Under the pieces are notes generated by a model. That model was not told the origin of the DNA and did not search any database. It saw only the letters and a list, made by a program, of their open reading frames with translations. Shown here piece after piece: positions 1 to 64,000 of a stretch of DNA of 64,000 nt. Location: NCBI RefSeq assembly GCF_032854445.1, contig NC_088304.1, positions 8,195,704 to 8,259,703 of the forward strand, read 5' to 3'. This DNA is from Liolophura sinensis (taxonomy: Eukaryota; Mollusca; Polyplacophora; Chitonida; Chitonidae). Position 1 is the first letter of the stretch. Each line of letters begins with the position of its first letter. Position numbers and translations under genes: made by a program.

Positions 1-1484
1 TGCTTAGCTGCCCGTATACCGTGAAAGCCTTCATGGGTATAATAAATCTACTCTAAATCGAGTAGGGACATATGGTGGCGGTGTTGTGGGTGTGGAAAGC
101 AGGACTTAGGTTGGTGTCTTTTATTTGCATGAGACTTATTCGATAACAAAGACAATCGGCCTGGACCTATGTTGAGTACGAAATTAAAATTGTAAAGCGT
201 CGAGACACCAACAACAGTAGGCCAGTATAAAAAAAGGAGTTAAGAGTCTTTCGCAGCTCACACCTCATGTGTCCTGATGATTAACCACCACTAGGCCTCC
301 GTTACGCCTCTCTTTAATATAAAATAATATATATCTATATAATAATAATAATAGGCAGTCAGAGTAAGGATGTCTCAAGAAGCCCATTGCACTTCTCAGG
401 AACAACTTCTGAGGCGCAGGGAACTCCCCGGCGGTTAGTATTTAGTAGTAGTCGTAGAAGAACTGAGAGACAGAGTGGTGGGCATAGTATTTAACAGGTT
501 TAAACTGAGCAGTAACTTACGCATATGCTCTATTCGGTATAATAACATTAAACACCTCGTATTTTGGCACAATACCACATGTATCCCTATCGTTCCCAGA
601 AAACAGCTATCCAGTCATGCCAATTCTACCTCAGACCAATGTAGGTACGTGACACTAACAGTTAACCAGACAATCAGCTGGTAAAATCCCCGACAGAGTT
701 GTCAAAGCGGAGATTTCGTGATGTCAACATCAGCACATTTAACCCGGTATCTCATTACTAACACTTACCAGCCATTCATGCGCCACGCTCCTCTCAAACT
801 TACACCCGTAAATACATATTTTCACCCTTTCCCTTTTGAATTATCCTATCAACTGCTCCTATTTCCAGTAACACACTGTTCTTTGAACTCTGTACGTTAG
901 ATCAATCCATCATTTGCTGGGCGGGACAATCCTCCCTCCTTTACTGAAGAGCTACCCTAAAAAGGCGGCAAATTCGAAGCAAAAATAGATTTAAAAACGC
1001 GTCCGTGCATTTCAGCGTAGAGGCTGATCCTGAAAAGGGCTCTGTTTTTTCGATCACCCCCCCCCCCCCTCACGCTCAAGGTAGACTAAAACTAAGCTAT
1101 TTTTGTACATCACTTAAATTTATATCCATCATTTGTTGTTGTCAAAAAAACAAACAAAAAATTTTATGCGAAATTAAGTACCTTAGTTTAATCAATACCG
1201 GTATCTGTAATATTTAACCTACTGGTACCATAAAGCCTATAGGCCTATACTTGACTGCTTATCGGTAAATGCTTGAAGGGAGGAGCATGGACCAAATGCA
1301 TTGCTGATGTTAGTGGGTTCTTTATGAGGAATAAATACGCGTTGAAATTAACAAAAGGGCGATTAAGTATAATTTCTTGTCATGTGGACGTTAAGACAAG
1401 ATGGATCCATGAGTTTCAACTCTGAGGTTGTAAATTATGTACGGACAGCAAGCAACACACAGAAGGTCGTACATGGGCAGAGTA
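1..1484. other. Intergenic DNA, nothing recognised
   Basis: I see no coding exon, SINE or array here. The only notable composition is a run of 13 C at 1057-1069 and a short ATA/AAT microsatellite near 341-352. The short open frames (60-70 residues) have no recognisable domain and are at the length expected by chance. Confidence 0.6.
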
Positions 1485-1566
1485 CATAGCTGAGCTATAG
1501 TATCCTTTGTGTTGCATGAGGATTTCATAGCTGAGCTATAGTATCCTTTGTGTTGCATGAGGATTT
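1485..1566. repeat. Perfect 41-bp tandem duplication
   Basis: Two head-to-tail copies of a 41-bp unit (1485-1525 and 1526-1566) starting CATAGCTGAGCTATAG. They are identical, so the duplication is recent. No gene lies nearby. Confidence 0.9.
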
Positions 1567-1820
1567 CAATCAACTTCACAAGTTCTGTTTACAAAAAATA
1601 GTGTGTCAATTTGTATAATTTCACTTGTAAGTTTATACAGATGGGAATGTCCACAGTTTCTGGCGCACTGCTTCAAACACCTCTTATTCAACTCATGATA
1701 AAATTTTCAAGTTGGATATATGAACATCAACACTCAACTCTCAAAAAATTAATCTGTTCATTTTAACAGAAAGACTGTCGTCCGAATGATGCTAGAAGGC
1801 ATTCTTTTGTTACAGCAGAT

Positions 1821-2074
1821 TGTGGTTAGCGCGCTAGCGCAGCGTAATGATCCAGGAGTCTCTCCCCAATGTGGTCGCTGTGAGTTCAAGTCCAGCTCAT
1901 GAGGGCTTCCTCTTCGGCCGTACGTGAGAAGGTTTGCCTACAACCAGCGGATGGCCGTGGGTTTCCCCCGGGCACTCTCCGGTTTCCACTCACCATAATG
2001 CTGGCCGTCGTCGTATAAGTGAAATATTCTTGAGTACGACGTAAAACACCAATCAAATAAATAAATAAATAAAT
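1821..2074 (+). mobile_element. tRNA-derived SINE, family A, near full length
   Basis: The 5' end carries a tRNA-like A box (TGGTTAGCGCGCTAGCGC) and a B box (GAGTTCAAGTCC at about 1881). The middle body includes CCATAATGCTGGCCGTCG, and the 3' end (ATATTCTTGAGTACGACGTAAAACACCAATC) runs into an (AAAT)n tail at 2056-2074. The same element recurs at least eleven more times in the window. The first ~18 bases of the consensus head are missing or diverged. tRNA-headed SINEs depend on a partner LINE; none is visible here. Confidence 0.85.
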
Positions 2075-2081
2075 CATTGAA

Positions 2082-2590
2082 GACCATGCACCTAAACGAC
2101 AGAGCGTCGTCAACCATTTAGTCATTTAAAACCAAATGTCCAAGTGAGTCTGTGGCGTGGTCATCTACATTGTAAGATCACCTAAACGACAGCGTCGTCG
2201 GCCGCTTAGTTATCTCACATCACCTACACCACAAAGCGTCGTCGGCCGCTTAGTTATCTCAGATCACCTACACCACAAAGCGTCGTCGGCCGCTTAGTTA
2301 TCTCAGATCACCTACACCACAAAGCGTCGTCGGCCGTTTTGTCATTTAAGATCACCTAAACGAGAGAGCATTGTCGATTCCTTGGTCATGCAAGATCACC
2401 TAAATGACAGAGCGTCGTCAGCCGCTTAGTTATTTAAGACCACCTAAACGACAGAGCGTTGTTGACCGCCCAGTCGTCTATGACCGCCTAAACGACAAAG
2501 CGTTGTCGACCGCTGAGTTATTTAAGACCACCTAAAGAACAGAGCGTAGTCGATCGCTTTGTCATGCAAGACCATCTAAACCACTGAAGC
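2082..2590. repeat. Minisatellite, ~44-bp unit
   Basis: Eleven or so degenerate copies of a 44-bp unit containing GATCACCTAAACGACAGAGC followed by GTCGTCGGCCGCTTAGTTAT. The copies at 2221-2335 are nearly identical while the outer ones have drifted, as expected for unequal exchange centred in the array. It begins right after the SINE tail at 2074. Confidence 0.85.
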
Positions 2591-2804
2591 TTGAGTCGGA
2601 GATATAATAACACCTACGGCAAAACTGGGCACAGGGGGGCAACTCTAACCGAGCATCGATTTGCCTCCATTAAATTCAACGGAGAAAACATTAATAATGT
2701 CAGTATACATTATGTGAGAAAGCTTCCGGACAATTCGATCTTTGTGCGATTATTTCATTGTATTCATTTTTAACTGCAAAATTAGTAGGTGGCTTTATGC
2801 ACTT

Positions 2805-3115
2805 CAACGGCGACCAGGTTTATGGGTAGGGAAAACCACCACCCTTCGTTGTGACGGAGACCAGGTTTATCGGTGGGGGAAACAACCAATCTACGCTGTT
2901 ACCGCGACCAGGTTTATGGGGGAGGAAACGACCAAACTTCGTTGTGACGGCGACCAGGTTTATGGGTAGGGAAAACCACCACCCTTCGTTGTGACAGCGG
3001 CCAGGTTTATGGGTAGGGAAAACCACCACACTTCGTTGTGACGGGGACCAGGTTTATGGGTAGGGAAAACCACCACCCTTCGTTGTGACGGCTGCCATGT
3101 TTATGGGTAGTGGGA
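2805..3115. repeat. Minisatellite, ~47-bp unit (related to 45.1-46.6 kb)
   Basis: About six copies of a 47-bp unit containing CGACCAGGTTTATGGGTAGG, GAAAACCACCACCCTTCGTT and GTGACGG. The same word order (ACCTTCGTTGTGACGGC, CCAGGTTTATGGGTA, GAAAACCACCA) appears in the large array at 45060-46650, so the two are one minisatellite family at two loci 42 kb apart. Confidence 0.85.
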
Positions 3116-3186
3116 AAAAATCACTGTAGGCTTAAAATTAAAATAATCACGATATATTTATGCTAAATCTAGCTCTTTAAACTTTA

Positions 3187-3519
3187 ATGAATGAATGAAT
3201 GCTTGGGGCTTAACGTCGTACTTAATAATTTTATGATGACTTATGATGGCGAGGAGTCATTGTGTGTGTGTACATGCTGTGTTTTCTTGTGGCAGGGCGA
3301 GTCCATAACGAACACACCAGACATGACACCCATCCAGTCACATTATAGTAACACCTGGCCAACCAGTACTTTTTCCTTGCTCTAATTATATATAACCTCT
3401 CAGTGCACAGCGCCAAGCGAGGCATCAACAAGTACCATTTCTTATGACCCGACACGGATTTGATCCCGTGTTTCCCGACTTCGAGACAGACGCTCTAAGC
3501 ATTAGGCCACCGACTGAAC
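3187..3519 (-). mobile_element. tRNA-derived SINE, family B
   Basis: Read on the minus strand, the head has a tRNA-like segment with a B-box-like GGGATCAAATCC near 3455. The 3' end reads AATTATTAAGTACGACGTTAAGCCCCAAGC and ends in (ATTC)n at 3187-3200. The body matches the copy at 6227-6580 only loosely, so this is a diverged member. Confidence 0.7.
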
Positions 3520-3721
3520 TTTACTTTAACTTGAATAAATGGCTCAGGTAATGCAAATGAGTTACAACCAAATATTAACCGCAATGTCTCCTATAATGTC
3601 ACATAATTGATGTCTTTCACCCTTGAGGCAATATATTCCCGTATCTCCTCTTCCCACTGGGACGAGTAATCTTGGAATTTACAATATATAACATCGGAAG
3701 TAGTAATCTCTTAAGTGTAGA

Positions 3722-3898
3722 TCTCTGGTCGTACGTGGAAAGGTCTTACAGCAACCTACGGATGGTCGTTGGTTTTCCTCGTGCTTTGTCTGTTTTCCTC
3801 CCACCATAATGCTGGCGGCTGCCGTATATGTGAAATAGTCTTGGATATAGCGTAAAACACCAATCATATAAATAAATAAATAAATAAATAAATAAAAC
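3722..3898 (+). mobile_element. SINE family A, 5'-truncated
   Basis: Contains the family A body (CGTACGTGGAAAGGTCTTACAGC, CCTCCCACCATAATGCTGGCGG) and the 3' end TAAAACACCAATCA followed by seven AAAT repeats. The tRNA-like head is absent, as in typical 5'-truncated retroposition. Confidence 0.85.
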
Positions 3899-3959
3899 TT
3901 AATCGTAGAATTTTCCAGGTCAAGTAAGTCAGTGAGCTCTCTATTAACCGAACCAGCCA

Positions 3960-6226
3960 TAGGCTGTTAGGTTACTTCATTTTTACAGACATCAACAAAG
4001 CGGTGGAGGGGATAGGGTATTTTAATTGCCGACTAAGTGTAAAGTAGGCCTTAGCTAAGTGCACATCATATCTCTACAACATATGCTGTCGAGGTAGTTA
4101 AGGGCTTGCTTGGCTAAGTGAGCTTCATGTAACCGGGCCCTTATCCTCAGGGTTATGGAGGAAGAGATCCCGTCCTGGGAGAACCACAGCACTTCTGTAT
4201 GTACAACACCAGCTCGATTTCATTTTTTACAATTTTTTTTCAACCTAGTAAACTCTATGACGGCTTTTTTTAACGTATTGAGACCAATGACGACACCAGG
4301 TTTTTGATACTTAACCCACACAAACTTCTAGATTTCGTCATTAAAAACGCATACACATATAATATTAATTCTAATACAACGTTCGCCTAATGACCCTGAA
4401 ACGAACTATTTCAAGCAAAGCATATGCATGTAAAATCACTAATATTCTATTGGTCACTACAGACCACCATAAAATCTTGTGAAAACGGTTTTATTCCGCT
4501 AGAAAAATTCTGAAATGGATATATTTCATATGATATAGACCTCATTTTAGTGTGTCCTTTACCGTTTATGACCTCCCGGGATTTGTGACAGAGTTGTAAC
4601 TTTTCTGTGTAATGCAAGCTTTAGTATTACAATCATAAATGCTATAGATTTATCCCGAAGGACTATCTATAGAAGAACCTTTCATGAACTTATTTCTTCA
4701 TTTCCTCGTCAATGGAGATACTAAGCCATGTTCTGTATGCCTACCTTACGTAAAGCCTGTCTTACATAAATGTCGATCTTAGTTATACTCAGTCCATGGT
4801 CTAGATATGTCAACCGGTTCAAATTTCCAACTCGTAGTGGGTGAATAATGAAAAAGCACCATATCAACATCAGAAACATAAATACTCATAAACCTAAGAG
4901 TTAAAAGGAATTGGTTACATCTATGTCGCAGATCGCAAGACCGATCTCTAGCTACTAAGAGTATTATACTCACTGTGGGATAAGCACTACTTAGAATGAA
5001 GGCATTTGATGTACCATACTTGGGTCATTAGTTTTTAAATCAATAACTTGTGACGTAGATTCAAATCATCACGTTTTAAACAAGATCTATCAGACGCTAA
5101 AACGCCATGTATCTGCAAGACTCAGCTGTGGACAGCTTCTCGTTGCATAAATCCGTCGTAAGTTCTTACTTGATACATTTTCATAGATCTTCGGTCATTT
5201 GTGTTGAACGCTGTTTTGAAAACTGGTCTTGGGATTTTTGTCTCACAGCATCCATTCGTGTTAACGATTCGAACACGAATGTCTGTTTCGCATTGTGGCC
5301 TATTAGTGCGATTTCTTAAACATTTTCTGATGATTTACCCCGCTTCAATGTTTTTTTTTTTAAAACATTATTATGAACGAAGAATTTAAAGTCTGTGGAA
5401 AAGAAAATGCATGCAAATACAAAAATATTGACAAAATTGATAAATTCAGCTATAAACGAAAAAAAGTTTTCTCCGTCAGTGTAAATGTTTTTTCACCGGT
5501 AGGAAATTTCTCTGTGGGATAAAATTTCCACCGCAGAGAAAACCTTTCCACGACGAAGAAAACGTTTCCACCGCGGAAAAACGTTAAAAACCGCGCTTCT
5601 CGCTGCTTTTCCAAATTCTTAGTTGAATTTATCCCTTTTTTGTAAAACGCTTTTGTTTCTGAGTTAATTTCCTTTTGTACATACTTCAAATTCCTTGTGC
5701 ACAATGATACGTTTCATTAGAAAGTCAGCTGAATTATTGTCAATTAGTAGAAAATGTTAGTTTTGACTGCTGGATAATAGTTTTTATATCCTGCAATTCT
5801 GTCATCAGTACAAAACCGTAAATGATAGTTTCCACAAGCTCCACCCCTGTTCCACTTTCAATCCCTCCCTCAACACGGACTCGGTGGAATAGGCGTGACA
5901 CTGCCTGGTCCCTTGGTTATAGTTAAACAGCTGACAGTTAGAGCCGGGTTCCTGACATCGTCTTGCGCAACCGGTCGCCGTGAACGCCTTTATTGTCCAT
6001 TCAGGTGTAGCCTTTAGTCGAAGTCCTTTTTGATCAGTCAGTTGAATGACTTGAGTGACTAAAATTTAGAGCGAACGTGTATGATTGGTTGAAGGAAAAC
6101 TGAAAACAAAAACTGCTTTCAATCGCTTTTTAAACATATTATCGGTGAAATATAACTTGATAAACATTTTGGGGCTCACAAATTGTAGGGAAAGGTAAAA
6201 CAGAGATATCTGTTATGATTTTTATT
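3960..6226. other. Intergenic DNA, nothing firmly recognised
   Basis: No exon with a recognisable domain and no array. A short run at 5515-5585 (minus) repeats GGTGGAAA/TTTCCACCGC words a few times but is too degenerate to define a unit. AT-rich throughout. Confidence 0.5.
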
Positions 6227-6580
6227 GAGTGCTTGGGGTTTAACGTCGTACTCAACAATTTTTCAGTCATATGACGACGAAGGAATCATTAGAGCGCATG
6301 TACGTGTAATGTGCCTCCTTGTTGCAGGACGGATTTCCACCGCTCTTTTATTTAGTGCTGCTTCACTGAGACGATTTACCGAAGGCAAGTAAGCCGCCCC
6401 ACCCGAGCCATTATACTGATACGGGTCAACCAGTCGTTGCACTATCCCCTTGATGCTGAACGCCAAGCGAGGAAGTTACAACTTCTTCTTTTAAAGCCTT
6501 AGGTGTGACTCGATCAAGGATTGATCCTGATTCTACCGGTCCCGAAGCGGACGCTCTACCAACTGTGCTATCCGGGCCGG
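6227..6580 (-). mobile_element. tRNA-derived SINE, family B, full length
   Basis: Minus-strand element. The tRNA-like head at 6580-6500 reads GGCCCGGATAGCACAGTTGG, with a B-box-like segment near 6520. The body includes CCTAAGGCTTTAAAAGAAGA and ATGGCTCGGGTGGGGCGGC. The 3' end reads CGTCGTCATATGACTGAAAA then ATTGTTGAGTACGACGTTAAACCCCAAGCACTCA. It is the best reference copy of family B in the window. Confidence 0.85.
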
Positions 6581-6896
6581 TGGTTTTTATTGAAGAAATT
6601 TTGCAGAATGTACTGTTCACATACACCGTTTTTATTAGATTATGTTTGATTCGGATTTTATTCTTATTGCGTGTTGTGTGCGTCGAACATTCCCTCGGTT
6701 ATAGAGAACAGAGAATGTCTGTAGCGTTGACCAGAGAAAACATATTGTTGTACAGCAGTTAACATTCTCGTAATACCTGTTTTTCGTCGGGTATCCCTGG
6801 GCTTCGCGGGTTTTGGTCTAACTGGTGCCACCGTGAATTCTAGAAAAATGATACAGTTGCACAATGTCCAGGCAAGGCCACAATTCAGTAATATAC

Positions 6897-7735
6897 ATAC
6901 ACACGAGCAAACTGCAAAGGTCGTTGACAACACAGGATACGCACACGCAACTGCACAGGTCGTTGACAGCATGGATACACACGCGCAATCAGCAAAGGTC
7001 GGTCGCAACAAGGGATACACACACGCAATCTGCAAAGGTCGGTCGCAACAAGGGACACACACACGCAATCTGCAAAGATCCGTCACAACAAGCGAAATGT
7101 TTGCAAACGGTCGTTGTTATTTGTTTGTTTACTTGTAAATGAATCGGATTGTCAATGATGACAGGTCTTACATTGGATAACATAACAGCTTGACATCAGG
7201 TTCAACGTCTAAGTCGGACATCCCCAAAATGCATGTGTATAATTAGCACATTGATACAATAGATACTCACACGCAGTTGACATAGGTCGGTGGCAACAAA
7301 GGAGACATACACGTAATTTGCAAAGATCCGTTACAACAAGCGATACACACACGAAATATGTAAAAATCCGTCACAACAAGCGATACACATGCGGAATATC
7401 CAAATATCTGTCACAACAAGAGATACACAAACGAAATGTGCAAAAGTCTGTTACAACAAGAGACACACATGCGGAATGTGCAAAGGTCTGTCACAATAAG
7501 TGATACACACACGGAATCTGCAAAGGCCTGTTACAACTAACGACACACGAATGTAATGTGCAAGATCTGTCACAACAAGCGATACACACGCGGAATAAGC
7601 GAAGGTCTGTCACAACAAACGATACGCACACGAAATATGCGAAGATCTGTCACAACTAGCGATACACACGCGAAATATGCAAGGTCTGTCACAACAAGGG
7701 ACATACCCAATTTACAAAGGTAGTCACAACAAAGT
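6897..7735. repeat. Minisatellite, ~40-bp unit, in two blocks
   Basis: Blocks at 6897-7100 and 7262-7735 share a 40-bp unit: GATACACACACGCAATCTGC, AAAGGTCGGTCGCAACAAG and variants. The 160 bp between them is unrelated. Open frames on both strands (up to 140 residues) come only from the period and are not genes. Confidence 0.85.
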
Positions 7736-7939
7736 ATACAAATTTTGTTCTGGATTTTTTTGTATATATCAAATAGCCTCTCCGTATCGAGTATTTATCG
7801 CAGACATGATTAATCCAAAATGCAACGATCTCTAGAGCCTTGAAAGAGAGAGGCTCCCTCACAAAGAGTAGTTGTTCCCGTCTCAGCCATTAATTAGAAA
7901 ACAAGTGACCATGCTCAGATAACGACGGTTCCAGACCAG

Positions 7940-8460
7940 TCACGTCTAAGAACAAGCCATGGTGTTAGGGCGTTTCATTGGTTACTACAAGCTGAGGTAA
8001 ATTGACAAAATGCCATATTTCACCGGTTACCTGTAACCATTTTCCAACTATCACACTGTCGTTGCTTCTCTGGTTTTTCTTTGTTAATTATATTGCATTC
8101 CTGCATAAACCAGAATTCTGCTGGTGGACTAAAAATCCCCGAGACCTGGTTCCTTCGCACTGTTTTAATGCAATTGGATGGTAAATGTAATGACAACATA
8201 GCATTTTAAGTAATAAATTCTAATAAATTATAATTAACATCACGGCATTTTTTGCCTAATTCTGCTTATGCCATGGTGCTAATTGGCGTGTATTTGGCTA
8301 CAATTTATGAGTTACATGAACAGTTACAATAAAAAGCTGAGATAAACTGACAAGAGGTCACATTTGACCGGATACGTGAGACCATTTCCAACTATCACAC
8401 CGTCGTTGCTGCTCTGGATTTTCTCTCTATGCTGTACGTCTTTATTATATTCTCTAAGGA
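7940..8460 (+). repeat. Unclassified dispersed repeat 'C', two copies
   Basis: Two copies (about 7956-8060 and 8271-8460) share CCATGGTG, then TGAGGTAAATTGACAA or a variant, then TTTCACCGGTTACGTG, then CCAACTATCACACTGTCGTTGC. Other copies lie at 43887-44030 and 47295-47470 (plus), and at 25655-25745 and 27170-27265 (minus). No coding, terminal repeats or tail are evident; it could be a non-autonomous element or an old satellite remnant. Confidence 0.65.
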
Positions 8461-9213
8461 AAGCAACAGCTGGGCTAATGTCCCATGTCATTCAGAGCAC
8501 CAGGACTCTCTTTTTTGGCAAAGTGACGCGGGGTCATCATTTGACTTGCTGTGAATGTACTCACCGGAAGTTGAGACGGTCGTCTGTTCATTCACTGGGA
8601 TGGCATCTAATCAGGGGAGAACACAAAAAAAAACTTTAAAACAAGACAAACATTTGGTATTATCCGATCTATGCGCCATATCATACATCAGTACACCCGT
8701 TCTCAATCAAAAAAATGAAGATGCAAGAGACAGTGCCTTGAAGAAAAGTGGACGCTCAGGGCCATAGATTCTAAAAGTCAATGAAAAAGAGTATTTGCTC
8801 AAACAGAAACAGGTTTAAGCTCCTTTTATGACAGGAATTTTTTTGTTTACTATTCGCCCTGTATTAAATGCAATTAGATCTCAATTCCAAAGGCTAAAAT
8901 ATTACCCAAAGTCCATAGCACAAGAATGGATATCTCGGTCGTTCCGTAGTCCTAAATACCGAAACTTTATTCATATGTTTAAGACTGTTGTTCGAGTTGT
9001 AAAGTTAAAAAAAAATTAGGACGCATGCGCTTTACGGAGTATGTTAGGCATAATGGTCAAGTGAATTTAAACACTCGCAAGGAAGACAGCACAAGCCACA
9101 GGATATAACAGTTTCACTAGGTGTGATATTTGAATACCCTACGGAAGGCCGTTTGGTGGATGCCTGGTAATATCCTTAGCGCTGAAATTAAACCCTTTGC
9201 CAGAACGGTCCTG

Positions 9214-9382
9214 GGGCCGATTCCACAAAGCCATTTTTGACTTAAATCAAAATTGAAAACCTCCTCACAATGTTGACTTTTTGGAAGTGGACAAAATTCT
9301 AATTTCCGAAGCCCAAAACTAAGCTTTAACAGGGAACTTCAAATTTTGACTTAAGTCAGAAATGGTTTTGTAGAATCGGCCC
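9214..9382. mobile_element. Palindromic MITE-like element, 169 bp
   Basis: The left end GGGCCGATTCCACAAAGCCA and right end (reverse complement GGGCCGATTCTACAAAACCA) are inverted repeats of about 43 bp, continuing through TTTTTGACTTAAATCAAAA. About 85 bp of unrelated sequence lies between. It has no coding capacity. This is the structure of a non-autonomous DNA transposon; a target duplication is not obvious. Confidence 0.8.
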
Positions 9383-9384
9383 TT

Positions 9385-9882
9385 GGGTATATAAGCGCGT
9401 ATGTTCAGCGCGTCTGATGTGATGACTGCACCACTGCAACCTTGCTTGACGATGTTGAGACGTCAACGGCGGACGTATGGCAGGATGATGTGCGCGCAAA
9501 ACAGTCTACTGGAAACGATTTCTAACAATTTGTGGGTTTTTACGGCAGTTTTACGTCTGTTTCTGAGGTGTGTCAAACGAATCCACCGATCTTGCAGAGG
9601 TGACAATGCATCCACCTCGCGACCACCTGTTTCGTGAATCCTGCGGCAAGCATATCAACCGCCTAATTACGTTCGTTTAACGTCAGTCTCGGCATGGCTT
9701 CTTCAGGCTTTTAAGCCTAAATGGGTGAACGTTTGCAATGGCTTAAGTGTGACTATCTAATGACACATAAAACTGGCAACTCAGAGCATGCAGCGCTGGG
9801 GCCGTTAATCCGTGGATGGATAGTTAAATGTCCCCTGAATCCCTTCTGATCATTTAAAATGTCGCGAACGGGACAAAAAATG

Positions 9883-9913
<31 letters not shown>

Positions 9914-11332
9914 GAAAACGGTAGAATTTAATGAAAAAACATCAGAAAATCTACCCCACTACAATCGAACCACCGTTGACTCTGTGACGCTACGGCGGTA
10001 CATGACCTGCAAACGTGTGAGACTTCCGTATTTGTACAATACAAAGCACAGGAGACAGTCCCTATACTTTTACAACTAATTTCGATATTATTTTATATTT
10101 ATGTGTGGCTTATGACCGTAGCAGCACAACACAGGAAAGTGTGAACTTACACCCATGGCCTAAAAATACACAGAGAAAATATGGAAAACACCTTTCGAAT
10201 ACGTAGGATTTACTGATTCAGTCAGGCCTCGCTAATGCAAACAACTGCCGAAGGACGACACGTATCCCAAAATACAGCCAAACGAAGCAGAAAAGAAATT
10301 TCAGAATTTCACTACCGGTGTGCCGTCTTGCTGTGGCACCAGCTTTAGGGAACCGCTAGACTACAATGGTCACGAGGCCGTGGACGTGCGTCCCCACTGC
10401 ATGCCATACCTCGAAGCAGGTAGACCTTAAAAACCGGAACCTATGCAAAATTTAATTATCGTTTCTATGAGTTACCAGTCGCTGTTTCCATTCAAGCGTT
10501 ATTTATTTTACCGGTGATATGTTTCTAAAACAAAATAGATTAGCTCGATTTCTACTTTCACCTGTGTTGAGCGTACGACTGTTCTGGTCACTGCAACCTG
10601 AAACTAATATATTGTATTATATTTCGGGCTATTTTCTCTGCTGCACGGCAATCATCAGCCGTCATTTTACCCGGCAAGTGTCGACACCGAGTGTCATCCG
10701 AGTGCGTTATTGATCTTGGAATAACAGTCTGGAGTAGTTTCTGAAGCATTTGAGTGTCTTGTCATGATCAAAAGATGTAACTGGGGTACCTAGGGGTAAC
10801 TCGAACAGCCCGTACCCTGACACATTTAAAGGAGGAATTTCTTTTACACTGTACCCGAAATCGAAACCGAAAATAAACCTAGAGGGTTGTATGCTCTGAA
10901 TAAAGCACTGCGATCGATTCCCCAGTCAACTCACCATCGACATTCTTCAGACTAGAGCCGAATAAATCATCTGTTTATACCAAGGCAAAGAAAGCTATAA
11001 CCATTAAGATGTCAAATCCAAACATAGTTATACATATATACTTACCAACGTTTTCCTAGTCACCATATGATTGAAAAAAATGTTAGCACAATATACATAC
11101 TTGTACAGGCTACCCTGAAATGTGCGGTTTGAAGAGACTTATACAGAAATCTGATAGTATGTCAAACAAAAGTGCTTTTATCAGGATATATTCTCTCTAT
11201 GTACAATTCTTGCCTGGTAAAGGTAACAAAAAGAAGCTCCTGTTACTAACAGTTGTCCTTGTACCTGTTACTGCTGATAACGAGACAGACAATATTTATC
11301 ACATACTGTTTTTTAGAAAATGTTTTTCATGA
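9385..11332. other. Intergenic DNA with an AAT microsatellite
   Basis: Ten or so ATA/AAT repeats at 9881-9910. No recognisable exon, SINE or array otherwise. The open frames (64-78 residues) carry no domain I can name. Confidence 0.5.
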
Positions 11333-11519
11333 CATTCAAGTCCAGCTCATGTTGGCTTCCTCTCCGGCGATGCGTGGGAAGGTCTGTCCGCAACCTGCAG
11401 GGTTTCCGCCGAGCTCTGCATGCCCGGTTTCCTCCCACCATAATGCTGGCCGCCGTCGTATAAGTGAAATATTCTTGAGGGCAGCGTTAAATACCAATCA
11501 AGTAAATAAATAAATAAAT
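11333..11519 (+). mobile_element. SINE family A, 5'-truncated
   Basis: Starts inside the B box (AAGTCCAGCTCATGTTGGC) and runs to AAATATTCTTGAGGGCAGCG, TAAATACCAATCAAGTAAAT and an (AAAT)n tail. Clear family A body with a few substitutions. Confidence 0.85.
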
Positions 11520-12281
11520 TAGAATCTTTTCCATTCCCCTGGCATAATCATTTTCTCGCCACGGCACAGCTCTAACACTGCACATTCATTCATTCGTTCA
11601 AGATATACTTTTATACGATGACGGTTAGTTTTATGGTTGAAGGAAACCGGAGTGTCTAAGGCAAATCTCCTACCATTGGCAACTTCCTCACGAACTTTCT
11701 ACGCGTGACGTACAGATATGCACACCACGCTGGAAGAAGACAAGCCATCTGCAATGAACGTTAAACTCGGCATACAGGAGAGCTTAAAACGCGACTCAAC
11801 TCAACTCAACTGCTTGATCGTATGAAGTTGGCCCCAGTCGCTGACTGACCGGCATACACGACGTATAAAATGGCCAGACGGGGCGTCATTTACCGCTTAG
11901 TGTCCCCAGGGCCCAACATGTAATGAGAACGCTATTCCGGACAAGTGACCGTGTGCATATTTAAATACACAAAGAACTTAATTAAGCAACCCCCACCCCC
12001 GCCGGTTTTCACTTTGGCGATTTTGTAAACATGAGATCAATGTTCTTCGATATCAAGCTAGTGTAAAATGTGATTGGTTGTGAACTGTGTGAGCCTTTCG
12101 CTTATGAAAACAAGAAAGTAATCGGAACCGATGTGTACTGATGATAACACACATGCATTTCTATCATCACTTGTTTTGGTGTGGGACATTGGTTTTACAA
12201 GCACGGTTCTGGGGTGAGCAGTGTTGAATCAGTGGTTGAAATCACTCAATAAAAACGTCATTTGGTAATTTCAATATCATT

Positions 12282-13140
12282 TCAATATCGGGTGTATCCG
12301 CCGCGAGCCTGGTTGAGAGCCTGACCCCTTCTCCTCATACCACCTGTCAGTCTACTGATACTCTGAGGGAGAAGTCGCTGCCATTCCTCGAGCAAGGTAG
12401 CTTCCGATTGTCCCAGATCATGTACTCAGGTGGATCTCGAAATCATGTCCTAGCAATGTCCCAGACATGCTCCAGAGAGCTGAGATCGGCGCTCATTGCA
12501 AGCCAAGGAAGTACCACAATCGCCTCATTGCGGAGAAAGTCGGTCACAGCTCGAGCTCGATTCATCCATGAATACGAGGTGAGTACCCAATGGGTGTTCG
12601 TCGAAATGAGGTACGACAACAGGATCTGAACTGTCCCGGATGTACAGTTGACCATTCCCTTGCACTGTCGCCAACGTTAACCTGTAGTCATGAAACTTGT
12701 GAAACACATCCCCAAGCCATAACTTAACTTCCCCCATATGGTGCAGTTGGTCGGCAATAGGCAATACTTCTTTGTCTCCAGACTCTCGGATGACCATATG
12801 TGATATGAAGTAGGAACCTGCTCTTATCGCTCCAATGGATTCGCCGTCAGTTCTGTCGTGTTGTACACCAGTTCAGACGTCGTCTTTTATGAAGATCTGA
12901 CAGAGCAGGACGTTTAATGACCAGAGTCCTTCAGGCGATTTCGGACGGTTCTGTTGGGCAAACGTCTGTTGGGCAACCACAGGCATTTCTCACAGGAACT
13001 TGATGCGAAAGAAACTTGATTTTCCTGACCTTCGTCTATCCTTCACTTCACCCGAAGGTAGATGTTTTCGAATAAGCCTACTGATGACTGAATGGTTGTA
13101 GCCCAGTAGTCGTTTAATGACCTTAAATGACATGCCATTA
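12282..13140 (-). pseudogene. Tc1/mariner-type transposase relic
   Basis: Conceptual translation of the minus strand, in several frames, gives the order expected for a DDE_3 (Tc1-like) transposase. An N-terminal helix-turn-helix-like segment lies near 13040-13135 (KVIKRLLGYNHSVISRLIRK). A segment near 12700-12860 follows. Then comes FLRNEAIVVLPWLAMSADLS with SLEHVWDIA (about 12460-12560), and the C-terminus ends RGGYTRY and stop at 12282. The frame is broken several times and the SPDLSP-type motif reads SADLSS, so it is dead. I could not find its terminal inverted repeats. Confidence 0.8.
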
Positions 13141-13479
13141 AACAACTGAATCTTTGTGTCTACCGACATGAAATGTGTTGCTATACATTGTCATTATTAT
13201 TGTAGTACTAAAAATTAACAACTGCTTCGCAGTCATAAAATATTCCAGGGGTTGCTTGATTATGTTTTTTGTGTATGTATTAATCAGGACACCGTGCATG
13301 CTATCGTGCTTACCAAACTGGCAAAGGAAGCGATCGTCAGCACTACATCGGTCTGTACTCCATTCCCATGCCGTGAATCCATCCCAATGAGTACCGGCAG
13401 TGCATGTAGCCACACAGTCAAACAAAAGGGCTTCTAGCCAACCTATTACTCTTTCAGCCGGTTCCACATTCCAATTACT

Positions 13480-14280
13480 GTAGACAGTCTTTTCTCCTGA
13501 CAGTCAAAACGTAGAAAGAAAAATGATATGGAGTACAAACCTGTGGATGTCCAAAAGTAAGCCCATATAAAGACATACAGTCAAAAAGCTTTATATGAAC
13601 TCTTCGCGAAATATAATATCTGTTTTGAAATAAACTCCACTACCGAAATAAAAGATAACCTGTTTTGAAATAAATGCGCGCATTATTTTTGAAATAAAAA
13701 GTGACTATATTCTGAATAAGTCCCACTTTAAAAAAGTGTTAAAAAAAGTGTTTAAAAAACTGTACCAGTTGTAAAAAATGGACATTTTCATTTCAAAATT
13801 GGGACATTTATCTTTAAAATTAATTGAAACTGTTATGCTAAAACTGGCCAATTTTTATTTCAAAAAGTTGAAGTTGAATAGTTTTTAAAAATGGCTTATT
13901 CTAATCTTATTTCAAACTTGTTTTATGTTTCAAAACTAACATTAAATTTAACCATTGCTTCAACAAGCCTATGGAAGGCTGTAAACCTGACATGATGTAT
14001 TGTACCGGTAAACACTAGGCTAAGTTAACATAGCCGTTACCTGTAGAAAGTCGGCTGGAATTCTTGGCACTCTTGGTAATGACAGATTTTAACCCCATTT
14101 TGTTTATAATTTTTTTTATTTGTTTTTTCCGGTAAGCCATATTCGCATTTTATGCTGCGCGCTACTACACTTGGGAAGCAATTCTCAGTTATGGCCGTGG
14201 CGAAGACAGCGTATTGGATAGATATTGTGTAAGGGAAGATAATTCAGTGATTGTCAAGGCCTTAACTGAGTATTGGAGAA
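13480..14280. other. AT-rich intergenic DNA
   Basis: TGTTTTGAAATAAA-like words recur at 13620-13700 and AT content is high. No exon or element is recognised. Confidence 0.45.
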
Positions 14281-14424
14281 GTGGTCATGACAGCGACGAA
14301 TTACGTACTTAGTTACACACTTTACACCTATTAACATGATCACGACATCGTAGATCTACTTTCTATCACCAAAACGTTTATGTGATCATATCTTTTACCT
14401 TTACACCTAGTAAGATGACCACGA

Positions 14425-14850
14425 CCTCGACCACGTGTTTAGTTAGACACTGTAATGCATCGACCAGTTACGTACTTAGTTATACACCGTAATACATCGG
14501 CCAGATGCGTATGCCGTACTAAGTTATACACTGCAATACATCGACCTTCGATGTACTTAGTTATACACTATAAACAGATCGATAAGTTACGTAATTAGTT
14601 ATACACTATAATACATCGACCAGTTACGTAGACCCTACTTAGTTATACACTGTAATACATCGACTAGTTACATAGCTAGTTATGCACTGTAAATACATCG
14701 ATCAGTTACGTAATTAGTTATACACTATAATACATCGTTCAGTTACGTAGGCCCTACTTAGGTATAAAATGTAACACACCGACCAGTTACGTACTTAGTT
14801 ATACACTGTAACACATCGACCAGTTACGTACTTAGTTATACACTGTAATA
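14425..14850. repeat. Minisatellite, ~37-bp unit
   Basis: About eleven copies of a 37-bp unit: CAGTTACGTACTTAGTTATA followed by CACTGTAATACATCGAC. Several copies carry a short insertion (AGGCCCTACTTAG). Copies are unequal in age. Confidence 0.85.
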
Positions 14851-15029
14851 ACAAATGGTGTAATTTTACAGCAAAATTTAGTGGCATTTTGTGATACAGT
14901 ATATTATTACGTAAATAAACAGCTTTTGTTTTACTGTTTAGTTGGCGAGATGCTTAAATAATACAGCACCACTGTACGTTTTTTTGGCAGTTAAGGTTCT
15001 ATAAAGGTACAAACCAAACACCGAAAATC

Positions 15030-15295
15030 CACAGTATGTATTTAAATAATAACATATAAGGATAATATGACAATACTGTAAATATACAGCCCGTACTTGT
15101 ATTTGTATAATAACATAAAAGGATGACATATCAATAGTGTAAGTCTACAGCCTGTGCTTGTATTTGTATAATAACATAAAAGGGTGAAATGTCAGTACTG
15201 TAAATATTCAGCCCGTACCTGTATTTGTGTACTAACATAAAAGGATCATATGTAAATACTGTAAATATACAGCTCGTACTTGTATTGGTATACCA
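15030..15295. repeat. Minisatellite, 61-bp unit
   Basis: Four and a half copies of a 61-bp unit: CAGCCCGTACTTGTATTTGT, ATAATAACATAAAAGGATGA, then CATATCAATAGTGTAAGTCTA. It lies 180 bp from the 37-bp array but shares no unit with it. Confidence 0.85.
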
Positions 15296-15964
15296 GCCGT
15301 CTACAAATAAAGACGTTCCGGGTCAATAATCGCAAGGCCAATTTCCAAAACGACGCTTAGCACAAAGTACCAAAGAACTATAAAAGAAGTATTAAGTACG
15401 AAAATGGGACGGGATCAAACAAAGAGAAGCGGTCAACGGTTTTCATTGATGTATGAAAGACGCAAGGTGTGTTCCAGGCGGTTGAGTGAAATCAGCATTC
15501 AAATCGTGTACCATGCTAGAATATCAGTTTTGGATAACAGTATCTCAGTTGGGCGTTGATTGCAACTGTTCATATGTCCAACGTAACAATTTAATTCAAC
15601 ACTGTGGCTAGCCCCGGGTTTATAAACGGAATTAGACACAATAATGAAGTACAGTGCCAGAGATTCTGAGAGCTAGAGGCCGTTCTATTCTCTGTACAGA
15701 TAAACCAGATAGGATTTGCCATCTGGAGAGTGTAGTTTCACTTGCAGTGAATCGAAGATGGATATATATCTCCGGTTTTTTCTTCTATATATGGATTGTT
15801 TAAATCTCGCTTACCATGATAATGCCCTTTAAGCTAGTATTATAATCTGGAGCCAGCTCAAACTCCAATAACTGGGACCCAAAACGGATGCCGGGAAATG
15901 GACATAAAAACTACCTGTAATAAATAAAATAGAAAACTCATTTATTGACGTTTACGAATCTTAC

Positions 15965-16246
15965 CATCGCTCCAACGCCAGTTGAGGTGATCTCCTTTAT
16001 CATTCAGACCGATCCAGTAACACAATATCAGTCGATCCTCATTGCCCTTCGCCAGAAGTTTATGTCTGAAGAATTCTGTCGTGTTTCTATTTGTCTCCTT
16101 GGCCAGAATTCCGCCATGTTTCCTGCAATACGACTTGGCTTCAGCCCATTCCATCTGAAAGTCGGACCGAAAGTAACAAAGGTGTTCGTGACCAAGAACG
16201 AGTCCTTTGCTTCCCCCCCACGGCGGACAGATCCAGTCAGCAGAAC
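15965..16246 (-). CDS. C-type lectin domain exon (partial gene)
   Basis: A 282-bp exon with an acceptor (CACCTAG before 16246) and a consensus donor (GATG|GTAAGA, GT at 15964-15963). It encodes about 94 residues containing WICPPW, a tyrosine-rich start (LCYFRSDF), WAEAKSYCRKHGGILAKE and WIGLNDKGDHLNWRWSDG. These are the classical first half of a C-type lectin-like domain: WAEAxxYC helix, GGxLA strand and WIGLxD core. The second half (WND...C...FxC) should be in the next exon at lower coordinates, and I do not find it intact. Both boundaries are phase 1, so the exon is a symmetric, shuffle-ready module. Whether it is an orphan exon or part of a live gene is open. Confidence 0.7.
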
Positions 16247-16304
16247 CTAGGTGTCCACCAGACGGGATAAAATTATTTGCCAGTGTTCTTAAGAAATATG
16301 TCAA

Positions 16305-17516
16305 ATTTGATACGAATTACAGCTATGAATACAGATAACTTCACATACAGTTTGTTAGTACATTTGGTACAGCTGTGGCATTCGATTGGAATCTATGTAC
16401 TTAACGATAATTCCAGTTTCATTTTATCATGGGGGGTAGAATAGAAGGAGGAGCAACTATGAGGTTTCAAACTGTTCGATGTGCGTTACCGACACCGAGG
16501 GGGCCATTCTTTGTTGTGACAGAAGAGTAGAGCTGTCTGCCTTGGTCAGGCCGAAGCGCAAGCTGTCAAAGGCGAACAGCCAGGACACCTGTTTTGATAA
16601 AGACTTAAATCAAGCTCGCGGACATTTGCCGACAACGCTTGTAAGTTTGTGTGCTTCTGTTTGTGATTTTTGGTTGAAATTAAAATAAATAAATGTTTTG
16701 AACATTGAAGCTGGTTGTATATTGGCGAATAAGCAGACCAACAAGACAAAGAAAGAACTGGGTGGTGTTGATCTTAGAATTACAAGAACAAAGCAGAAAA
16801 TACATGTACATGTGTAATATTACAGTTTCTGTGAAAGTCAAGTGAGTTATTGATGGTTCTTTAATTAGCGTCTTTTATGACTTCTATGCAATAAGAAACA
16901 ACATCCCCAGGAATTATAGGGTCTATATGGTTACAAATGTTGATCTACAGTTACTGAATTTAATGGATTTATCAGCTTATTGTATAAGATTCGATAAACC
17001 TTATAATCCACCGGTTTATCTAGTTCGGTTTGGAACAAACTCGAGGTACTGGTCATTATTTTATTTATTAGGAAGTCTTATCCATTAGGAAGTTTTGCCT
17101 AAGATAATCAGTCGCAAATGGAAGTTGAATGGCCTCCGATAACATAATTGCGAATGTCAAATTGTAAGAAATTCAGTAAGTTACGCTGGTATTTTGCCTT
17201 GTCGGCACAGCGTCCCTTTCACCACAAATACGACAGTATTCGAACAGTTTTCTGCGCGAATATCTGGAGGGTCTCGATTAGCCATGCTCTTCCTAAATAA
17301 AATTGAGACTTAATGCTTTGCGTTTTTCATTTGTATATATATATATATATATACTGAGGTCATAGTGTCACTTGTCCACAAGTAATTGAAAGTAAACAAT
17401 TTGCTATTGTATATAAATCTATGGGAAATTGGGTTCCCGTAGAGGGGTTAAACTGTTGGAATCTATATATAAATACACATATGTAGGTATCAATTAATCC
17501 TTCCTGTTTTTATTAG
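16305..17516. other. Intergenic or intronic DNA with a TA microsatellite
   Basis: If the lectin exon is live, this lies upstream of it on the minus strand and could be intron. Only a (TA)10 run at 17334-17353 stands out. No signal-peptide exon was recognised. Confidence 0.4.
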
Positions 17517-17997
17517 TGTAACTCAGGTTCGGATGAACGTTATAGTTGATTTATACAATCATATAATTTCAGATGCACTTTAGTATACGAAATCTAAGTG
17601 TTGGACAGTCAAATTTTTAAATCCTCAACGCGTCTGTAGGCAGGGACGAGGACCAATTTCACGTTTCCAGGCACGCTCGCTGTAAGGGCCATATGGCATC
17701 AGATAAGTGGGAAAAAACACAGTCCAAGTCAGAGTTCCACTTCAGGTTAGATTTATTTCCCACACGGCTCGGCTACCTAAAAAGCCAACAGTGAGCAACA
17801 CTTTTATCACACAGCCAACCACACGATATTCACCGGGAAAGGTTCAGGACGTTTGTCCCGCCGTCTGACATCAAAAACCTCCGGCAATCATGTAGACAAA
17901 CGTATATCTGACGAAAGGGCTTGTTTTACCTCCACCCTGAAGAGCGCTGTGTGCATACTAATGAATTCACGTGATATCGCTTTTCAGCTGGGCTTAA
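17517..17997 (-). repeat. 3' LTR of the retrotransposon
   Basis: About 481 bp, aligning end to end with 22060-22540. Its inner terminus has lost the TG dinucleotide (TTAAGCCCAG where the other copy has TGTAGCCCAG). A purine-rich tract, AGGAAGGGGAGAA on the minus strand (18010-17998), abuts it as expected for the plus-strand primer. Confidence 0.9.
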
Positions 17998-18036
17998 TTC
18001 TCCCCTTCCTGATCTGTGACGTCTCGAAAAGATGAA

Positions 18037-18432
18037 CTAAGCAGAGGGTGCGAATATTTGTTGCTTTATCCTTGTTCTTGGCGTGGGGCTAAAACCTCCT
18101 TGAACTTCATGGTAAGCTGCTTTTCCTAGTATATCGTAAGTTACACGACGTGGCGGCCTACGTTCCCTTATCGCACGTTTAATGGGACTGGGTTCAGAAC
18201 CAACTGACGACTGTTCAGATGCCTCGAGTTCTGTTTGTTTCATTTGAGCGCTATCAGATTCCAGATTATCCGTAGAAATGCCTCGAGTCACTTGAGGTTC
18301 TGCTTCCGCTCGAGTGATATCGACATCAGTATCCCTTTCACCTGATTCATCAACAGTCTGTCTACCAACGGGTACAAATTCTTCTGCATCTGGATTGAGA
18401 CTGAAAGGTGACTCAACCTCCACCTGCTCCAC
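18037..18432 (-). pseudogene. C-terminal tail of retrotransposon Pol
   Basis: An open stretch of 131 residues, acidic then basic, ending with RRPPRRVTYDILGKAAYH about 40 residues before the stop. A basic RRPP-R-TYD-LG tail just before the 3' LTR is the usual end of Ty3/Gypsy Pol in invertebrates. It is the best-preserved reading frame of the element but is cut off from the integrase by stops and shifts. Confidence 0.65.
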
Positions 18433-18949
18433 TAGTCTTCGATAGTGAGTTGTTCTTCTGGGTGGTCGAAGGAGATCTTGAGGGATTAGGAACGTAATAT
18501 TTTAATATTTTCAGATTCCTGTGGTCTGTTTTTCTGGATTCAGGAAGTGGAGCTTTTCCCTTCCCAAGACGACCAATAGGTAAAAGCAGTTTCTGTGGAG
18601 AGTCTTAGCAGGACCTTAACCGGATTCCGGTTGATATTTGTAAACAGGAGTGTCTTCATGAACTCTCTCCTTGATTCTGTATACCGTGGAGCACCATATG
18701 TCAGCAAGCTTCTGTTTCTGAGTCCAACATTTCTGACAAATACTCGATCACCGATATGGAGATCATTTCCCGTGAATTTCCTCTCGTATTGGTTCTTCGA
18801 GGCACTCCTATCAGATTTGACAATGGCAAGTTTATATGCCTGGGTTAACTGTCACCGCAGCTGCTTCACGTACTCACGGCATGGTTTTCGTGGGCAAGGT
18901 TACTCGCGGACATTCCAAAAGCAAGAACCAGAGGCAGTTTAACCTCTTT

Positions 18950-19502
18950 GCCGAACATCAACGAATACGGAGAGAATTCCGTACTATTTTCCAAGCATAT
19001 TAAAAAGGGTTCTGTTGAACCTCTCTGGTTGAGGATCTCCGTGAGGGTGGTAAGGCGTTGTGCGACTTTTCTTTATACCTAAGAATCCTTAATGACTTTA
19101 CTCTCAAAGTCTCTGTCTTGGTCTGAATGCAGTCGCAGATAGTGAATGTAGAACTTTTCCCAAAGAGTTTTTGCAAACAATCCGAGCTGTCTGATTTTTT
19201 GTTGGTATCACCTTGACATACCGAGTAAAATGGTCTGTTGTCGCTAGAACGTTCTGAAAGTTTGTTCTATCAGGTTCTATTGACAAAAAGTCCATAAATA
19301 TCACTTCCATGAGTCTGCTGGTCTTGATGTTTACAAGTAGGGCAGCTACTCTTGGGAGAGTCTCCCTTGTTACACACCTTGGACATTGCTTTATCCATTT
19401 CTCTATATCAGCTGACATTTTAAGCCAATAGAATTGAGATTTAGCTAACTGCAATGTCTTTTCCATTCCCAGATGCCCATTATCATTGTGAATCCCCTGC
19501 AT
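18950..19502 (-). pseudogene. Integrase remnant
   Basis: The translation shows the H2C2 zinc-binding segment (HNDNGH ... CPRC) followed by the start of the catalytic core (MEVIFMDFLSIEP, then TTDHFTRYVKVIP) with the first two acidic residues. The core then breaks into other frames, so integrase is non-functional. Confidence 0.85.
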
Positions 19503-20014
19503 AGCAATGTCTCCTAAAGTTTATCAAACTGTCGATCAATTATCTTCATGTCCGGTGAAAACTGGGACTCGGAGATAACTTTTTCACCATTCTGTACTAT
19601 CTGTAGAGCTTTTTAGATGCAGGGGTCCTCTTTCTGAAATTTCCCCCGATCATGATTAGTCACGACAGCTCCAGGGGTGACATATGCACTTGGTATTCCT
19701 TCAGCAGATGTAGCAAGGCACTGGACAGTAGGCCTAATATTTCTTAGGACTGGCTCAGGATTACTGGTCTCCGCCAAAACTGCAATGTCTGCTTCTTCAA
19801 GATGGTTCTCCACAATGGCATTGATAACATTTTTGGGGCAGACTATGTCAGAATTTTGGGGACATTCTTTAAGCCTGGTTTCAGTTTCCATGACACGATC
19901 ATATCTTGTATCCGGATCGCTTTCGTGTGGTCCTCTGGACAAGGCGTCTGTGTAAGTGTTCGTCCGTCATGGATTGTAAAATATGTTCAAGTTAAAATCC
20001 GCTAAGGCTGTTAA

Positions 20015-20400
20015 TCATCTATGACCTGTGGCGTCCAACTTGGCTGAGGTTAATACATACGTAAGTGGGTTGTTATAAGTAAAGACTTCCACTTCCTCGG
20101 CCAAGTATATATATCCACGAAACTGTTCAGTAATGCTCCATTTAAGGGCAAGGAATTCCAGCTTGTGTGCTGGGTATTTCTTCTCTGATCTTGTCAACCC
20201 TTGGCTGGCATAAGCAACCGGCCGGAGACTATCGTCGATCTCCTGGCATAAGGCCCTTCCAAGGCCATCTCTACTGGATAACCACAATTAAACAGTCTAT
20301 TACTTCTTGGATCAAGGGGACTGCGCACTAATCCGGCACAGTGCCAGAATTTAAGGCCCTGTAATCCACGCATAAACGAAAGAGTCCATGAGAGAGTTTA
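20015..20400 (-). pseudogene. RT and RNase H remnant with large internal deletion
   Basis: A short piece of reverse transcriptase (RLCVDYRALNS, 20346-20378) is followed within about 60 bp by RNase H (RPVAYASQGLTRSEKKYPAH, then KLEFLALKWSITEQF). Most of the RT palm, including the YxDD region, is missing. In RNase H the TDNNPLTY motif reads TYNNPLTY (codon near 20075), so a catalytic aspartate is gone as well. Confidence 0.85.
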
Positions 20401-20419
20401 ACGGTCTTTGCACTGTTTT

Positions 20420-20520
20420 GAAGAAACTCTCTGTAACAATGTTGACCTCGAACCACTATTCAAGGAGCAAGTAACTGGGTGCTTGTCAGCGAAACAACTT
20501 GCGGATATCTGTTCCCCAAC
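20420..20520 (-). pseudogene. Retropepsin remnant
   Basis: The minus strand reads HPVTCSLNSGSRSTLL. This matches the retropepsin context PVxCLLDTGS, but the active-site aspartate codon is Asn and the threonine is Ser (NSGS at 20449-20460). Confidence 0.65.
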
Positions 20521-20649
20521 AAGTCCCTTTGGAACGTCTCTTCCGGGCATTATGCGGATTCTGGCGAAGGTTGGCCTGGGGCTGATCTGAGGACACCTGA
20601 TTACCCCGCCCCTGATGTCCTTCTCGGTTTCCCTGCTCAAAGATGTGAC

Positions 20650-21991
20650 TGATCAGTTTCTTATTCACAGTAGCCAAGTCCGTCTGGTTTTTTCAGTCAG
20701 GGTTTTAGTGTCCCTCGGTTTCACAGTTAAAAGAAAAAGTCATTTTGCTACGCTCGCTGGAAGTTTTCTGGGGTGGGTAGTACGAATAGTTTAGTACAGT
20801 TAAGCTCTCTGGTTGAGATGATTGGCTAGAAATTTCTACCTTCTCTAAATTATCCATGCTTGAGCGGAGTTGGTTCTTTTCCCCTTCCATTCGATCAATC
20901 CTCTACTCCAGTTTCTTTTTCCATGACTCAGTCTTGGATGACTCAGTGGGTTTCTTATTTCCTGCCTTGCCAAACTTCGAGGGGTTGGTTTATTTGTTTT
21001 CCAGTTCTCTCTCTTGTTTGCGGATAATGCTGAGCAGCTCAAGATATGTCGGTGGGTTGGACATTATTTCCCTGAGGTGTAGACTTACAAGTAGCAGCTT
21101 TTCAAATAAGATCCCTTTTAGAAAACTGGTTCAGTCTTGTCTTGTTCACATTCTTTGAGGAAATGGCACCTTTGAGTATTGCCAGTCTTATTATACCCTG
21201 GAGGCGTCTCATAAACTGGGACGGAAGTTCACCCTCATTCTGACACATTGCATGGAGTCAGACGATTCTGTTGTACTAAAAGCAAGTTCTAAAGCGTGTA
21301 GATAGTCTCTTGAGGTAGCACGACTTTTCAAATCGTTTACAATGTCCAAGGCAGGAGGTCTGAATGATTCCCGGATACGCTTCCTTTTTTCGACATCACC
21401 TAAACAGTCCAATTCGTCCCACTGGATCTGTAGCTGTTGTATTCAGATCTCATACGATTCTTCGTCTTTCTGGGTTTGAATACATCGGGAGAAAAGTCGA
21501 AGTTTTCTGTTGGCGGCCAGCGTACACCTTGTCAGAATCTGTGGCAATTATGTTCTATCAGTTGCTCGTTGATAGGAACTTCGAGCTCTTGGCGAACTGA
21601 ATTTATCAGTTTCTGATCCCCGTTCAATGTCGTTAAGGCAGAATCTCTCACTTGTTCCAAATTTCCTGCCATTTGGAGTAGAAGTGTGCATGACATGAAG
21701 AACAACAAACTCTCCTTCAATATCTAAATGAATAGTGTCATATGGAAATGTCAGCTGGCACACATTGTCCTCAAATATGCCAAGCAACAATGTCAGTTCC
21801 ACGCCATCATCAAAAACATCATTATACCGGATAATCTCACAGGCACCTCTCACCTCAGATGCTAGAGCAGCAAACAACTTCTTTGTTGATACATGTCTCA
21901 GATAACAAACAAAGAGAAATGTCCCGTCATGCTCCATGTCCTCTTTCTTACACCAGTTCCGAGCATAATGCTGTAGCTCGCTAGCTGACAT
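20650..21991 (-). pseudogene. Gag remnant with broken zinc knuckle
   Basis: A plausible Gag start is the ATG at 21991-21989 (MSASELQHYARNWCKK), 69 bp inside the 5' LTR. Central Gag text survives at 21209-21412 (RESFRPPALDIVNDLKSRAT, then SRDYLHALELAFSTTESSD). A CCHC knuckle near 20705-20735 reads SFNCETEGH followed by stops: the first cysteine is Ser and the last is a stop codon. Several further stops and shifts break the frame. Confidence 0.7.
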
Positions 21992-22038
21992 GATGCAAAC
22001 AACTGATGACTTTTTAAGATGTAAATCTAACAATAACG

Positions 22039-22056
22039 ATCCTGGCAAGATTGCCA
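22039..22056 (-). promoter_or_regulatory. Candidate primer-binding site
   Basis: Three bases inside the 5' LTR the minus strand reads TGGCAATCTTGCCAGGAT, starting with the TGG expected opposite a tRNA CCA end. I cannot say which tRNA it would pair with. Confidence 0.5.
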
Positions 22057-22059
22057 TTT

Positions 22060-22540
22060 TGTAACCCAGGTTCGGATGAACGCTATATTTGATTACACAA
22101 TGACATAATTTCAGATGCACATTAGTATGCGAAATCTAAGTGTTGGACAGTCAAACTTTTAAAACCTGAACAAGTCTGTAGGCAGGGACGAGGACAAATT
22201 TTACGGTTCCAGGCACGTTCGCTGTAAGGGTCACATGGCATCAGATAAGTGGGAAAAAACACAGTCCAAGTCAGAGTTCCACTTCAGGTTAGATTTATTT
22301 TCCACACGTTTGGCTACTTAAAAAAGCCATCACTGAACATCACTTTTATCACACAGCCAACCACACGATATTCACCGGGAAAGGTTCAGGACGTTTGTCC
22401 CGCCGTCTGACATCAATAACCTCCGGTAATCATGTACGCAAACATATGTCTGACAAAAGGGCTTATTTTACCTCCACATTGAGGAGCGCTGTGCGTATAC
22501 CTAATGAACTCACGTGGTATCGCTTTTCAGCTGGGCTACA
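22060..22540 (-). repeat. 5' LTR of the retrotransposon
   Basis: 481 bp, with intact TG...CA ends on the minus strand. Aligns with 17517-17997. The TTAG target duplication follows at 22541. Confidence 0.9.
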
Positions 22541-22544
22541 TTAG

Positions 22545-23770
22545 GTCATGGGGAGATCTGGCCGTGTAATGTTCGGACCGTCTCAAATATTTTTAATTGT
22601 GTCTATTAGGTAAATATTTATTAAAGTCACCTGGCCGTCCAACAGATCTACGTGTATATAGCACTCCACCCAAGCATGCAACTATCGTCAGCAGGTATAT
22701 GCACGTGAGGTTTTTAAACACTGCTGCGCGCCAGGAGGAGTTTCCTTAAAGCAATATTGTGACTTTGTAAGACCGTGTCCTTACTGTATATGAGCGGCAT
22801 TACACAATGTTTAGGCCTATAGGCTTAATTGCTCTGTGTATTCACGCCGGATAGCCCCAAGCTGTTGTACGCATGCGCTGAGAGGAAAATATTGCAGAAG
22901 TAGCTCTTACATTACTTCCAAAAACTCGGAATTTGCGCTCTCGACTTATGAAAGCTGATTGGAAAGTATATCAGTACTCTGTCAAAGATAGACAATATTG
23001 TGATTTTCTAATGTTGATCAAATGGGCCTTTTTAACACTGATTTTCTCTGAAAATAAGATTCCGACCTAAAATTCACTTAAGCAGTCCTAGAAGTGCCTC
23101 CGTCTATTCTACCTCCATAATTTTATCAAGTGAGACTCTTCGTACATATAGCCACATTTACTGCCTTGATCATCGAATGTTGTGGATTTTCCTTTATAAC
23201 TTCAAGTGTTATTTTTCACTTCGTAGTATGCTTACTTCTTCCTCATGCCACTGAAGTCACGTGGTGTGTGGTCTCGAATAGTGTTCCTGGAGCGATGGAA
23301 GGAAATAAATACATGAAGAGTAACCCTGCTGGTTACAGCGGTCAGAGCTTTTGTACTTGATAGGTTGGGGTGTTGTGGAATGAGGCGTACAGCATATGCG
23401 AGGGTCAGAGATTGCCTAAGGCCCTAAACTCTGAGATTCCCAACATCGGGAGACGGGTTCTAGCCGCTTTTTTGAGCTATAAAATCATGCACCGGTGTAA
23501 ACACACATACGGTGTCTTAGTAATCATTTTTGAGCTAACCTTGTTAATTTTTGTGCCAGAATACGTTAAGGCATGACTTCCCAAAACAGTTTCTTAGTTT
23601 TTATATCACTGAAAACATGTCATGAAATAAGGCAAACAGTGTTGAGTGTTTTGCTGGCGGATAAAGTTTATTACATGAGTGACAGAGATAATTTGGCGCG
23701 GCGTTGCGAGACATTTAGAAAGACTGAAAGCGGGTATTTTTCACCCTGTTTTTTTTTTTGTTTTTTTTTT
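22545..23770. other. Intergenic DNA, nothing recognised
   Basis: Open frames of 67-76 residues at 23130-23776 (plus) start with a hydrophobic stretch but match nothing I know and end by chance. No array, SINE or exon boundary with a coding signature was found. Confidence 0.45.
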
Positions 23771-23852
23771 TATTGATGTTTTACGCCGTACTCAAGAATA
23801 TTTCACTTATACTAGCGATAGCGCGCTAAGCAACTGAGCAACGGAGGTCCCC
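23771..23852 (-). mobile_element. SINE family A with internal deletion
   Basis: Both ends are present but the middle is gone. The 3' end (ATTGATGTTTTACGCCGTAC, then TCAAGAATATTTCACTTATAC) is joined directly to the tRNA-like head (TAGCGCGCTAAGCAACTGAG, CAACGGAGG). Poly-T follows at 23749-23770. About 170 bp of body is missing compared with the copy at 38317-38586. Confidence 0.8.
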
Positions 23853-24880
23853 ACCCTGTTTGAATTCTGAGTTACATCGCACGATATTGCAAATTACAAG
23901 ATTTCAGATCCAAATTTTCAATAACGACATGATCACTTTTCTTGGTATCAAAATAATACCGTTATCGTTATAGTATCGTTAATCTGGATGAAGAAATTTA
24001 ACAAGGTTTTAATTGCCGAATGTAATAAATTTCAGAACCTCGACAAAAGCGTTGAATATTCATCGTTGAACTTATGTTGGCCTTTCCACGTTTGAGACTT
24101 CCAGTGCCCTATTATTTATTACAGTTTTGTATTCCATTTAATATTGTATTCATTTTAAATAAGCCACTTTAAAGCATAGGCCCGACGATCAGATGTTAAC
24201 ATATGCTACTTTATATATCATCGAATTTTACATACCATCCTTCTCCAATCACATTAAGCTCTTTCCATTAACTTTTCTTATTAGGAACTAACAAGAGAAG
24301 TTAAGGGTCTTTATCTAACTTCCACCTGTCTCAGTCGACTATTGTGTCGCAGGGTGAAATCTACCTGCATCTGGTTTGGTTATTATCTCAAAATACATCA
24401 GGAGCGAGAGTTTACTTCAGACATTATTGTTTCCACCACTGATAAACCATATATTTGACAAACATCATGCCTAAGGCAATATACTCCAAATAAAAAGAAT
24501 AAATTAATTCTCGGATAGTTATTACTTACCATGATGTCCGACAAAAAACATGACAATTACAACTAGGTGGTAAACCTTGCGAAGTGACCGTCGGCTGCCC
24601 ATGCTTCAATTCACGAGTTTCAGTGAAGTTCAGTGTGAGGGAATTGACAGGTTATAAGAGAGGCGAGGTCGATGAGCAGAGAAAGTTGTACACGAAGGCA
24701 ATCAAACAGTCCTTTCTCGCGTGTTCATCAGAACGAAGGGTTTTCCGCCTGTCTAACCAGTCATTCTTACAGGCTTAGTCTTATAGTTTTGTCAGAGAGT
24801 CTATAGCATGGCCGACGCACTAACACGATTCTTCAACTTAGAAGGTAGGATACTCCTAAAAATAAGACAAAACCACATGC

Positions 24881-25440
24881 CTTAAAAAAGCCATTATCCG
24901 TCGTGTGGCAGATCATATTCCATTAATAATTGAGATCTGACTGACCACTAAATTGAAAGATGGCATTTTGATGAGGGTTAGTATCGATTATCCATTACCC
25001 AGGGATGAAATTCCCTTATACATAGTTTGCTGAAAGAATAATACATCAACAGTTCATTCACTGAAGGTAACAAAACTGGAGCGTTTGACTCACATTAGAA
25101 ATCCCTCACTGCATTAGCTATATGCGTCATTTGGTCAATGAAGTGTTAAAATTGTGTGAATTTATTTATTATGTCATAATGCACAATGTATAATAAAAAA
25201 GACTTTAAAAAGTCAGTATCCGCCATGTGGCAGCCATTTTATATTCCTTTAATAATTAAGAGGTCTGACTAGCCACTGAATTGAAAGATGGCATTTTGGT
25301 GAGAGTTAGTATCGATTATCCATCACCAAGAGATGAAATTCCCTTATACGTGGTTTGTTAAAAAAATAAAGAATGAACAATTTCATCCACAGAAGAAACA
25401 AGACTGGAGCGTTTAATTCACATCAGAAATCCGCATTTCC
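24881..25440. repeat. Spaced direct duplication of ~235 bp
   Basis: Segments 24881-25111 and 25203-25440 are diverged copies sharing ACTAAATTGAAAGATGGCAT, GTTAGTATCGATTATCCAT and GATGAAATTCCCTTATAC, in the same orientation. They are separated by 91 bp of different sequence. No coding potential is evident. Confidence 0.85.
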
Positions 25441-25654
25441 ATTTACTGGAAAAAAGTGGCTACAAGAGCAGGGTTTGAACTCCTGTCGTAACGATACAAA
25501 ACGAAACACCTCTAAACAATCGCCCACAGTTCCATCTAAAACTATTCGGTCTAAACTATTCCAATCTCCCTCCAAGGCCCCGTTGGCTCAAATATTTAAA
25601 GCTCTGGCTTGCTGCGATCAGCAATCCAACTCTCGCTGCTTGAGCATAACCGGC

Positions 25655-25745
25655 GTGTTGTCAATTTACCTCAGTTAGAGTTTTGTTGTGATTGCTCATG
25701 TACATGTTTAAATAGCAGCAAATTAGCGGTCCCTTAACACTATGG
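25655..25745 (-). repeat. Dispersed repeat 'C', minus-strand copy
   Basis: Reverse complement contains AACTGAGGTAAATTGACAA and begins with AGCCATAGTGTTAAGGGACC, matching the copies near 8.0, 8.3, 43.9 and 47.3 kb. The adjoining 25575-25640 has a weak tRNA-like look (TGGCTCAAATATTTAAAGC) that I do not rely on. Confidence 0.6.
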
Positions 25746-25751
25746 CTTTAT

Positions 25752-26935
25752 ATCGCATCACAGAGGAATGGGGTATTACAGAGAAATGGGACATCACAAG
25801 AATGGGGCATCACAGAGGAATGTGATATCTCAGAGAAATAGCACACAACAGAGAAATGGAGCATCACGGAGGAATGGTACATAGAGGAATGGAACATCAT
25901 AGAGGAATGTGGCATAACAGAGGAATGGGGCATCACAGAGGAATGGTACATCACAGAGGGATGGTACATCACAGAGGAACTGGGCATCACAGAGGAATGG
26001 GACACCACAGAGGAATGGGGCGTCATAGAAGAACGGCACGGAACACAGAAATGGAACATCACGGGGGAATGGGACAGCGCAAAGGAATGGGGCATCACAG
26101 AGGAATGGGGCATCGCAGAGGAATGGGGCATCACAGAGAAACGGGACATCACAGAGTAATGGGACAGCGCAGAGGAATGGGACAGAAGAGAGAAATGGAA
26201 CATCCCAAAGTAATGGAACACCGCAGAGGAATGGGACGTCACAGAGGAACGGGACATTACAGAGGAGCGGGACAGCGCAGAGTAATGGGACACCGCAGAG
26301 GAATGGGGCATCACAGACGAATAGGGCACCACAGAGGAATGGAGCATCACAGAGAAACGGGACATCACAGAGTAATGGGACACCGCAGAGGAATGGGACG
26401 TCACAGAGGAACGGGACAGAAGGGAGAAATGGAACATCATAGAGTAATGGGACACCGCAGAGGAATGGGACGTCACAGAGGAACGGGACAGAAGGGAGAA
26501 ATGGAATATCATAGAGTAATGGGACACCGCAGAGGAATGGGACGTCACAGAGGAACGGGACAGAAGAGAGAAAGGGAACATCACAGAGAAATGGGACACC
26601 GCAGAGGAATGGGACGTCACAGAGGAACGGGACAGAAGAGAGAAATGGAACATCATGGGGCGAATGGGACGGCGCAAAGGAATCGGGCATCACAGAGGAA
26701 TGGAGCACCGCAAAAAAATGGGGCATCACAGAGAAACGGGACATCACAGAGTAATGGGGCATCACAGAGGAATGGGACACAGAGGAATGGGACATGACAC
26801 AGAAATGAGACAGAACAGAGAAATAGAACATCACGGAGGAATGGGACATCACAGAGGAATTGGGCATCACAGAGGAACGGAACATCACAGAAGAATGGGA
26901 CACAACAGAGAAATGCAACATAACGGAGGAATAGG
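25752..26935. repeat. 18-bp minisatellite with 72-bp higher-order units
   Basis: About 65 copies of GAATGGGACATCACAGAG and variants. From 26372 to about 26659 four units repeat as a 72-bp block (starts at 26372, 26444, 26516, 26588). Because 18 is divisible by three, frames stay open on both strands for up to 363 codons; the products would be six-residue repeats such as HHRGMG or FLCDAP. There is no start context, intron or flanking domain to support a gene. Confidence 0.9.
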
Positions 26936-27169
26936 AAGTTTCTGTATAACTTACTATATGCTCATTGTGACTTTCTTGGGCGTATTGAATGACATTTACA
27001 TAACTGATAATTTCTCACCTTCATGGGTTGAAGCGTGTGTCTTCTGTTCCAAAACCGAAAAAGAATCCTACCTATCCATCTACATGTAATTACCACCCTA
27101 TAGTCCCTTCCAGCTGCATCTGTAACATAATGAAAGACGTACAGCAAAGAGAGTTAAACCACAGCATCG

Positions 27170-27265
27170 ACGGCCTCTTGTTAGTTTACCTCAGTCAGGG
27201 TTTTATTCTCACTGTTCATCTAGACGCATAAATAGAAGCTATTTAGACGTTCTCTAGCACCATGG
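27170..27265 (-). repeat. Dispersed repeat 'C', minus-strand copy
   Basis: Reverse complement starts CCATGGTGCTAGAGAACG and continues to AACCCTGACTGAGGTAAACT, as in the copy at 43887. It follows 230 bp after the 18-bp array, while another minus copy sits just before that array, so the minisatellite is bracketed by two copies. Confidence 0.65.
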
Positions 27266-28535
27266 GTTAAAGGATTAGTGTCCATATTCATCATTTATGC
27301 ATAATTAGTTACCCCTATATAAATCGTTAAATTGAGTGTTAAAAAGGAGGGTACAATAATCTTAGTAATGTGGCTCTTAAAATTACTACACAATGAGGCT
27401 AGTTTTTACTCCAACGCTCGGTAATCTCCGCCGAATTACGTCACACAAGTCCAACCTTTACAACCTGTCAGAGCTGCGCCAGCTAGTTCAGTGTTAAATA
27501 CAGCTGCAAAAGTAACAACAAGCATATCGAATTTCCATACTAAATGGTTTGATGTACTGCATACATTTGTAAAAACATGTCGTCTAAAAGCCCTGGAGTT
27601 ATTTTTTTAAGTTTCCAGACATTTAGACCCTTCGGAAGGCGTGCAATTACAGCAAAAGACGAAAGGACTTGGGACCCATCCAAAACAGTCATGTCTGTTC
27701 TCGCCGTAGGCTTGGGTTGGCCATCTATGACGTCACTCGCATAGCTGTAAGGGCGGCGTGCGGCCGGGTGGAAATCGGCTAGGGCAGTCTATATATTGTT
27801 TTTGGTGGCTTTAATGTCGTTATTACGTTTCATTACGAAGATTTCCCGGTTACATACTGTTTAAACAGGCTATAATTTACACAATTAGGACCACGAGTTG
27901 AATCTGGACACTAATCCTTTGAGCAGAACTAGGTTAGAAAAGTCCATTGATGTTAATTGCAATTTAGCAAGACTGGATGACAAATGATAGCCTTCTCTGA
28001 TAGTTTCTAGGAACCAGCAATTTACTATCTGATATTCATTGAGGTGTTCGTCAAGGTCGATTTACCTTAGATCATCGTACTCAGAAACATTCATGCATGA
28101 GCGGTTTATAATAATAAACATGTGGTGTCGATATGTTTCGACCTTCAAAAGGCCCATTACACCACATGGAAATGTGATGTCCTAAATATACTTCTAAGGT
28201 ATGGACGTGAAATGTTGAATACCGAATCTTTATATCAAAATTGTTTTTATCAGATCGTCAGTTTGAAGTATGTATGGACACGACTTATTCTGTCTCAAAT
28301 GAGGAAAAAATGGCAGTACCTTAGTGCAGTATTTTATCCACGACACTCTTCAATGTTAATATACTGACACGCTTTAAAAACGCACCAACATGAAATCTTG
28401 AAAATATCATGATAGTTTGAGAATAACAACGGAAATATCTATTGTTAGAAGTTAAAGAAGCACCAAAGATGTTGTCAAGTTTAATAGCCTTTGTGTGAGT
28501 CGTCACCAAAACGCAACAGGGAACAGTACTGGTAA
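27266..28535. other. Intergenic DNA, nothing recognised
   Basis: No exon, SINE or array seen. Short frames only. Confidence 0.45.
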
Positions 28536-28658
28536 ACACGTGTTTACACCTGAAAACCATGAAAACTTCAACTGGAAAACACGTTTTTACACCTGAAAAC
28601 CACGAGAACTTCAACTGGAAAACACCTTTTTACACCCGAAAGCCACGAAAAATTCAAA
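28536..28658. repeat. 43-bp tandem repeat, about three copies
   Basis: Units start at 28536, 28579 and 28622: ACACGTGTTTACACCTGAAA, ACCATGAAAACTTCAACTGG, AAA. The last copy is the most diverged and ends just before a transposase relic. Confidence 0.85.
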
Positions 28659-28674
28659 GAATCATTACCTGGGG

Positions 28675-29282
28675 AAATTGGAACCCGCCGTTGCCTTGAC
28701 TGAAGTTGGCCTGACTACAAGGCCAGTAGCAGCAAGGTTTGGATATCACCATATTACAATCACAACACTGAACAGACAATGTTTACTTCGACACTGGCAT
28801 GGTGTTGACGAAATTCACCTCAGGAACACCGATGGTCGTACACGTGTCTGGCGTCACTATGGTGAACGTTATCTTGATGGTTGTGTTGTGCAGACTGATC
28901 CATGGGGTGGCGGAATTGTGATGGTTTGGGGGGTATCATTTTTCATGCCCATGTATGCATTGACCGTGTTAATGCAGTTTACTATGGGGACGCCATTTTA
29001 AGACGTCGTGTTGTACCTTGCTGTACCTCAAGAGCTGCATACTTTCCAACAGGACACAACCAGAGCATATAAATTTCATCTATAGACTTCCGGACACAGA
29101 ATAATGTACCTGTTATGCCATGACCTGCCCTATCTCCCGATCTATCGCTCATGGATCACTTGTGGGACGACCTGGGAGAGCGCATTGCACGTCGATTCCA
29201 AATAGTCAACCTTAGAGATCTAGCACTTGCCCTACAAGATGAGTGGCGTAGGATACCACAAGCTATTATCCAGGGCCCACTT
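28675..29282 (+). pseudogene. Second Tc1/mariner-type transposase relic
   Basis: The plus strand reads a helix-turn-helix-like start (VALTEVGLTTRPVAARFGYH), then DEIHLRNTDGRTRVWRHYGE and GGGIVMVWGV from the catalytic domain. After a frameshift comes a segment equivalent to SPDLSPIEHLWD (here with MDHLWDDLGERIARRFQ), then DEWRRIPQAIIQ. The stretch normally lying between the helix-turn-helix and catalytic domains is largely deleted. The sequence differs clearly from the relic at 12282-13140, so it is a separate lineage. Confidence 0.8.
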
Positions 29283-29354
29283 TAAAAAAGCGGTGACATT
29301 TTTTTTATTGTATATTTGTCGTACGATATTTTATAGGTCACTATTACCATACCA

Positions 29355-29496
29355 TACGCGTGAAGGTTTTCCGGCAACCTGCTGATGGTCGTGAGTTGCC
29401 CCCGGGCTCTGCCCGGTTTCCTCCCACTATAATGCTGATCGCCGTCGTATAAGTGAAATATTCTTGAGTACGGCGTAAAACACCAATCAAATAAAT
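29355..29496 (+). mobile_element. SINE family A, 5'-truncated
   Basis: Body and 3' end only: CGGCAACCTGCTGATGGTCG, CTCCCACTATAATGCTGATC, then TTCTTGAGTACGGCGTAAAA and CACCAATCAAATAAA. A 19-bp direct repeat of AATTGGCCTATATGT-type sequence follows. Confidence 0.85.
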
Positions 29497-29866
29497 TGGC
29501 CTATATGTGCAATTGGCCTATATGTACAATTATCCTACCTTAACTATATCTTGTGAAACTGGGCTCAGAGAAAAATAATGTCTATGAGAAGGTCTTGTGT
29601 GGCATGCTTTGCAAACAGTGGGTGGTTCTATCTGATGCTAACTTTGTCCTTGGACCTCTTGTGTGTTCCATTTTCTTCACTGAAATTTTGTACTTTCCAA
29701 TGACACTTGCCATTACTACCAACGACGACCCTGTAATACACTACCAACACCAGATAAAATTTGGTTTAGCGACAATTCCCATGTTTACCTCTGGTGCGTC
29801 TTTAATACGTTTCAGTATATTTACACATATGTACTTGGAGTTTCTATATCTGACTATAGTCAGAGT

Positions 29867-30223
29867 GATCAAGGGTCAAGGGTCAATCCTAGGTCGGGTC
29901 ACACCAAAGACTTTAAAAGAGGACGTTGTAGTACAACCACTACAGGTGAAGCAACACTAGATAAAAGAGCGCTGGAAATCCGCCCCGCAAGAAGGCGTAT
30001 TGGACGTACATGCACCCCAAGGACTCCTTCGTCGTCATATGACTGAAAAATTGTTAAGTACGACGTTAAACCCGAAGCACTCACTCATTTGTGACCGCTT
30101 CTGCGGTGTAATGGTTAGAACGCCCGCCTCTAAGTCGGAAGAAGAGCGTCCGTTTCGGGAGCGGTAAGTCAAGGGACAAACCTTAGTCGAGTCACACCTA
30201 AGACTTTAAAAGTGGAAGTTGTA
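29867..30223 (+). mobile_element. Two SINE family B copies head to tail
   Basis: A 5'-truncated copy (29867-30088) ends CGTCGTCATATGACTGAAAA, ATTGTTAAGTACGACGTTAA and ACCCGAAGCACTCACTCA. It is followed at once by the 5' half of another (30091-30223), whose tRNA-like head reads CGGTGTAATGGTTAGAACGC and which stops at GAAGTTGTAGCT in the family B body. The second copy lacks its own 3' end. Confidence 0.75.
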
Positions 30224-30831
30224 GCTTATTCTATATAGGTTATATATAGGGAAAATGGTCATGTGGTTAACATCACACATACTCCTTACAGCGCATGTCC
30301 CATTCTCAACAGTCGCGTAACATCATTACCATCACTAACAAAATTTACACGGAACTTTGTCAATTGGCGTCGCTCTGATGAGGCCGGAAGTGATGCCAAA
30401 AAACACAAAATCTCCGTCTCAACCTTTATTAATAATAATACTCTAAATACATACATTTTATCTAAAGTATGCACAACATGATTCTAACCAATACCTAAAA
30501 CAATTTCATTGCTGAAAAAGCTGATTAAATAGTTCCTCGACAGGGCACCAGTGGGAGGGCTAAGCCTAAAGAACCCAACGTGCGTCGCACAGGCTTGTCC
30601 AGTGATCAAACCAAGACATCGGCACATCCGTTGCAACGAGTATGACTATAACAGTCGCGAGAATGGACAAATGTCAGTCGTGTCAGTCATTTCTGTATCC
30701 ACTGCAGCCATACCTATTTATATAGAATATATGGGGGAAAATGGCGATCTGGTTACCATGACAACCTCGAAAATGGACATGTGAGTGGTGACACGTCGTC
30801 ATCTTTATTTAACTACAAAACAATGAGAGCT

Positions 30832-31519
30832 GTGCTTTGAAAAATTCATGCGTGGCACATGCCTTAAGCACGTAACTCTCACCTGCTGCGAACTTTTCTG
30901 TAAGTTTGTGCCTTTTGTAGAGCTGTGCCAAATATCTAGGCCTAACGTGGTTGATATTTTTTTTATTCATACACGATGCCCCGGCCTTGCCGTGTGCGTC
31001 GAACGAAAGATATCGCCTTTAAAGTAGTCGCCAATGCGCAAGCGTTGCAGGATCACATGATCTACAAGTTCACAGTCCATAACAACATGATAGCAGACGC
31101 TATATTGGAAGCTAAGTTGGTTGAATTATGGCCAGACTATCCATGCTTATATGATGTTCGCTCCTCAGATTTCAAATATCGGGATATGAGAACTTCGGCA
31201 CAGGAAGAAATCGCCAGCAAGCTTGATCAAACTGGTAATATTTTCATTTCCATATTCATAAGACACGGATGTCCCCTTTGATCGGCAGTCTGCATGATGT
31301 TGTTGTGGCCCGGAAACGCATGCGCACTAGTGACAACTTGAAAGGCGGCAGATTTCGTTCGACGCACGCGGCAAGGCATCGTGTATGAATGAGAGAAATT
31401 ATTAAACACGTTAGATATTTGGCGCAGCTCCACAAAAGGCAAAAACTTACAGAAAAGTTCACCACATACGAGAGTTGTGTGCTTAAGGCAAGTGCCACGA
31501 ATGAATTTTTGCTAAGCAC
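30832..31519. repeat. Inverted duplication of ~220 bp around a MADF exon
   Basis: The left arm (30832-31056) and right arm (31305-31519) are reverse complements with scattered substitutions. Shared words are AAAAATTCATGCGTGGCAC, CCTTAAGCAC, AACTTTTCTGTAAGTTTGTG, CCAAATATCTA and CATACACGATGCC. Both arms carry an ATG at matching positions, giving MPRPCRVRRTKDIAFKVV on the plus strand (30976) and MPCRVRRTKSAAFQVV on the minus strand. The 250-bp centre is unique and encodes the MADF segment. Confidence 0.85.
30976..31234 (+). CDS. MADF (Myb/SANT-like) domain exon
   Basis: An 86-codon open stretch from the ATG at 30976 to a donor (ACTG|GTAATA, GT at 31235). Residues about 46-86 read LVELWPDYPCLYDVRSSDFK then YRDMRTSAQEEIASKLDQTG. 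This is the first two helices of a MADF domain (pattern L-x-hydrophobic-V-x-x-x-P-x-L-[YW]-D, Y-x-[DN]-x-x-x-[KR]-x-x-A-W/Q-x-x-I-A). MADF proteins bind DNA; one also accompanies PIF/Harbinger transposases. The start is uncertain: an internal ATG (MIADAILEAK, about 31088) lies just outside the inverted repeat and may be the true one, with an acceptor at TTCACAG before it. I found no following exon. Confidence 0.6.
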
Positions 31520-32481
31520 ATAGATCTCGTCTGCAACGGACCTAATTAGACTGGACACGACATCTGATCACCGTGCCAACAACGGAAATGAGCACTCCAC
31601 ATTGAGATATGAATACGCCGAGCCTTACCTAACAGCGAGCAGGCGTATAAAAACACAAAACAAGCAAATATTTCATACTAAAACAAGTATTTATTCTTAT
31701 ATCTTGTATCTGCCTGTCAGAGTTTTGAGTTGTATGATATAATAAACAATGTATAAATATATATTTCTCGTAAACGTAAGTTGAAAGGCTAACCGCCCAT
31801 AACACATGAATACTATAATCACGTTACCATGAACACCAAACAATTTCCACCTTTGTGAAATTCATTCTGATTTAAGTAACTGTCACTGGTCCTTCTTGTA
31901 ATGACAACTACTTGTTCATGTGTCATTTCATAAAACCATTCGAGTCTGCACGCCAGCTTCACGACATAGTTCAACTACATGTACAGATTTTAACAGCAAA
32001 TGATTTATATTTTGTCGCTCAAGAATTTGTCTATTTTATGGGTGAAGGAAATTTGGAGTGCCCGTGTAAATCAACGGCCACTTCCAGATGGTGAAAGACA
32101 AGTGGTCTTCAACGTACGTGTCGTATAAACATGCCAACCACATGTGCATACACACTCAGCTAACTTACTCCACGGATTGTTAAGGATTGTCAATATTTCT
32201 TTCAATATAGCATTGGACGTATAACTACATATCAAAAAACGCCCAGAATCAAACTAACAGGAAAAAGACTCTTAGACCAGTGTTCTAATACTCTCAGAAA
32301 ACAAAACTGTGCACATTAACGCAAAATGGTATTTTAGTAACAATTATCGGCACTTGTGGTGTGTGTTTTAATACTGTTAAAATGTATTAATATTTAGGCC
32401 CATGTAAGTAAACAGTGGCCTCCTGGTTTCATGTTTAAGTATACGAACTCAATAAGATTTACACTCCACACAAATTGCCAT
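31520..32481. other. AT-rich intergenic DNA
   Basis: No feature recognised. If the MADF exon is live this could be its intron. Confidence 0.4.
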
Positions 32482-32778
32482 GATTTAAACATGGAGGTAT
32501 ATACGGAAGTAGGAACAACTCGCACAGTCAGCCAGCGAGCCGGCTGGACATACCCTCTGTGCCTTTCTCCTCGGAATGAAATCTCCCGTGGCCACGCGGT
32601 CTCTGATGTTCAGTGTATGATACCGCGCTTCACAGCAAATACACCAGCCTGGCTTAGGGTGAACTGTCAGGAAAATTATCCCATCATGCGCACTTACTTT
32701 GAGTAAGAAAGCGTCAACTTCAAATTCTGCGTATAACAAAGATGTAACAAGGTCCATATATACCTCCATGATTTAAAC
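32482..32778. mobile_element. MITE with 17-bp TIRs and 9-bp target duplication
   Basis: Terminal inverted repeats ATGGAGGTATATACGGA (32491-32507) and TCCATATATACCTCCAT (32753-32769) match at 16 of 17 positions. GATTTAAAC lies directly outside both ends (32482-32490 and 32770-32778). The element is 279 bp and non-coding; the open frames across it are coincidental. Palindromy at the ends also allows a 7- or 11-bp reading of the duplication, but 9 bp fits Mutator-like elements. Confidence 0.85.
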
Positions 32779-33689
32779 AGATCTAATAATAAATGTTATT
32801 GCATATACCTGTGCCAAATCAGGGTATGACGCTCAACATACCATGGCTATGAATCAAACAACTTGTTCATCGATACAAATCGTAAGAAATACAGATCCCG
32901 AGGACACAAAATATATCTACCTTAATTCTTCAACCTTTTCGCACACGAAAAAGCCACTTTAAGCGCAATCTATGTGCAGTTTAATTTGATTTTGGAAACA
33001 AAGCCACAATGGTTGGACTGGCCAATATCCGGGCTTCACAAAAGTATAATTTTATCAGTCTACACAGAATTATACCATGCTGTCTCAACGTTTAAATAAA
33101 AAAGCATGTAATACATTAACAAATTTCTTAACTTGTTAAAAACACACTAATTTGTGGCCAAAAATCAGTTGCAAAATTTTGTGACAAAACATATACTAAC
33201 CTATCTAACCAGTAAATATTTAGAACACCCAACTTTTATGCATATTTGCACACAAAAGTACAAGCAAAATTGTTTTGGCAATATTTTGGCAATGTTTTGT
33301 CCACACCAAACATCTGTACCTCTTGTAAAGCCTAAAATCGGCTAAGCATACCAGTGTAGATTTATCTTACAGATCATACTATAATTGGGAATAATAAGAC
33401 ACGAAAGTGATGCCGACAGCAATATACTCACAGGATATTCTAGATATGTTTGTAAGTCTTTGACAGCAATTCATGTCTGCACCAACACATTATAATGTAG
33501 CATCAACACACTCTCATTTCTAGAGCACACAACTAGTTTCAACACCATACATGCAAACGTACATACAATGTCATAAACCCCGCAAACCTGCTTTCACCAG
33601 TAAATTCAAAGCCTAACTGCAACTATTATCCCCATACAAGAGACCAGTTCCCTAAACCTTCTTTCACCAATATGCAAAACATCTACGCT
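32779..33689. other. AT-rich intergenic DNA
   Basis: Nothing recognised before the 74-bp minisatellite begins. Confidence 0.45.
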
Positions 33690-35720
33690 TCCCTGTTGGT
33701 TTGGCTGCAGGTCTATTCGTGAAGGCTTCAGATACCTGACCAATGAGCCAGAGGTGACATGCTTCCCTGCTGGTTTGGCTGCAGGTCTATTCAGGAGGGC
33801 TTCAGATACCTTGCCAATGAGCCCAAGGTGACGTGCTTCCCTGTTGGTTTGGCTGCAGGTCTATTCAGGAGGGCTTCAGATACCTGGCCAGTGAGCCAGA
33901 GGTGACGTGCTTCCCTGTTGGTTTGGCTGCAGGTCTATTCGTGGGGGCTTCAGATACCTGGCCAATGTGCCAGGGGTGACGTGCTTCCCTGCTGGTTTGG
34001 CTGCCGGCCTATTCGTGAGGGCTTCAGATACCTGGCCAATGAGCCAGAGGTGACATGCTTCCCTGTTGGTTTGGCTGCCGGCCTATTCAGGAGGGCTTCA
34101 GATACCTGGCCAATGAGCCAGAGGTGACATGCTTCCCTGTTGGTTTGGCTACCGGCCTATTCGTGAGGGCTTCAGATACCTGGCCAATGAGCCAGAGGTG
34201 ACGTGTTTCCCTGTTGGTTTGGCTGCCGGTCTATTCGTGAGGGCTTCAGATACCTGGCCAATGAGCCAGAGGTGACTTGTTTCCCTGCTGGTTTGGCTGC
34301 CGGCCTATTCGTGAGGGCTTCAGATACCTGGCCAATGAGCCAGAGGTGACATGCTTCCCTGTTGGTTTGGCTACCGGCCTATTCGTGAGGGCTTCAGATA
34401 CTGGCCAATGAGCCAGAGGTGACGTGTTTCCCTGTTGGTTTGGCTGCCGGTCTATTCGTGAGGGCTTCAGATACCTGGCCAATGAGCCAGAGGTGACTTG
34501 TTTCCCTGCTGGTTTGGCTGCTGGCCTATTCGTGAGAGCTTCAGATACCTCGCCAATGAGCTAGAGATGACATGCTTCCCTGTTGGTTTGGCTGCCGGCC
34601 TATTCGTGAGGGCTTCAGATACCTGGCCAGTGAGCCCAAGGTAACATGCTTCCCTGTTGGTTTGGCTGCAGGCCTATTCGTGGGGGCTTCAGATACCTGG
34701 CCAATGAGCCAGAGGTGACATGCTTCCCTGATGATTTGGCTGCAGGTCTATTCGTGGGGGCTTCAGATACCTGGCCAATGAGCCAGAGGTGACATGCTTC
34801 CTTGCTGGTTTGGCTGCCGGCCTATTCGTGAGGGTTTCAGATACCTGGCCAATGTGCCAGAGGTGACGTGTTACCTGGTGGTTTGGCTGCCGGCCTATTC
34901 GTGAGGACTTCAGATACCTGGCCAATGAGCCAGAGGTGACATGCTTCCCTGTTGGTTTGGCTGCTGGCCTATTCGTGAGGGCTTCAGATACCTGGCCAAT
35001 GAGCCAGAGGTGATGTGCTTCCCTGCTGGTATGGCTGCCGCCCTATTCGTGGGGGCTTCAGATACCTGGCCAATGAGCCAGAGGTGACATGCTTCCCTGT
35101 TGGTTTGGCTGCCGGCCTACTCGTGAGGGCTTCAGATACCTGGCCAATGAGCCAGAGGTGACGTGCTTCCCGGCTGGTTTGGCTGCAGGTCTATTCAGGA
35201 GGGCTGGAGATACCTGGCCATTGAGCCCAAGGTGACATGCTCCCCTGTCGGTTTGGTTGCAGGTCTATACAGGAGGGCTTCAGATACCTGGCCAGTGAGG
35301 CAGATGATTTGTTTCCCTTCTGGTTTGGCTGCTGGCATTTTCCTGAGGGCTTCAGATACCTGGCCAGTGAGCCAGAGGTGACATGCTTACCTGTTGGTTT
35401 GGCTGCCGGCCTATTTGTGAGGGCTTCAGATACCTGGCCAGTGAGCCAGAGGTGACATGCTTCCCTGTTGGTTTGGCTGCAGGCCTATTCCTGAGGGCTT
35501 CAGATACCTGACAGCATATTCAGGAGACCTTCAGATACCAGGCAGCCTATTCAGAAGGGCTTCAGATATCTGGCATGTTCAGGAATGTTTCAGATGCCTG
35601 GGCACTAAGCCAGAGGTGACGTGCTTCCCTGTTGGATTGGCTTCTGGTCTATTAAGGAGGGCTTCAGATACCTGGCCAATGAGCCAGAGGTTCAGGAGGG
35701 CTTCAGATATCAGATATGGC
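33690..35720. repeat. Minisatellite, 74-bp unit, ~27 copies
   Basis: Unit: GAGCCAGAGGTGACATGCTT, CCCTGTTGGTTTGGCTGCCG, GCCTATTCGTGAGGGCTTCA, GATACCTGGCCAAT. Copies are very similar in the middle and degrade after 35510. On the minus strand each unit holds GGCCAG|GTATCTG, a good 5' splice-site look-alike, as in the exon-derived arrays further right, but here I cannot find a parent exon. Open frames of 60-90 residues are by-products. Confidence 0.9.
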
Positions 35721-36012
35721 CAATGGTCATAACTATACACAAATCACAGTCCCACAAAGGATGTTACATTTAAGTCAAATCACTCTAACATTAAGGCTTT
35801 AAAAGTCTGAGAGTTATCTTCATTCGATCATTTGAATGTATAAACAAACCGTTAATTGAGAAAACAAATTCAGCAGTGATCCAATGTTGTAGTACTAAGC
35901 AATCACGCATAATTTAGTGACTGCTTTTGTAATACTAGTATTGCATGTTATAATATTGCATCTTGTAATTAAACAACATGGTTCAAGTCCAACTCATTTC
36001 TGGGTTGACCTC

Positions 36013-36235
36013 CCGGGATTTATTTATTAATTTATTTATTTATTTACTTATTTAATTGGTGTTTGACTCCGTACTCAAGAATACTTCACTTACATGATGG
36101 CTAGCAGCACTATAGTGGGAGAAACCCTTCAGAGCCCGGGGAAGACCCATGACTATCCACATGTTGCTGACACCCCCTTCAAAGTATGGCCGGAGAGGAA
36201 GCCAGCATGAGCTGAACTTGAACTCAACTGACCTA
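36013..36235 (-). mobile_element. SINE family A, head truncated
   Basis: Minus orientation with a (TTTA)n tail at about 36013-36050, then TTGGTGTTTGACTCCGTACT and AGAGGAAGCCAGCATGAGCT. It ends within the B-box region. Confidence 0.85.
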
Positions 36236-36278
36236 CGGGGAAAACTGTAGTTTAAAGTTATTTTTACCCCCAAAAAGA

Positions 36279-36462
36279 TAGATTATTTATTTATTTATTT
36301 ATTTATTTGGTGTTTTACGCCGTTCTCAAGAATATTTCACTTACACGATGGCTGCCAGCATCACAGTGGGAAGAAACCAGGCAGAGCCCGTGGCAGACCC
36401 ACGACCATCCAGGTTGATGGCTGACTTTCTCACGTATGGCTTGAGAGGAAGCCAGCATGGGC
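36279..36462 (-). mobile_element. SINE family A, head truncated
   Basis: A second minus-strand copy 45 bp away, with TTTATTTATTTATTTATTTG, GTGTTTTACGCCGTTCTCAA and GAGAGGAAGCCAGCATGGGC. It is less diverged than its neighbour. Confidence 0.85.
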
Positions 36463-36575
36463 AGAAGACAGAAGATAGCTGAGAAGTTTTAATGTACTTT
36501 AACATGTTAGACCAGATCATATATGTATACTCTGTGCTGTGCTATCAAATATAAAGGAAGCGTTTCATTTTTCCT

Positions 36576-38215
36576 TTAAGTTATGTCTTTCCGTCTAGAG
36601 GCCATACCCTGAAGAGTCCCATCCCAGTCACTGACAGCCATACCAGCCTCCACTCTGTAGGTTACTGTGTTATCTGATGTCTTGTACCACCGACTTGTCC
36701 GTACAAAGGTGACGGGAGATGGCCTGGGAGGTGCCAAAACCTAACATTCAAATAAGGAAGTAGAACAATCTGTAAGATTTACACACATAGGGTTAGCCAG
36801 CCACCGGTGAAACAGAAATGTGGTGCTATTTGGATACCTTGTTTTCAACACTTTTAACATATGAGAAAATGAAATCTGGACACTCTGCTATAACAAAATA
36901 ACCTCAAAAAGGGATGTTTGAACACTTTCTTTAAAATTTTTGGATAATCTCCTGTTTACACCTCCCTCTGTTTGACAAATCGAACTTATTTAAATGTGAA
37001 ATAGGCTAGATTTGGTTGATTTTATAAAACTTCAAGGTTGCAAAAAGTAATGTCATGAATTCATTCCACGAATTTCAAACATTCTATTTACTTCTTTATT
37101 TTATTGGTGTTTTACGCGGTACTCAAGAATATTTCACTTAAACGACTGCGGCCAACATTATGATGGAAGAAAACCGGACAGGGTCCAGGGGAAACCCACG
37201 ACCATCCGCAGGTTGCTTCCCACTTAAGACCGGAGAGTAAGCTAGCATGAGCTGGACTCACAGAAACCGCATTGGTGAGAGGCGATTGGGCCATTACGCT
37301 GCCCTAGCGCGCGAACCAACTCAGCCACGGAGGCTCCCAGACATTCTAATATGTTTAATTGTTTGTTTAATGTATTGAATGCTGTAATAAAAACTTAAAG
37401 GCATTATGTGTGACTGGTGTAACTCAACTCTGTAGGTGATGTAACTGGTTTAACTCAGCTGTGGGACTCACCACTGTGTTAAAGAGAACAGTGACAGGTT
37501 TGTAGTCACTCAGGATGTAGGAGGTGTGACTGGTGTAACTCATCTGTGGGACTCAGCACTATACCAAAGAGAGCAGTGACAGGTTTGTGGTCACTCAGGG
37601 TGTAGGAGGCGTGACTGGTGTAACTCAGCTGAGAGACTCATCACTATGTCAAAGAGAGCAGTGATAGGTTTATTGTAACTCGGGTTGTAAGAGGCGTGAC
37701 TGGTGTAACTCAGCTGTGGGACTCACGACTATGTCAAAGAAAGAAGTGACAGGTTTGTGGTCACCCAGGGTGTAGGAGGCGTGACTGGTGTAACTCAGCT
37801 GAGAGACTCACCACTATGTCAAAGAGAGCAGTGACAGGTTTGTTGTCACTCAGTATGAAGGATGTGTGACTGGTGTAAACCAGCTGTGGAACTCACCACT
37901 GTGTCAAAGAGGGCAGTGACAGGTTTATGGTCTCTCAGGGTGTAGGAAGTGTGACTAGTGCAACTCAGCTGTGGGACTCACCACTGTGTCAAAGAGGGCA
38001 GTGACAGGTTTGTGGTCACTCAGGGTGTAGGAGGTGTGACTGGTGTAACTCAGCTGTGGGACTCACCACTGTGTAAAAGAGGGCAGTGACAGGTTTATGG
38101 TCACTCAGGGTGTAGGAAGTGTGACTAGTGCAACTCAGCTGTGGGACTCACCACTGTGTCAAAGAGGGCAGAGACAGGTTTGTGGTCACTCAGGGTTTAG
38201 GAGGTGTGTAATTCG
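36576..38215 (-). CDS. Inositol polyphosphate 5-phosphatase, SKICH type (3' part)
   Basis: Two exon pieces are visible. In 37437-38215 the minus strand carries TSYTLSDHKPVTALFDTV followed by a GTGAGT donor. SDHKPV is the catalytic-core signature of inositol polyphosphate 5-phosphatases (Mg-dependent removal of the 5-phosphate from phosphoinositides or inositol phosphates). This piece is repeated about nine times, so the copy actually used is unclear. Next, 36740-36576 follows an acceptor (GAATGTTAG) and encodes 54 residues: APPRPSPVTFVRTSRWYKTS, DNTVTYRVEAGMAVSDWDG, then a stop at 36576-36578. This resembles the start of a SKICH domain (W...VxYxV...SxWD) as in INPP5J/INPP5K. GTG|GTT joins phase 0 to phase 0. 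A possible donor inside the last exon (CTTCAGG|GTATGG, GT at 36607-36606) means the gene may continue. Upstream catalytic exons were not found. Confidence 0.65.
37085..37338 (-). mobile_element. SINE family A, full length
   Basis: Complete minus-strand copy. The 3' end is TTATTTTATTGGTGTTTTAC, the body is GAAAACCGGACAGGGTCCAG, the B box is CTGGACTC with a deletion, and the head is GCGCGAACCAACTCAGCCAC then GGAGGC. It lies in the intron between the two 5-phosphatase exons. Confidence 0.85.
37437..38215 (-). repeat. 85-bp tandem array of SDHKPV pseudo-exons
   Basis: About nine copies of an 85-bp unit (for example starts at 37526, 37611, 37696 on the plus strand). On the minus strand each unit is about 50 nt of 5-phosphatase coding sequence (TACACCCTGAGTGACCACAA, then ACCTGTCACTGCCCTC, TTTGACACAGTG), a GTGAGT donor, then about 35 nt ending TTACACCAG, an acceptor look-alike. 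Each copy could thus act as an in-frame mini-exon. The topmost copy has TAA in place of TAC. Confidence 0.85.
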
Positions 38216-38316
38216 ACTGCTTCGCTTCCAGCTCCTTTACACGCATCTGCATGGACCATCCACAGGATGTGATCACACAAAGCAGGCTTACGACTTTTTC
38301 TGCATAAAGTTGTTTT

Positions 38317-38586
38317 TTTATTTATTTTTTATTTTATTGATGTTTTACGCCGTACTCAAGAATATTTCAATAATACGACGGCGGCCAGCATTATGGTGGG
38401 TCGAAACCGGGCAAAGCCCGGGGGAAACCCACGACCATCCGCAGGCTGCTAGAAGACCTTCCCACTTACGGCCGGAGAGGAAGCCAGCATGAACAGGACT
38501 TGAACTCACAGCGACCGCATTGATGATAGACTCCTGGGTCATTGCGCCGCGCTAGCGCGCTAATCAACTGAGCCACGGAGGCCCCT
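38317..38586 (-). mobile_element. SINE family A, full length (best reference copy)
   Basis: Contains every module: TTTATTTTATTGATGTTTTA tail side, CGTACTCAAGAATATTTCA, GCCAGCATTATGGTGGGTCG, CGGAGAGGAAGCCAGCATGA, B box on the minus strand (GAGTTCAAGTCC), and the tRNA-like head GCGCTAGCGCGCTAATCAAC, TGAGCCACGGAGGCCCC. Confidence 0.9.
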
Positions 38587-38784
38587 GCATAAAGTTATAT
38601 TTACTTTACAACAAAAACGTCAAATGTGCTAAATATAAGCTTGTTGCGGCACTGCCTTGAGTACTTATACTCTTTGTTATATAAATGTGCTACACGTTCC
38701 TAATTTTTACAGCATTTTGACATTGATTAATAGGAACAGAAATAAAATATGTTTACTATACACAGCCATACACAGACTCAGTAG

Positions 38785-39048
38785 TACCTCCATGCTGTAA
38801 CTACATTAACACATAACAGTACCTCCATGCTGTAACTACAATTACACATAATAGTACACTAACACATAACAGTACCGCCATGCTGTAACAACACTAACAC
38901 ATAACAGTACCTTCATGCTGTAACAATACCAACACATAACATTACCTCCATATTGTCGCTACACCCACACATAACAGTACAGCAATGCTGTGACTACACT
39001 AACATATAAAAGTACTTTCATGCTGTAACTACACTAACACATAACAGT
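38785..39048. repeat. ~35-bp minisatellite
   Basis: About seven copies of ACACATAACAGTACCTCCAT, GCTGTAACTACACTA. On the minus strand every unit contains ATGGAG|GTACTG, a donor look-alike, as in the neighbouring exon-derived arrays. No parent exon is visible: the array abuts a truncated gene copy at 39049. Confidence 0.8.
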
Positions 39049-39447
39049 ACCGAGAAATGCCAGAGACCCAGCCGTAAATGAAGGATCCAGGGCAGAACAT
39101 ATTGTACGGGACATCGATCGACGACAATGGATTTAGCAAGAAAGAAATAGAAACGAAAGACTGGCGCGCCGGCGGTATGGTGGAGGTGAGGTAATACTGG
39201 ACGACGTATATAGCCCTCCGATTGACCAAGAAATGGCTGCAATCGTCAGAAAATTAGAAAATCTCCATATCCGAGACGAAATTGCCACCGAAGAAATTCC
39301 TCTGGCAGGACATGCACTGGAGAACATTAAAATATTGCCAGACGCCAGACAGGCTGGAAACAAGGAAGGCCTCTGCTCTTCTGCTGATGACGTTATGGAC
39401 GAGATTGTGGAAATGTTTGCAGCTTTCCATGTTGGTGAACGACGTGA
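39049..39447 (+). pseudogene. Partial copy of the 40492-41791 gene
   Basis: Begins abruptly at CCGAGAAATGCCAGAGACCC and is nearly identical to 41363-41758 for about 395 bp, then diverges after the codons for FHVGERR. It carries an in-frame TAG where the intact gene has GAG (RRQWI then stop). The copy includes only part of exon 2, so it is a dead segmental duplicate rather than a retrocopy. A 107-residue frame at 39233-39556 is its relic. Confidence 0.85.
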
Positions 39448-39559
39448 TTGGCTGACAGAAAAGATATCAGCGTTTTTAGATTCTGTCTTGTTTACCACAA
39501 GCTGTGTGCTGTTTGTTTTTCCAGAAAGTCATTTATTCAAAACTTGGATAACTTGAGTA

Positions 39560-40398
39560 TCACCCGCATTATCCCATCAGGGACGTTGATGTTTCTCGAT
39601 TATAATCTATTAAGACAAACTGTAAGTGCACTATTCACTAATTACCAGATAAATTTGGCCATCTGTGATATTGTTGTTTTAAAGGTATGTTGAGAGGAAG
39701 GAATCCACTTGGCCTACCTAAAACAGGTATGAATTGTAAAGATGCCGATTTGAACGTTTTCATAAAGGAATAGTTATGGTTACACGGCGCCTAAGCAATG
39801 TTTCGGCGTTACTGTCCCGAGAAGTTGACGATGCTAAGAAGTTATATAATTATCGAAGAAAAACTCGGAAAGTGTGAAAACAATCGAAATGAGTTCATTT
39901 ATTTCAAATCTAAAGAAACATATTCAATCACTTGAAAGAAATATCTATACGTGTTACTATACATTTTCAAATTCATTTAAATGTTGCTTTGTATCACAAC
40001 ATCATAGACATCGACAAATAAGACAGGCAAAGCCATATTTATATTAATATGGTGTTAATGTGAAGTTTTCAAAAGTTCAACGAAAGCAATCATTTTCACA
40101 AGATTTATTTGTTGTCAAGTAATGTTTTATTGGTAATATTTAACAAAGACTACCAAACTGAATCAAAATTAAAGATCACACTATGAATTTTTTTCTGGAC
40201 AATCCCAACAAAACTGTAGACTGCACCATGTGATGTTCCACTACAAAAGCTGACGCCAACCGTTCAGTGTCAATGAAATAACGTAATACTTCTGTTGGCC
40301 GGTATCGTTTTGTGATGTTGATAACGTCACAATGAACGAAGATTTCGCTCAGCGTGAAAAGCTACTTCCGTCAGGACATTCATGACGCTTGACTATTA
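39560..40398. other. Upstream region of the 40492 gene
   Basis: AT-rich DNA without repeats or exons I can identify. Confidence 0.4.
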
Positions 40399-40414
40399 TG
40401 ACGTCAATAAAAAG
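40399..40414 (+). promoter_or_regulatory. Candidate core promoter (CRE plus TATA-like)
   Basis: TGACGTCA, a perfect cAMP-response-element palindrome, overlaps the start of AATAAAAAG, a weak TATA-like box. They lie about 90 bp upstream of the ATG at 40492, a sensible distance for a short 5' leader. CRE sites this close to the TATA box are common in regulated animal promoters. Its use here is inferred from position only. Confidence 0.4.
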
Positions 40415-40491
40415 ATAGTCAGAATTGTGCTACAAGCACCACACAGCAGAAACTAAATCGGTTTAGTATATCTGGTTGAGATACCTTCGAA

Positions 40492-41791
40492 ATGGACACA
40501 AATATTTTGAAAAGTAATGTTCGTCAATACAGATCACCGAGAGATGATACTGAGGTAAGTTTACTGGTCTTATTGGTGTATTATTTATGAATTTACTGAC
40601 AATATACCTACTGCCTGACTGGTACATATTGGGAAAATTGCGGACTTTCAAACCATCTATCCATCAACAGGTCCGACCGTCCATACATTCGTCTATCCGC
40701 CTCAATTGCTCAATTCTGCAAGCAATAGGGTATTATAAAGGTGACAATTACATGCAAGAACCCACTGGATGGTGTCTTTTTTCTCTCTGTTACCAACTCT
40801 AAGCCAAGAGCAATCATCAAGGTGATGTATTGTTTCCCTATTATACTGTCAATGTTTCGCAAGATATAATTTGCCGTTTTTTTCGTAAAACATTGCTGAC
40901 ACATAAACCTTGACGAGTAACGCCGTATATTCTAATTTAGTCCAGACTTGAATGGCTCTTGTTTCCACATCAGAATTCTTAGGTAGCCACTACCTGGTCA
41001 GGTACAGTGGACGTGTTTCTTCGGCTTCGCCCAGTTTAATTTACTCCCGTATTTTACCCACCTACTCTTTCCACTTCCCCCAACCTCTCCAATTATATAC
41101 CTGACTTTCTTCTTGATAGGGCATTAATAAACCTTTTTTTGTGTTCCCTCAGACAATCATCCAGAAATACACATCATATGTAGAGCAAAATGGCTACCTA
41201 AGTAAACAACTGACCATCGGCAGACGACGCAAACAGCAGAGGATCACCGGTAGGTGGAGCAGTGGGACACGAAGAACACCGGGGAAGGCCTTGTTCCGTG
41301 TGGAAGAGTCCTCTATCCTCAACAGGCTAGCTGGCCTGGGCCTGGCCGACAGGAGGGCTGTTCCGAGAAATGCCAGAGCCCCAGCCGTGAATGAAGGATC
41401 CAGGGCAGAACATATTGTACGGGACATCGATCGACGACAATGGATTGAGCGAGAAAGAAATAGAAACGAAAGGCTGGCGCTCCGGCGGTATGGTGGAGGT
41501 GAAGTTTTACTGGACGACGTAGATCGCTGTCCCCTTGACCAAGAAATGGCTGCAATCGTCAGAAAATTAGAAAATCTCCATATCCGAGACGAAATTGCCA
41601 TCGGAGAAATTCCTCTGGCAGGACATGCACTGGAGAACATTAAAATATTGCCAGACGCCAGACAGGCTGGAAACAACGAAGGCCTCTGCTCTTCTGCTGA
41701 TGACGTTATGGACGAGATTGTGGAAATGTTTGCAGCTTTCCATGTTGGTGAACGACGGAAACCAAGTGCAAGCATTGAAAGTTGTTGGTGA
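40492..41791 (+). CDS. Unrecognised two-exon protein, 233 residues
   Basis: Exon 1 (40492-40554) encodes MDTNILKSNVRQYRSPRDDT then E, with a good initiation context (GAAATGG) and a perfect donor (GAG|GTAAGT). Exon 2 (41153-41791) follows TTTTTTTGTGTTCCCTCAG, keeps phase 0, and gives 212 residues to a TGA. It opens TIIQKYTSYVEQNGYLSKQL, then a very basic stretch (GRRRKQQRITGRWSSGTRR), an Arg-rich charged segment (DRRQWIERERNRNERLALRR), and an acidic, helical C-terminal part (EMAAIVRKLENLHIRDEIA ... DDVMDEIVEMFAAFHVGER). No signal peptide or membrane segment. The charge pattern suggests an intracellular, possibly nucleic-acid-binding or coiled protein; I do not recognise the family. The final residues after GERR differ from the partial copy at 39049, so the true 3' end could include a further splice. 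Confidence 0.65.
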
Positions 41792-42309
41792 GGCCTTTAC
41801 TTTACTTATTTCATAGTTCACAGTCTGACAGAAAGGGACTATAACCATTCTATGAACTGACTGGAGTATTGGACGTGTCTCTGTCAAATTTATTTATCCT
41901 GCATTCTGTTTTCGTGTAACCTGGATTGTTTCACAGAAGATACATTACTGTGACATCGTTTCACTGGAGGTTTACTTCATGGAGATTCTTGAGCGAAGCT
42001 AGACCGAAATGAGACCTACAATGCTTTTACATTTACTGTCCTGAAGCAATGTGTTAAACACTGATTGTAAACGATAAAAAGTGTCATTTTAACACGTGTT
42101 ATTGATTTTGATTAATAACTATCTAAGCAATCCATATAGTAAAAAACTACTATAAAATTTACTTCACGAGATTATTGAGAAATACGTCAGCCAACTGATA
42201 CTTAAAAATACATCGCTCGTAAATTTTCTACCGATTGACTCTATTAGATGTTGCTTTCAATGCTCATCGTTTCACTGGAACACATGTTTATTTCGATTTT
42301 GACTAATAA
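41792..42309 (+). other. Probable 3' flank of the 40492 gene
   Basis: Non-coding, AT-rich. AATAAA occurs at 42305-42310, just before a 53-bp array begins, and could be a polyadenylation signal about 515 bp after the stop. Confidence 0.35.
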
Positions 42310-42640
42310 ATCAGGTTTTGTTCACGATGTAAGGCAAAACCGCGCGAAACATCTGGCAATGTGTCAGGTTATGTTGACGATGTAAGGCGAAACCACGCGA
42401 AACATGTGGCAAAGTGTCAGTTTTTGTTGACGATGTAAGGCGAAACCACGCGAAACATGTGGCAAAGTGTGAGGTTATGTTGACGATGTAAGGCGAAACC
42501 GCGAGAAACATGTGGGAAAGTGTCAGTTTATGTTGACGATGTAAGGCGAAACCGCGCGAAACATCTGTTAAAGTGTTAGTTTATGTTGACGATCTAAGGC
42601 GAAACCGCGCGAAACATCTGGCGAAGTCTCGGGTTATATT
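42310..42640. repeat. Minisatellite, 53-bp unit
   Basis: Six copies of TGTTGACGATGTAAGGCGAA, ACCACGCGAAACATGTGGCA, AAGTGTCAGTTTT (starts at about 42372, 42425, 42478). Degenerate copies with other spacing continue to about 43200. Confidence 0.85.
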
Positions 42641-43214
42641 GTAAGACGGAACCACTAATGGAATGCGACACATCGTCATGGAAACCGAGTAGGCTGGAGC
42701 GGGGAGAAATCCAACATCACATCTGGCAAAGTGTCGGGCTATATTGTTAGGGAAAAAAACGATAAAGCAATCTGACACATCGCACTGTGTGCGACATTGA
42801 AACCAAGCGGGAGAACAATCGGAGCCGGCCCAAATCCAACACGGCGGAATATGTGGCAAAGTGTTAGGCTATGTTGATGATATAAGGCGAAACCGCTGGT
42901 GAATCCTTCACATCCTTCTAAGCGGAATTGGATGGCGAAATCCGTGGAACATCTGGCAAAATGTTAGGTTATATAACATAAGACGAAGCTACTAATGGAA
43001 TTCCACACATCTTCCTCTGGGCGACATGGAAATAGAGCGGGATGGTGAGGGAGTAAATCGGAGCGAACTCCAACACAACTTCCGGCAACGTGTCGGGTTA
43101 TATTGTAAGAAAAGCTGCTAACATCTGGGCAACCATCGAAACCAAGCAGAATCCAACACCACATCTAGCAAAGTGTCATGTTATACTGTAAAGCGAAACC
43201 GCTAGTGGAAATTA

Positions 43215-43620
43215 TGGCAAAGCGTATCGGGTTGCGGAATCTGTTTCGGGAATGCGACACGTGTGTCGGGCTGCGAAATCTAAAACCGTTGAACATCTGA
43301 TTTGGGAATCCGACACGTGTATGGACTCGCAAAATCTAACACCGCGGAACAGCTGGTAGGGAAATGCGAAACGTGTATCTTGAAATTTATCACCGTGGAA
43401 CATCTGGTGAGGGAATCTGACATGTGTATCGGGCTGCGAAATTTAACACCGTGGAACATCTGGTTTGGGAATGCGACACGAGCATCTGGTTCCGAAATTT
43501 AACACCCTGGAACATCCGGTGGGGGAATGCGACACGTGTGTCGGGTTGCGAAATCTAAAACCATGGAACACCTGATGGGGAAATGCGACATGTGTATCGG
43601 GTTGCGCAATTCGATAAGGG
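43215..43620. repeat. Minisatellite, ~56-62-bp unit
   Basis: Seven copies of GGGAATGCGACACGTGTATC, GGGCTGCGAAATCTAACACC, GTGGAACATCTGGTT, with small length changes. It shares GCGAAA and CATCTGG words with the preceding array, so the two may have a common origin. Confidence 0.8.
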
Positions 43621-43886
43621 TTTTTCCGATATATATACGTCTGTTCACGCTCGTTTCTTAATGTGGAGGAAGACAAAATGTATTGACTATGCGTTCCCAC
43701 CACCGTCGTATTTGAAAATGCCTACTGGATATTTTTTTTCGAACGTCTTTGGAGACACATCAGCGCCTTGGGGCGTTGTATGTTAAATGTGATGACAATA
43801 CAGCAGTTTGAGTAATGCTTGACCAGTGACGTCTGATAAATTGCAATAAGCATTACTGCATTTTTCAAACTTAACTCTGGTTAAGC

Positions 43887-44030
43887 CATGGTGCTAGGGG
43901 CCGTTGGAGTTGTTACTATTTATGCATTTAAATAAATAGTCAGAATAAAACCCTGACTGAGGTAAATTGACAAAGGGGAGTATTTCACCGGTTACGTGTG
44001 ATCGTGCGACCATTCCATTATGACCAACCT
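43887..44030 (+). repeat. Dispersed repeat 'C'
   Basis: GCCATGGTGCTAGGGGCCGT, ATTTATGCATTTAAATAAAT, CCCTGACTGAGGTAAATTGA, TTTCACCGGTTACGTGTGA. Best-defined copy for the 5' part of this family. Confidence 0.65.
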
Positions 44031-44039
44031 GCAACATTT

Positions 44040-45055
44040 TAGCGGTTCCTTTACTGTCTATATATAGGCTACTACTGACAGTCAAAATAAGCAGTGAAGA
44101 GCTAACACAGGTATGAGAAACAATTAAACGTCCATTGCTAAGGATTACCTTGACGAATCCATGTAACACGTGTCCGGATTACTGGATCATCTGTCTTTCT
44201 TTAATTCACTCATTTTCTAACCGAACAAACAACAACAGTTCACAAGGGTGATTTCTATTAATTACAATACATGTTTTACCCGTGCGTTTTTAATGGCGTT
44301 AAGTATATATATGTTATGGACGCTTCCGTGACTTGTTTGCTTAAAATGGACTTGTTCATTTAATCTCAATTCATGCTTTGAGATACTCAAACGTGAATGA
44401 ATGTCTATGCGCCTTTGAATGCATTTTAAGCATGCTATACTCAAGTCAAAGGTCATAGGTGAAGGCCAAGATCAGCTGAAAAGTCATCTTCCCACAATTA
44501 TTTAGGCGACCTTGACCTCAATCCGACTATTTATCGAGACCATACCCCAAAACTTTGCCTTAAAATGAAAAGTGATGGTATCTGCTCTTGGAAATCACTC
44601 CAGAGAGTTAGAGGCAACATCATTTCGAAGTAACGTCAAGGAAACCTAAGGTGCCAGAAACATTGGTTGCTTTCGCCCATAATCCATACACGCTGGAACT
44701 CCAGCATTGCTTTAACCAAAAGCTACATAAAGTTAAGTAACATCGGAAGAATTGGTTTGGTATTGGCATATCGGTGACGTATGTCTGTACGTGATAGACT
44801 TTCGACCAGAAATCAATCGTTAAAGTGGCTTTCTTTGTAGCGAATGTCAAGTTTGACCTTAATACTGGTAGATGAACGAAAATACTCCCACGAAATCATT
44901 TTGGTACCAACTGGACAATTTGGCCTCAGCATATCTGATGCGGAGCGGACTCATTGTCAAATCCGACATTAGTTGACAGTTTGGACGCAAATTTATGCTT
45001 TGCTCGAACTTACACGCGATATACAACGAAGCCCCTGCTTATCTTGTTACGGATG
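44040..45055. other. Intergenic DNA, nothing recognised
   Basis: No exon, SINE or array found in this stretch. Confidence 0.4.
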
Positions 45056-45059
45056 CATC

Positions 45060-46650
45060 CAACAAAAAGAAGAGTTAGAGAAAACCAACAACCTTCGCTT
45101 TGACGGCTGCTAGATTATGGGTAAAGAAAACGGGGAAGAGCTGGAGAAAACCACTGACTATCTTAGTGACGGCTGCTTGGTTGTGGGTAAAGAAAACGGA
45201 GAAGAGCTGGAGAAAACCATCAACTATCTAGGTGGCGACCGTAAGGTTGTGGGTAAAAAGAAAACGGGGAAGGGCTGAAGAAAACCATCAACTATCTTAG
45301 TGGCGATTGTCGGGTTTGGGGTAAAGAAACGGGGAAGGACTAGAGAAAACCAACTATCTTAGTGGCGACTGTAAGGTTGTGGGTAAAAAGAAAACGGGGC
45401 AGAGCTGGAGAAAACCATCAACTATCTTAGTGGCGACTGTCGGGTTTGGGGTAAAGAAACGAGGAAGAACTAGAGAAAACCGTCAGCTGTCTTAGTGACG
45501 GCTGCCAGGTTATGGGTTAAGAAAACAGGGAAGAGTTGGGAAAACTCACCAATCTTATACATGGCGGCGATACGGTTAATTGTGCAAAAAGCGAGGCAGA
45601 GCCCGGAGAAAAGCACCAAACGTCGCTAAGAGTGCGGCCATAAATAGGGTTGGAGGAAACGAGATGGAGTCAGGGCAAACCACCAACCTTTGCCATGACG
45701 GCGGCCAGTCGTCAGAAGGAAATTTAATGGTTCTCCCCAGCTCTTCTCCGTGTCCTTTACCCATAACCTGGCAGCCGTTACAGCGAAGATTGGTGGCTTT
45801 CACTAGCTCTTCTCCGCGTCCTCTACCCATAATCTGGCAGCCGTTACAGCGAAGATTGGTGGCTTTCACTTGCTCATCTCCGTGTCCTCTACCCATAATC
45901 TGGCAGCCGTTACATCGAAGACTGGTGGCTTTCACTAGCTCTTCTCCGTGTCCTCTACCCATAATCTGGCAGCCGTTACATTGAAGATTGGTGGCTTTCA
46001 CTAGCCCTTCCCCGTTTTCTTTACCCATAACCTGGCGATCGTCACTGAGACAGTTGATGGTTTTCTCCAGCTCTTCTCCGTTTCCTTTACCCATAACCTG
46101 ACAGTCCTGACGACGAAGGTTAATGGTTTCCTTACCTATAACCTGGCAGCCTTCACAGCAAGTATTCCACCAACCCTCGCTAAGGTGGTGATCAGATTTA
46201 TTAGGGAGAACTGTTGAGAGCTGGAGAAACCCAATAACACTCGCTACGACGGTGTTCAGGTTGATGAGTGCAGGAAGATCTGGAGAAAACCATTAGCCTT
46301 TTCTGTGACAGCTGCTAGATTATGGGTAAAGGAAACGTGGAACAACTGGAAAAAAACCATTAACCTTCGCTAAAACGGCGGCCAAGTTTATGGATGAGGT
46401 AACCAGCAACCTTCGCTGCGACGGTGGTTATGGGTAAAGTAAACAGCGGAGTTGGGGAAAACCGTCAAGCTTCGTTGTGATGACTGCCATGTTTTTCTAA
46501 AAGAAAAGGGGGAAGAGCTGGATAAAACCATCAACTTTCTTTGTTGACGGTAACGTTTATGGTGAAGAAAATCACTAATCTTCGTTGTGACGGCAGCCAG
46601 GTTTATGTTTGATGGAAGCCACAAACCTTCGTTGTAACGGCGACTGAGTC
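45060..46650. repeat. Minisatellite with an inverted central block
   Basis: Units of about 66-70 bp containing GGGTAAAGAAAACGGGGAAG, AGCTGGAGAAAACCATCAAC and AGTGACGGCTGCCAGG. From 45060 to about 45715 and from about 46160 to 46650 they run forward; from about 45716 to 46160 they run in reverse complement (AGCTCTTCTCCGTGTCCTCT, ACCCATAATCTGGCAGCCGT, TACAGCGAAGATTGGTGGC). The family matches the array at 2805-3115. Long frames on both strands here (172 and 134 residues) are repeat artefacts. Confidence 0.85.
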
Positions 46651-47037
46651 CTGTTTGATTGGGGTTAAACACTAATTTGAACATTCCTTTGGCGACACTT
46701 GGCCCAACAGTGTCTCCATAAGGTGGACAGGTGTCGCCCACCACTTTTCTCAGAGGGTGTTATAGCATACACATAATACATCGGAGAAACAAATACCTGA
46801 GATAACGTATGAGTTCTTAGCATAAAGTACAAAACTTTAGGACAAGATGCTAAGGAGTAATTGTTTTCAATATTTGCCTTACATGTACTTCTACTTTAGT
46901 TCTGTCATGCAAGGGATGGAGATCAATCTTTCTGTATTCATGAGATAACAAATCGTTCTATCTCCTGCTGTCCAAAAGGCTCGCCAAAATGTCTAAGGAA
47001 ATTCTTAGATTACTGGGGTACATACATGGTTCAGTTA

Positions 47038-47200
47038 TTTACTTTACTGGTGTTTTACGCCGCACTCAAGAACATTTCACTGATAGTGTGGCGGCCAGTA
47101 TAATGGTGGGAGGAAACCCATGACCATCCGCAGGTAGCTGAAAGATCTTTCGACGAACCTCCGGAGAGGAAGGCAACATAGCGTGCTAACAAGCAGGCTG
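47038..47200 (-). mobile_element. SINE family A, internally shortened
   Basis: TACTGGTGTTTTACGCCGCA, GCCAGTATAATGGTGGGAGG, CCGGAGAGGAAGGCAACATA, then AGCGTGCTAACAAGC from the head; the B-box region is deleted. Confidence 0.8.
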
Positions 47201-47294
47201 ACTATCCACCTAGATCATTCCTCGTACACTAGTATCAATTCTGGTCAACGAGGCTTCGACACGACAGGGTTTGTGTCCCTCCTCTGAAGGCCTT

Positions 47295-47470
47295 GAAAAG
47301 GGGAATGCAATTTGCTACTATTTACGCATTTACATGAACAGTAAGATTAGAATCCGAGGTAAATTGACAAGAGGCTGTGTTTCACCGGTTATGTGTGGTC
47401 ATTTGCCAGCCATCACACTGTGGCTGCTGCTCTGTTTTTTTTTTTCTCTCTATGCTGTACCTCTTAAATA
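47295..47470 (+). repeat. Dispersed repeat 'C'
   Basis: CTACTATTTACGCATTTACA, TCCGAGGTAAATTGACAAGA, TTTCACCGGTTATGTGTGG, CAGCCATCACACTGTGGCTG, TCTATGCTGTACCTCTTA. The 3' half matches the copy at 8271-8460. Confidence 0.65.
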
Positions 47471-48066
47471 TATGTACATTAAGAGTAATGGCAGCTGGAT
47501 AATGTCAGAAATTAAACAAAAACCATTTCTACCGAGTAGCCTCTCCCTGCCGCGTGCTACAGTACATCATGCAGACTTGCCCACTTCTAGTTATCGTAAC
47601 TAATGGAATTTTGGGGTAATTAATAACAACACACAACTTACGAAAGTGAATATATTTACAAATGGGATCAACACAAGTATCACAGCTGGTAACACACAAC
47701 ATTTATATTCTTCATTCACATGCAAAGTTTCAAACCTGTTCCAAAAAGACATATTTTTTTTCTGAATACATCAAATATTTATATGCAAACTATATGCAGT
47801 CGTTTTCAAAGTTGTTCAAGTCATCAGGAAGTCATTTTAAACTACATCATAAAAATTAAAATTTCAAGCCAAGTATCAGTGAAAAAGACAGTTTGAATGT
47901 GGACTGGCTTGCAGTTTAAGGAATATATTAACGGATACATGTAAATTCTCCCCGTAGATTTCTTTCAGTTTGAATTTCTTCAGAAATAACAGAAAAAATT
48001 AAGAGCCTCTGCCATCAGGCTAATAGCACCATACTTCAGACAAATGTTGGAACAAAAGGCAGATGT

Positions 48067-48072
48067 TTTATT
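48067..48072 (-). promoter_or_regulatory. RPAIN: Polyadenylation signal of RPAIN
   Basis: AATAAA on the minus strand, 37 bp past the RPAIN stop codon. It implies a very short 3' untranslated region; a later signal cannot be excluded. Confidence 0.5.
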
Positions 48073-48108
48073 ATCTTCTTTTTGATCTTGTAGGAAAATT
48101 TGCTGTCA

Positions 48109-51100
48109 TCAAATGACAACAAACATGAAGTCACAACCCTGTGAACAGAAAAAGAGGGCAATTAAATTCACTGATCAAATAAACTAAGTAACATTAAGCA
48201 AACAAACACCATACAAAATGCTTCAATATATTAATATCAAGCCATGAAGGGTGAATTTCTGTATGTATATTTCACACCTTATATTGCTCAGGCCCCACAG
48301 TGGTAAGTACAGTGTCAAAAACTGCACATTGTACATGTATGTGCAAATTACAGTAAACAATGATGAAATCCAAATTGTCATTAATAGGTTATACATCATA
48401 AAACATGTCACCCATGACACATCCCTATTTAGTTCTAGCTCGCGTACCCATAGATTATTATCTATAGAGACCAAGCCCTACTCCGTACTGCCATATTTTA
48501 CCAACCTACCTCTGGTAAATGTTGACGGCTATAAAACTCCTTAACGGTAGATCTATTTTAAAAGTCTCATGCGCTGTGCGGCCATGTTGACACTACTTGT
48601 ATGTCATGGTTTTGGGTGCCCGCATGTTGAACACTTGTCACTTCTCGGATTTTACCAAACCAGACTACGGAGTAAATAACACCACAAAAACTTTTGCCAC
48701 TAAAGTTCGGCAAGAGCCAAGTGTTCGACAAGCAGATCCCCAAAAACCTGACGTAGTATCAACATGGCTGTCCTGCTTGAAACACTTTTGAAAATGGATC
48801 TATTGTTCAGGAGTTCCCGTGTGCATTAACTAGAGGCTGCCCGGACAAGCATCTAACTGAGAAGAACAGCATGGTGGGTTGGTAAAATACGGCTGCAGGG
48901 AGTAGGAAGACGTTCAGGCTTAGCCTATATAGGTGATTTGCAATGACAGCCATCTTTGATATAAGATTGAGTATTGCCCACTGGTTGTCTATTGTTAGAG
49001 GCATCATAAGCTAGGCAGAGGCCCTTGGCTGGTAAGGGCATACAATGGGCAATATACACAAACTTACCTTAAAGATGGCTGCCACTGCAAACCATCTATA
49101 GATAACAATCTATGGGTAAGCCTGTAAGAGCTAATCTCTATCATGCTATCAACAGGTTCTACAAACCTGATATGTCATCAACAGGTACTACATACCAGAC
49201 ATGTCATCAACAGGTTCTACAAACCTGATATGTCATCAACAGGTACTACATGTACACGCCAGACATGTCATCAACAGGTTCTACATGTACACGCCTGACA
49301 TGTCATCAACAGGTTCTACATACCTAACATGTCAGCAACAGGTACTACATACCTGATATGTCATCAACAGGTTCTACATGTCTGACATGTCATCTATAGG
49401 TTCTACATAACTGATAGGTCATCTACAGGTTCTCCATACCTGATATGTCATCAACAAGTCCTACATGTACATAGTGCCCATGTCATCAACAGGTTCTACA
49501 TACTGCCCATGCCATCAACAGGTGCTACGTACCTGATATATCATCAAGAGCAGGGTGAGAATTTCGCCGCGAGTCCGCGAGCCGACTCGCGCCAAGACTC
49601 GTGCAAAAGTCCAGTGGGGCGAGTCCATGTGGACTCGCGCAAAACGTAACATGTATACATGGTTTGTTTGGTAAAAGGTTTCACTTTCTGACGCGTGTTC
49701 CTGTCTCAAATAACTTAAAATTGGGAACCGACGGATGTTGACACTCTCGGACATTTACGACTGCCGTAAATTGGCCGAGTATTGCCATACATAAGACACG
49801 GTCGCTGATTGGTCATGCAGAAATGTGTCAACCAGTCAATGCCGTTTTAACTCTGTCGAGGTTGACGACCGCTGCCAAACTCCTCACCTCGTTTTTTGAC
49901 AGCATGATCTCGGCTAAGCATCTGCGGGAGAATATTGACTATAAGTATTTTGTTCAGTCTTAACATTGAAGGCAGTTATACTGAATTTAGTGTCTTTAAA
50001 GATATAACTGTGAAGAAACTACTGGTTAACAAAACTTCGCCCTGTTTGTGCAGAAAAAATGTACCTTTGTATGGCAGAGGAATAGTTTGTTTTCAGTCGG
50101 ACACTCACACGAGGGCCGAATGACTGTTTACAAAAATGGCGTCCCGTGGGAAATGCATATCGAAAAGGTCCATTGCTCTTTGGGAGGATGATTTAAAATC
50201 AAATTTTGAATTTACGTTGGATGATGGAGGAGAGAAAGTAGTGGCTGCAACATGCAGTCTGCTTACATTTATGTTGTTATTTGAGTGCTTCTGTTCCTGA
50301 TGAATAAATCTGTTGAAATTTTCAACATTGGTTTTAACATCAAACTAAAAACGCAACTTTGTATAATCAGCTAAGCTTTTCTCATATGTTTATCATATGC
50401 TGAATTATGGTATTCATTTATTGTGTCCTGTTGCCTGATTGTTAGTTGGCACTTGTGACAAGGGCTCGCCATCAATAAAAGTCGATTTAGGTTAATTTGT
50501 CACCAAACCGTTTGTGTTTAAAGTTTTGATAAATCTAAACATTAAAAGAGTTAAACTGAATTTTAGTTGTTTCTTACATGTATATACATTTATTTTGAGA
50601 ATTTTCGTTTTGACTCTTTGGGCTCTCGCAAATGGCAGTAGTGGGAGTCCACCTGGACTCTCGCATCTCCGCACGAAATTCTGACCCTGAACAGGTTCTA
50701 CATATACATACCTGACATGTCATCAACAGGTTCTGTATGCCAGCTGCTCCCACTACAGTAAACCTTGGGTCCTGATCACAGTGACTGTTGTTGTGAGCTG
50801 CCATCCCCTCCTCCAGCTGCTGTCTGACCTGGGACAGGCTCAGGCAGTCCTGCTGTGGGTGACAAAAGAGACAGGGTGAGGCCTAACACTAAAGTAACAT
50901 ACAGACCTGGGGATGGTGAGGAGGGTTCTATCTTCAAAGTAAGCAGCATGTATTTACGAACGCTTAACTTTCAGCCACAACATGTACTACATTCTGGAGC
51001 AATAAAAACTAATCTGATATACTCATTATTATCATCCTGATTCTATTGTAAAGTACACCATACACACGTACACGTGACATACCATACCTCAGTGTCAATC

Positions 51101-54100
51101 CGAACTCCACATTTACAGAATATCACACTCAAGTTCTGCATCAGGGGATACCTGCAAACACAGAAGTCAGCTTATCGAGTATAACTGATTATGACTACAT
51201 AAGCATTCCCCCTTGAGTCATTGTGCTTTACACGCATGTAAAACTTCTCATAAACACATGCTGTACTTTTTGAGATACAAAACCTAACATTTTGTTTTAA
51301 CTTGGTTTCTAAAACACAATAGACTAAGTCAGGAATTTGGTAATTTACGATATTTAATAAGCACATATTCAATCAATGACGGAATATCCCCCTCATGCTA
51401 TTGTGCTCTACATCAGTGCAATCATAAAGTCAATAAATGCAGTGATTTTTAAGATACCACCCCTAACATTTTGTTCAATATTCTGTTTAATATTGCCTTC
51501 CCTGTTATTGAACGCCAATTCCAACACTCAGGGTACGACATACATTACTAATAAGCCGCCTACCACTGACACATTGGGCAGATCAGTTCATCTGTGTGCA
51601 GACATTCTACAGATGTACACGGTATAAATGTCTCACCAAACAGTAAACTTTGATCACGCCACCTACCTCTGACCCATTGGTTAGACCAGTTCATTTGTGT
51701 GCAGACATTCTATAGATGTACACAGTATAAATGTCTCATCAAACTGTAAACTTTGATCACACCACCTACCTCTGACACATTGGTTAGACCAGTTCATCTG
51801 TGTGGAGACATTCTATACATGTACACAGTATAAACGTCCCACCAAACTGTAAACTTTGATCACACCACCTACCTCTGACACACTGGGCAGATCAGTTCAT
51901 CTGTGTGGAGACATTCTATACATGTACACAGTATAAACGTCTCATCAAACTGTAAACTTTGTTAACACCACCTATCTCTGACACTGGGCAGATCAGTTCA
52001 TCTGTGTACAGACATTCTATACATGCACACAGTATAAATGTCTCATCAAACTGTAAACTTTGTTAACACCACCTATCTCTGACACACTGGGCAGATCAGT
52101 TCATCTGTGTACAGACATTCTATACATGCACACAGTATAAATGTCTCATTAAACAGAAACTTTGTTAACACCACCTACCTCTGACACATTAGGCAGATCA
52201 GTTCATCTGTGTGCAGACATTCTATACATGCACACAGTATAAATGTCTCATCAAACAGTAACTTTGTTAACACCACCTACCTCTGACACATTGGGCAGAT
52301 CAGTTCATCTGTTTGCAGACATTCTATACATGTACACAGTATAAACGTCTCATCAAACAGTAACTTTGTTAACACCACCTATCTCTGACACACTGGGCAG
52401 ATCAGTTCATCTGTGTGCAGACATTCTATACATGTACACAGTATAAATGTCTCATCAAACAGTAACTTTGTTAACACCACCTACCTCTGACACATTGGTT
52501 AGACCAGTTCATCTGTGTACAGACATTCTATACATGTACACAGTATAAATGTCTCATCAAACAGTAACTTTGTTAACACCACCTACCTCTGACACATTGG
52601 GCAGATCAGTTCATCTGTGTACAGACATTCTATACATGCACACAGTATAAATGTCTCATCAAACAGTAACTTTGTTAACACCACCTACCTCTGACACATT
52701 GGGCAGATCAGTTCATCTGTGTGGAGACATTCTATACATGCACACAGTATAAATGTCTCATCAAACAGTAACTTTGTTAACACCACCTATCTCTGACACA
52801 CTGGGCAGATCAGTTCATCTGTGTGCAGACATTCTATACATGTACACAGTATAAACGTCTCATCAAACAGTAACTTTGTTAACACCACCTACCTCTGACA
52901 CACTAGGCAGATCAGTTCATCTGTGTACAGACATTCTATACATGTACACAGTATAAATGTCTCATCAAACAGTAACTTTGTTAACACCACCTACCTCTGA
53001 CACATTGGGCAGATCAGTTCATCTGTGTGCAGACATTCTATACATGCACACAGTATAAATGTCTCATCAAACAGTAACTTTGTTAACACCACCTACCTCT
53101 GACACATTGGGCAGATCAGTTCATCTGTGTACAGACATTCTATACATGCACACAGTATAAATGTCTCATCAAACAGTAACTTTGTTAACACCACCTACCT
53201 CTGACACATTGGGCAGATCAGTTCATCTGTTTGCAGACATTCTATACATGTACAAAGTATAAATGTCTCATCAAACAGTAACTTTGTTAACACCACCTAC
53301 CTCTGACATACTGGGCAGATCAGTTCATCTGTGTACAGACATTCTATACATGTACAAAGTGTAAATGTCTCATCAAACTGTAAACTTTGATCACATCACC
53401 TACCTCTGACACACTGGGCAGATCAGTTCATCTGTTTGCAGACATTCAATAGATGCACACAGTAATGCTTCATCAAACTGTAAACTTTGATCGAATTCTT
53501 CCAGCAACCTCTGTTCTACAAAACAAAGAGAAGAACATACCAGGATGAATAAACAAGTAGGATTTTTTTAATTATAAAAGTATTCCAAAACAAAAGTAAC
53601 AAAAGTTAACAGACCTTTGGCACTAAAGATATGTTTCATAAAAAACATGAAAATAACTCAAGCCTAACTCAAGACTGATCTGAGCTGGGTGGATATACAT
53701 GTAGTTGGACAAATCAGATTTGTCTTTTTCTCTTTTGTACCACAAACACCTTGTCTGCTTCCACATACCTTAACAAATCAGATCTGCCTGAATCTCCACA
53801 AAACACACAGAAATGTGACCGAGACTCTCTTTGTACCCCAGACAACCTGTCAGCTCACTTGTACCTTCTCACATCAGATCTGCCTGAATCTCCACAAAAC
53901 ACACAGAAGTCTGACCGAGACTCTCTTTGTACCCCAGACAACCTGTCAGCTCACTTGTACCTTCTCACATCAGATCTGCCTGAATCTCCACAAAACACAC
54001 AGAAGTGTGACCGACTCTCTTTGTATCACAAACAACCTGTCAGCTCACTTGTACCTCCTCTCATCAGATCTGCCTGAATCTCCACAAAACACACAGAAGT

Positions 54101-57100
54101 GTGACCGAGACTCTCTTTGTATCACAAACAACTTGTCTGCTCACTTGTACCTTCTCTCATCAGATCTGCCTGAATCTCCACAAAACACACAGAAGTCTGA
54201 CCGAGACTCTCTTTGTATCACAAACAACCTGTCTGCTACCACATACCTTCTCTCATCAGATCTGCCTGAATCTCCACAAAACACACAGAAGTGTGACCGA
54301 GACTCTCTTTGTACCCAGACAATCTGTCTGCTAACACATACCTTCTCTCATCAGATCTCCCTGAATCTCCACAAAACACACAGAAGTGTGACCGAGACTC
54401 TCTTTATATCACAAACAACTTGTCTGCTAACACATACCTTCTCTCATCAGATCTGCCTGAATCTCCACAAAACACACAGAAGTGTGACCGAGACTCTCTT
54501 TGTACCCCAGACAACCTGTCTGCTAACACATACCTTCTCTCATCAGATCTACCTGAATCTCCACAAAACACACAGAAGTGTGACCGAGACTCTCTTTGTA
54601 CCCCAGACAACCTGACTGCTCACACATACCTTCTCTCATCAGATCTGCCTGAATCACCACAAAACACACAGAAGTCTGACCGAGACTCTCTTTGTATCAC
54701 AAACAACTTGTCTGCTCACACATACCTTCTCTCATCAGATCTGCCTGAATCTCCACAAAACACACAGAAGTCTGACCGAGACTCTCTTTGTACCCCAGAC
54801 AACCTGTCTGCTAACACATACCTTCTCACATCAGATCTGCCTGAATCTCCACAAAATACACAGAAGTGTGACCGAGAGACTCTTTGTATCACAAACAACC
54901 TGTCTGCTCACTTGTACCTTCTCTCATCAGATCTGCCTGAATCTCCACAAAACACACAGAAGTTTGACCGAGACTCTCTTTGTACCCCAGACAACCTGTC
55001 TGCTAACACATACCTTCTCTCATCAGATCTGCCTGAATCTCCACAAAACACACAGAAGTCTGACTGAGACTCTCTTTGTATCACAAACAACTTGTCTGCT
55101 CACACATACCTTCTCACATCAGATCTGCCTGAATCTCCACAAAACACACAGAAGTCTGACCGAGACTCTCTTTGTATCACAAACAACTTGTCTGCTAACA
55201 CATACCTTCTCACATCAGATCTGCCTGAATCTCCACAAAACACACAAAAGTGTGACCGAGAGACTCTTTGTACCCCAGACAACCTGTCTGCTAACACATA
55301 CCTTCTCTCATCAGATCTGCCTGAATCTCCACAAAACACACAGAAGTGTGACCGAGACTCTCTTTGTATCACAAACAACCTGTCTGCTCACTTGTACCTT
55401 CTCACATCAGATCTGCCTGAATCTCCACAAAACACACAGAAGTCTGACCGAGACTCTCTTTGTACCCCAGACAACCGGTCTGCTAACACATACCTTCTCT
55501 CATCAGATCTGCCTGAATCTCCACAAAACACACAGAAGTGTGACCGAGACTCTCTTTGTACCCCAGACAACCTGTCTGCTAACACATACCTTCTCTCATC
55601 AGATCTGCCTGAATCTCCACAAAACACACAGAAGTGTGACTGAGACTCTCTTTGTACCCCAGACAACCTGTCTGCTAACACATACCTTCTCTCATCAGAT
55701 CTGCCTGAATCTCCACAAAACACACAGAAAGTCTGACCGAGACTCTCTTTGTACCCCAGACAACCTGTCAGCTCACTTGTACCTTCTCACATCAGATCTG
55801 CCTGAATCTCCACAAAACACACAGAAAGTCTGACCGAGACTCTCTTTGTACCTCAGACAACCTGTCTGCTAACACATACCTTCTCACATCAGATCTACCT
55901 GAATCTCCACAAAACACACAGAAGTGTGACCGAGACTCTCTTTGTACCCCAGACAACCTGTCTGCTAACACATACCTTCTCTCATCAGATCTGCCTGAAT
56001 CTCCACAAAACACACAGAAGTGTGACCGAGAGACTCTCTTTGTACCCCAGACAACCTGTCTGCTAACACATACCTTCTCTCATCAGATCTGCCTGAATCT
56101 CCACAAAACACACAGAAGTGTGACCGAGACTCTCTTTGTACCCCAGACAACCTGTCTGCTAACACATACCTTCTCTCATCAGATCTGCCTGAATCTCCAC
56201 AAAACACACAGAAGTGTGACCGAGACTCTCTTTGTATCACAAACAACCTGTCTGCTCACTTGTACCTTCTCACATCAGATTTGCCTGAATCTCCACAAAA
56301 CACACAGAAGTGTGACCGAGAGACTCTTTGTACCCCAGACAACCTGTCTGCTAACACATACCTTCTCTCATCAGATCTGCCTGAATCTCCACAAAACACA
56401 CAGAACAGTGACCGAGACCCTTTGTACCCCAGACAACCTGTCTGCTAACACATACATGTACCTTCTCACATCAGATCTGCCTGAATCTCCACAAAACACA
56501 CAGAAGTCTGACCGAGAGACTCTTTGTACCCCAGACAACCTGTCTACTAACACATACCTTCTCTCATCAGATCTGCCTGAATCTCCTCGAATATGGCCAA
56601 GACAGAATCGATGTTGTTCAAATCATCATCAAACTGAAACAAGACAACAAAATATGAACAAGCAATGGTATGTACATGTACGTACCGACAATAAAATGCC
56701 ATATTTCTTCAGGTCTGACTGCAACGGAGAAGTATTTTTTTTATACTTGACAGATACTTTACAGCATAGCCAGTTAAAGGCACAGTCCATGTTCCAAATA
56801 CTTTACAGCATAGCCAGTTAAAGGCACAGTCCATGTTCCAAATACTTTACAGAATAGCCATTTAAAGGCACAGTCCATGTTCCAAATACTTTACAGCATA
56901 GCCAGTTAAAGGCAAGGTCCATGTTCCAAATACTTTACAGCATAGCCAGTTAAAGGCACAGTCCATGTTCCAAATACTTTACAGCATAGCCAGTTAAAGG
57001 CACAGTCCATGTTCCAAATACTTTACAGAATAGCCAGTTAAAGGCACAGTCCATGTTCCAAATACTTTACAGAATAGCCAGTTAAAGGCACAGTCCATGT

Positions 57101-60100
57101 CCCAAATACTTTACAGCATAGCCAGTTAAGGGCACAGTCCATGTTCCAAATACTTTACAGAATAGCCATTTAAAGGCACAGTCCATGTTCCAAATACTTT
57201 ACAGAATAGCCAGTTAAAGGCACAGTCCATGTTCCAAATACTTTACAGCATAGCCAGTTAAAGGCAAGGTCCATGTTCCAAATACTTTACAGCATAGCCA
57301 GTTAAAGGCACAGTCCATATTCCAAAATATCCATTTTAGCCAAATTTTGACACACACGTACATCAATACACATGTATGTGTGCATTTTCTGAAAGGTAAG
57401 CTGGTGTTCATTTCAACAAAGCAATCAATATTTTTATCAACAATGAAATTGTACATACTGATAAAAATGTTAAGCCTGATTTTAATACCACAATCAGACA
57501 AGTTTTACACTTAGAGATCCCATAATTTGTTTACAACCCTTATTCCTAACAACATTATTTTCACACTATATGTTCCATGACACAATATTTATGCTACATT
57601 AGTCTGTAAATTGCACATAAAAAAATAATCTGGCTCCCTGGCTCTACCTGGTTTCCTCCCACCATATAATACTGGTCGCAGTCATACAAGTTCAATATAT
57701 TTTAGCAAGCCCTAGCAAAGTAAAACTATTGGACAAATACATAACTGAAAAAACCTGTTGGTTGAGCAGGCCTACTATCATTTACAAGGACTGCCAGCTC
57801 AGCATTTGTCGATTTGCTTCAGGTGTTGCCATGTACAGTAGAATGTACAGGAAATGCGGAAAAGTACGTTCCGCCTGGTGTTCAGGCCGTGTGACCCAGT
57901 TCAAATTGCCTCCAGATGCAATAGGGATTCCTGACTCAGGTTACAGTCTCTAGAGGGATTACTGCATGCTGGCGACTTTACCCCCTAGTAGGTGTTTTCA
58001 AAAATACAACAAATTTTCATAGAAATCATGGAAAAAAATCCTGTGTCCAACTAGAGCTAATGACCTACACATTCAACTGTTGATCAAGGGTTCACTGTCT
58101 TTTGTTGTCAACAGTACTGCTATTTTACACATAATATTTTACACAATAAATATTCTGAAGGTTGATTCTGGGGCAAAACATATTTGCCCGTAAGGGTGTT
58201 CGCCCAACTCAGTACAATCGTAAGTCATACGGTGAAGCGTATGTATAGATCTGACAGCATGGACCACCAGAAAGGAGAGATAAAACTTATCAAAACTTAA
58301 CAGAGTAGTTGTGCTCAATGTTGCTTTTTATGGGTCAAGAATGGGTCAGTATGATACTGTTTGACATAAGTTTCGATACTTTGTTGAATATTACATGGCT
58401 TGTAAATCAACTGGTTTTACACAAGTGGTGATCAAAACGGCACGAACATGAACAGTTTCACCTTAGTTAGTATTACATATCCCTACTAAAGTTTAAGAAA
58501 TTGTTTTGGACTGAGACTGGAATTTCTGTAGTTACAGGGCCATATCTAGAAACAAATTTGAAGCTTCTGACCTACAAACTTTAAAGGTGACATTGTGACA
58601 GCATATATGAAGAAATTTTATCAAATGGAACAGTACAGACGCTTTTTGGAATCTTCTGAGTCTGTGAATGAAGGAAGTTTGTATGGAAACTTAACTTTTT
58701 ATTGGTAAACCATCACATTTGCATGTACTTGTTAGTTTTAATAGCGCCCACAAGTTTGGGAGCCCAAACATTTTCCAGGACTAAAATGGCTCTAGATATG
58801 GTCCTGAGTTAATCACATAATCACCCTGAATTCCTCTGCCTGATCGGCCAGCCTCGGCAAGTCCTCTTTGTCTCCCTTCAGAGCATGCCATTCTTCCTTC
58901 ATCAGGCTTTTGATGAAGGATTTGTTAGATTGGTGTGGAATGTTTCTGAATCTATCCTGAAGTTTCTGTCTGCTCGACTTCAGCTTCTCCAGGCACCTCT
59001 GAAAGACGCAACAAATGTCTCAGTAAGTCCTGTCAGATTCATTGTGCATGTCCCCCGACTCCCATCGTCCCACCCCCAACTCCATACACCATACAGTTCC
59101 AATTTCCCCTTTCAGATTACAAAAATGCCTTGTATGACTGTTAAATAAAGCATACATAAGAAATATTATACACCATTTATTTCACTCTCAAAATCATCTG
59201 TAACCACACTATTTCGCTGACTTAAAGATAGTAAAGATAAAAAAATAAACAACTTATTCATGAGAAAGATTACTTATTCAATTACTTCATTGGTGTTGAA
59301 CGCTGTACCCATGAGAAAGATTAACATTATGATAAAAACAATTTGTGTTGAAGGAAGACTTCTTGTAGATTTTGGCACGATAACAAATTGCGCTGTGTAA
59401 AGGCACCTTCATTATGTGAAGATTAACACGTTGAAAACATCAGATGTGTTCATAATGTGTTGTGCACAGGTCCTAATTATTCACAACTATGTTAAAAGTT
59501 CATATTTTCAGTAAGTTTAAGGCTGCCAATATGTTGTTATGTGCTCGTGTATGGGCCTTGATCATCCACTGTCAACCGCCCATATACACCTGCTATCAGT
59601 CACAAAACTGTGCCCCAGAATTCACGTAGTTTAAAGTGTTGACCAAATGATTTATTTATTTATTTATCTGATTGGTGTTATCAAGAATATTTCACTTATA
59701 CGACGCCAACCAGCATTATGGTGGGCGGAAACCAGCAGAGCCCTGGGGAAACCCACAACCATCCAAAGGTTGCTGGCAGGCCTTCTCACTTACAGCCGGA
59801 GAGGAAGCCAGCATGAGCTGGACTTGAAGTCACAGCAACTACATTCGTGAGAGGCTCCTGGGTCATTCTGCTGCGCTAGCATGCTAACCAACTAAGCCAC
59901 AGAGACCCCTTGGACAAATGGCACATCACATGTACTTTATGCTCAAAATTCTAGCTAAAACCAGAACTACTTATTAAAGTCTAGTGTGACAGCTGCTCAA
60001 ATTATTAGCATTGTCTCAGTAACATAAGAAAGAGGTACACATATCAGCCAAAGCCAAAGATGGCCAAGGTCTGCTATCATACCATAATGTGTAAATTTGG

Positions 60101-60981
60101 TCTTTAGAGAGAATTTCGTGCAGAATATGTCAGGAAATGAGCATTGGAATCGTTCAACACAGTAAACCATATGGATTACATAAAACAGTTTCATGGTAGA
60201 GAACTAGTGCATAAGGGTAATTGACAATTGATGATAAAACAAGTTTAAGTTGGGCTTATGCTTGAAGATTGTGGTGTGTTCGTAAACAATCCAGCCCAGC
60301 AGAATAAATAGACGGCTTAAATGACAGGTCTACATGCAGCCGTTAAAATGGAGTACTGCAGCTAATAGCCCCAGGTGGCTATTTCAACTTCTCTCTTTAT
60401 ACTATGCTGGCGGAGTATCACAGTCACGGCTGCAACCTATGGTAAACTATACGCCATTTCACGACGTAAACGTACAATACAGCCGGATCCTAGTCATTAT
60501 TCCTACGCCCACTGTGGCCAGATGGTCTGTTTATCATACGCTCACTACATGCCGACCCTGGCTGCACGATGATCAAACATATCGTCATCCTCTGCCTCGC
60601 GTCGGGAGGTGGCGCCTTGGTCAGCGTATCATTTTATGACATTCACTCTCTTGCTGGAGTCTGATGTACGGACATCGGACTTACACTGTAACCCTTACGT
60701 TATTTGCAAGACTTTCTCTGTACATTTTTTGAACTTTATTACTGATTTTAACATAACATGTGCATAGACGAGGCTGATATTTCATAAAAGGTAATTATTT
60801 CGGCTTTTCTAAAATAACAAGAAATACTGGATTGGAATCGCTCTAATAGATTCTTTTTACCGCTACCACAAACCTCTGGTTTTGGTTTTTACTTTCCTTG
60901 GTGTATTTTCATAATTTATACATGGATAGGTTGATAAATACTCTCAAAATATGTAACACATTTTATAGCTTGATTTAGGTT

Positions 60982-61020
<39 letters not shown>

Positions 61021-62482
61021 CCTCGGAGCTACCTTGAATGTCTTCATGTGTATATAAATGCTACATATAACTGCGCTCGTCTTTTAATAAACATGTTTTT
61101 GTGCTTATAAAAATTCATAAATACGATCAACAATTGTTAAATTAGGGATACTATTTAGGAACTGGAGATAAAAGAAAAACATTAACATGCTGACCCTGAT
61201 ACATGTCAGTGGTTCAAAGTTTTAAAATTTTAGGCCTTATGTGAGGACTCATTACATATATATTTTAAATAGAGGTTTTTTAAGTGTATATAAGCACGCA
61301 GGCTGACACACGTCACAAAACAAAGTTAAATATTCTTGCGTAATTTTGAATCCAACATTAAAGAGTGATAAACTGAGTAATAAGCCAAAGAACTCAAGTC
61401 TGTTTATAAATTCTGCAACACTGTCATGGTTGTATAGAGCCCTCATTTACAGCGTGATGATCCGCTGACAGTACGCCCAGGGTTGGCCAAGGGTCCGCGT
61501 CTGATGGACGGTGGATCGCATCAAGTTACGCGCATGAAGGTGCATTTTCGGCGTATCGTACAATGACCCATGGGCTGACCGCAAGCATATCCTTCGGCTA
61601 CAGTGGGTGTAAGATTGATGGTTAGGATCCGTCTATACTGTAAGTCCCGTCTAAACAATGTCTGTAGTACAAAACAGGTGTCAACTTTCGACTTTCATCT
61701 CTCAGCTCTCCTGCACATGGAATATTCTTGGTATATTCCACTCAGGAATGGCACCATACTCCTCACACGGCCAAAAATTTTAAAACAAGGCAGCCATATG
61801 CTATCCTGAAACAAGTTTTTCAAGACATAAAACTGTGGCGAAGGCAAAATGGCTCCTGCTGCTGCTTCAGCGATGACCAGGGCATGAATTGGGGTTTCGT
61901 GTATCATTACCAAATGTAATATTCACGAGGTGTTGCGTGTGTGGGAAAGCTGAAAGGTAAGAGCCACAGTTAACACCTCTTTTGGACTGCAGAAATTAAC
62001 TAGAAAAGATTTATCGAACTCAGAAAAACGAGAAACAGTGTACCGTTTACCATTGGCTGCAGCTGCGGCTATGATATATAGCCCCGTATAGAGGAGTTGA
62101 AATAGCCACCCTGGGGCTACTGTACGTTGATTGCTGGCCCACCACTCAGATGTTCATTGAGAAAAGAACCTTCTTTAAGTTAGTTTTTTTAGTGAATTGA
62201 TGTCAATCTGCCATGTTAGAGCAGCCTCAGCTTAAGAAACCACAGCACTAAGCGTACTCCACTAAAAGTAAGCCCCTAGTTGCCTGTTTGCTGTCTGCCT
62301 AGTTGAGAGCTAGCCCTGGAAGCCTAGTCGGCCTACTCTTAGACATGTTTGATGGAGCGAAATCGAAACTGCGATGAACATGGTAACACCTTTCTGTAAG
62401 TTTCCTTCCAAGGTGGCGTTGATGACTTATACATTTGTTTGTGTCTTGACACGGCTGGTGATCGCTTAACCGACCCGTCCAT
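48109..62482 (-). CDS. RPAIN: RPA-interacting protein, seven coding exons, 229 residues
   Basis: Exons on the minus strand: 62482-62390 (start MDGSVKRSP, ends PPWKETYRK), 58998-58825 (RCLEKLKSSRQKLQDRF, MKEEWHALKG), 56633-56558 (AIFEEIQADLMRE), 53515-53404 (FDQSLQFDEALL, DELICPVCQ), 51151-51088 (NLSVIFCKCGVRIDTE), 50852-50712 (VRQQLEEGMAAHNNSHC, FTVVGAAGIQNLLMTCQ) and 48138-48109 (GCDFMFVVI, stop). All junctions are GT-AG and in phase; the summed 690 nt gives 229 residues, close to the ~219 of vertebrate RPAIN. Family features present: N-terminal YKxxxPPWKExxR-RCLE, the MxEEW helix, and the zinc-finger residues CPVC, CKCG, H-x4-HC and CQGC. The family binds the RPA70 subunit of replication protein A and carries RPA into the nucleus with importin-beta. 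The ATG at 62480-62482 has a strong context (ATCATGG). Introns 3, 4 and 6 are filled with tandem copies of the preceding exon ends. Confidence 0.93.
48915..49124. mobile_element. Fold-back element in RPAIN intron 6
   Basis: Arms 48915-48980 and 49045-49124 are imperfect inverted repeats. The left arm reads CAGGCTTAGCC ... TGCAATGACAGCCATCTTTG ... ATTGCCCA; the right arm reverse complement reads CAGGCTTACCC ... TGCAGTGGCAGCCATCTTTA ... ATTGCCCA. There is 64 bp of loop. A MITE or snap-back repeat; no target duplication is clear. Confidence 0.7.
49145..50730 (-). repeat. 29-bp array copied from exon 6 end, RPAIN intron 6
   Basis: On the minus strand the unit is AACCTGTTGATGACATGTCA, G|GTATGTAG: the last 21 nt of RPAIN exon 6 plus 8 nt of donor. 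About 14 copies run from 49145 to 49545. The array is split by a 1.14-kb insertion (49551-50689) and the remaining 40 bp joins exon 6 at 50712. Some units have gained extra TACATG. Confidence 0.85.
49551..50689. mobile_element. DNA-transposon-like insertion with TIRs
   Basis: The left end CAGGGTGAGAATTTCG and the right-end reverse complement CAGGGTCAGAATTTCG are terminal inverted repeats, and similarity continues through GCGGAG/GCGAG and GTCCA-GTGGACTC words. The CAGGG start is typical of hAT elements. Inside, a 54-codon frame at 50136-50300 (plus) begins MASRGKCISKRSIALWEDDL after AAAATGGCG, but no transposase domain is recognisable. It interrupts the 29-bp array; an 8-bp target duplication is not evident. 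Confidence 0.65.
51560..53403 (-). repeat. 102-bp array copied from RPAIN exon 4 (intron 4)
   Basis: About 18 units with a 102-bp period (for example 52091, 52193, 52295). On the minus strand each is about 94 nt matching exon 4 (GATCAAAGTTTACAGTTTGA and variants, CAGATGAACTGATCTGCCCA, TGTGTCAGAG) followed by GTAGGTGGT. The unit therefore nearly equals the exon plus its donor, keeps the CPxC codons, and has no acceptor. One codon has been inserted relative to the exon. The array fills the intron up to the genuine exon at 53404-53515. Confidence 0.9.
53757..56557 (-). repeat. 96-bp array copied from exon 3 end (RPAIN intron 3)
   Basis: About 29 units. On the minus strand each includes GGAGATTCAGGCAGATCTGA, TGAGAGAAG (last 29 nt of exon 3), then GTATGTGTTAGCAGACAGGT and about 47 nt more. 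Two alternating variants exist (with TTTGTACCCCAGACAACC or TTTGTATCACAAACAAC on the plus strand). Frames up to 321 residues on both strands follow from 96 being a multiple of three and are not separate genes. Confidence 0.92.
56760..57325. repeat. 44-bp minisatellite in RPAIN intron 2
   Basis: Thirteen near-identical units of GTCCATGTTCCAAATACTTT, ACAGCATAGCCAGTTAAAGG, CACA. Unlike the arrays of introns 3, 4 and 6 it has no match to an RPAIN exon end and sits at the acceptor side of its intron. Confidence 0.9.
57630..57712 (+). mobile_element. SINE family A fragment
   Basis: CTACCTGGTTTCCTCCCACC, ATATAATACTGGTCGCAGTC, ATACAAGTTCAATATATTTT; only the central part, quite diverged. Confidence 0.6.
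59648..59911 (-). mobile_element. SINE family A, full length, in RPAIN intron 1
   Basis: Tail (ATTT)n at 59648-59665, AAGAATATTTCACTTATACG, CAGCATTATGGTGGGCGGAA, GAGAGGAAGCCAGCATGAGC, B box and tRNA-like head (GCTAACCAACTAAGCCACAG). Part of the 3' terminal GCGTAAAACAC motif is lost. Confidence 0.85.
60366..62122. repeat. Inverted repeats 1.6 kb apart in RPAIN intron 1
   Basis: Arm 60366-60445 (TAGCCCCAGGTGGCTATTTC, AACTTCTC, GGCTGCAACCTATGGTAAAC) matches the reverse complement of 62046-62122 (TAGCCCCAGGGTGGCTATTT, CAACTCCTC, GCTGCAGCCAATGGTAAAC). Between them are a long AT microsatellite (60984-61018) and unremarkable sequence. They could be the ends of a decayed DNA transposon or two solo copies. 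Confidence 0.7.
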
Positions 62483-62985
62483 GATAACAAATCTCCACTG
62501 ACTTCGTCTGTGTTTATCACGGCGTCCGCAGTAATGTGTTTTCAGCAATTTCGCGGGTAAGAGCGCCACCTGTGCCAGGGTAGTGGGAATCAAAAAGTCA
62601 AATCTAAATTCTACTTGGGAACCGAGTTAAATGTTTATATCTTGTTTTAAATTTTATAAAATATCATGTATTTACCACAAATAAGAAACAATTTCTGATA
62701 AAATATATTTTATAGTATATTTTTATATGAAATGTTGCGATTGTATGCTGCTATTTTGTGACGTCCATTACATTTTTCATATCTCAGCCAGATTTGAATT
62801 TTTTTGCATGGTTGTCTCCCTTGAATAAGATACAAGTTGCTTGTAAACAGGTGTGGATGCCTAAACTGTCAAACTTGTCTTTGATTTTTATTTATGTTGG
62901 TGTCGGCTTGGCGTCACGGTTCAGATCACGATGTAGTTTGGGGCCTGTTAGGTCAGAAAGCTGCGCCGCTCGGACACTCTGTGAA
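62483..62985. promoter_or_regulatory. Probable bidirectional promoter region
   Basis: 503 bp separate the RPAIN start codon (minus) from the candidate start codon at 62986 (plus). The middle (62600-62760) is very AT-rich, with GC-richer flanks near both starts. No TATA box is convincing in either direction. Divergent arrangement is inferred from the two coding starts only. Confidence 0.4.
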
Positions 62986-63053
62986 ATGGCGTCCAAAACA
63001 ACACAACACCAGCAAAAGGTGGATAAGCTGTCACGAAAAACCAAGCATTTTAG
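62986..63053 (+). CDS. Candidate first exon of a divergent gene
   Basis: ATG in a strong context (GTGAAATGG) opens MASKTTQHQQKVDKLSRKTK, HF, then a donor TTTTAG|GTGAGG at 63053/63054, leaving phase 2. The peptide is short, basic and hydrophilic, which could be a nuclear or cytoskeletal protein's N-terminus; I do not recognise it and no later exon lies in the remaining 950 bp. Supported mainly by start context, donor and position next to RPAIN. Confidence 0.4.
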
Positions 63054-64000
63054 GTGAGGATCATCGCCTCCAATATGCTACTGTATACCTGCAGTTTGTT
63101 AATGGCCTAAACGCTAACATGTACAGGTATATTTAAACTCCGTGCTAAATATAATAGGTTGTATTTGTATATGGCTGTGTGCTGTGAAAAGGTAAATAAA
63201 ATACCCTGCATGTCACGTATTGTCAATAGTATATTTGTAATTTATAGACTTATTTAAATTATCAGCTCGCTTAAATTTCGTTGGTAGTACTAATATTATA
63301 ATGTAAACATTCGTCCTTTTGTTTTCACTGGCACCAAAGTACTGTAGAAACTAGATAGTTCTATAGATTGGGTATTTAGAGCTGTAGTATACAAGTCTGA
63401 CTCCATGCGTTGTAGTACGAAATGTACAAGTAGCGCAGCACAAGTAGATAATGTCATTTTACAGACATGTTAGATGGATGCACAGTGCTGTTTTAAAGAC
63501 AAAGAAAGTAATAAAATGAAGCGTACATGTATATCAGATAAAAGACCAGTAAACACTGTCCAGAAAAATAGTTTCATTTATTTTTTTTAGAATTTTTCCA
63601 ACTACATAATGTGGTTTTAAAACGTTAGGTTCTGCGATGATCTGTATTGTGACCCAAACCTTATCAGTGACATCACATCCATATTTTTGCTTGTGATAGT
63701 TTGTTACCAGTTCCATTCAGTGAATACATTCACTGATCTATATTTATATGTACTTAGCATGATGAAATCTAGCAGTTTGGGTGTCTTAAGTAGCAAAAGC
63801 CTGGTGTGATGTCACTGATCCTGATATGGTCTCAAAGTTTCAAACACATTTTACTGGGTTGAAAAAACTCCAAATAAAATAAATCCCAACTATTTTGTGA
63901 ACAGTGTTCAATAGCCTTTCGTCTGACATTTACTACGCGTTAGTGTTTTCCTTGCCTTTCACATTCATGATGTGACAGACATCATGAGTATCACAATGAA
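63054..64000. other. Probable intron, nothing recognised
   Basis: AT-rich sequence after the candidate exon; no repeats or coding segments seen up to the window end. Confidence 0.35.

Follow-up and report, generated by a model that had tools for sequence, protein, structure and literature searches.

The window, the whole stretch of 64,000 nucleotides analysed here, comes from a chiton, a mollusc, and contains the gene RPAIN on the minus strand. The gene has seven exons. Reading frame and splice signals fixed their positions, giving a coding sequence of 690 nt in frame, and the protein translated from the joined exons has matches to all three Pfam RPA_interact domains (N, M and C). The exon structure, and hence the boundaries of the arrays described below, was deduced from homology and frame (Table 1).

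Table 1. Positions of the RPAIN exons, the tandem arrays and other features in the window.
Feature	Position	Strand	Basis or remark
RPAIN exon 1 (coding, ATG to donor)	62390..62482	-	frame and splice signals
RPAIN exon 2	58825..58998	-	frame and splice signals
Intron 2 array, 44 bp x 13	56754..57326	-	TRF
RPAIN exon 3; last 29 nt are unit 1 of the intron 3 array	56558..56633	-	
Intron 3 array, 96-bp unit: 29 nt of exon 3 end + 67 nt of intron	53729..56586	-	TRF 29.7 x 96
RPAIN exon 4; last 94 nt are unit 1 of the intron 4 array	53404..53515	-	
Intron 4 array, 102-bp unit: 94 nt of exon 4 end + 8 nt of intron	51559..53497	-	TRF 18.6 x 102 (TRF span 51559-53464)
RPAIN exon 5	51088..51151	-	
RPAIN exon 6; the intron 6 array unit corresponds to its last 21 nt	50712..50852	-	
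1.13-kb repeated element, interrupting the intron 6 array region between exon 6 and the array	49556..50688	.	sequence matches
Intron 6 array, 29-bp unit: 21 nt of exon 6 end + 8 nt of intron	49137..49547	-	TRF 13.2 x 29
RPAIN exon 7 (final coding exon, stop codon TGA)	48109..48138	-	
INPP5-like exon end, then 85-bp x 9.2 donor-junction array	37431..38334	-	PF22669 positions 231-287, E 0.024, below family cut-off

Introns 3, 4 and 6 of RPAIN contain tandem arrays whose unit joins the end of the upstream exon to its donor, as the earlier note had read from the letters, and its coordinates hold. The units lie head to tail in TRF, span the exon-intron boundary given by frame and homology, including the splice signal, and are not identical to one another. 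Most units in introns 3 and 4 carry AG/GT at the repeated junction. A 28-mer from each donor junction (20 exon and 8 intron nt), searched in the following intron with up to 5 mismatches, found 29 copies in intron 3, 16 in intron 4 and 10 in intron 6, and none in introns 1, 2 and 5. Acceptor-junction 28-mers had no copies in any of the six introns. The match of the units to the exon ends above background, on which the earlier note had staked its reading, was checked using 100 shuffles per donor query and the reverse complement of each RPAIN intron, all of which returned zero matches.

The arrays provide 29 decoy donors in intron 3 (GT in 29/29, equal score in 20), 18 in intron 4 (GT in 14/18) and 14 in intron 6 (GT in 8/14). 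The initial figure of some 60 decoys is thus correct for units, of which a looser probe counts 61, but too high for GT donors, since GT is retained in 51/61. Past the authentic donor, the first stop is reached within 11 nt in intron 3, within 4 nt in intron 4 and after 138 nt in intron 6.

Comparison of the array consensus with the exon end revealed 29 identities over 29 positions in intron 3 and 82 over 94 in intron 4. This difference in divergence suggests that the two arrays differ in age and fits separate events, as had been proposed. The intron 6 array does not adjoin exon 6, because the 1.13-kb element lies between them. Matches 97-99% identical to the element appear in 7 further rows on contigs C13, C3 and C4, and by eye it has imperfect terminal inverted repeats; from its position between exon 6 and the array, the intron 6 array probably predates the insertion. 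Intron 2 holds a fourth array, which is non-exonic, showing no match above shuffles to any RPAIN exon (best with exon 5, equalled by 19 of 200 shuffles).

A donor-junction array is also present elsewhere in the window. Positions 33687-38334 carry, in inverted orientation and with about 80-88% identity, a copy of the 3' part of an INPP5-like gene located at C10:8274798-8280500. The copy includes the exon end, the 85-bp donor array and a 74-bp array, with 9 units of the 85-bp array against 44 at C10. The C10 locus passes the PF22669 cut-off (E 2.8e-9), and from the sequence match the window's copy may be truncated. Separately, an 18-bp x 66 array occupies positions 25756-26936 of the window. Contig C99 of the assembly shows a mitochondrial COX1 match about every 15.5 kb and probably represents concatenated mitochondrial sequence that remained in the assembly.

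Other genes were located in the genome by Pfam exon matches to INPP5-like proteins, myosins, glycogen phosphorylase, PGI, ribonucleotide reductase and carnitine acyltransferases, and 279,574 bases were sampled outside the window. The sample took in 19 of 26 INPP5-like and 61 of 83 myosin match rows; excluded were 22 myosin rows lying beyond the sampled stretches, 2 rows for INPP5 on C3, the exon row of the window itself and 4 array-copy rows. Five of seven carnitine acyltransferase regions and none of 19 DNA polymerase matches were sampled, and some modelled splice sites are doubtful. Of the myosin and INPP5 stretches, 22.7% is array sequence; for the enzyme stretches the share is 12.1%. Donor-junction arrays built like those of RPAIN were found in myosins, in INPP5-like genes and in a carnitine acyltransferase, which gives no support to the idea that RPAIN itself is special. 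Ten of the 12 loci outside RPAIN are plain donor arrays, in which exon end, donor and intron piece are followed by the exon end once more. The remaining two are a short PYG array (15 bp x 2.5) and a 32-bp array on C11, the latter separated from its exon by about 60 nt of unlike sequence and left out of all counts. On the acceptor side, a myosin at L008:1346-2706 has 43 copies of a 32-bp unit that holds a polypyrimidine tract and AG and ends 9 nt inside the exon.

A first donor count by 28-mer missed short units and was replaced by an array-edge count and a count over bounded introns. The array-edge count, which has 64 distinct donors from 80 INPP5-like and myosin exons and draws its expectation from non-exonic positions of the same stretches, found arrays spanning 8 of 135 donors (0.96 expected) and 2 of 151 acceptors (1.27 expected) in the sampled genes. 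The 44-copy INPP5-like array at C10:8274798, an 82-bp array on C11 and a 121-bp array on C3 are not among these hits; the exons of the last two have no Pfam row and were read as myosin by eye. In a stricter test, each array was collapsed to one unit, and it was asked how often that unit would straddle a boundary. The set comprised 82 bounded introns (adjacent profile positions, consistent splice pair), 15 of which hold arrays. Donors were straddled 6 times against 1.53 expected (P 0.005), while acceptors in the same introns showed no significant excess (2 against 1.05, P 0.28). Removal of the C10 locus, which had been picked because the window pointed there, left 5 against 1.23 (P 0.008), and further removal of the 15-bp PYG array gave P 0.03. 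The donor excess rests on few genes: the 8 loose hits include 2 in CPT_C13 and 2 in C12, and three of those outside these two are single cases.

The orientation of donor motifs within arrays gave an additional measure. Among 74 arrays, 11 have strong motifs (score at least 16.5) on the sense strand and 1 on the antisense strand (P 0.006); a cut-off of 16 gives 12 against 2, with about 1 in shuffled units, and a cut-off of 15.5 gives 14 against 5 (P 0.06). Arrays that do not span a boundary were also counted within 100 nt of splice sites in two gene sets, with 6 (1.57 expected) and 0 (1.07) at donors and 6 (2.21) and 3 (1.24) at acceptors. Such arrays crowd exons in three of the four comparisons, and a tendency to lie near exons in general may therefore account for part of the donor excess. 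At the rate of 6 in 82, the chance that at least 3 of 6 introns in a given gene hold such arrays is 0.007 if introns are independent, and some genes with at least three would be expected among about 28,000 predicted genes.

Decoy strength and variation were analysed in twelve arrays, namely the ten plain donor arrays and RPAIN introns 3 and 4. Donor strength was a simple score, and a few of the 10 decoys in one C12 array are false units. By this score, 143 of 217 decoys equal the authentic donor, 73 are below it and 1 is above. The smallest intron part of a unit among 14 arrays is 8 nt. Exon- and intron-derived columns vary alike: a wrap-around alignment in which units were not chosen by exon similarity showed less variation in the exon part in 7 of 12 arrays (combined P 0.43). 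Better conservation of the exon part, through constraint or re-seeding from the exon, had been considered earlier; it was seen when units were chosen by exon similarity, disappeared with the wrap-around alignment and was dropped. Array length also varies, as tandem carnitine acyltransferase genes at C1:18984400-19025000 (L032-L035), about 96% alike, share a 33-bp intronic array with 42.5 and 9.5 copies. Both this difference and that between 44 and 9 units in the INPP5-like copies were seen between paralogous copies within one assembly.

In amphioxus, minisatellites lying across exon-intron boundaries are known as mirages and have been described in Adh3, in the globins BflGb6 and BflGb9 and in PGBD5, according to two papers (PMC3087553, PMC3902484). 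These papers credit the first description to Canestro et al. 2002, and place these arrays at donors and acceptors, with copies carrying AG/GT and splicing reported as regular. The chiton arrays are filed here as mirages by their structure. We propose, with good confidence, that they are minisatellites of this type, produced by boundary-spanning tandem duplication, minisatellite growth and selection keeping the first donor. A small tandem duplication spanning an exon-intron boundary would place an exon end and its donor within the intron, leaving the coding exon and donor intact if the unit includes the whole 5' splice site. Slippage or unequal exchange would then expand the copies, to 45 units at most, with a turnover like that of minisatellites. 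The earlier note had already suggested that the boundary was duplicated and the array then grew, which fits the make-up of the units. Selection would keep the first unit, since the coding exon lies there and no other donor preserves the reading frame in introns 3 and 4; such selection would also explain the at least 8 intron nt in every unit, enough for a whole 5' splice site. Later units seem free of constraint, as their columns vary alike, donors decay in some arrays and copy number differs between paralogues. An acceptor excess may be absent because scanning would tend to take the first AG.

The open frame and the amphioxus reports lead us to infer that splicing chooses the first donor. As 143 of the decoys equal the authentic donor and a single one exceeds it, position and not strength should decide the choice, and the first donor is predicted to be picked among many donors of mostly equal score, most likely via exon definition. 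On this explanation as a whole, in which we place the same good confidence, the chiton genome makes donor arrays repeatedly, and RPAIN is one gene with three such events.

The arrays might instead reflect chance only, with minisatellite-rich introns overlapping donors at random and boundaries not preferred. We consider this possible but doubtful. The array coverage of the sampled stretches, the RPAIN intron 2 array that is not exon-derived and strict-test P values of only 0.005 to 0.03 lend it some weight, whereas the donor excess, about fourfold in the strict and about eightfold in the looser count, and the 11 to 1 sense-strand bias at the higher cut-off argue against it. The joint probability for RPAIN alone, a gene chosen after the fact, is 0.00066, which also tells against chance. 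A more far-reaching possibility is that exon-donor junctions are true hot spots of tandem duplication in this lineage, for example through DNA breaks or R-loops that form at 5' splice sites to which the splicing machinery is bound on the nascent RNA. Splicing itself would then seed minisatellites, and chitons and amphioxus would share a convergent mutational signature. We hold this stronger reading to be improbable.

It is very unlikely that the repeated donors are functional and regulate splicing, for instance as decoys lowering RPAIN output via premature stops. An intact GT in every intron 3 decoy and the immediate stop past the donor in introns 3 and 4 would suit such a role, but GT is lost in 4 of 18 decoys in intron 4, in 6 of 14 in intron 6 and in 14 of 38 in one CPT array, and the exon columns are no better kept than the intron columns. 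The earlier note had also seen a resemblance to intron birth by tandem duplication, in which repeats created the introns. In the Rogers 1989 model, as related in PMC4974935, the duplicated piece supplies both splice sites. The AG/GT in most units of introns 3 and 4 recalls this model, but none of the six RPAIN acceptor junctions is copied and the arrays stop 213, 407 and 998 nt before the acceptors of introns 3, 4 and 6. As both splice sites should derive from the duplicated segment, we rejected intron birth, which appears barely credible. An assembly artefact is just as implausible. Arrays are hard to assemble, and the published HiFi coverage is only 14x (PMC11068029); however, at the mean of 8,347 bp given in the same paper the HiFi reads exceed the 2.9-kb intron 3 array in length, individual units are not identical, and arrays of the same composition occur at other loci.

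We prefer the explanation by tandem duplication over the boundary, with growth of the array behind a selected first donor. If about 6 to 7% of chiton introns carry mirages, as in our small sample, these arrays would represent a convergent route of intron growth. Each array is in addition a ready test of splice-site choice, with up to 45 donors, mostly equal in score and each preceded by a copy of the same exon sequence, the first of which gives the protein. In the literature covered, which was partial and included few subscription journals, we found no report of mirages in molluscs, and the descriptions found were only in amphioxus. New here are the mollusc host, the scale, the moderate donor excess and the presence of up to 45 donors mostly equal in strength.

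Among known systems, the ordinary intronic minisatellite, such as the 44-bp array of RPAIN intron 2, belongs to the same array class and the same genome, but its unit has no exon part or copied donor. The chiton arrays share with the Rogers model the tandem duplication of a piece bearing AG/GT and differ from it in that the acceptor is not copied and the intron is not made by the repeat. They are closest to the amphioxus mirages: both consist of minisatellite-like units that repeat an exon-intron boundary in tandem, often with AG/GT, within genes that are otherwise normal. In the amphioxus reports, units range from 10-72 bp in Adh3 to about 160 bp, and BflGb6 has 6 and 3 units in two haplotypes. 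Whereas those mirages belong to a cephalochordate, the arrays described here belong to a mollusc, reach 45 units and can occur several to a gene. In RPAIN they lie at donors only, and the sampled chiton genes show a donor excess, with 8/135 donors against 2/151 acceptors.
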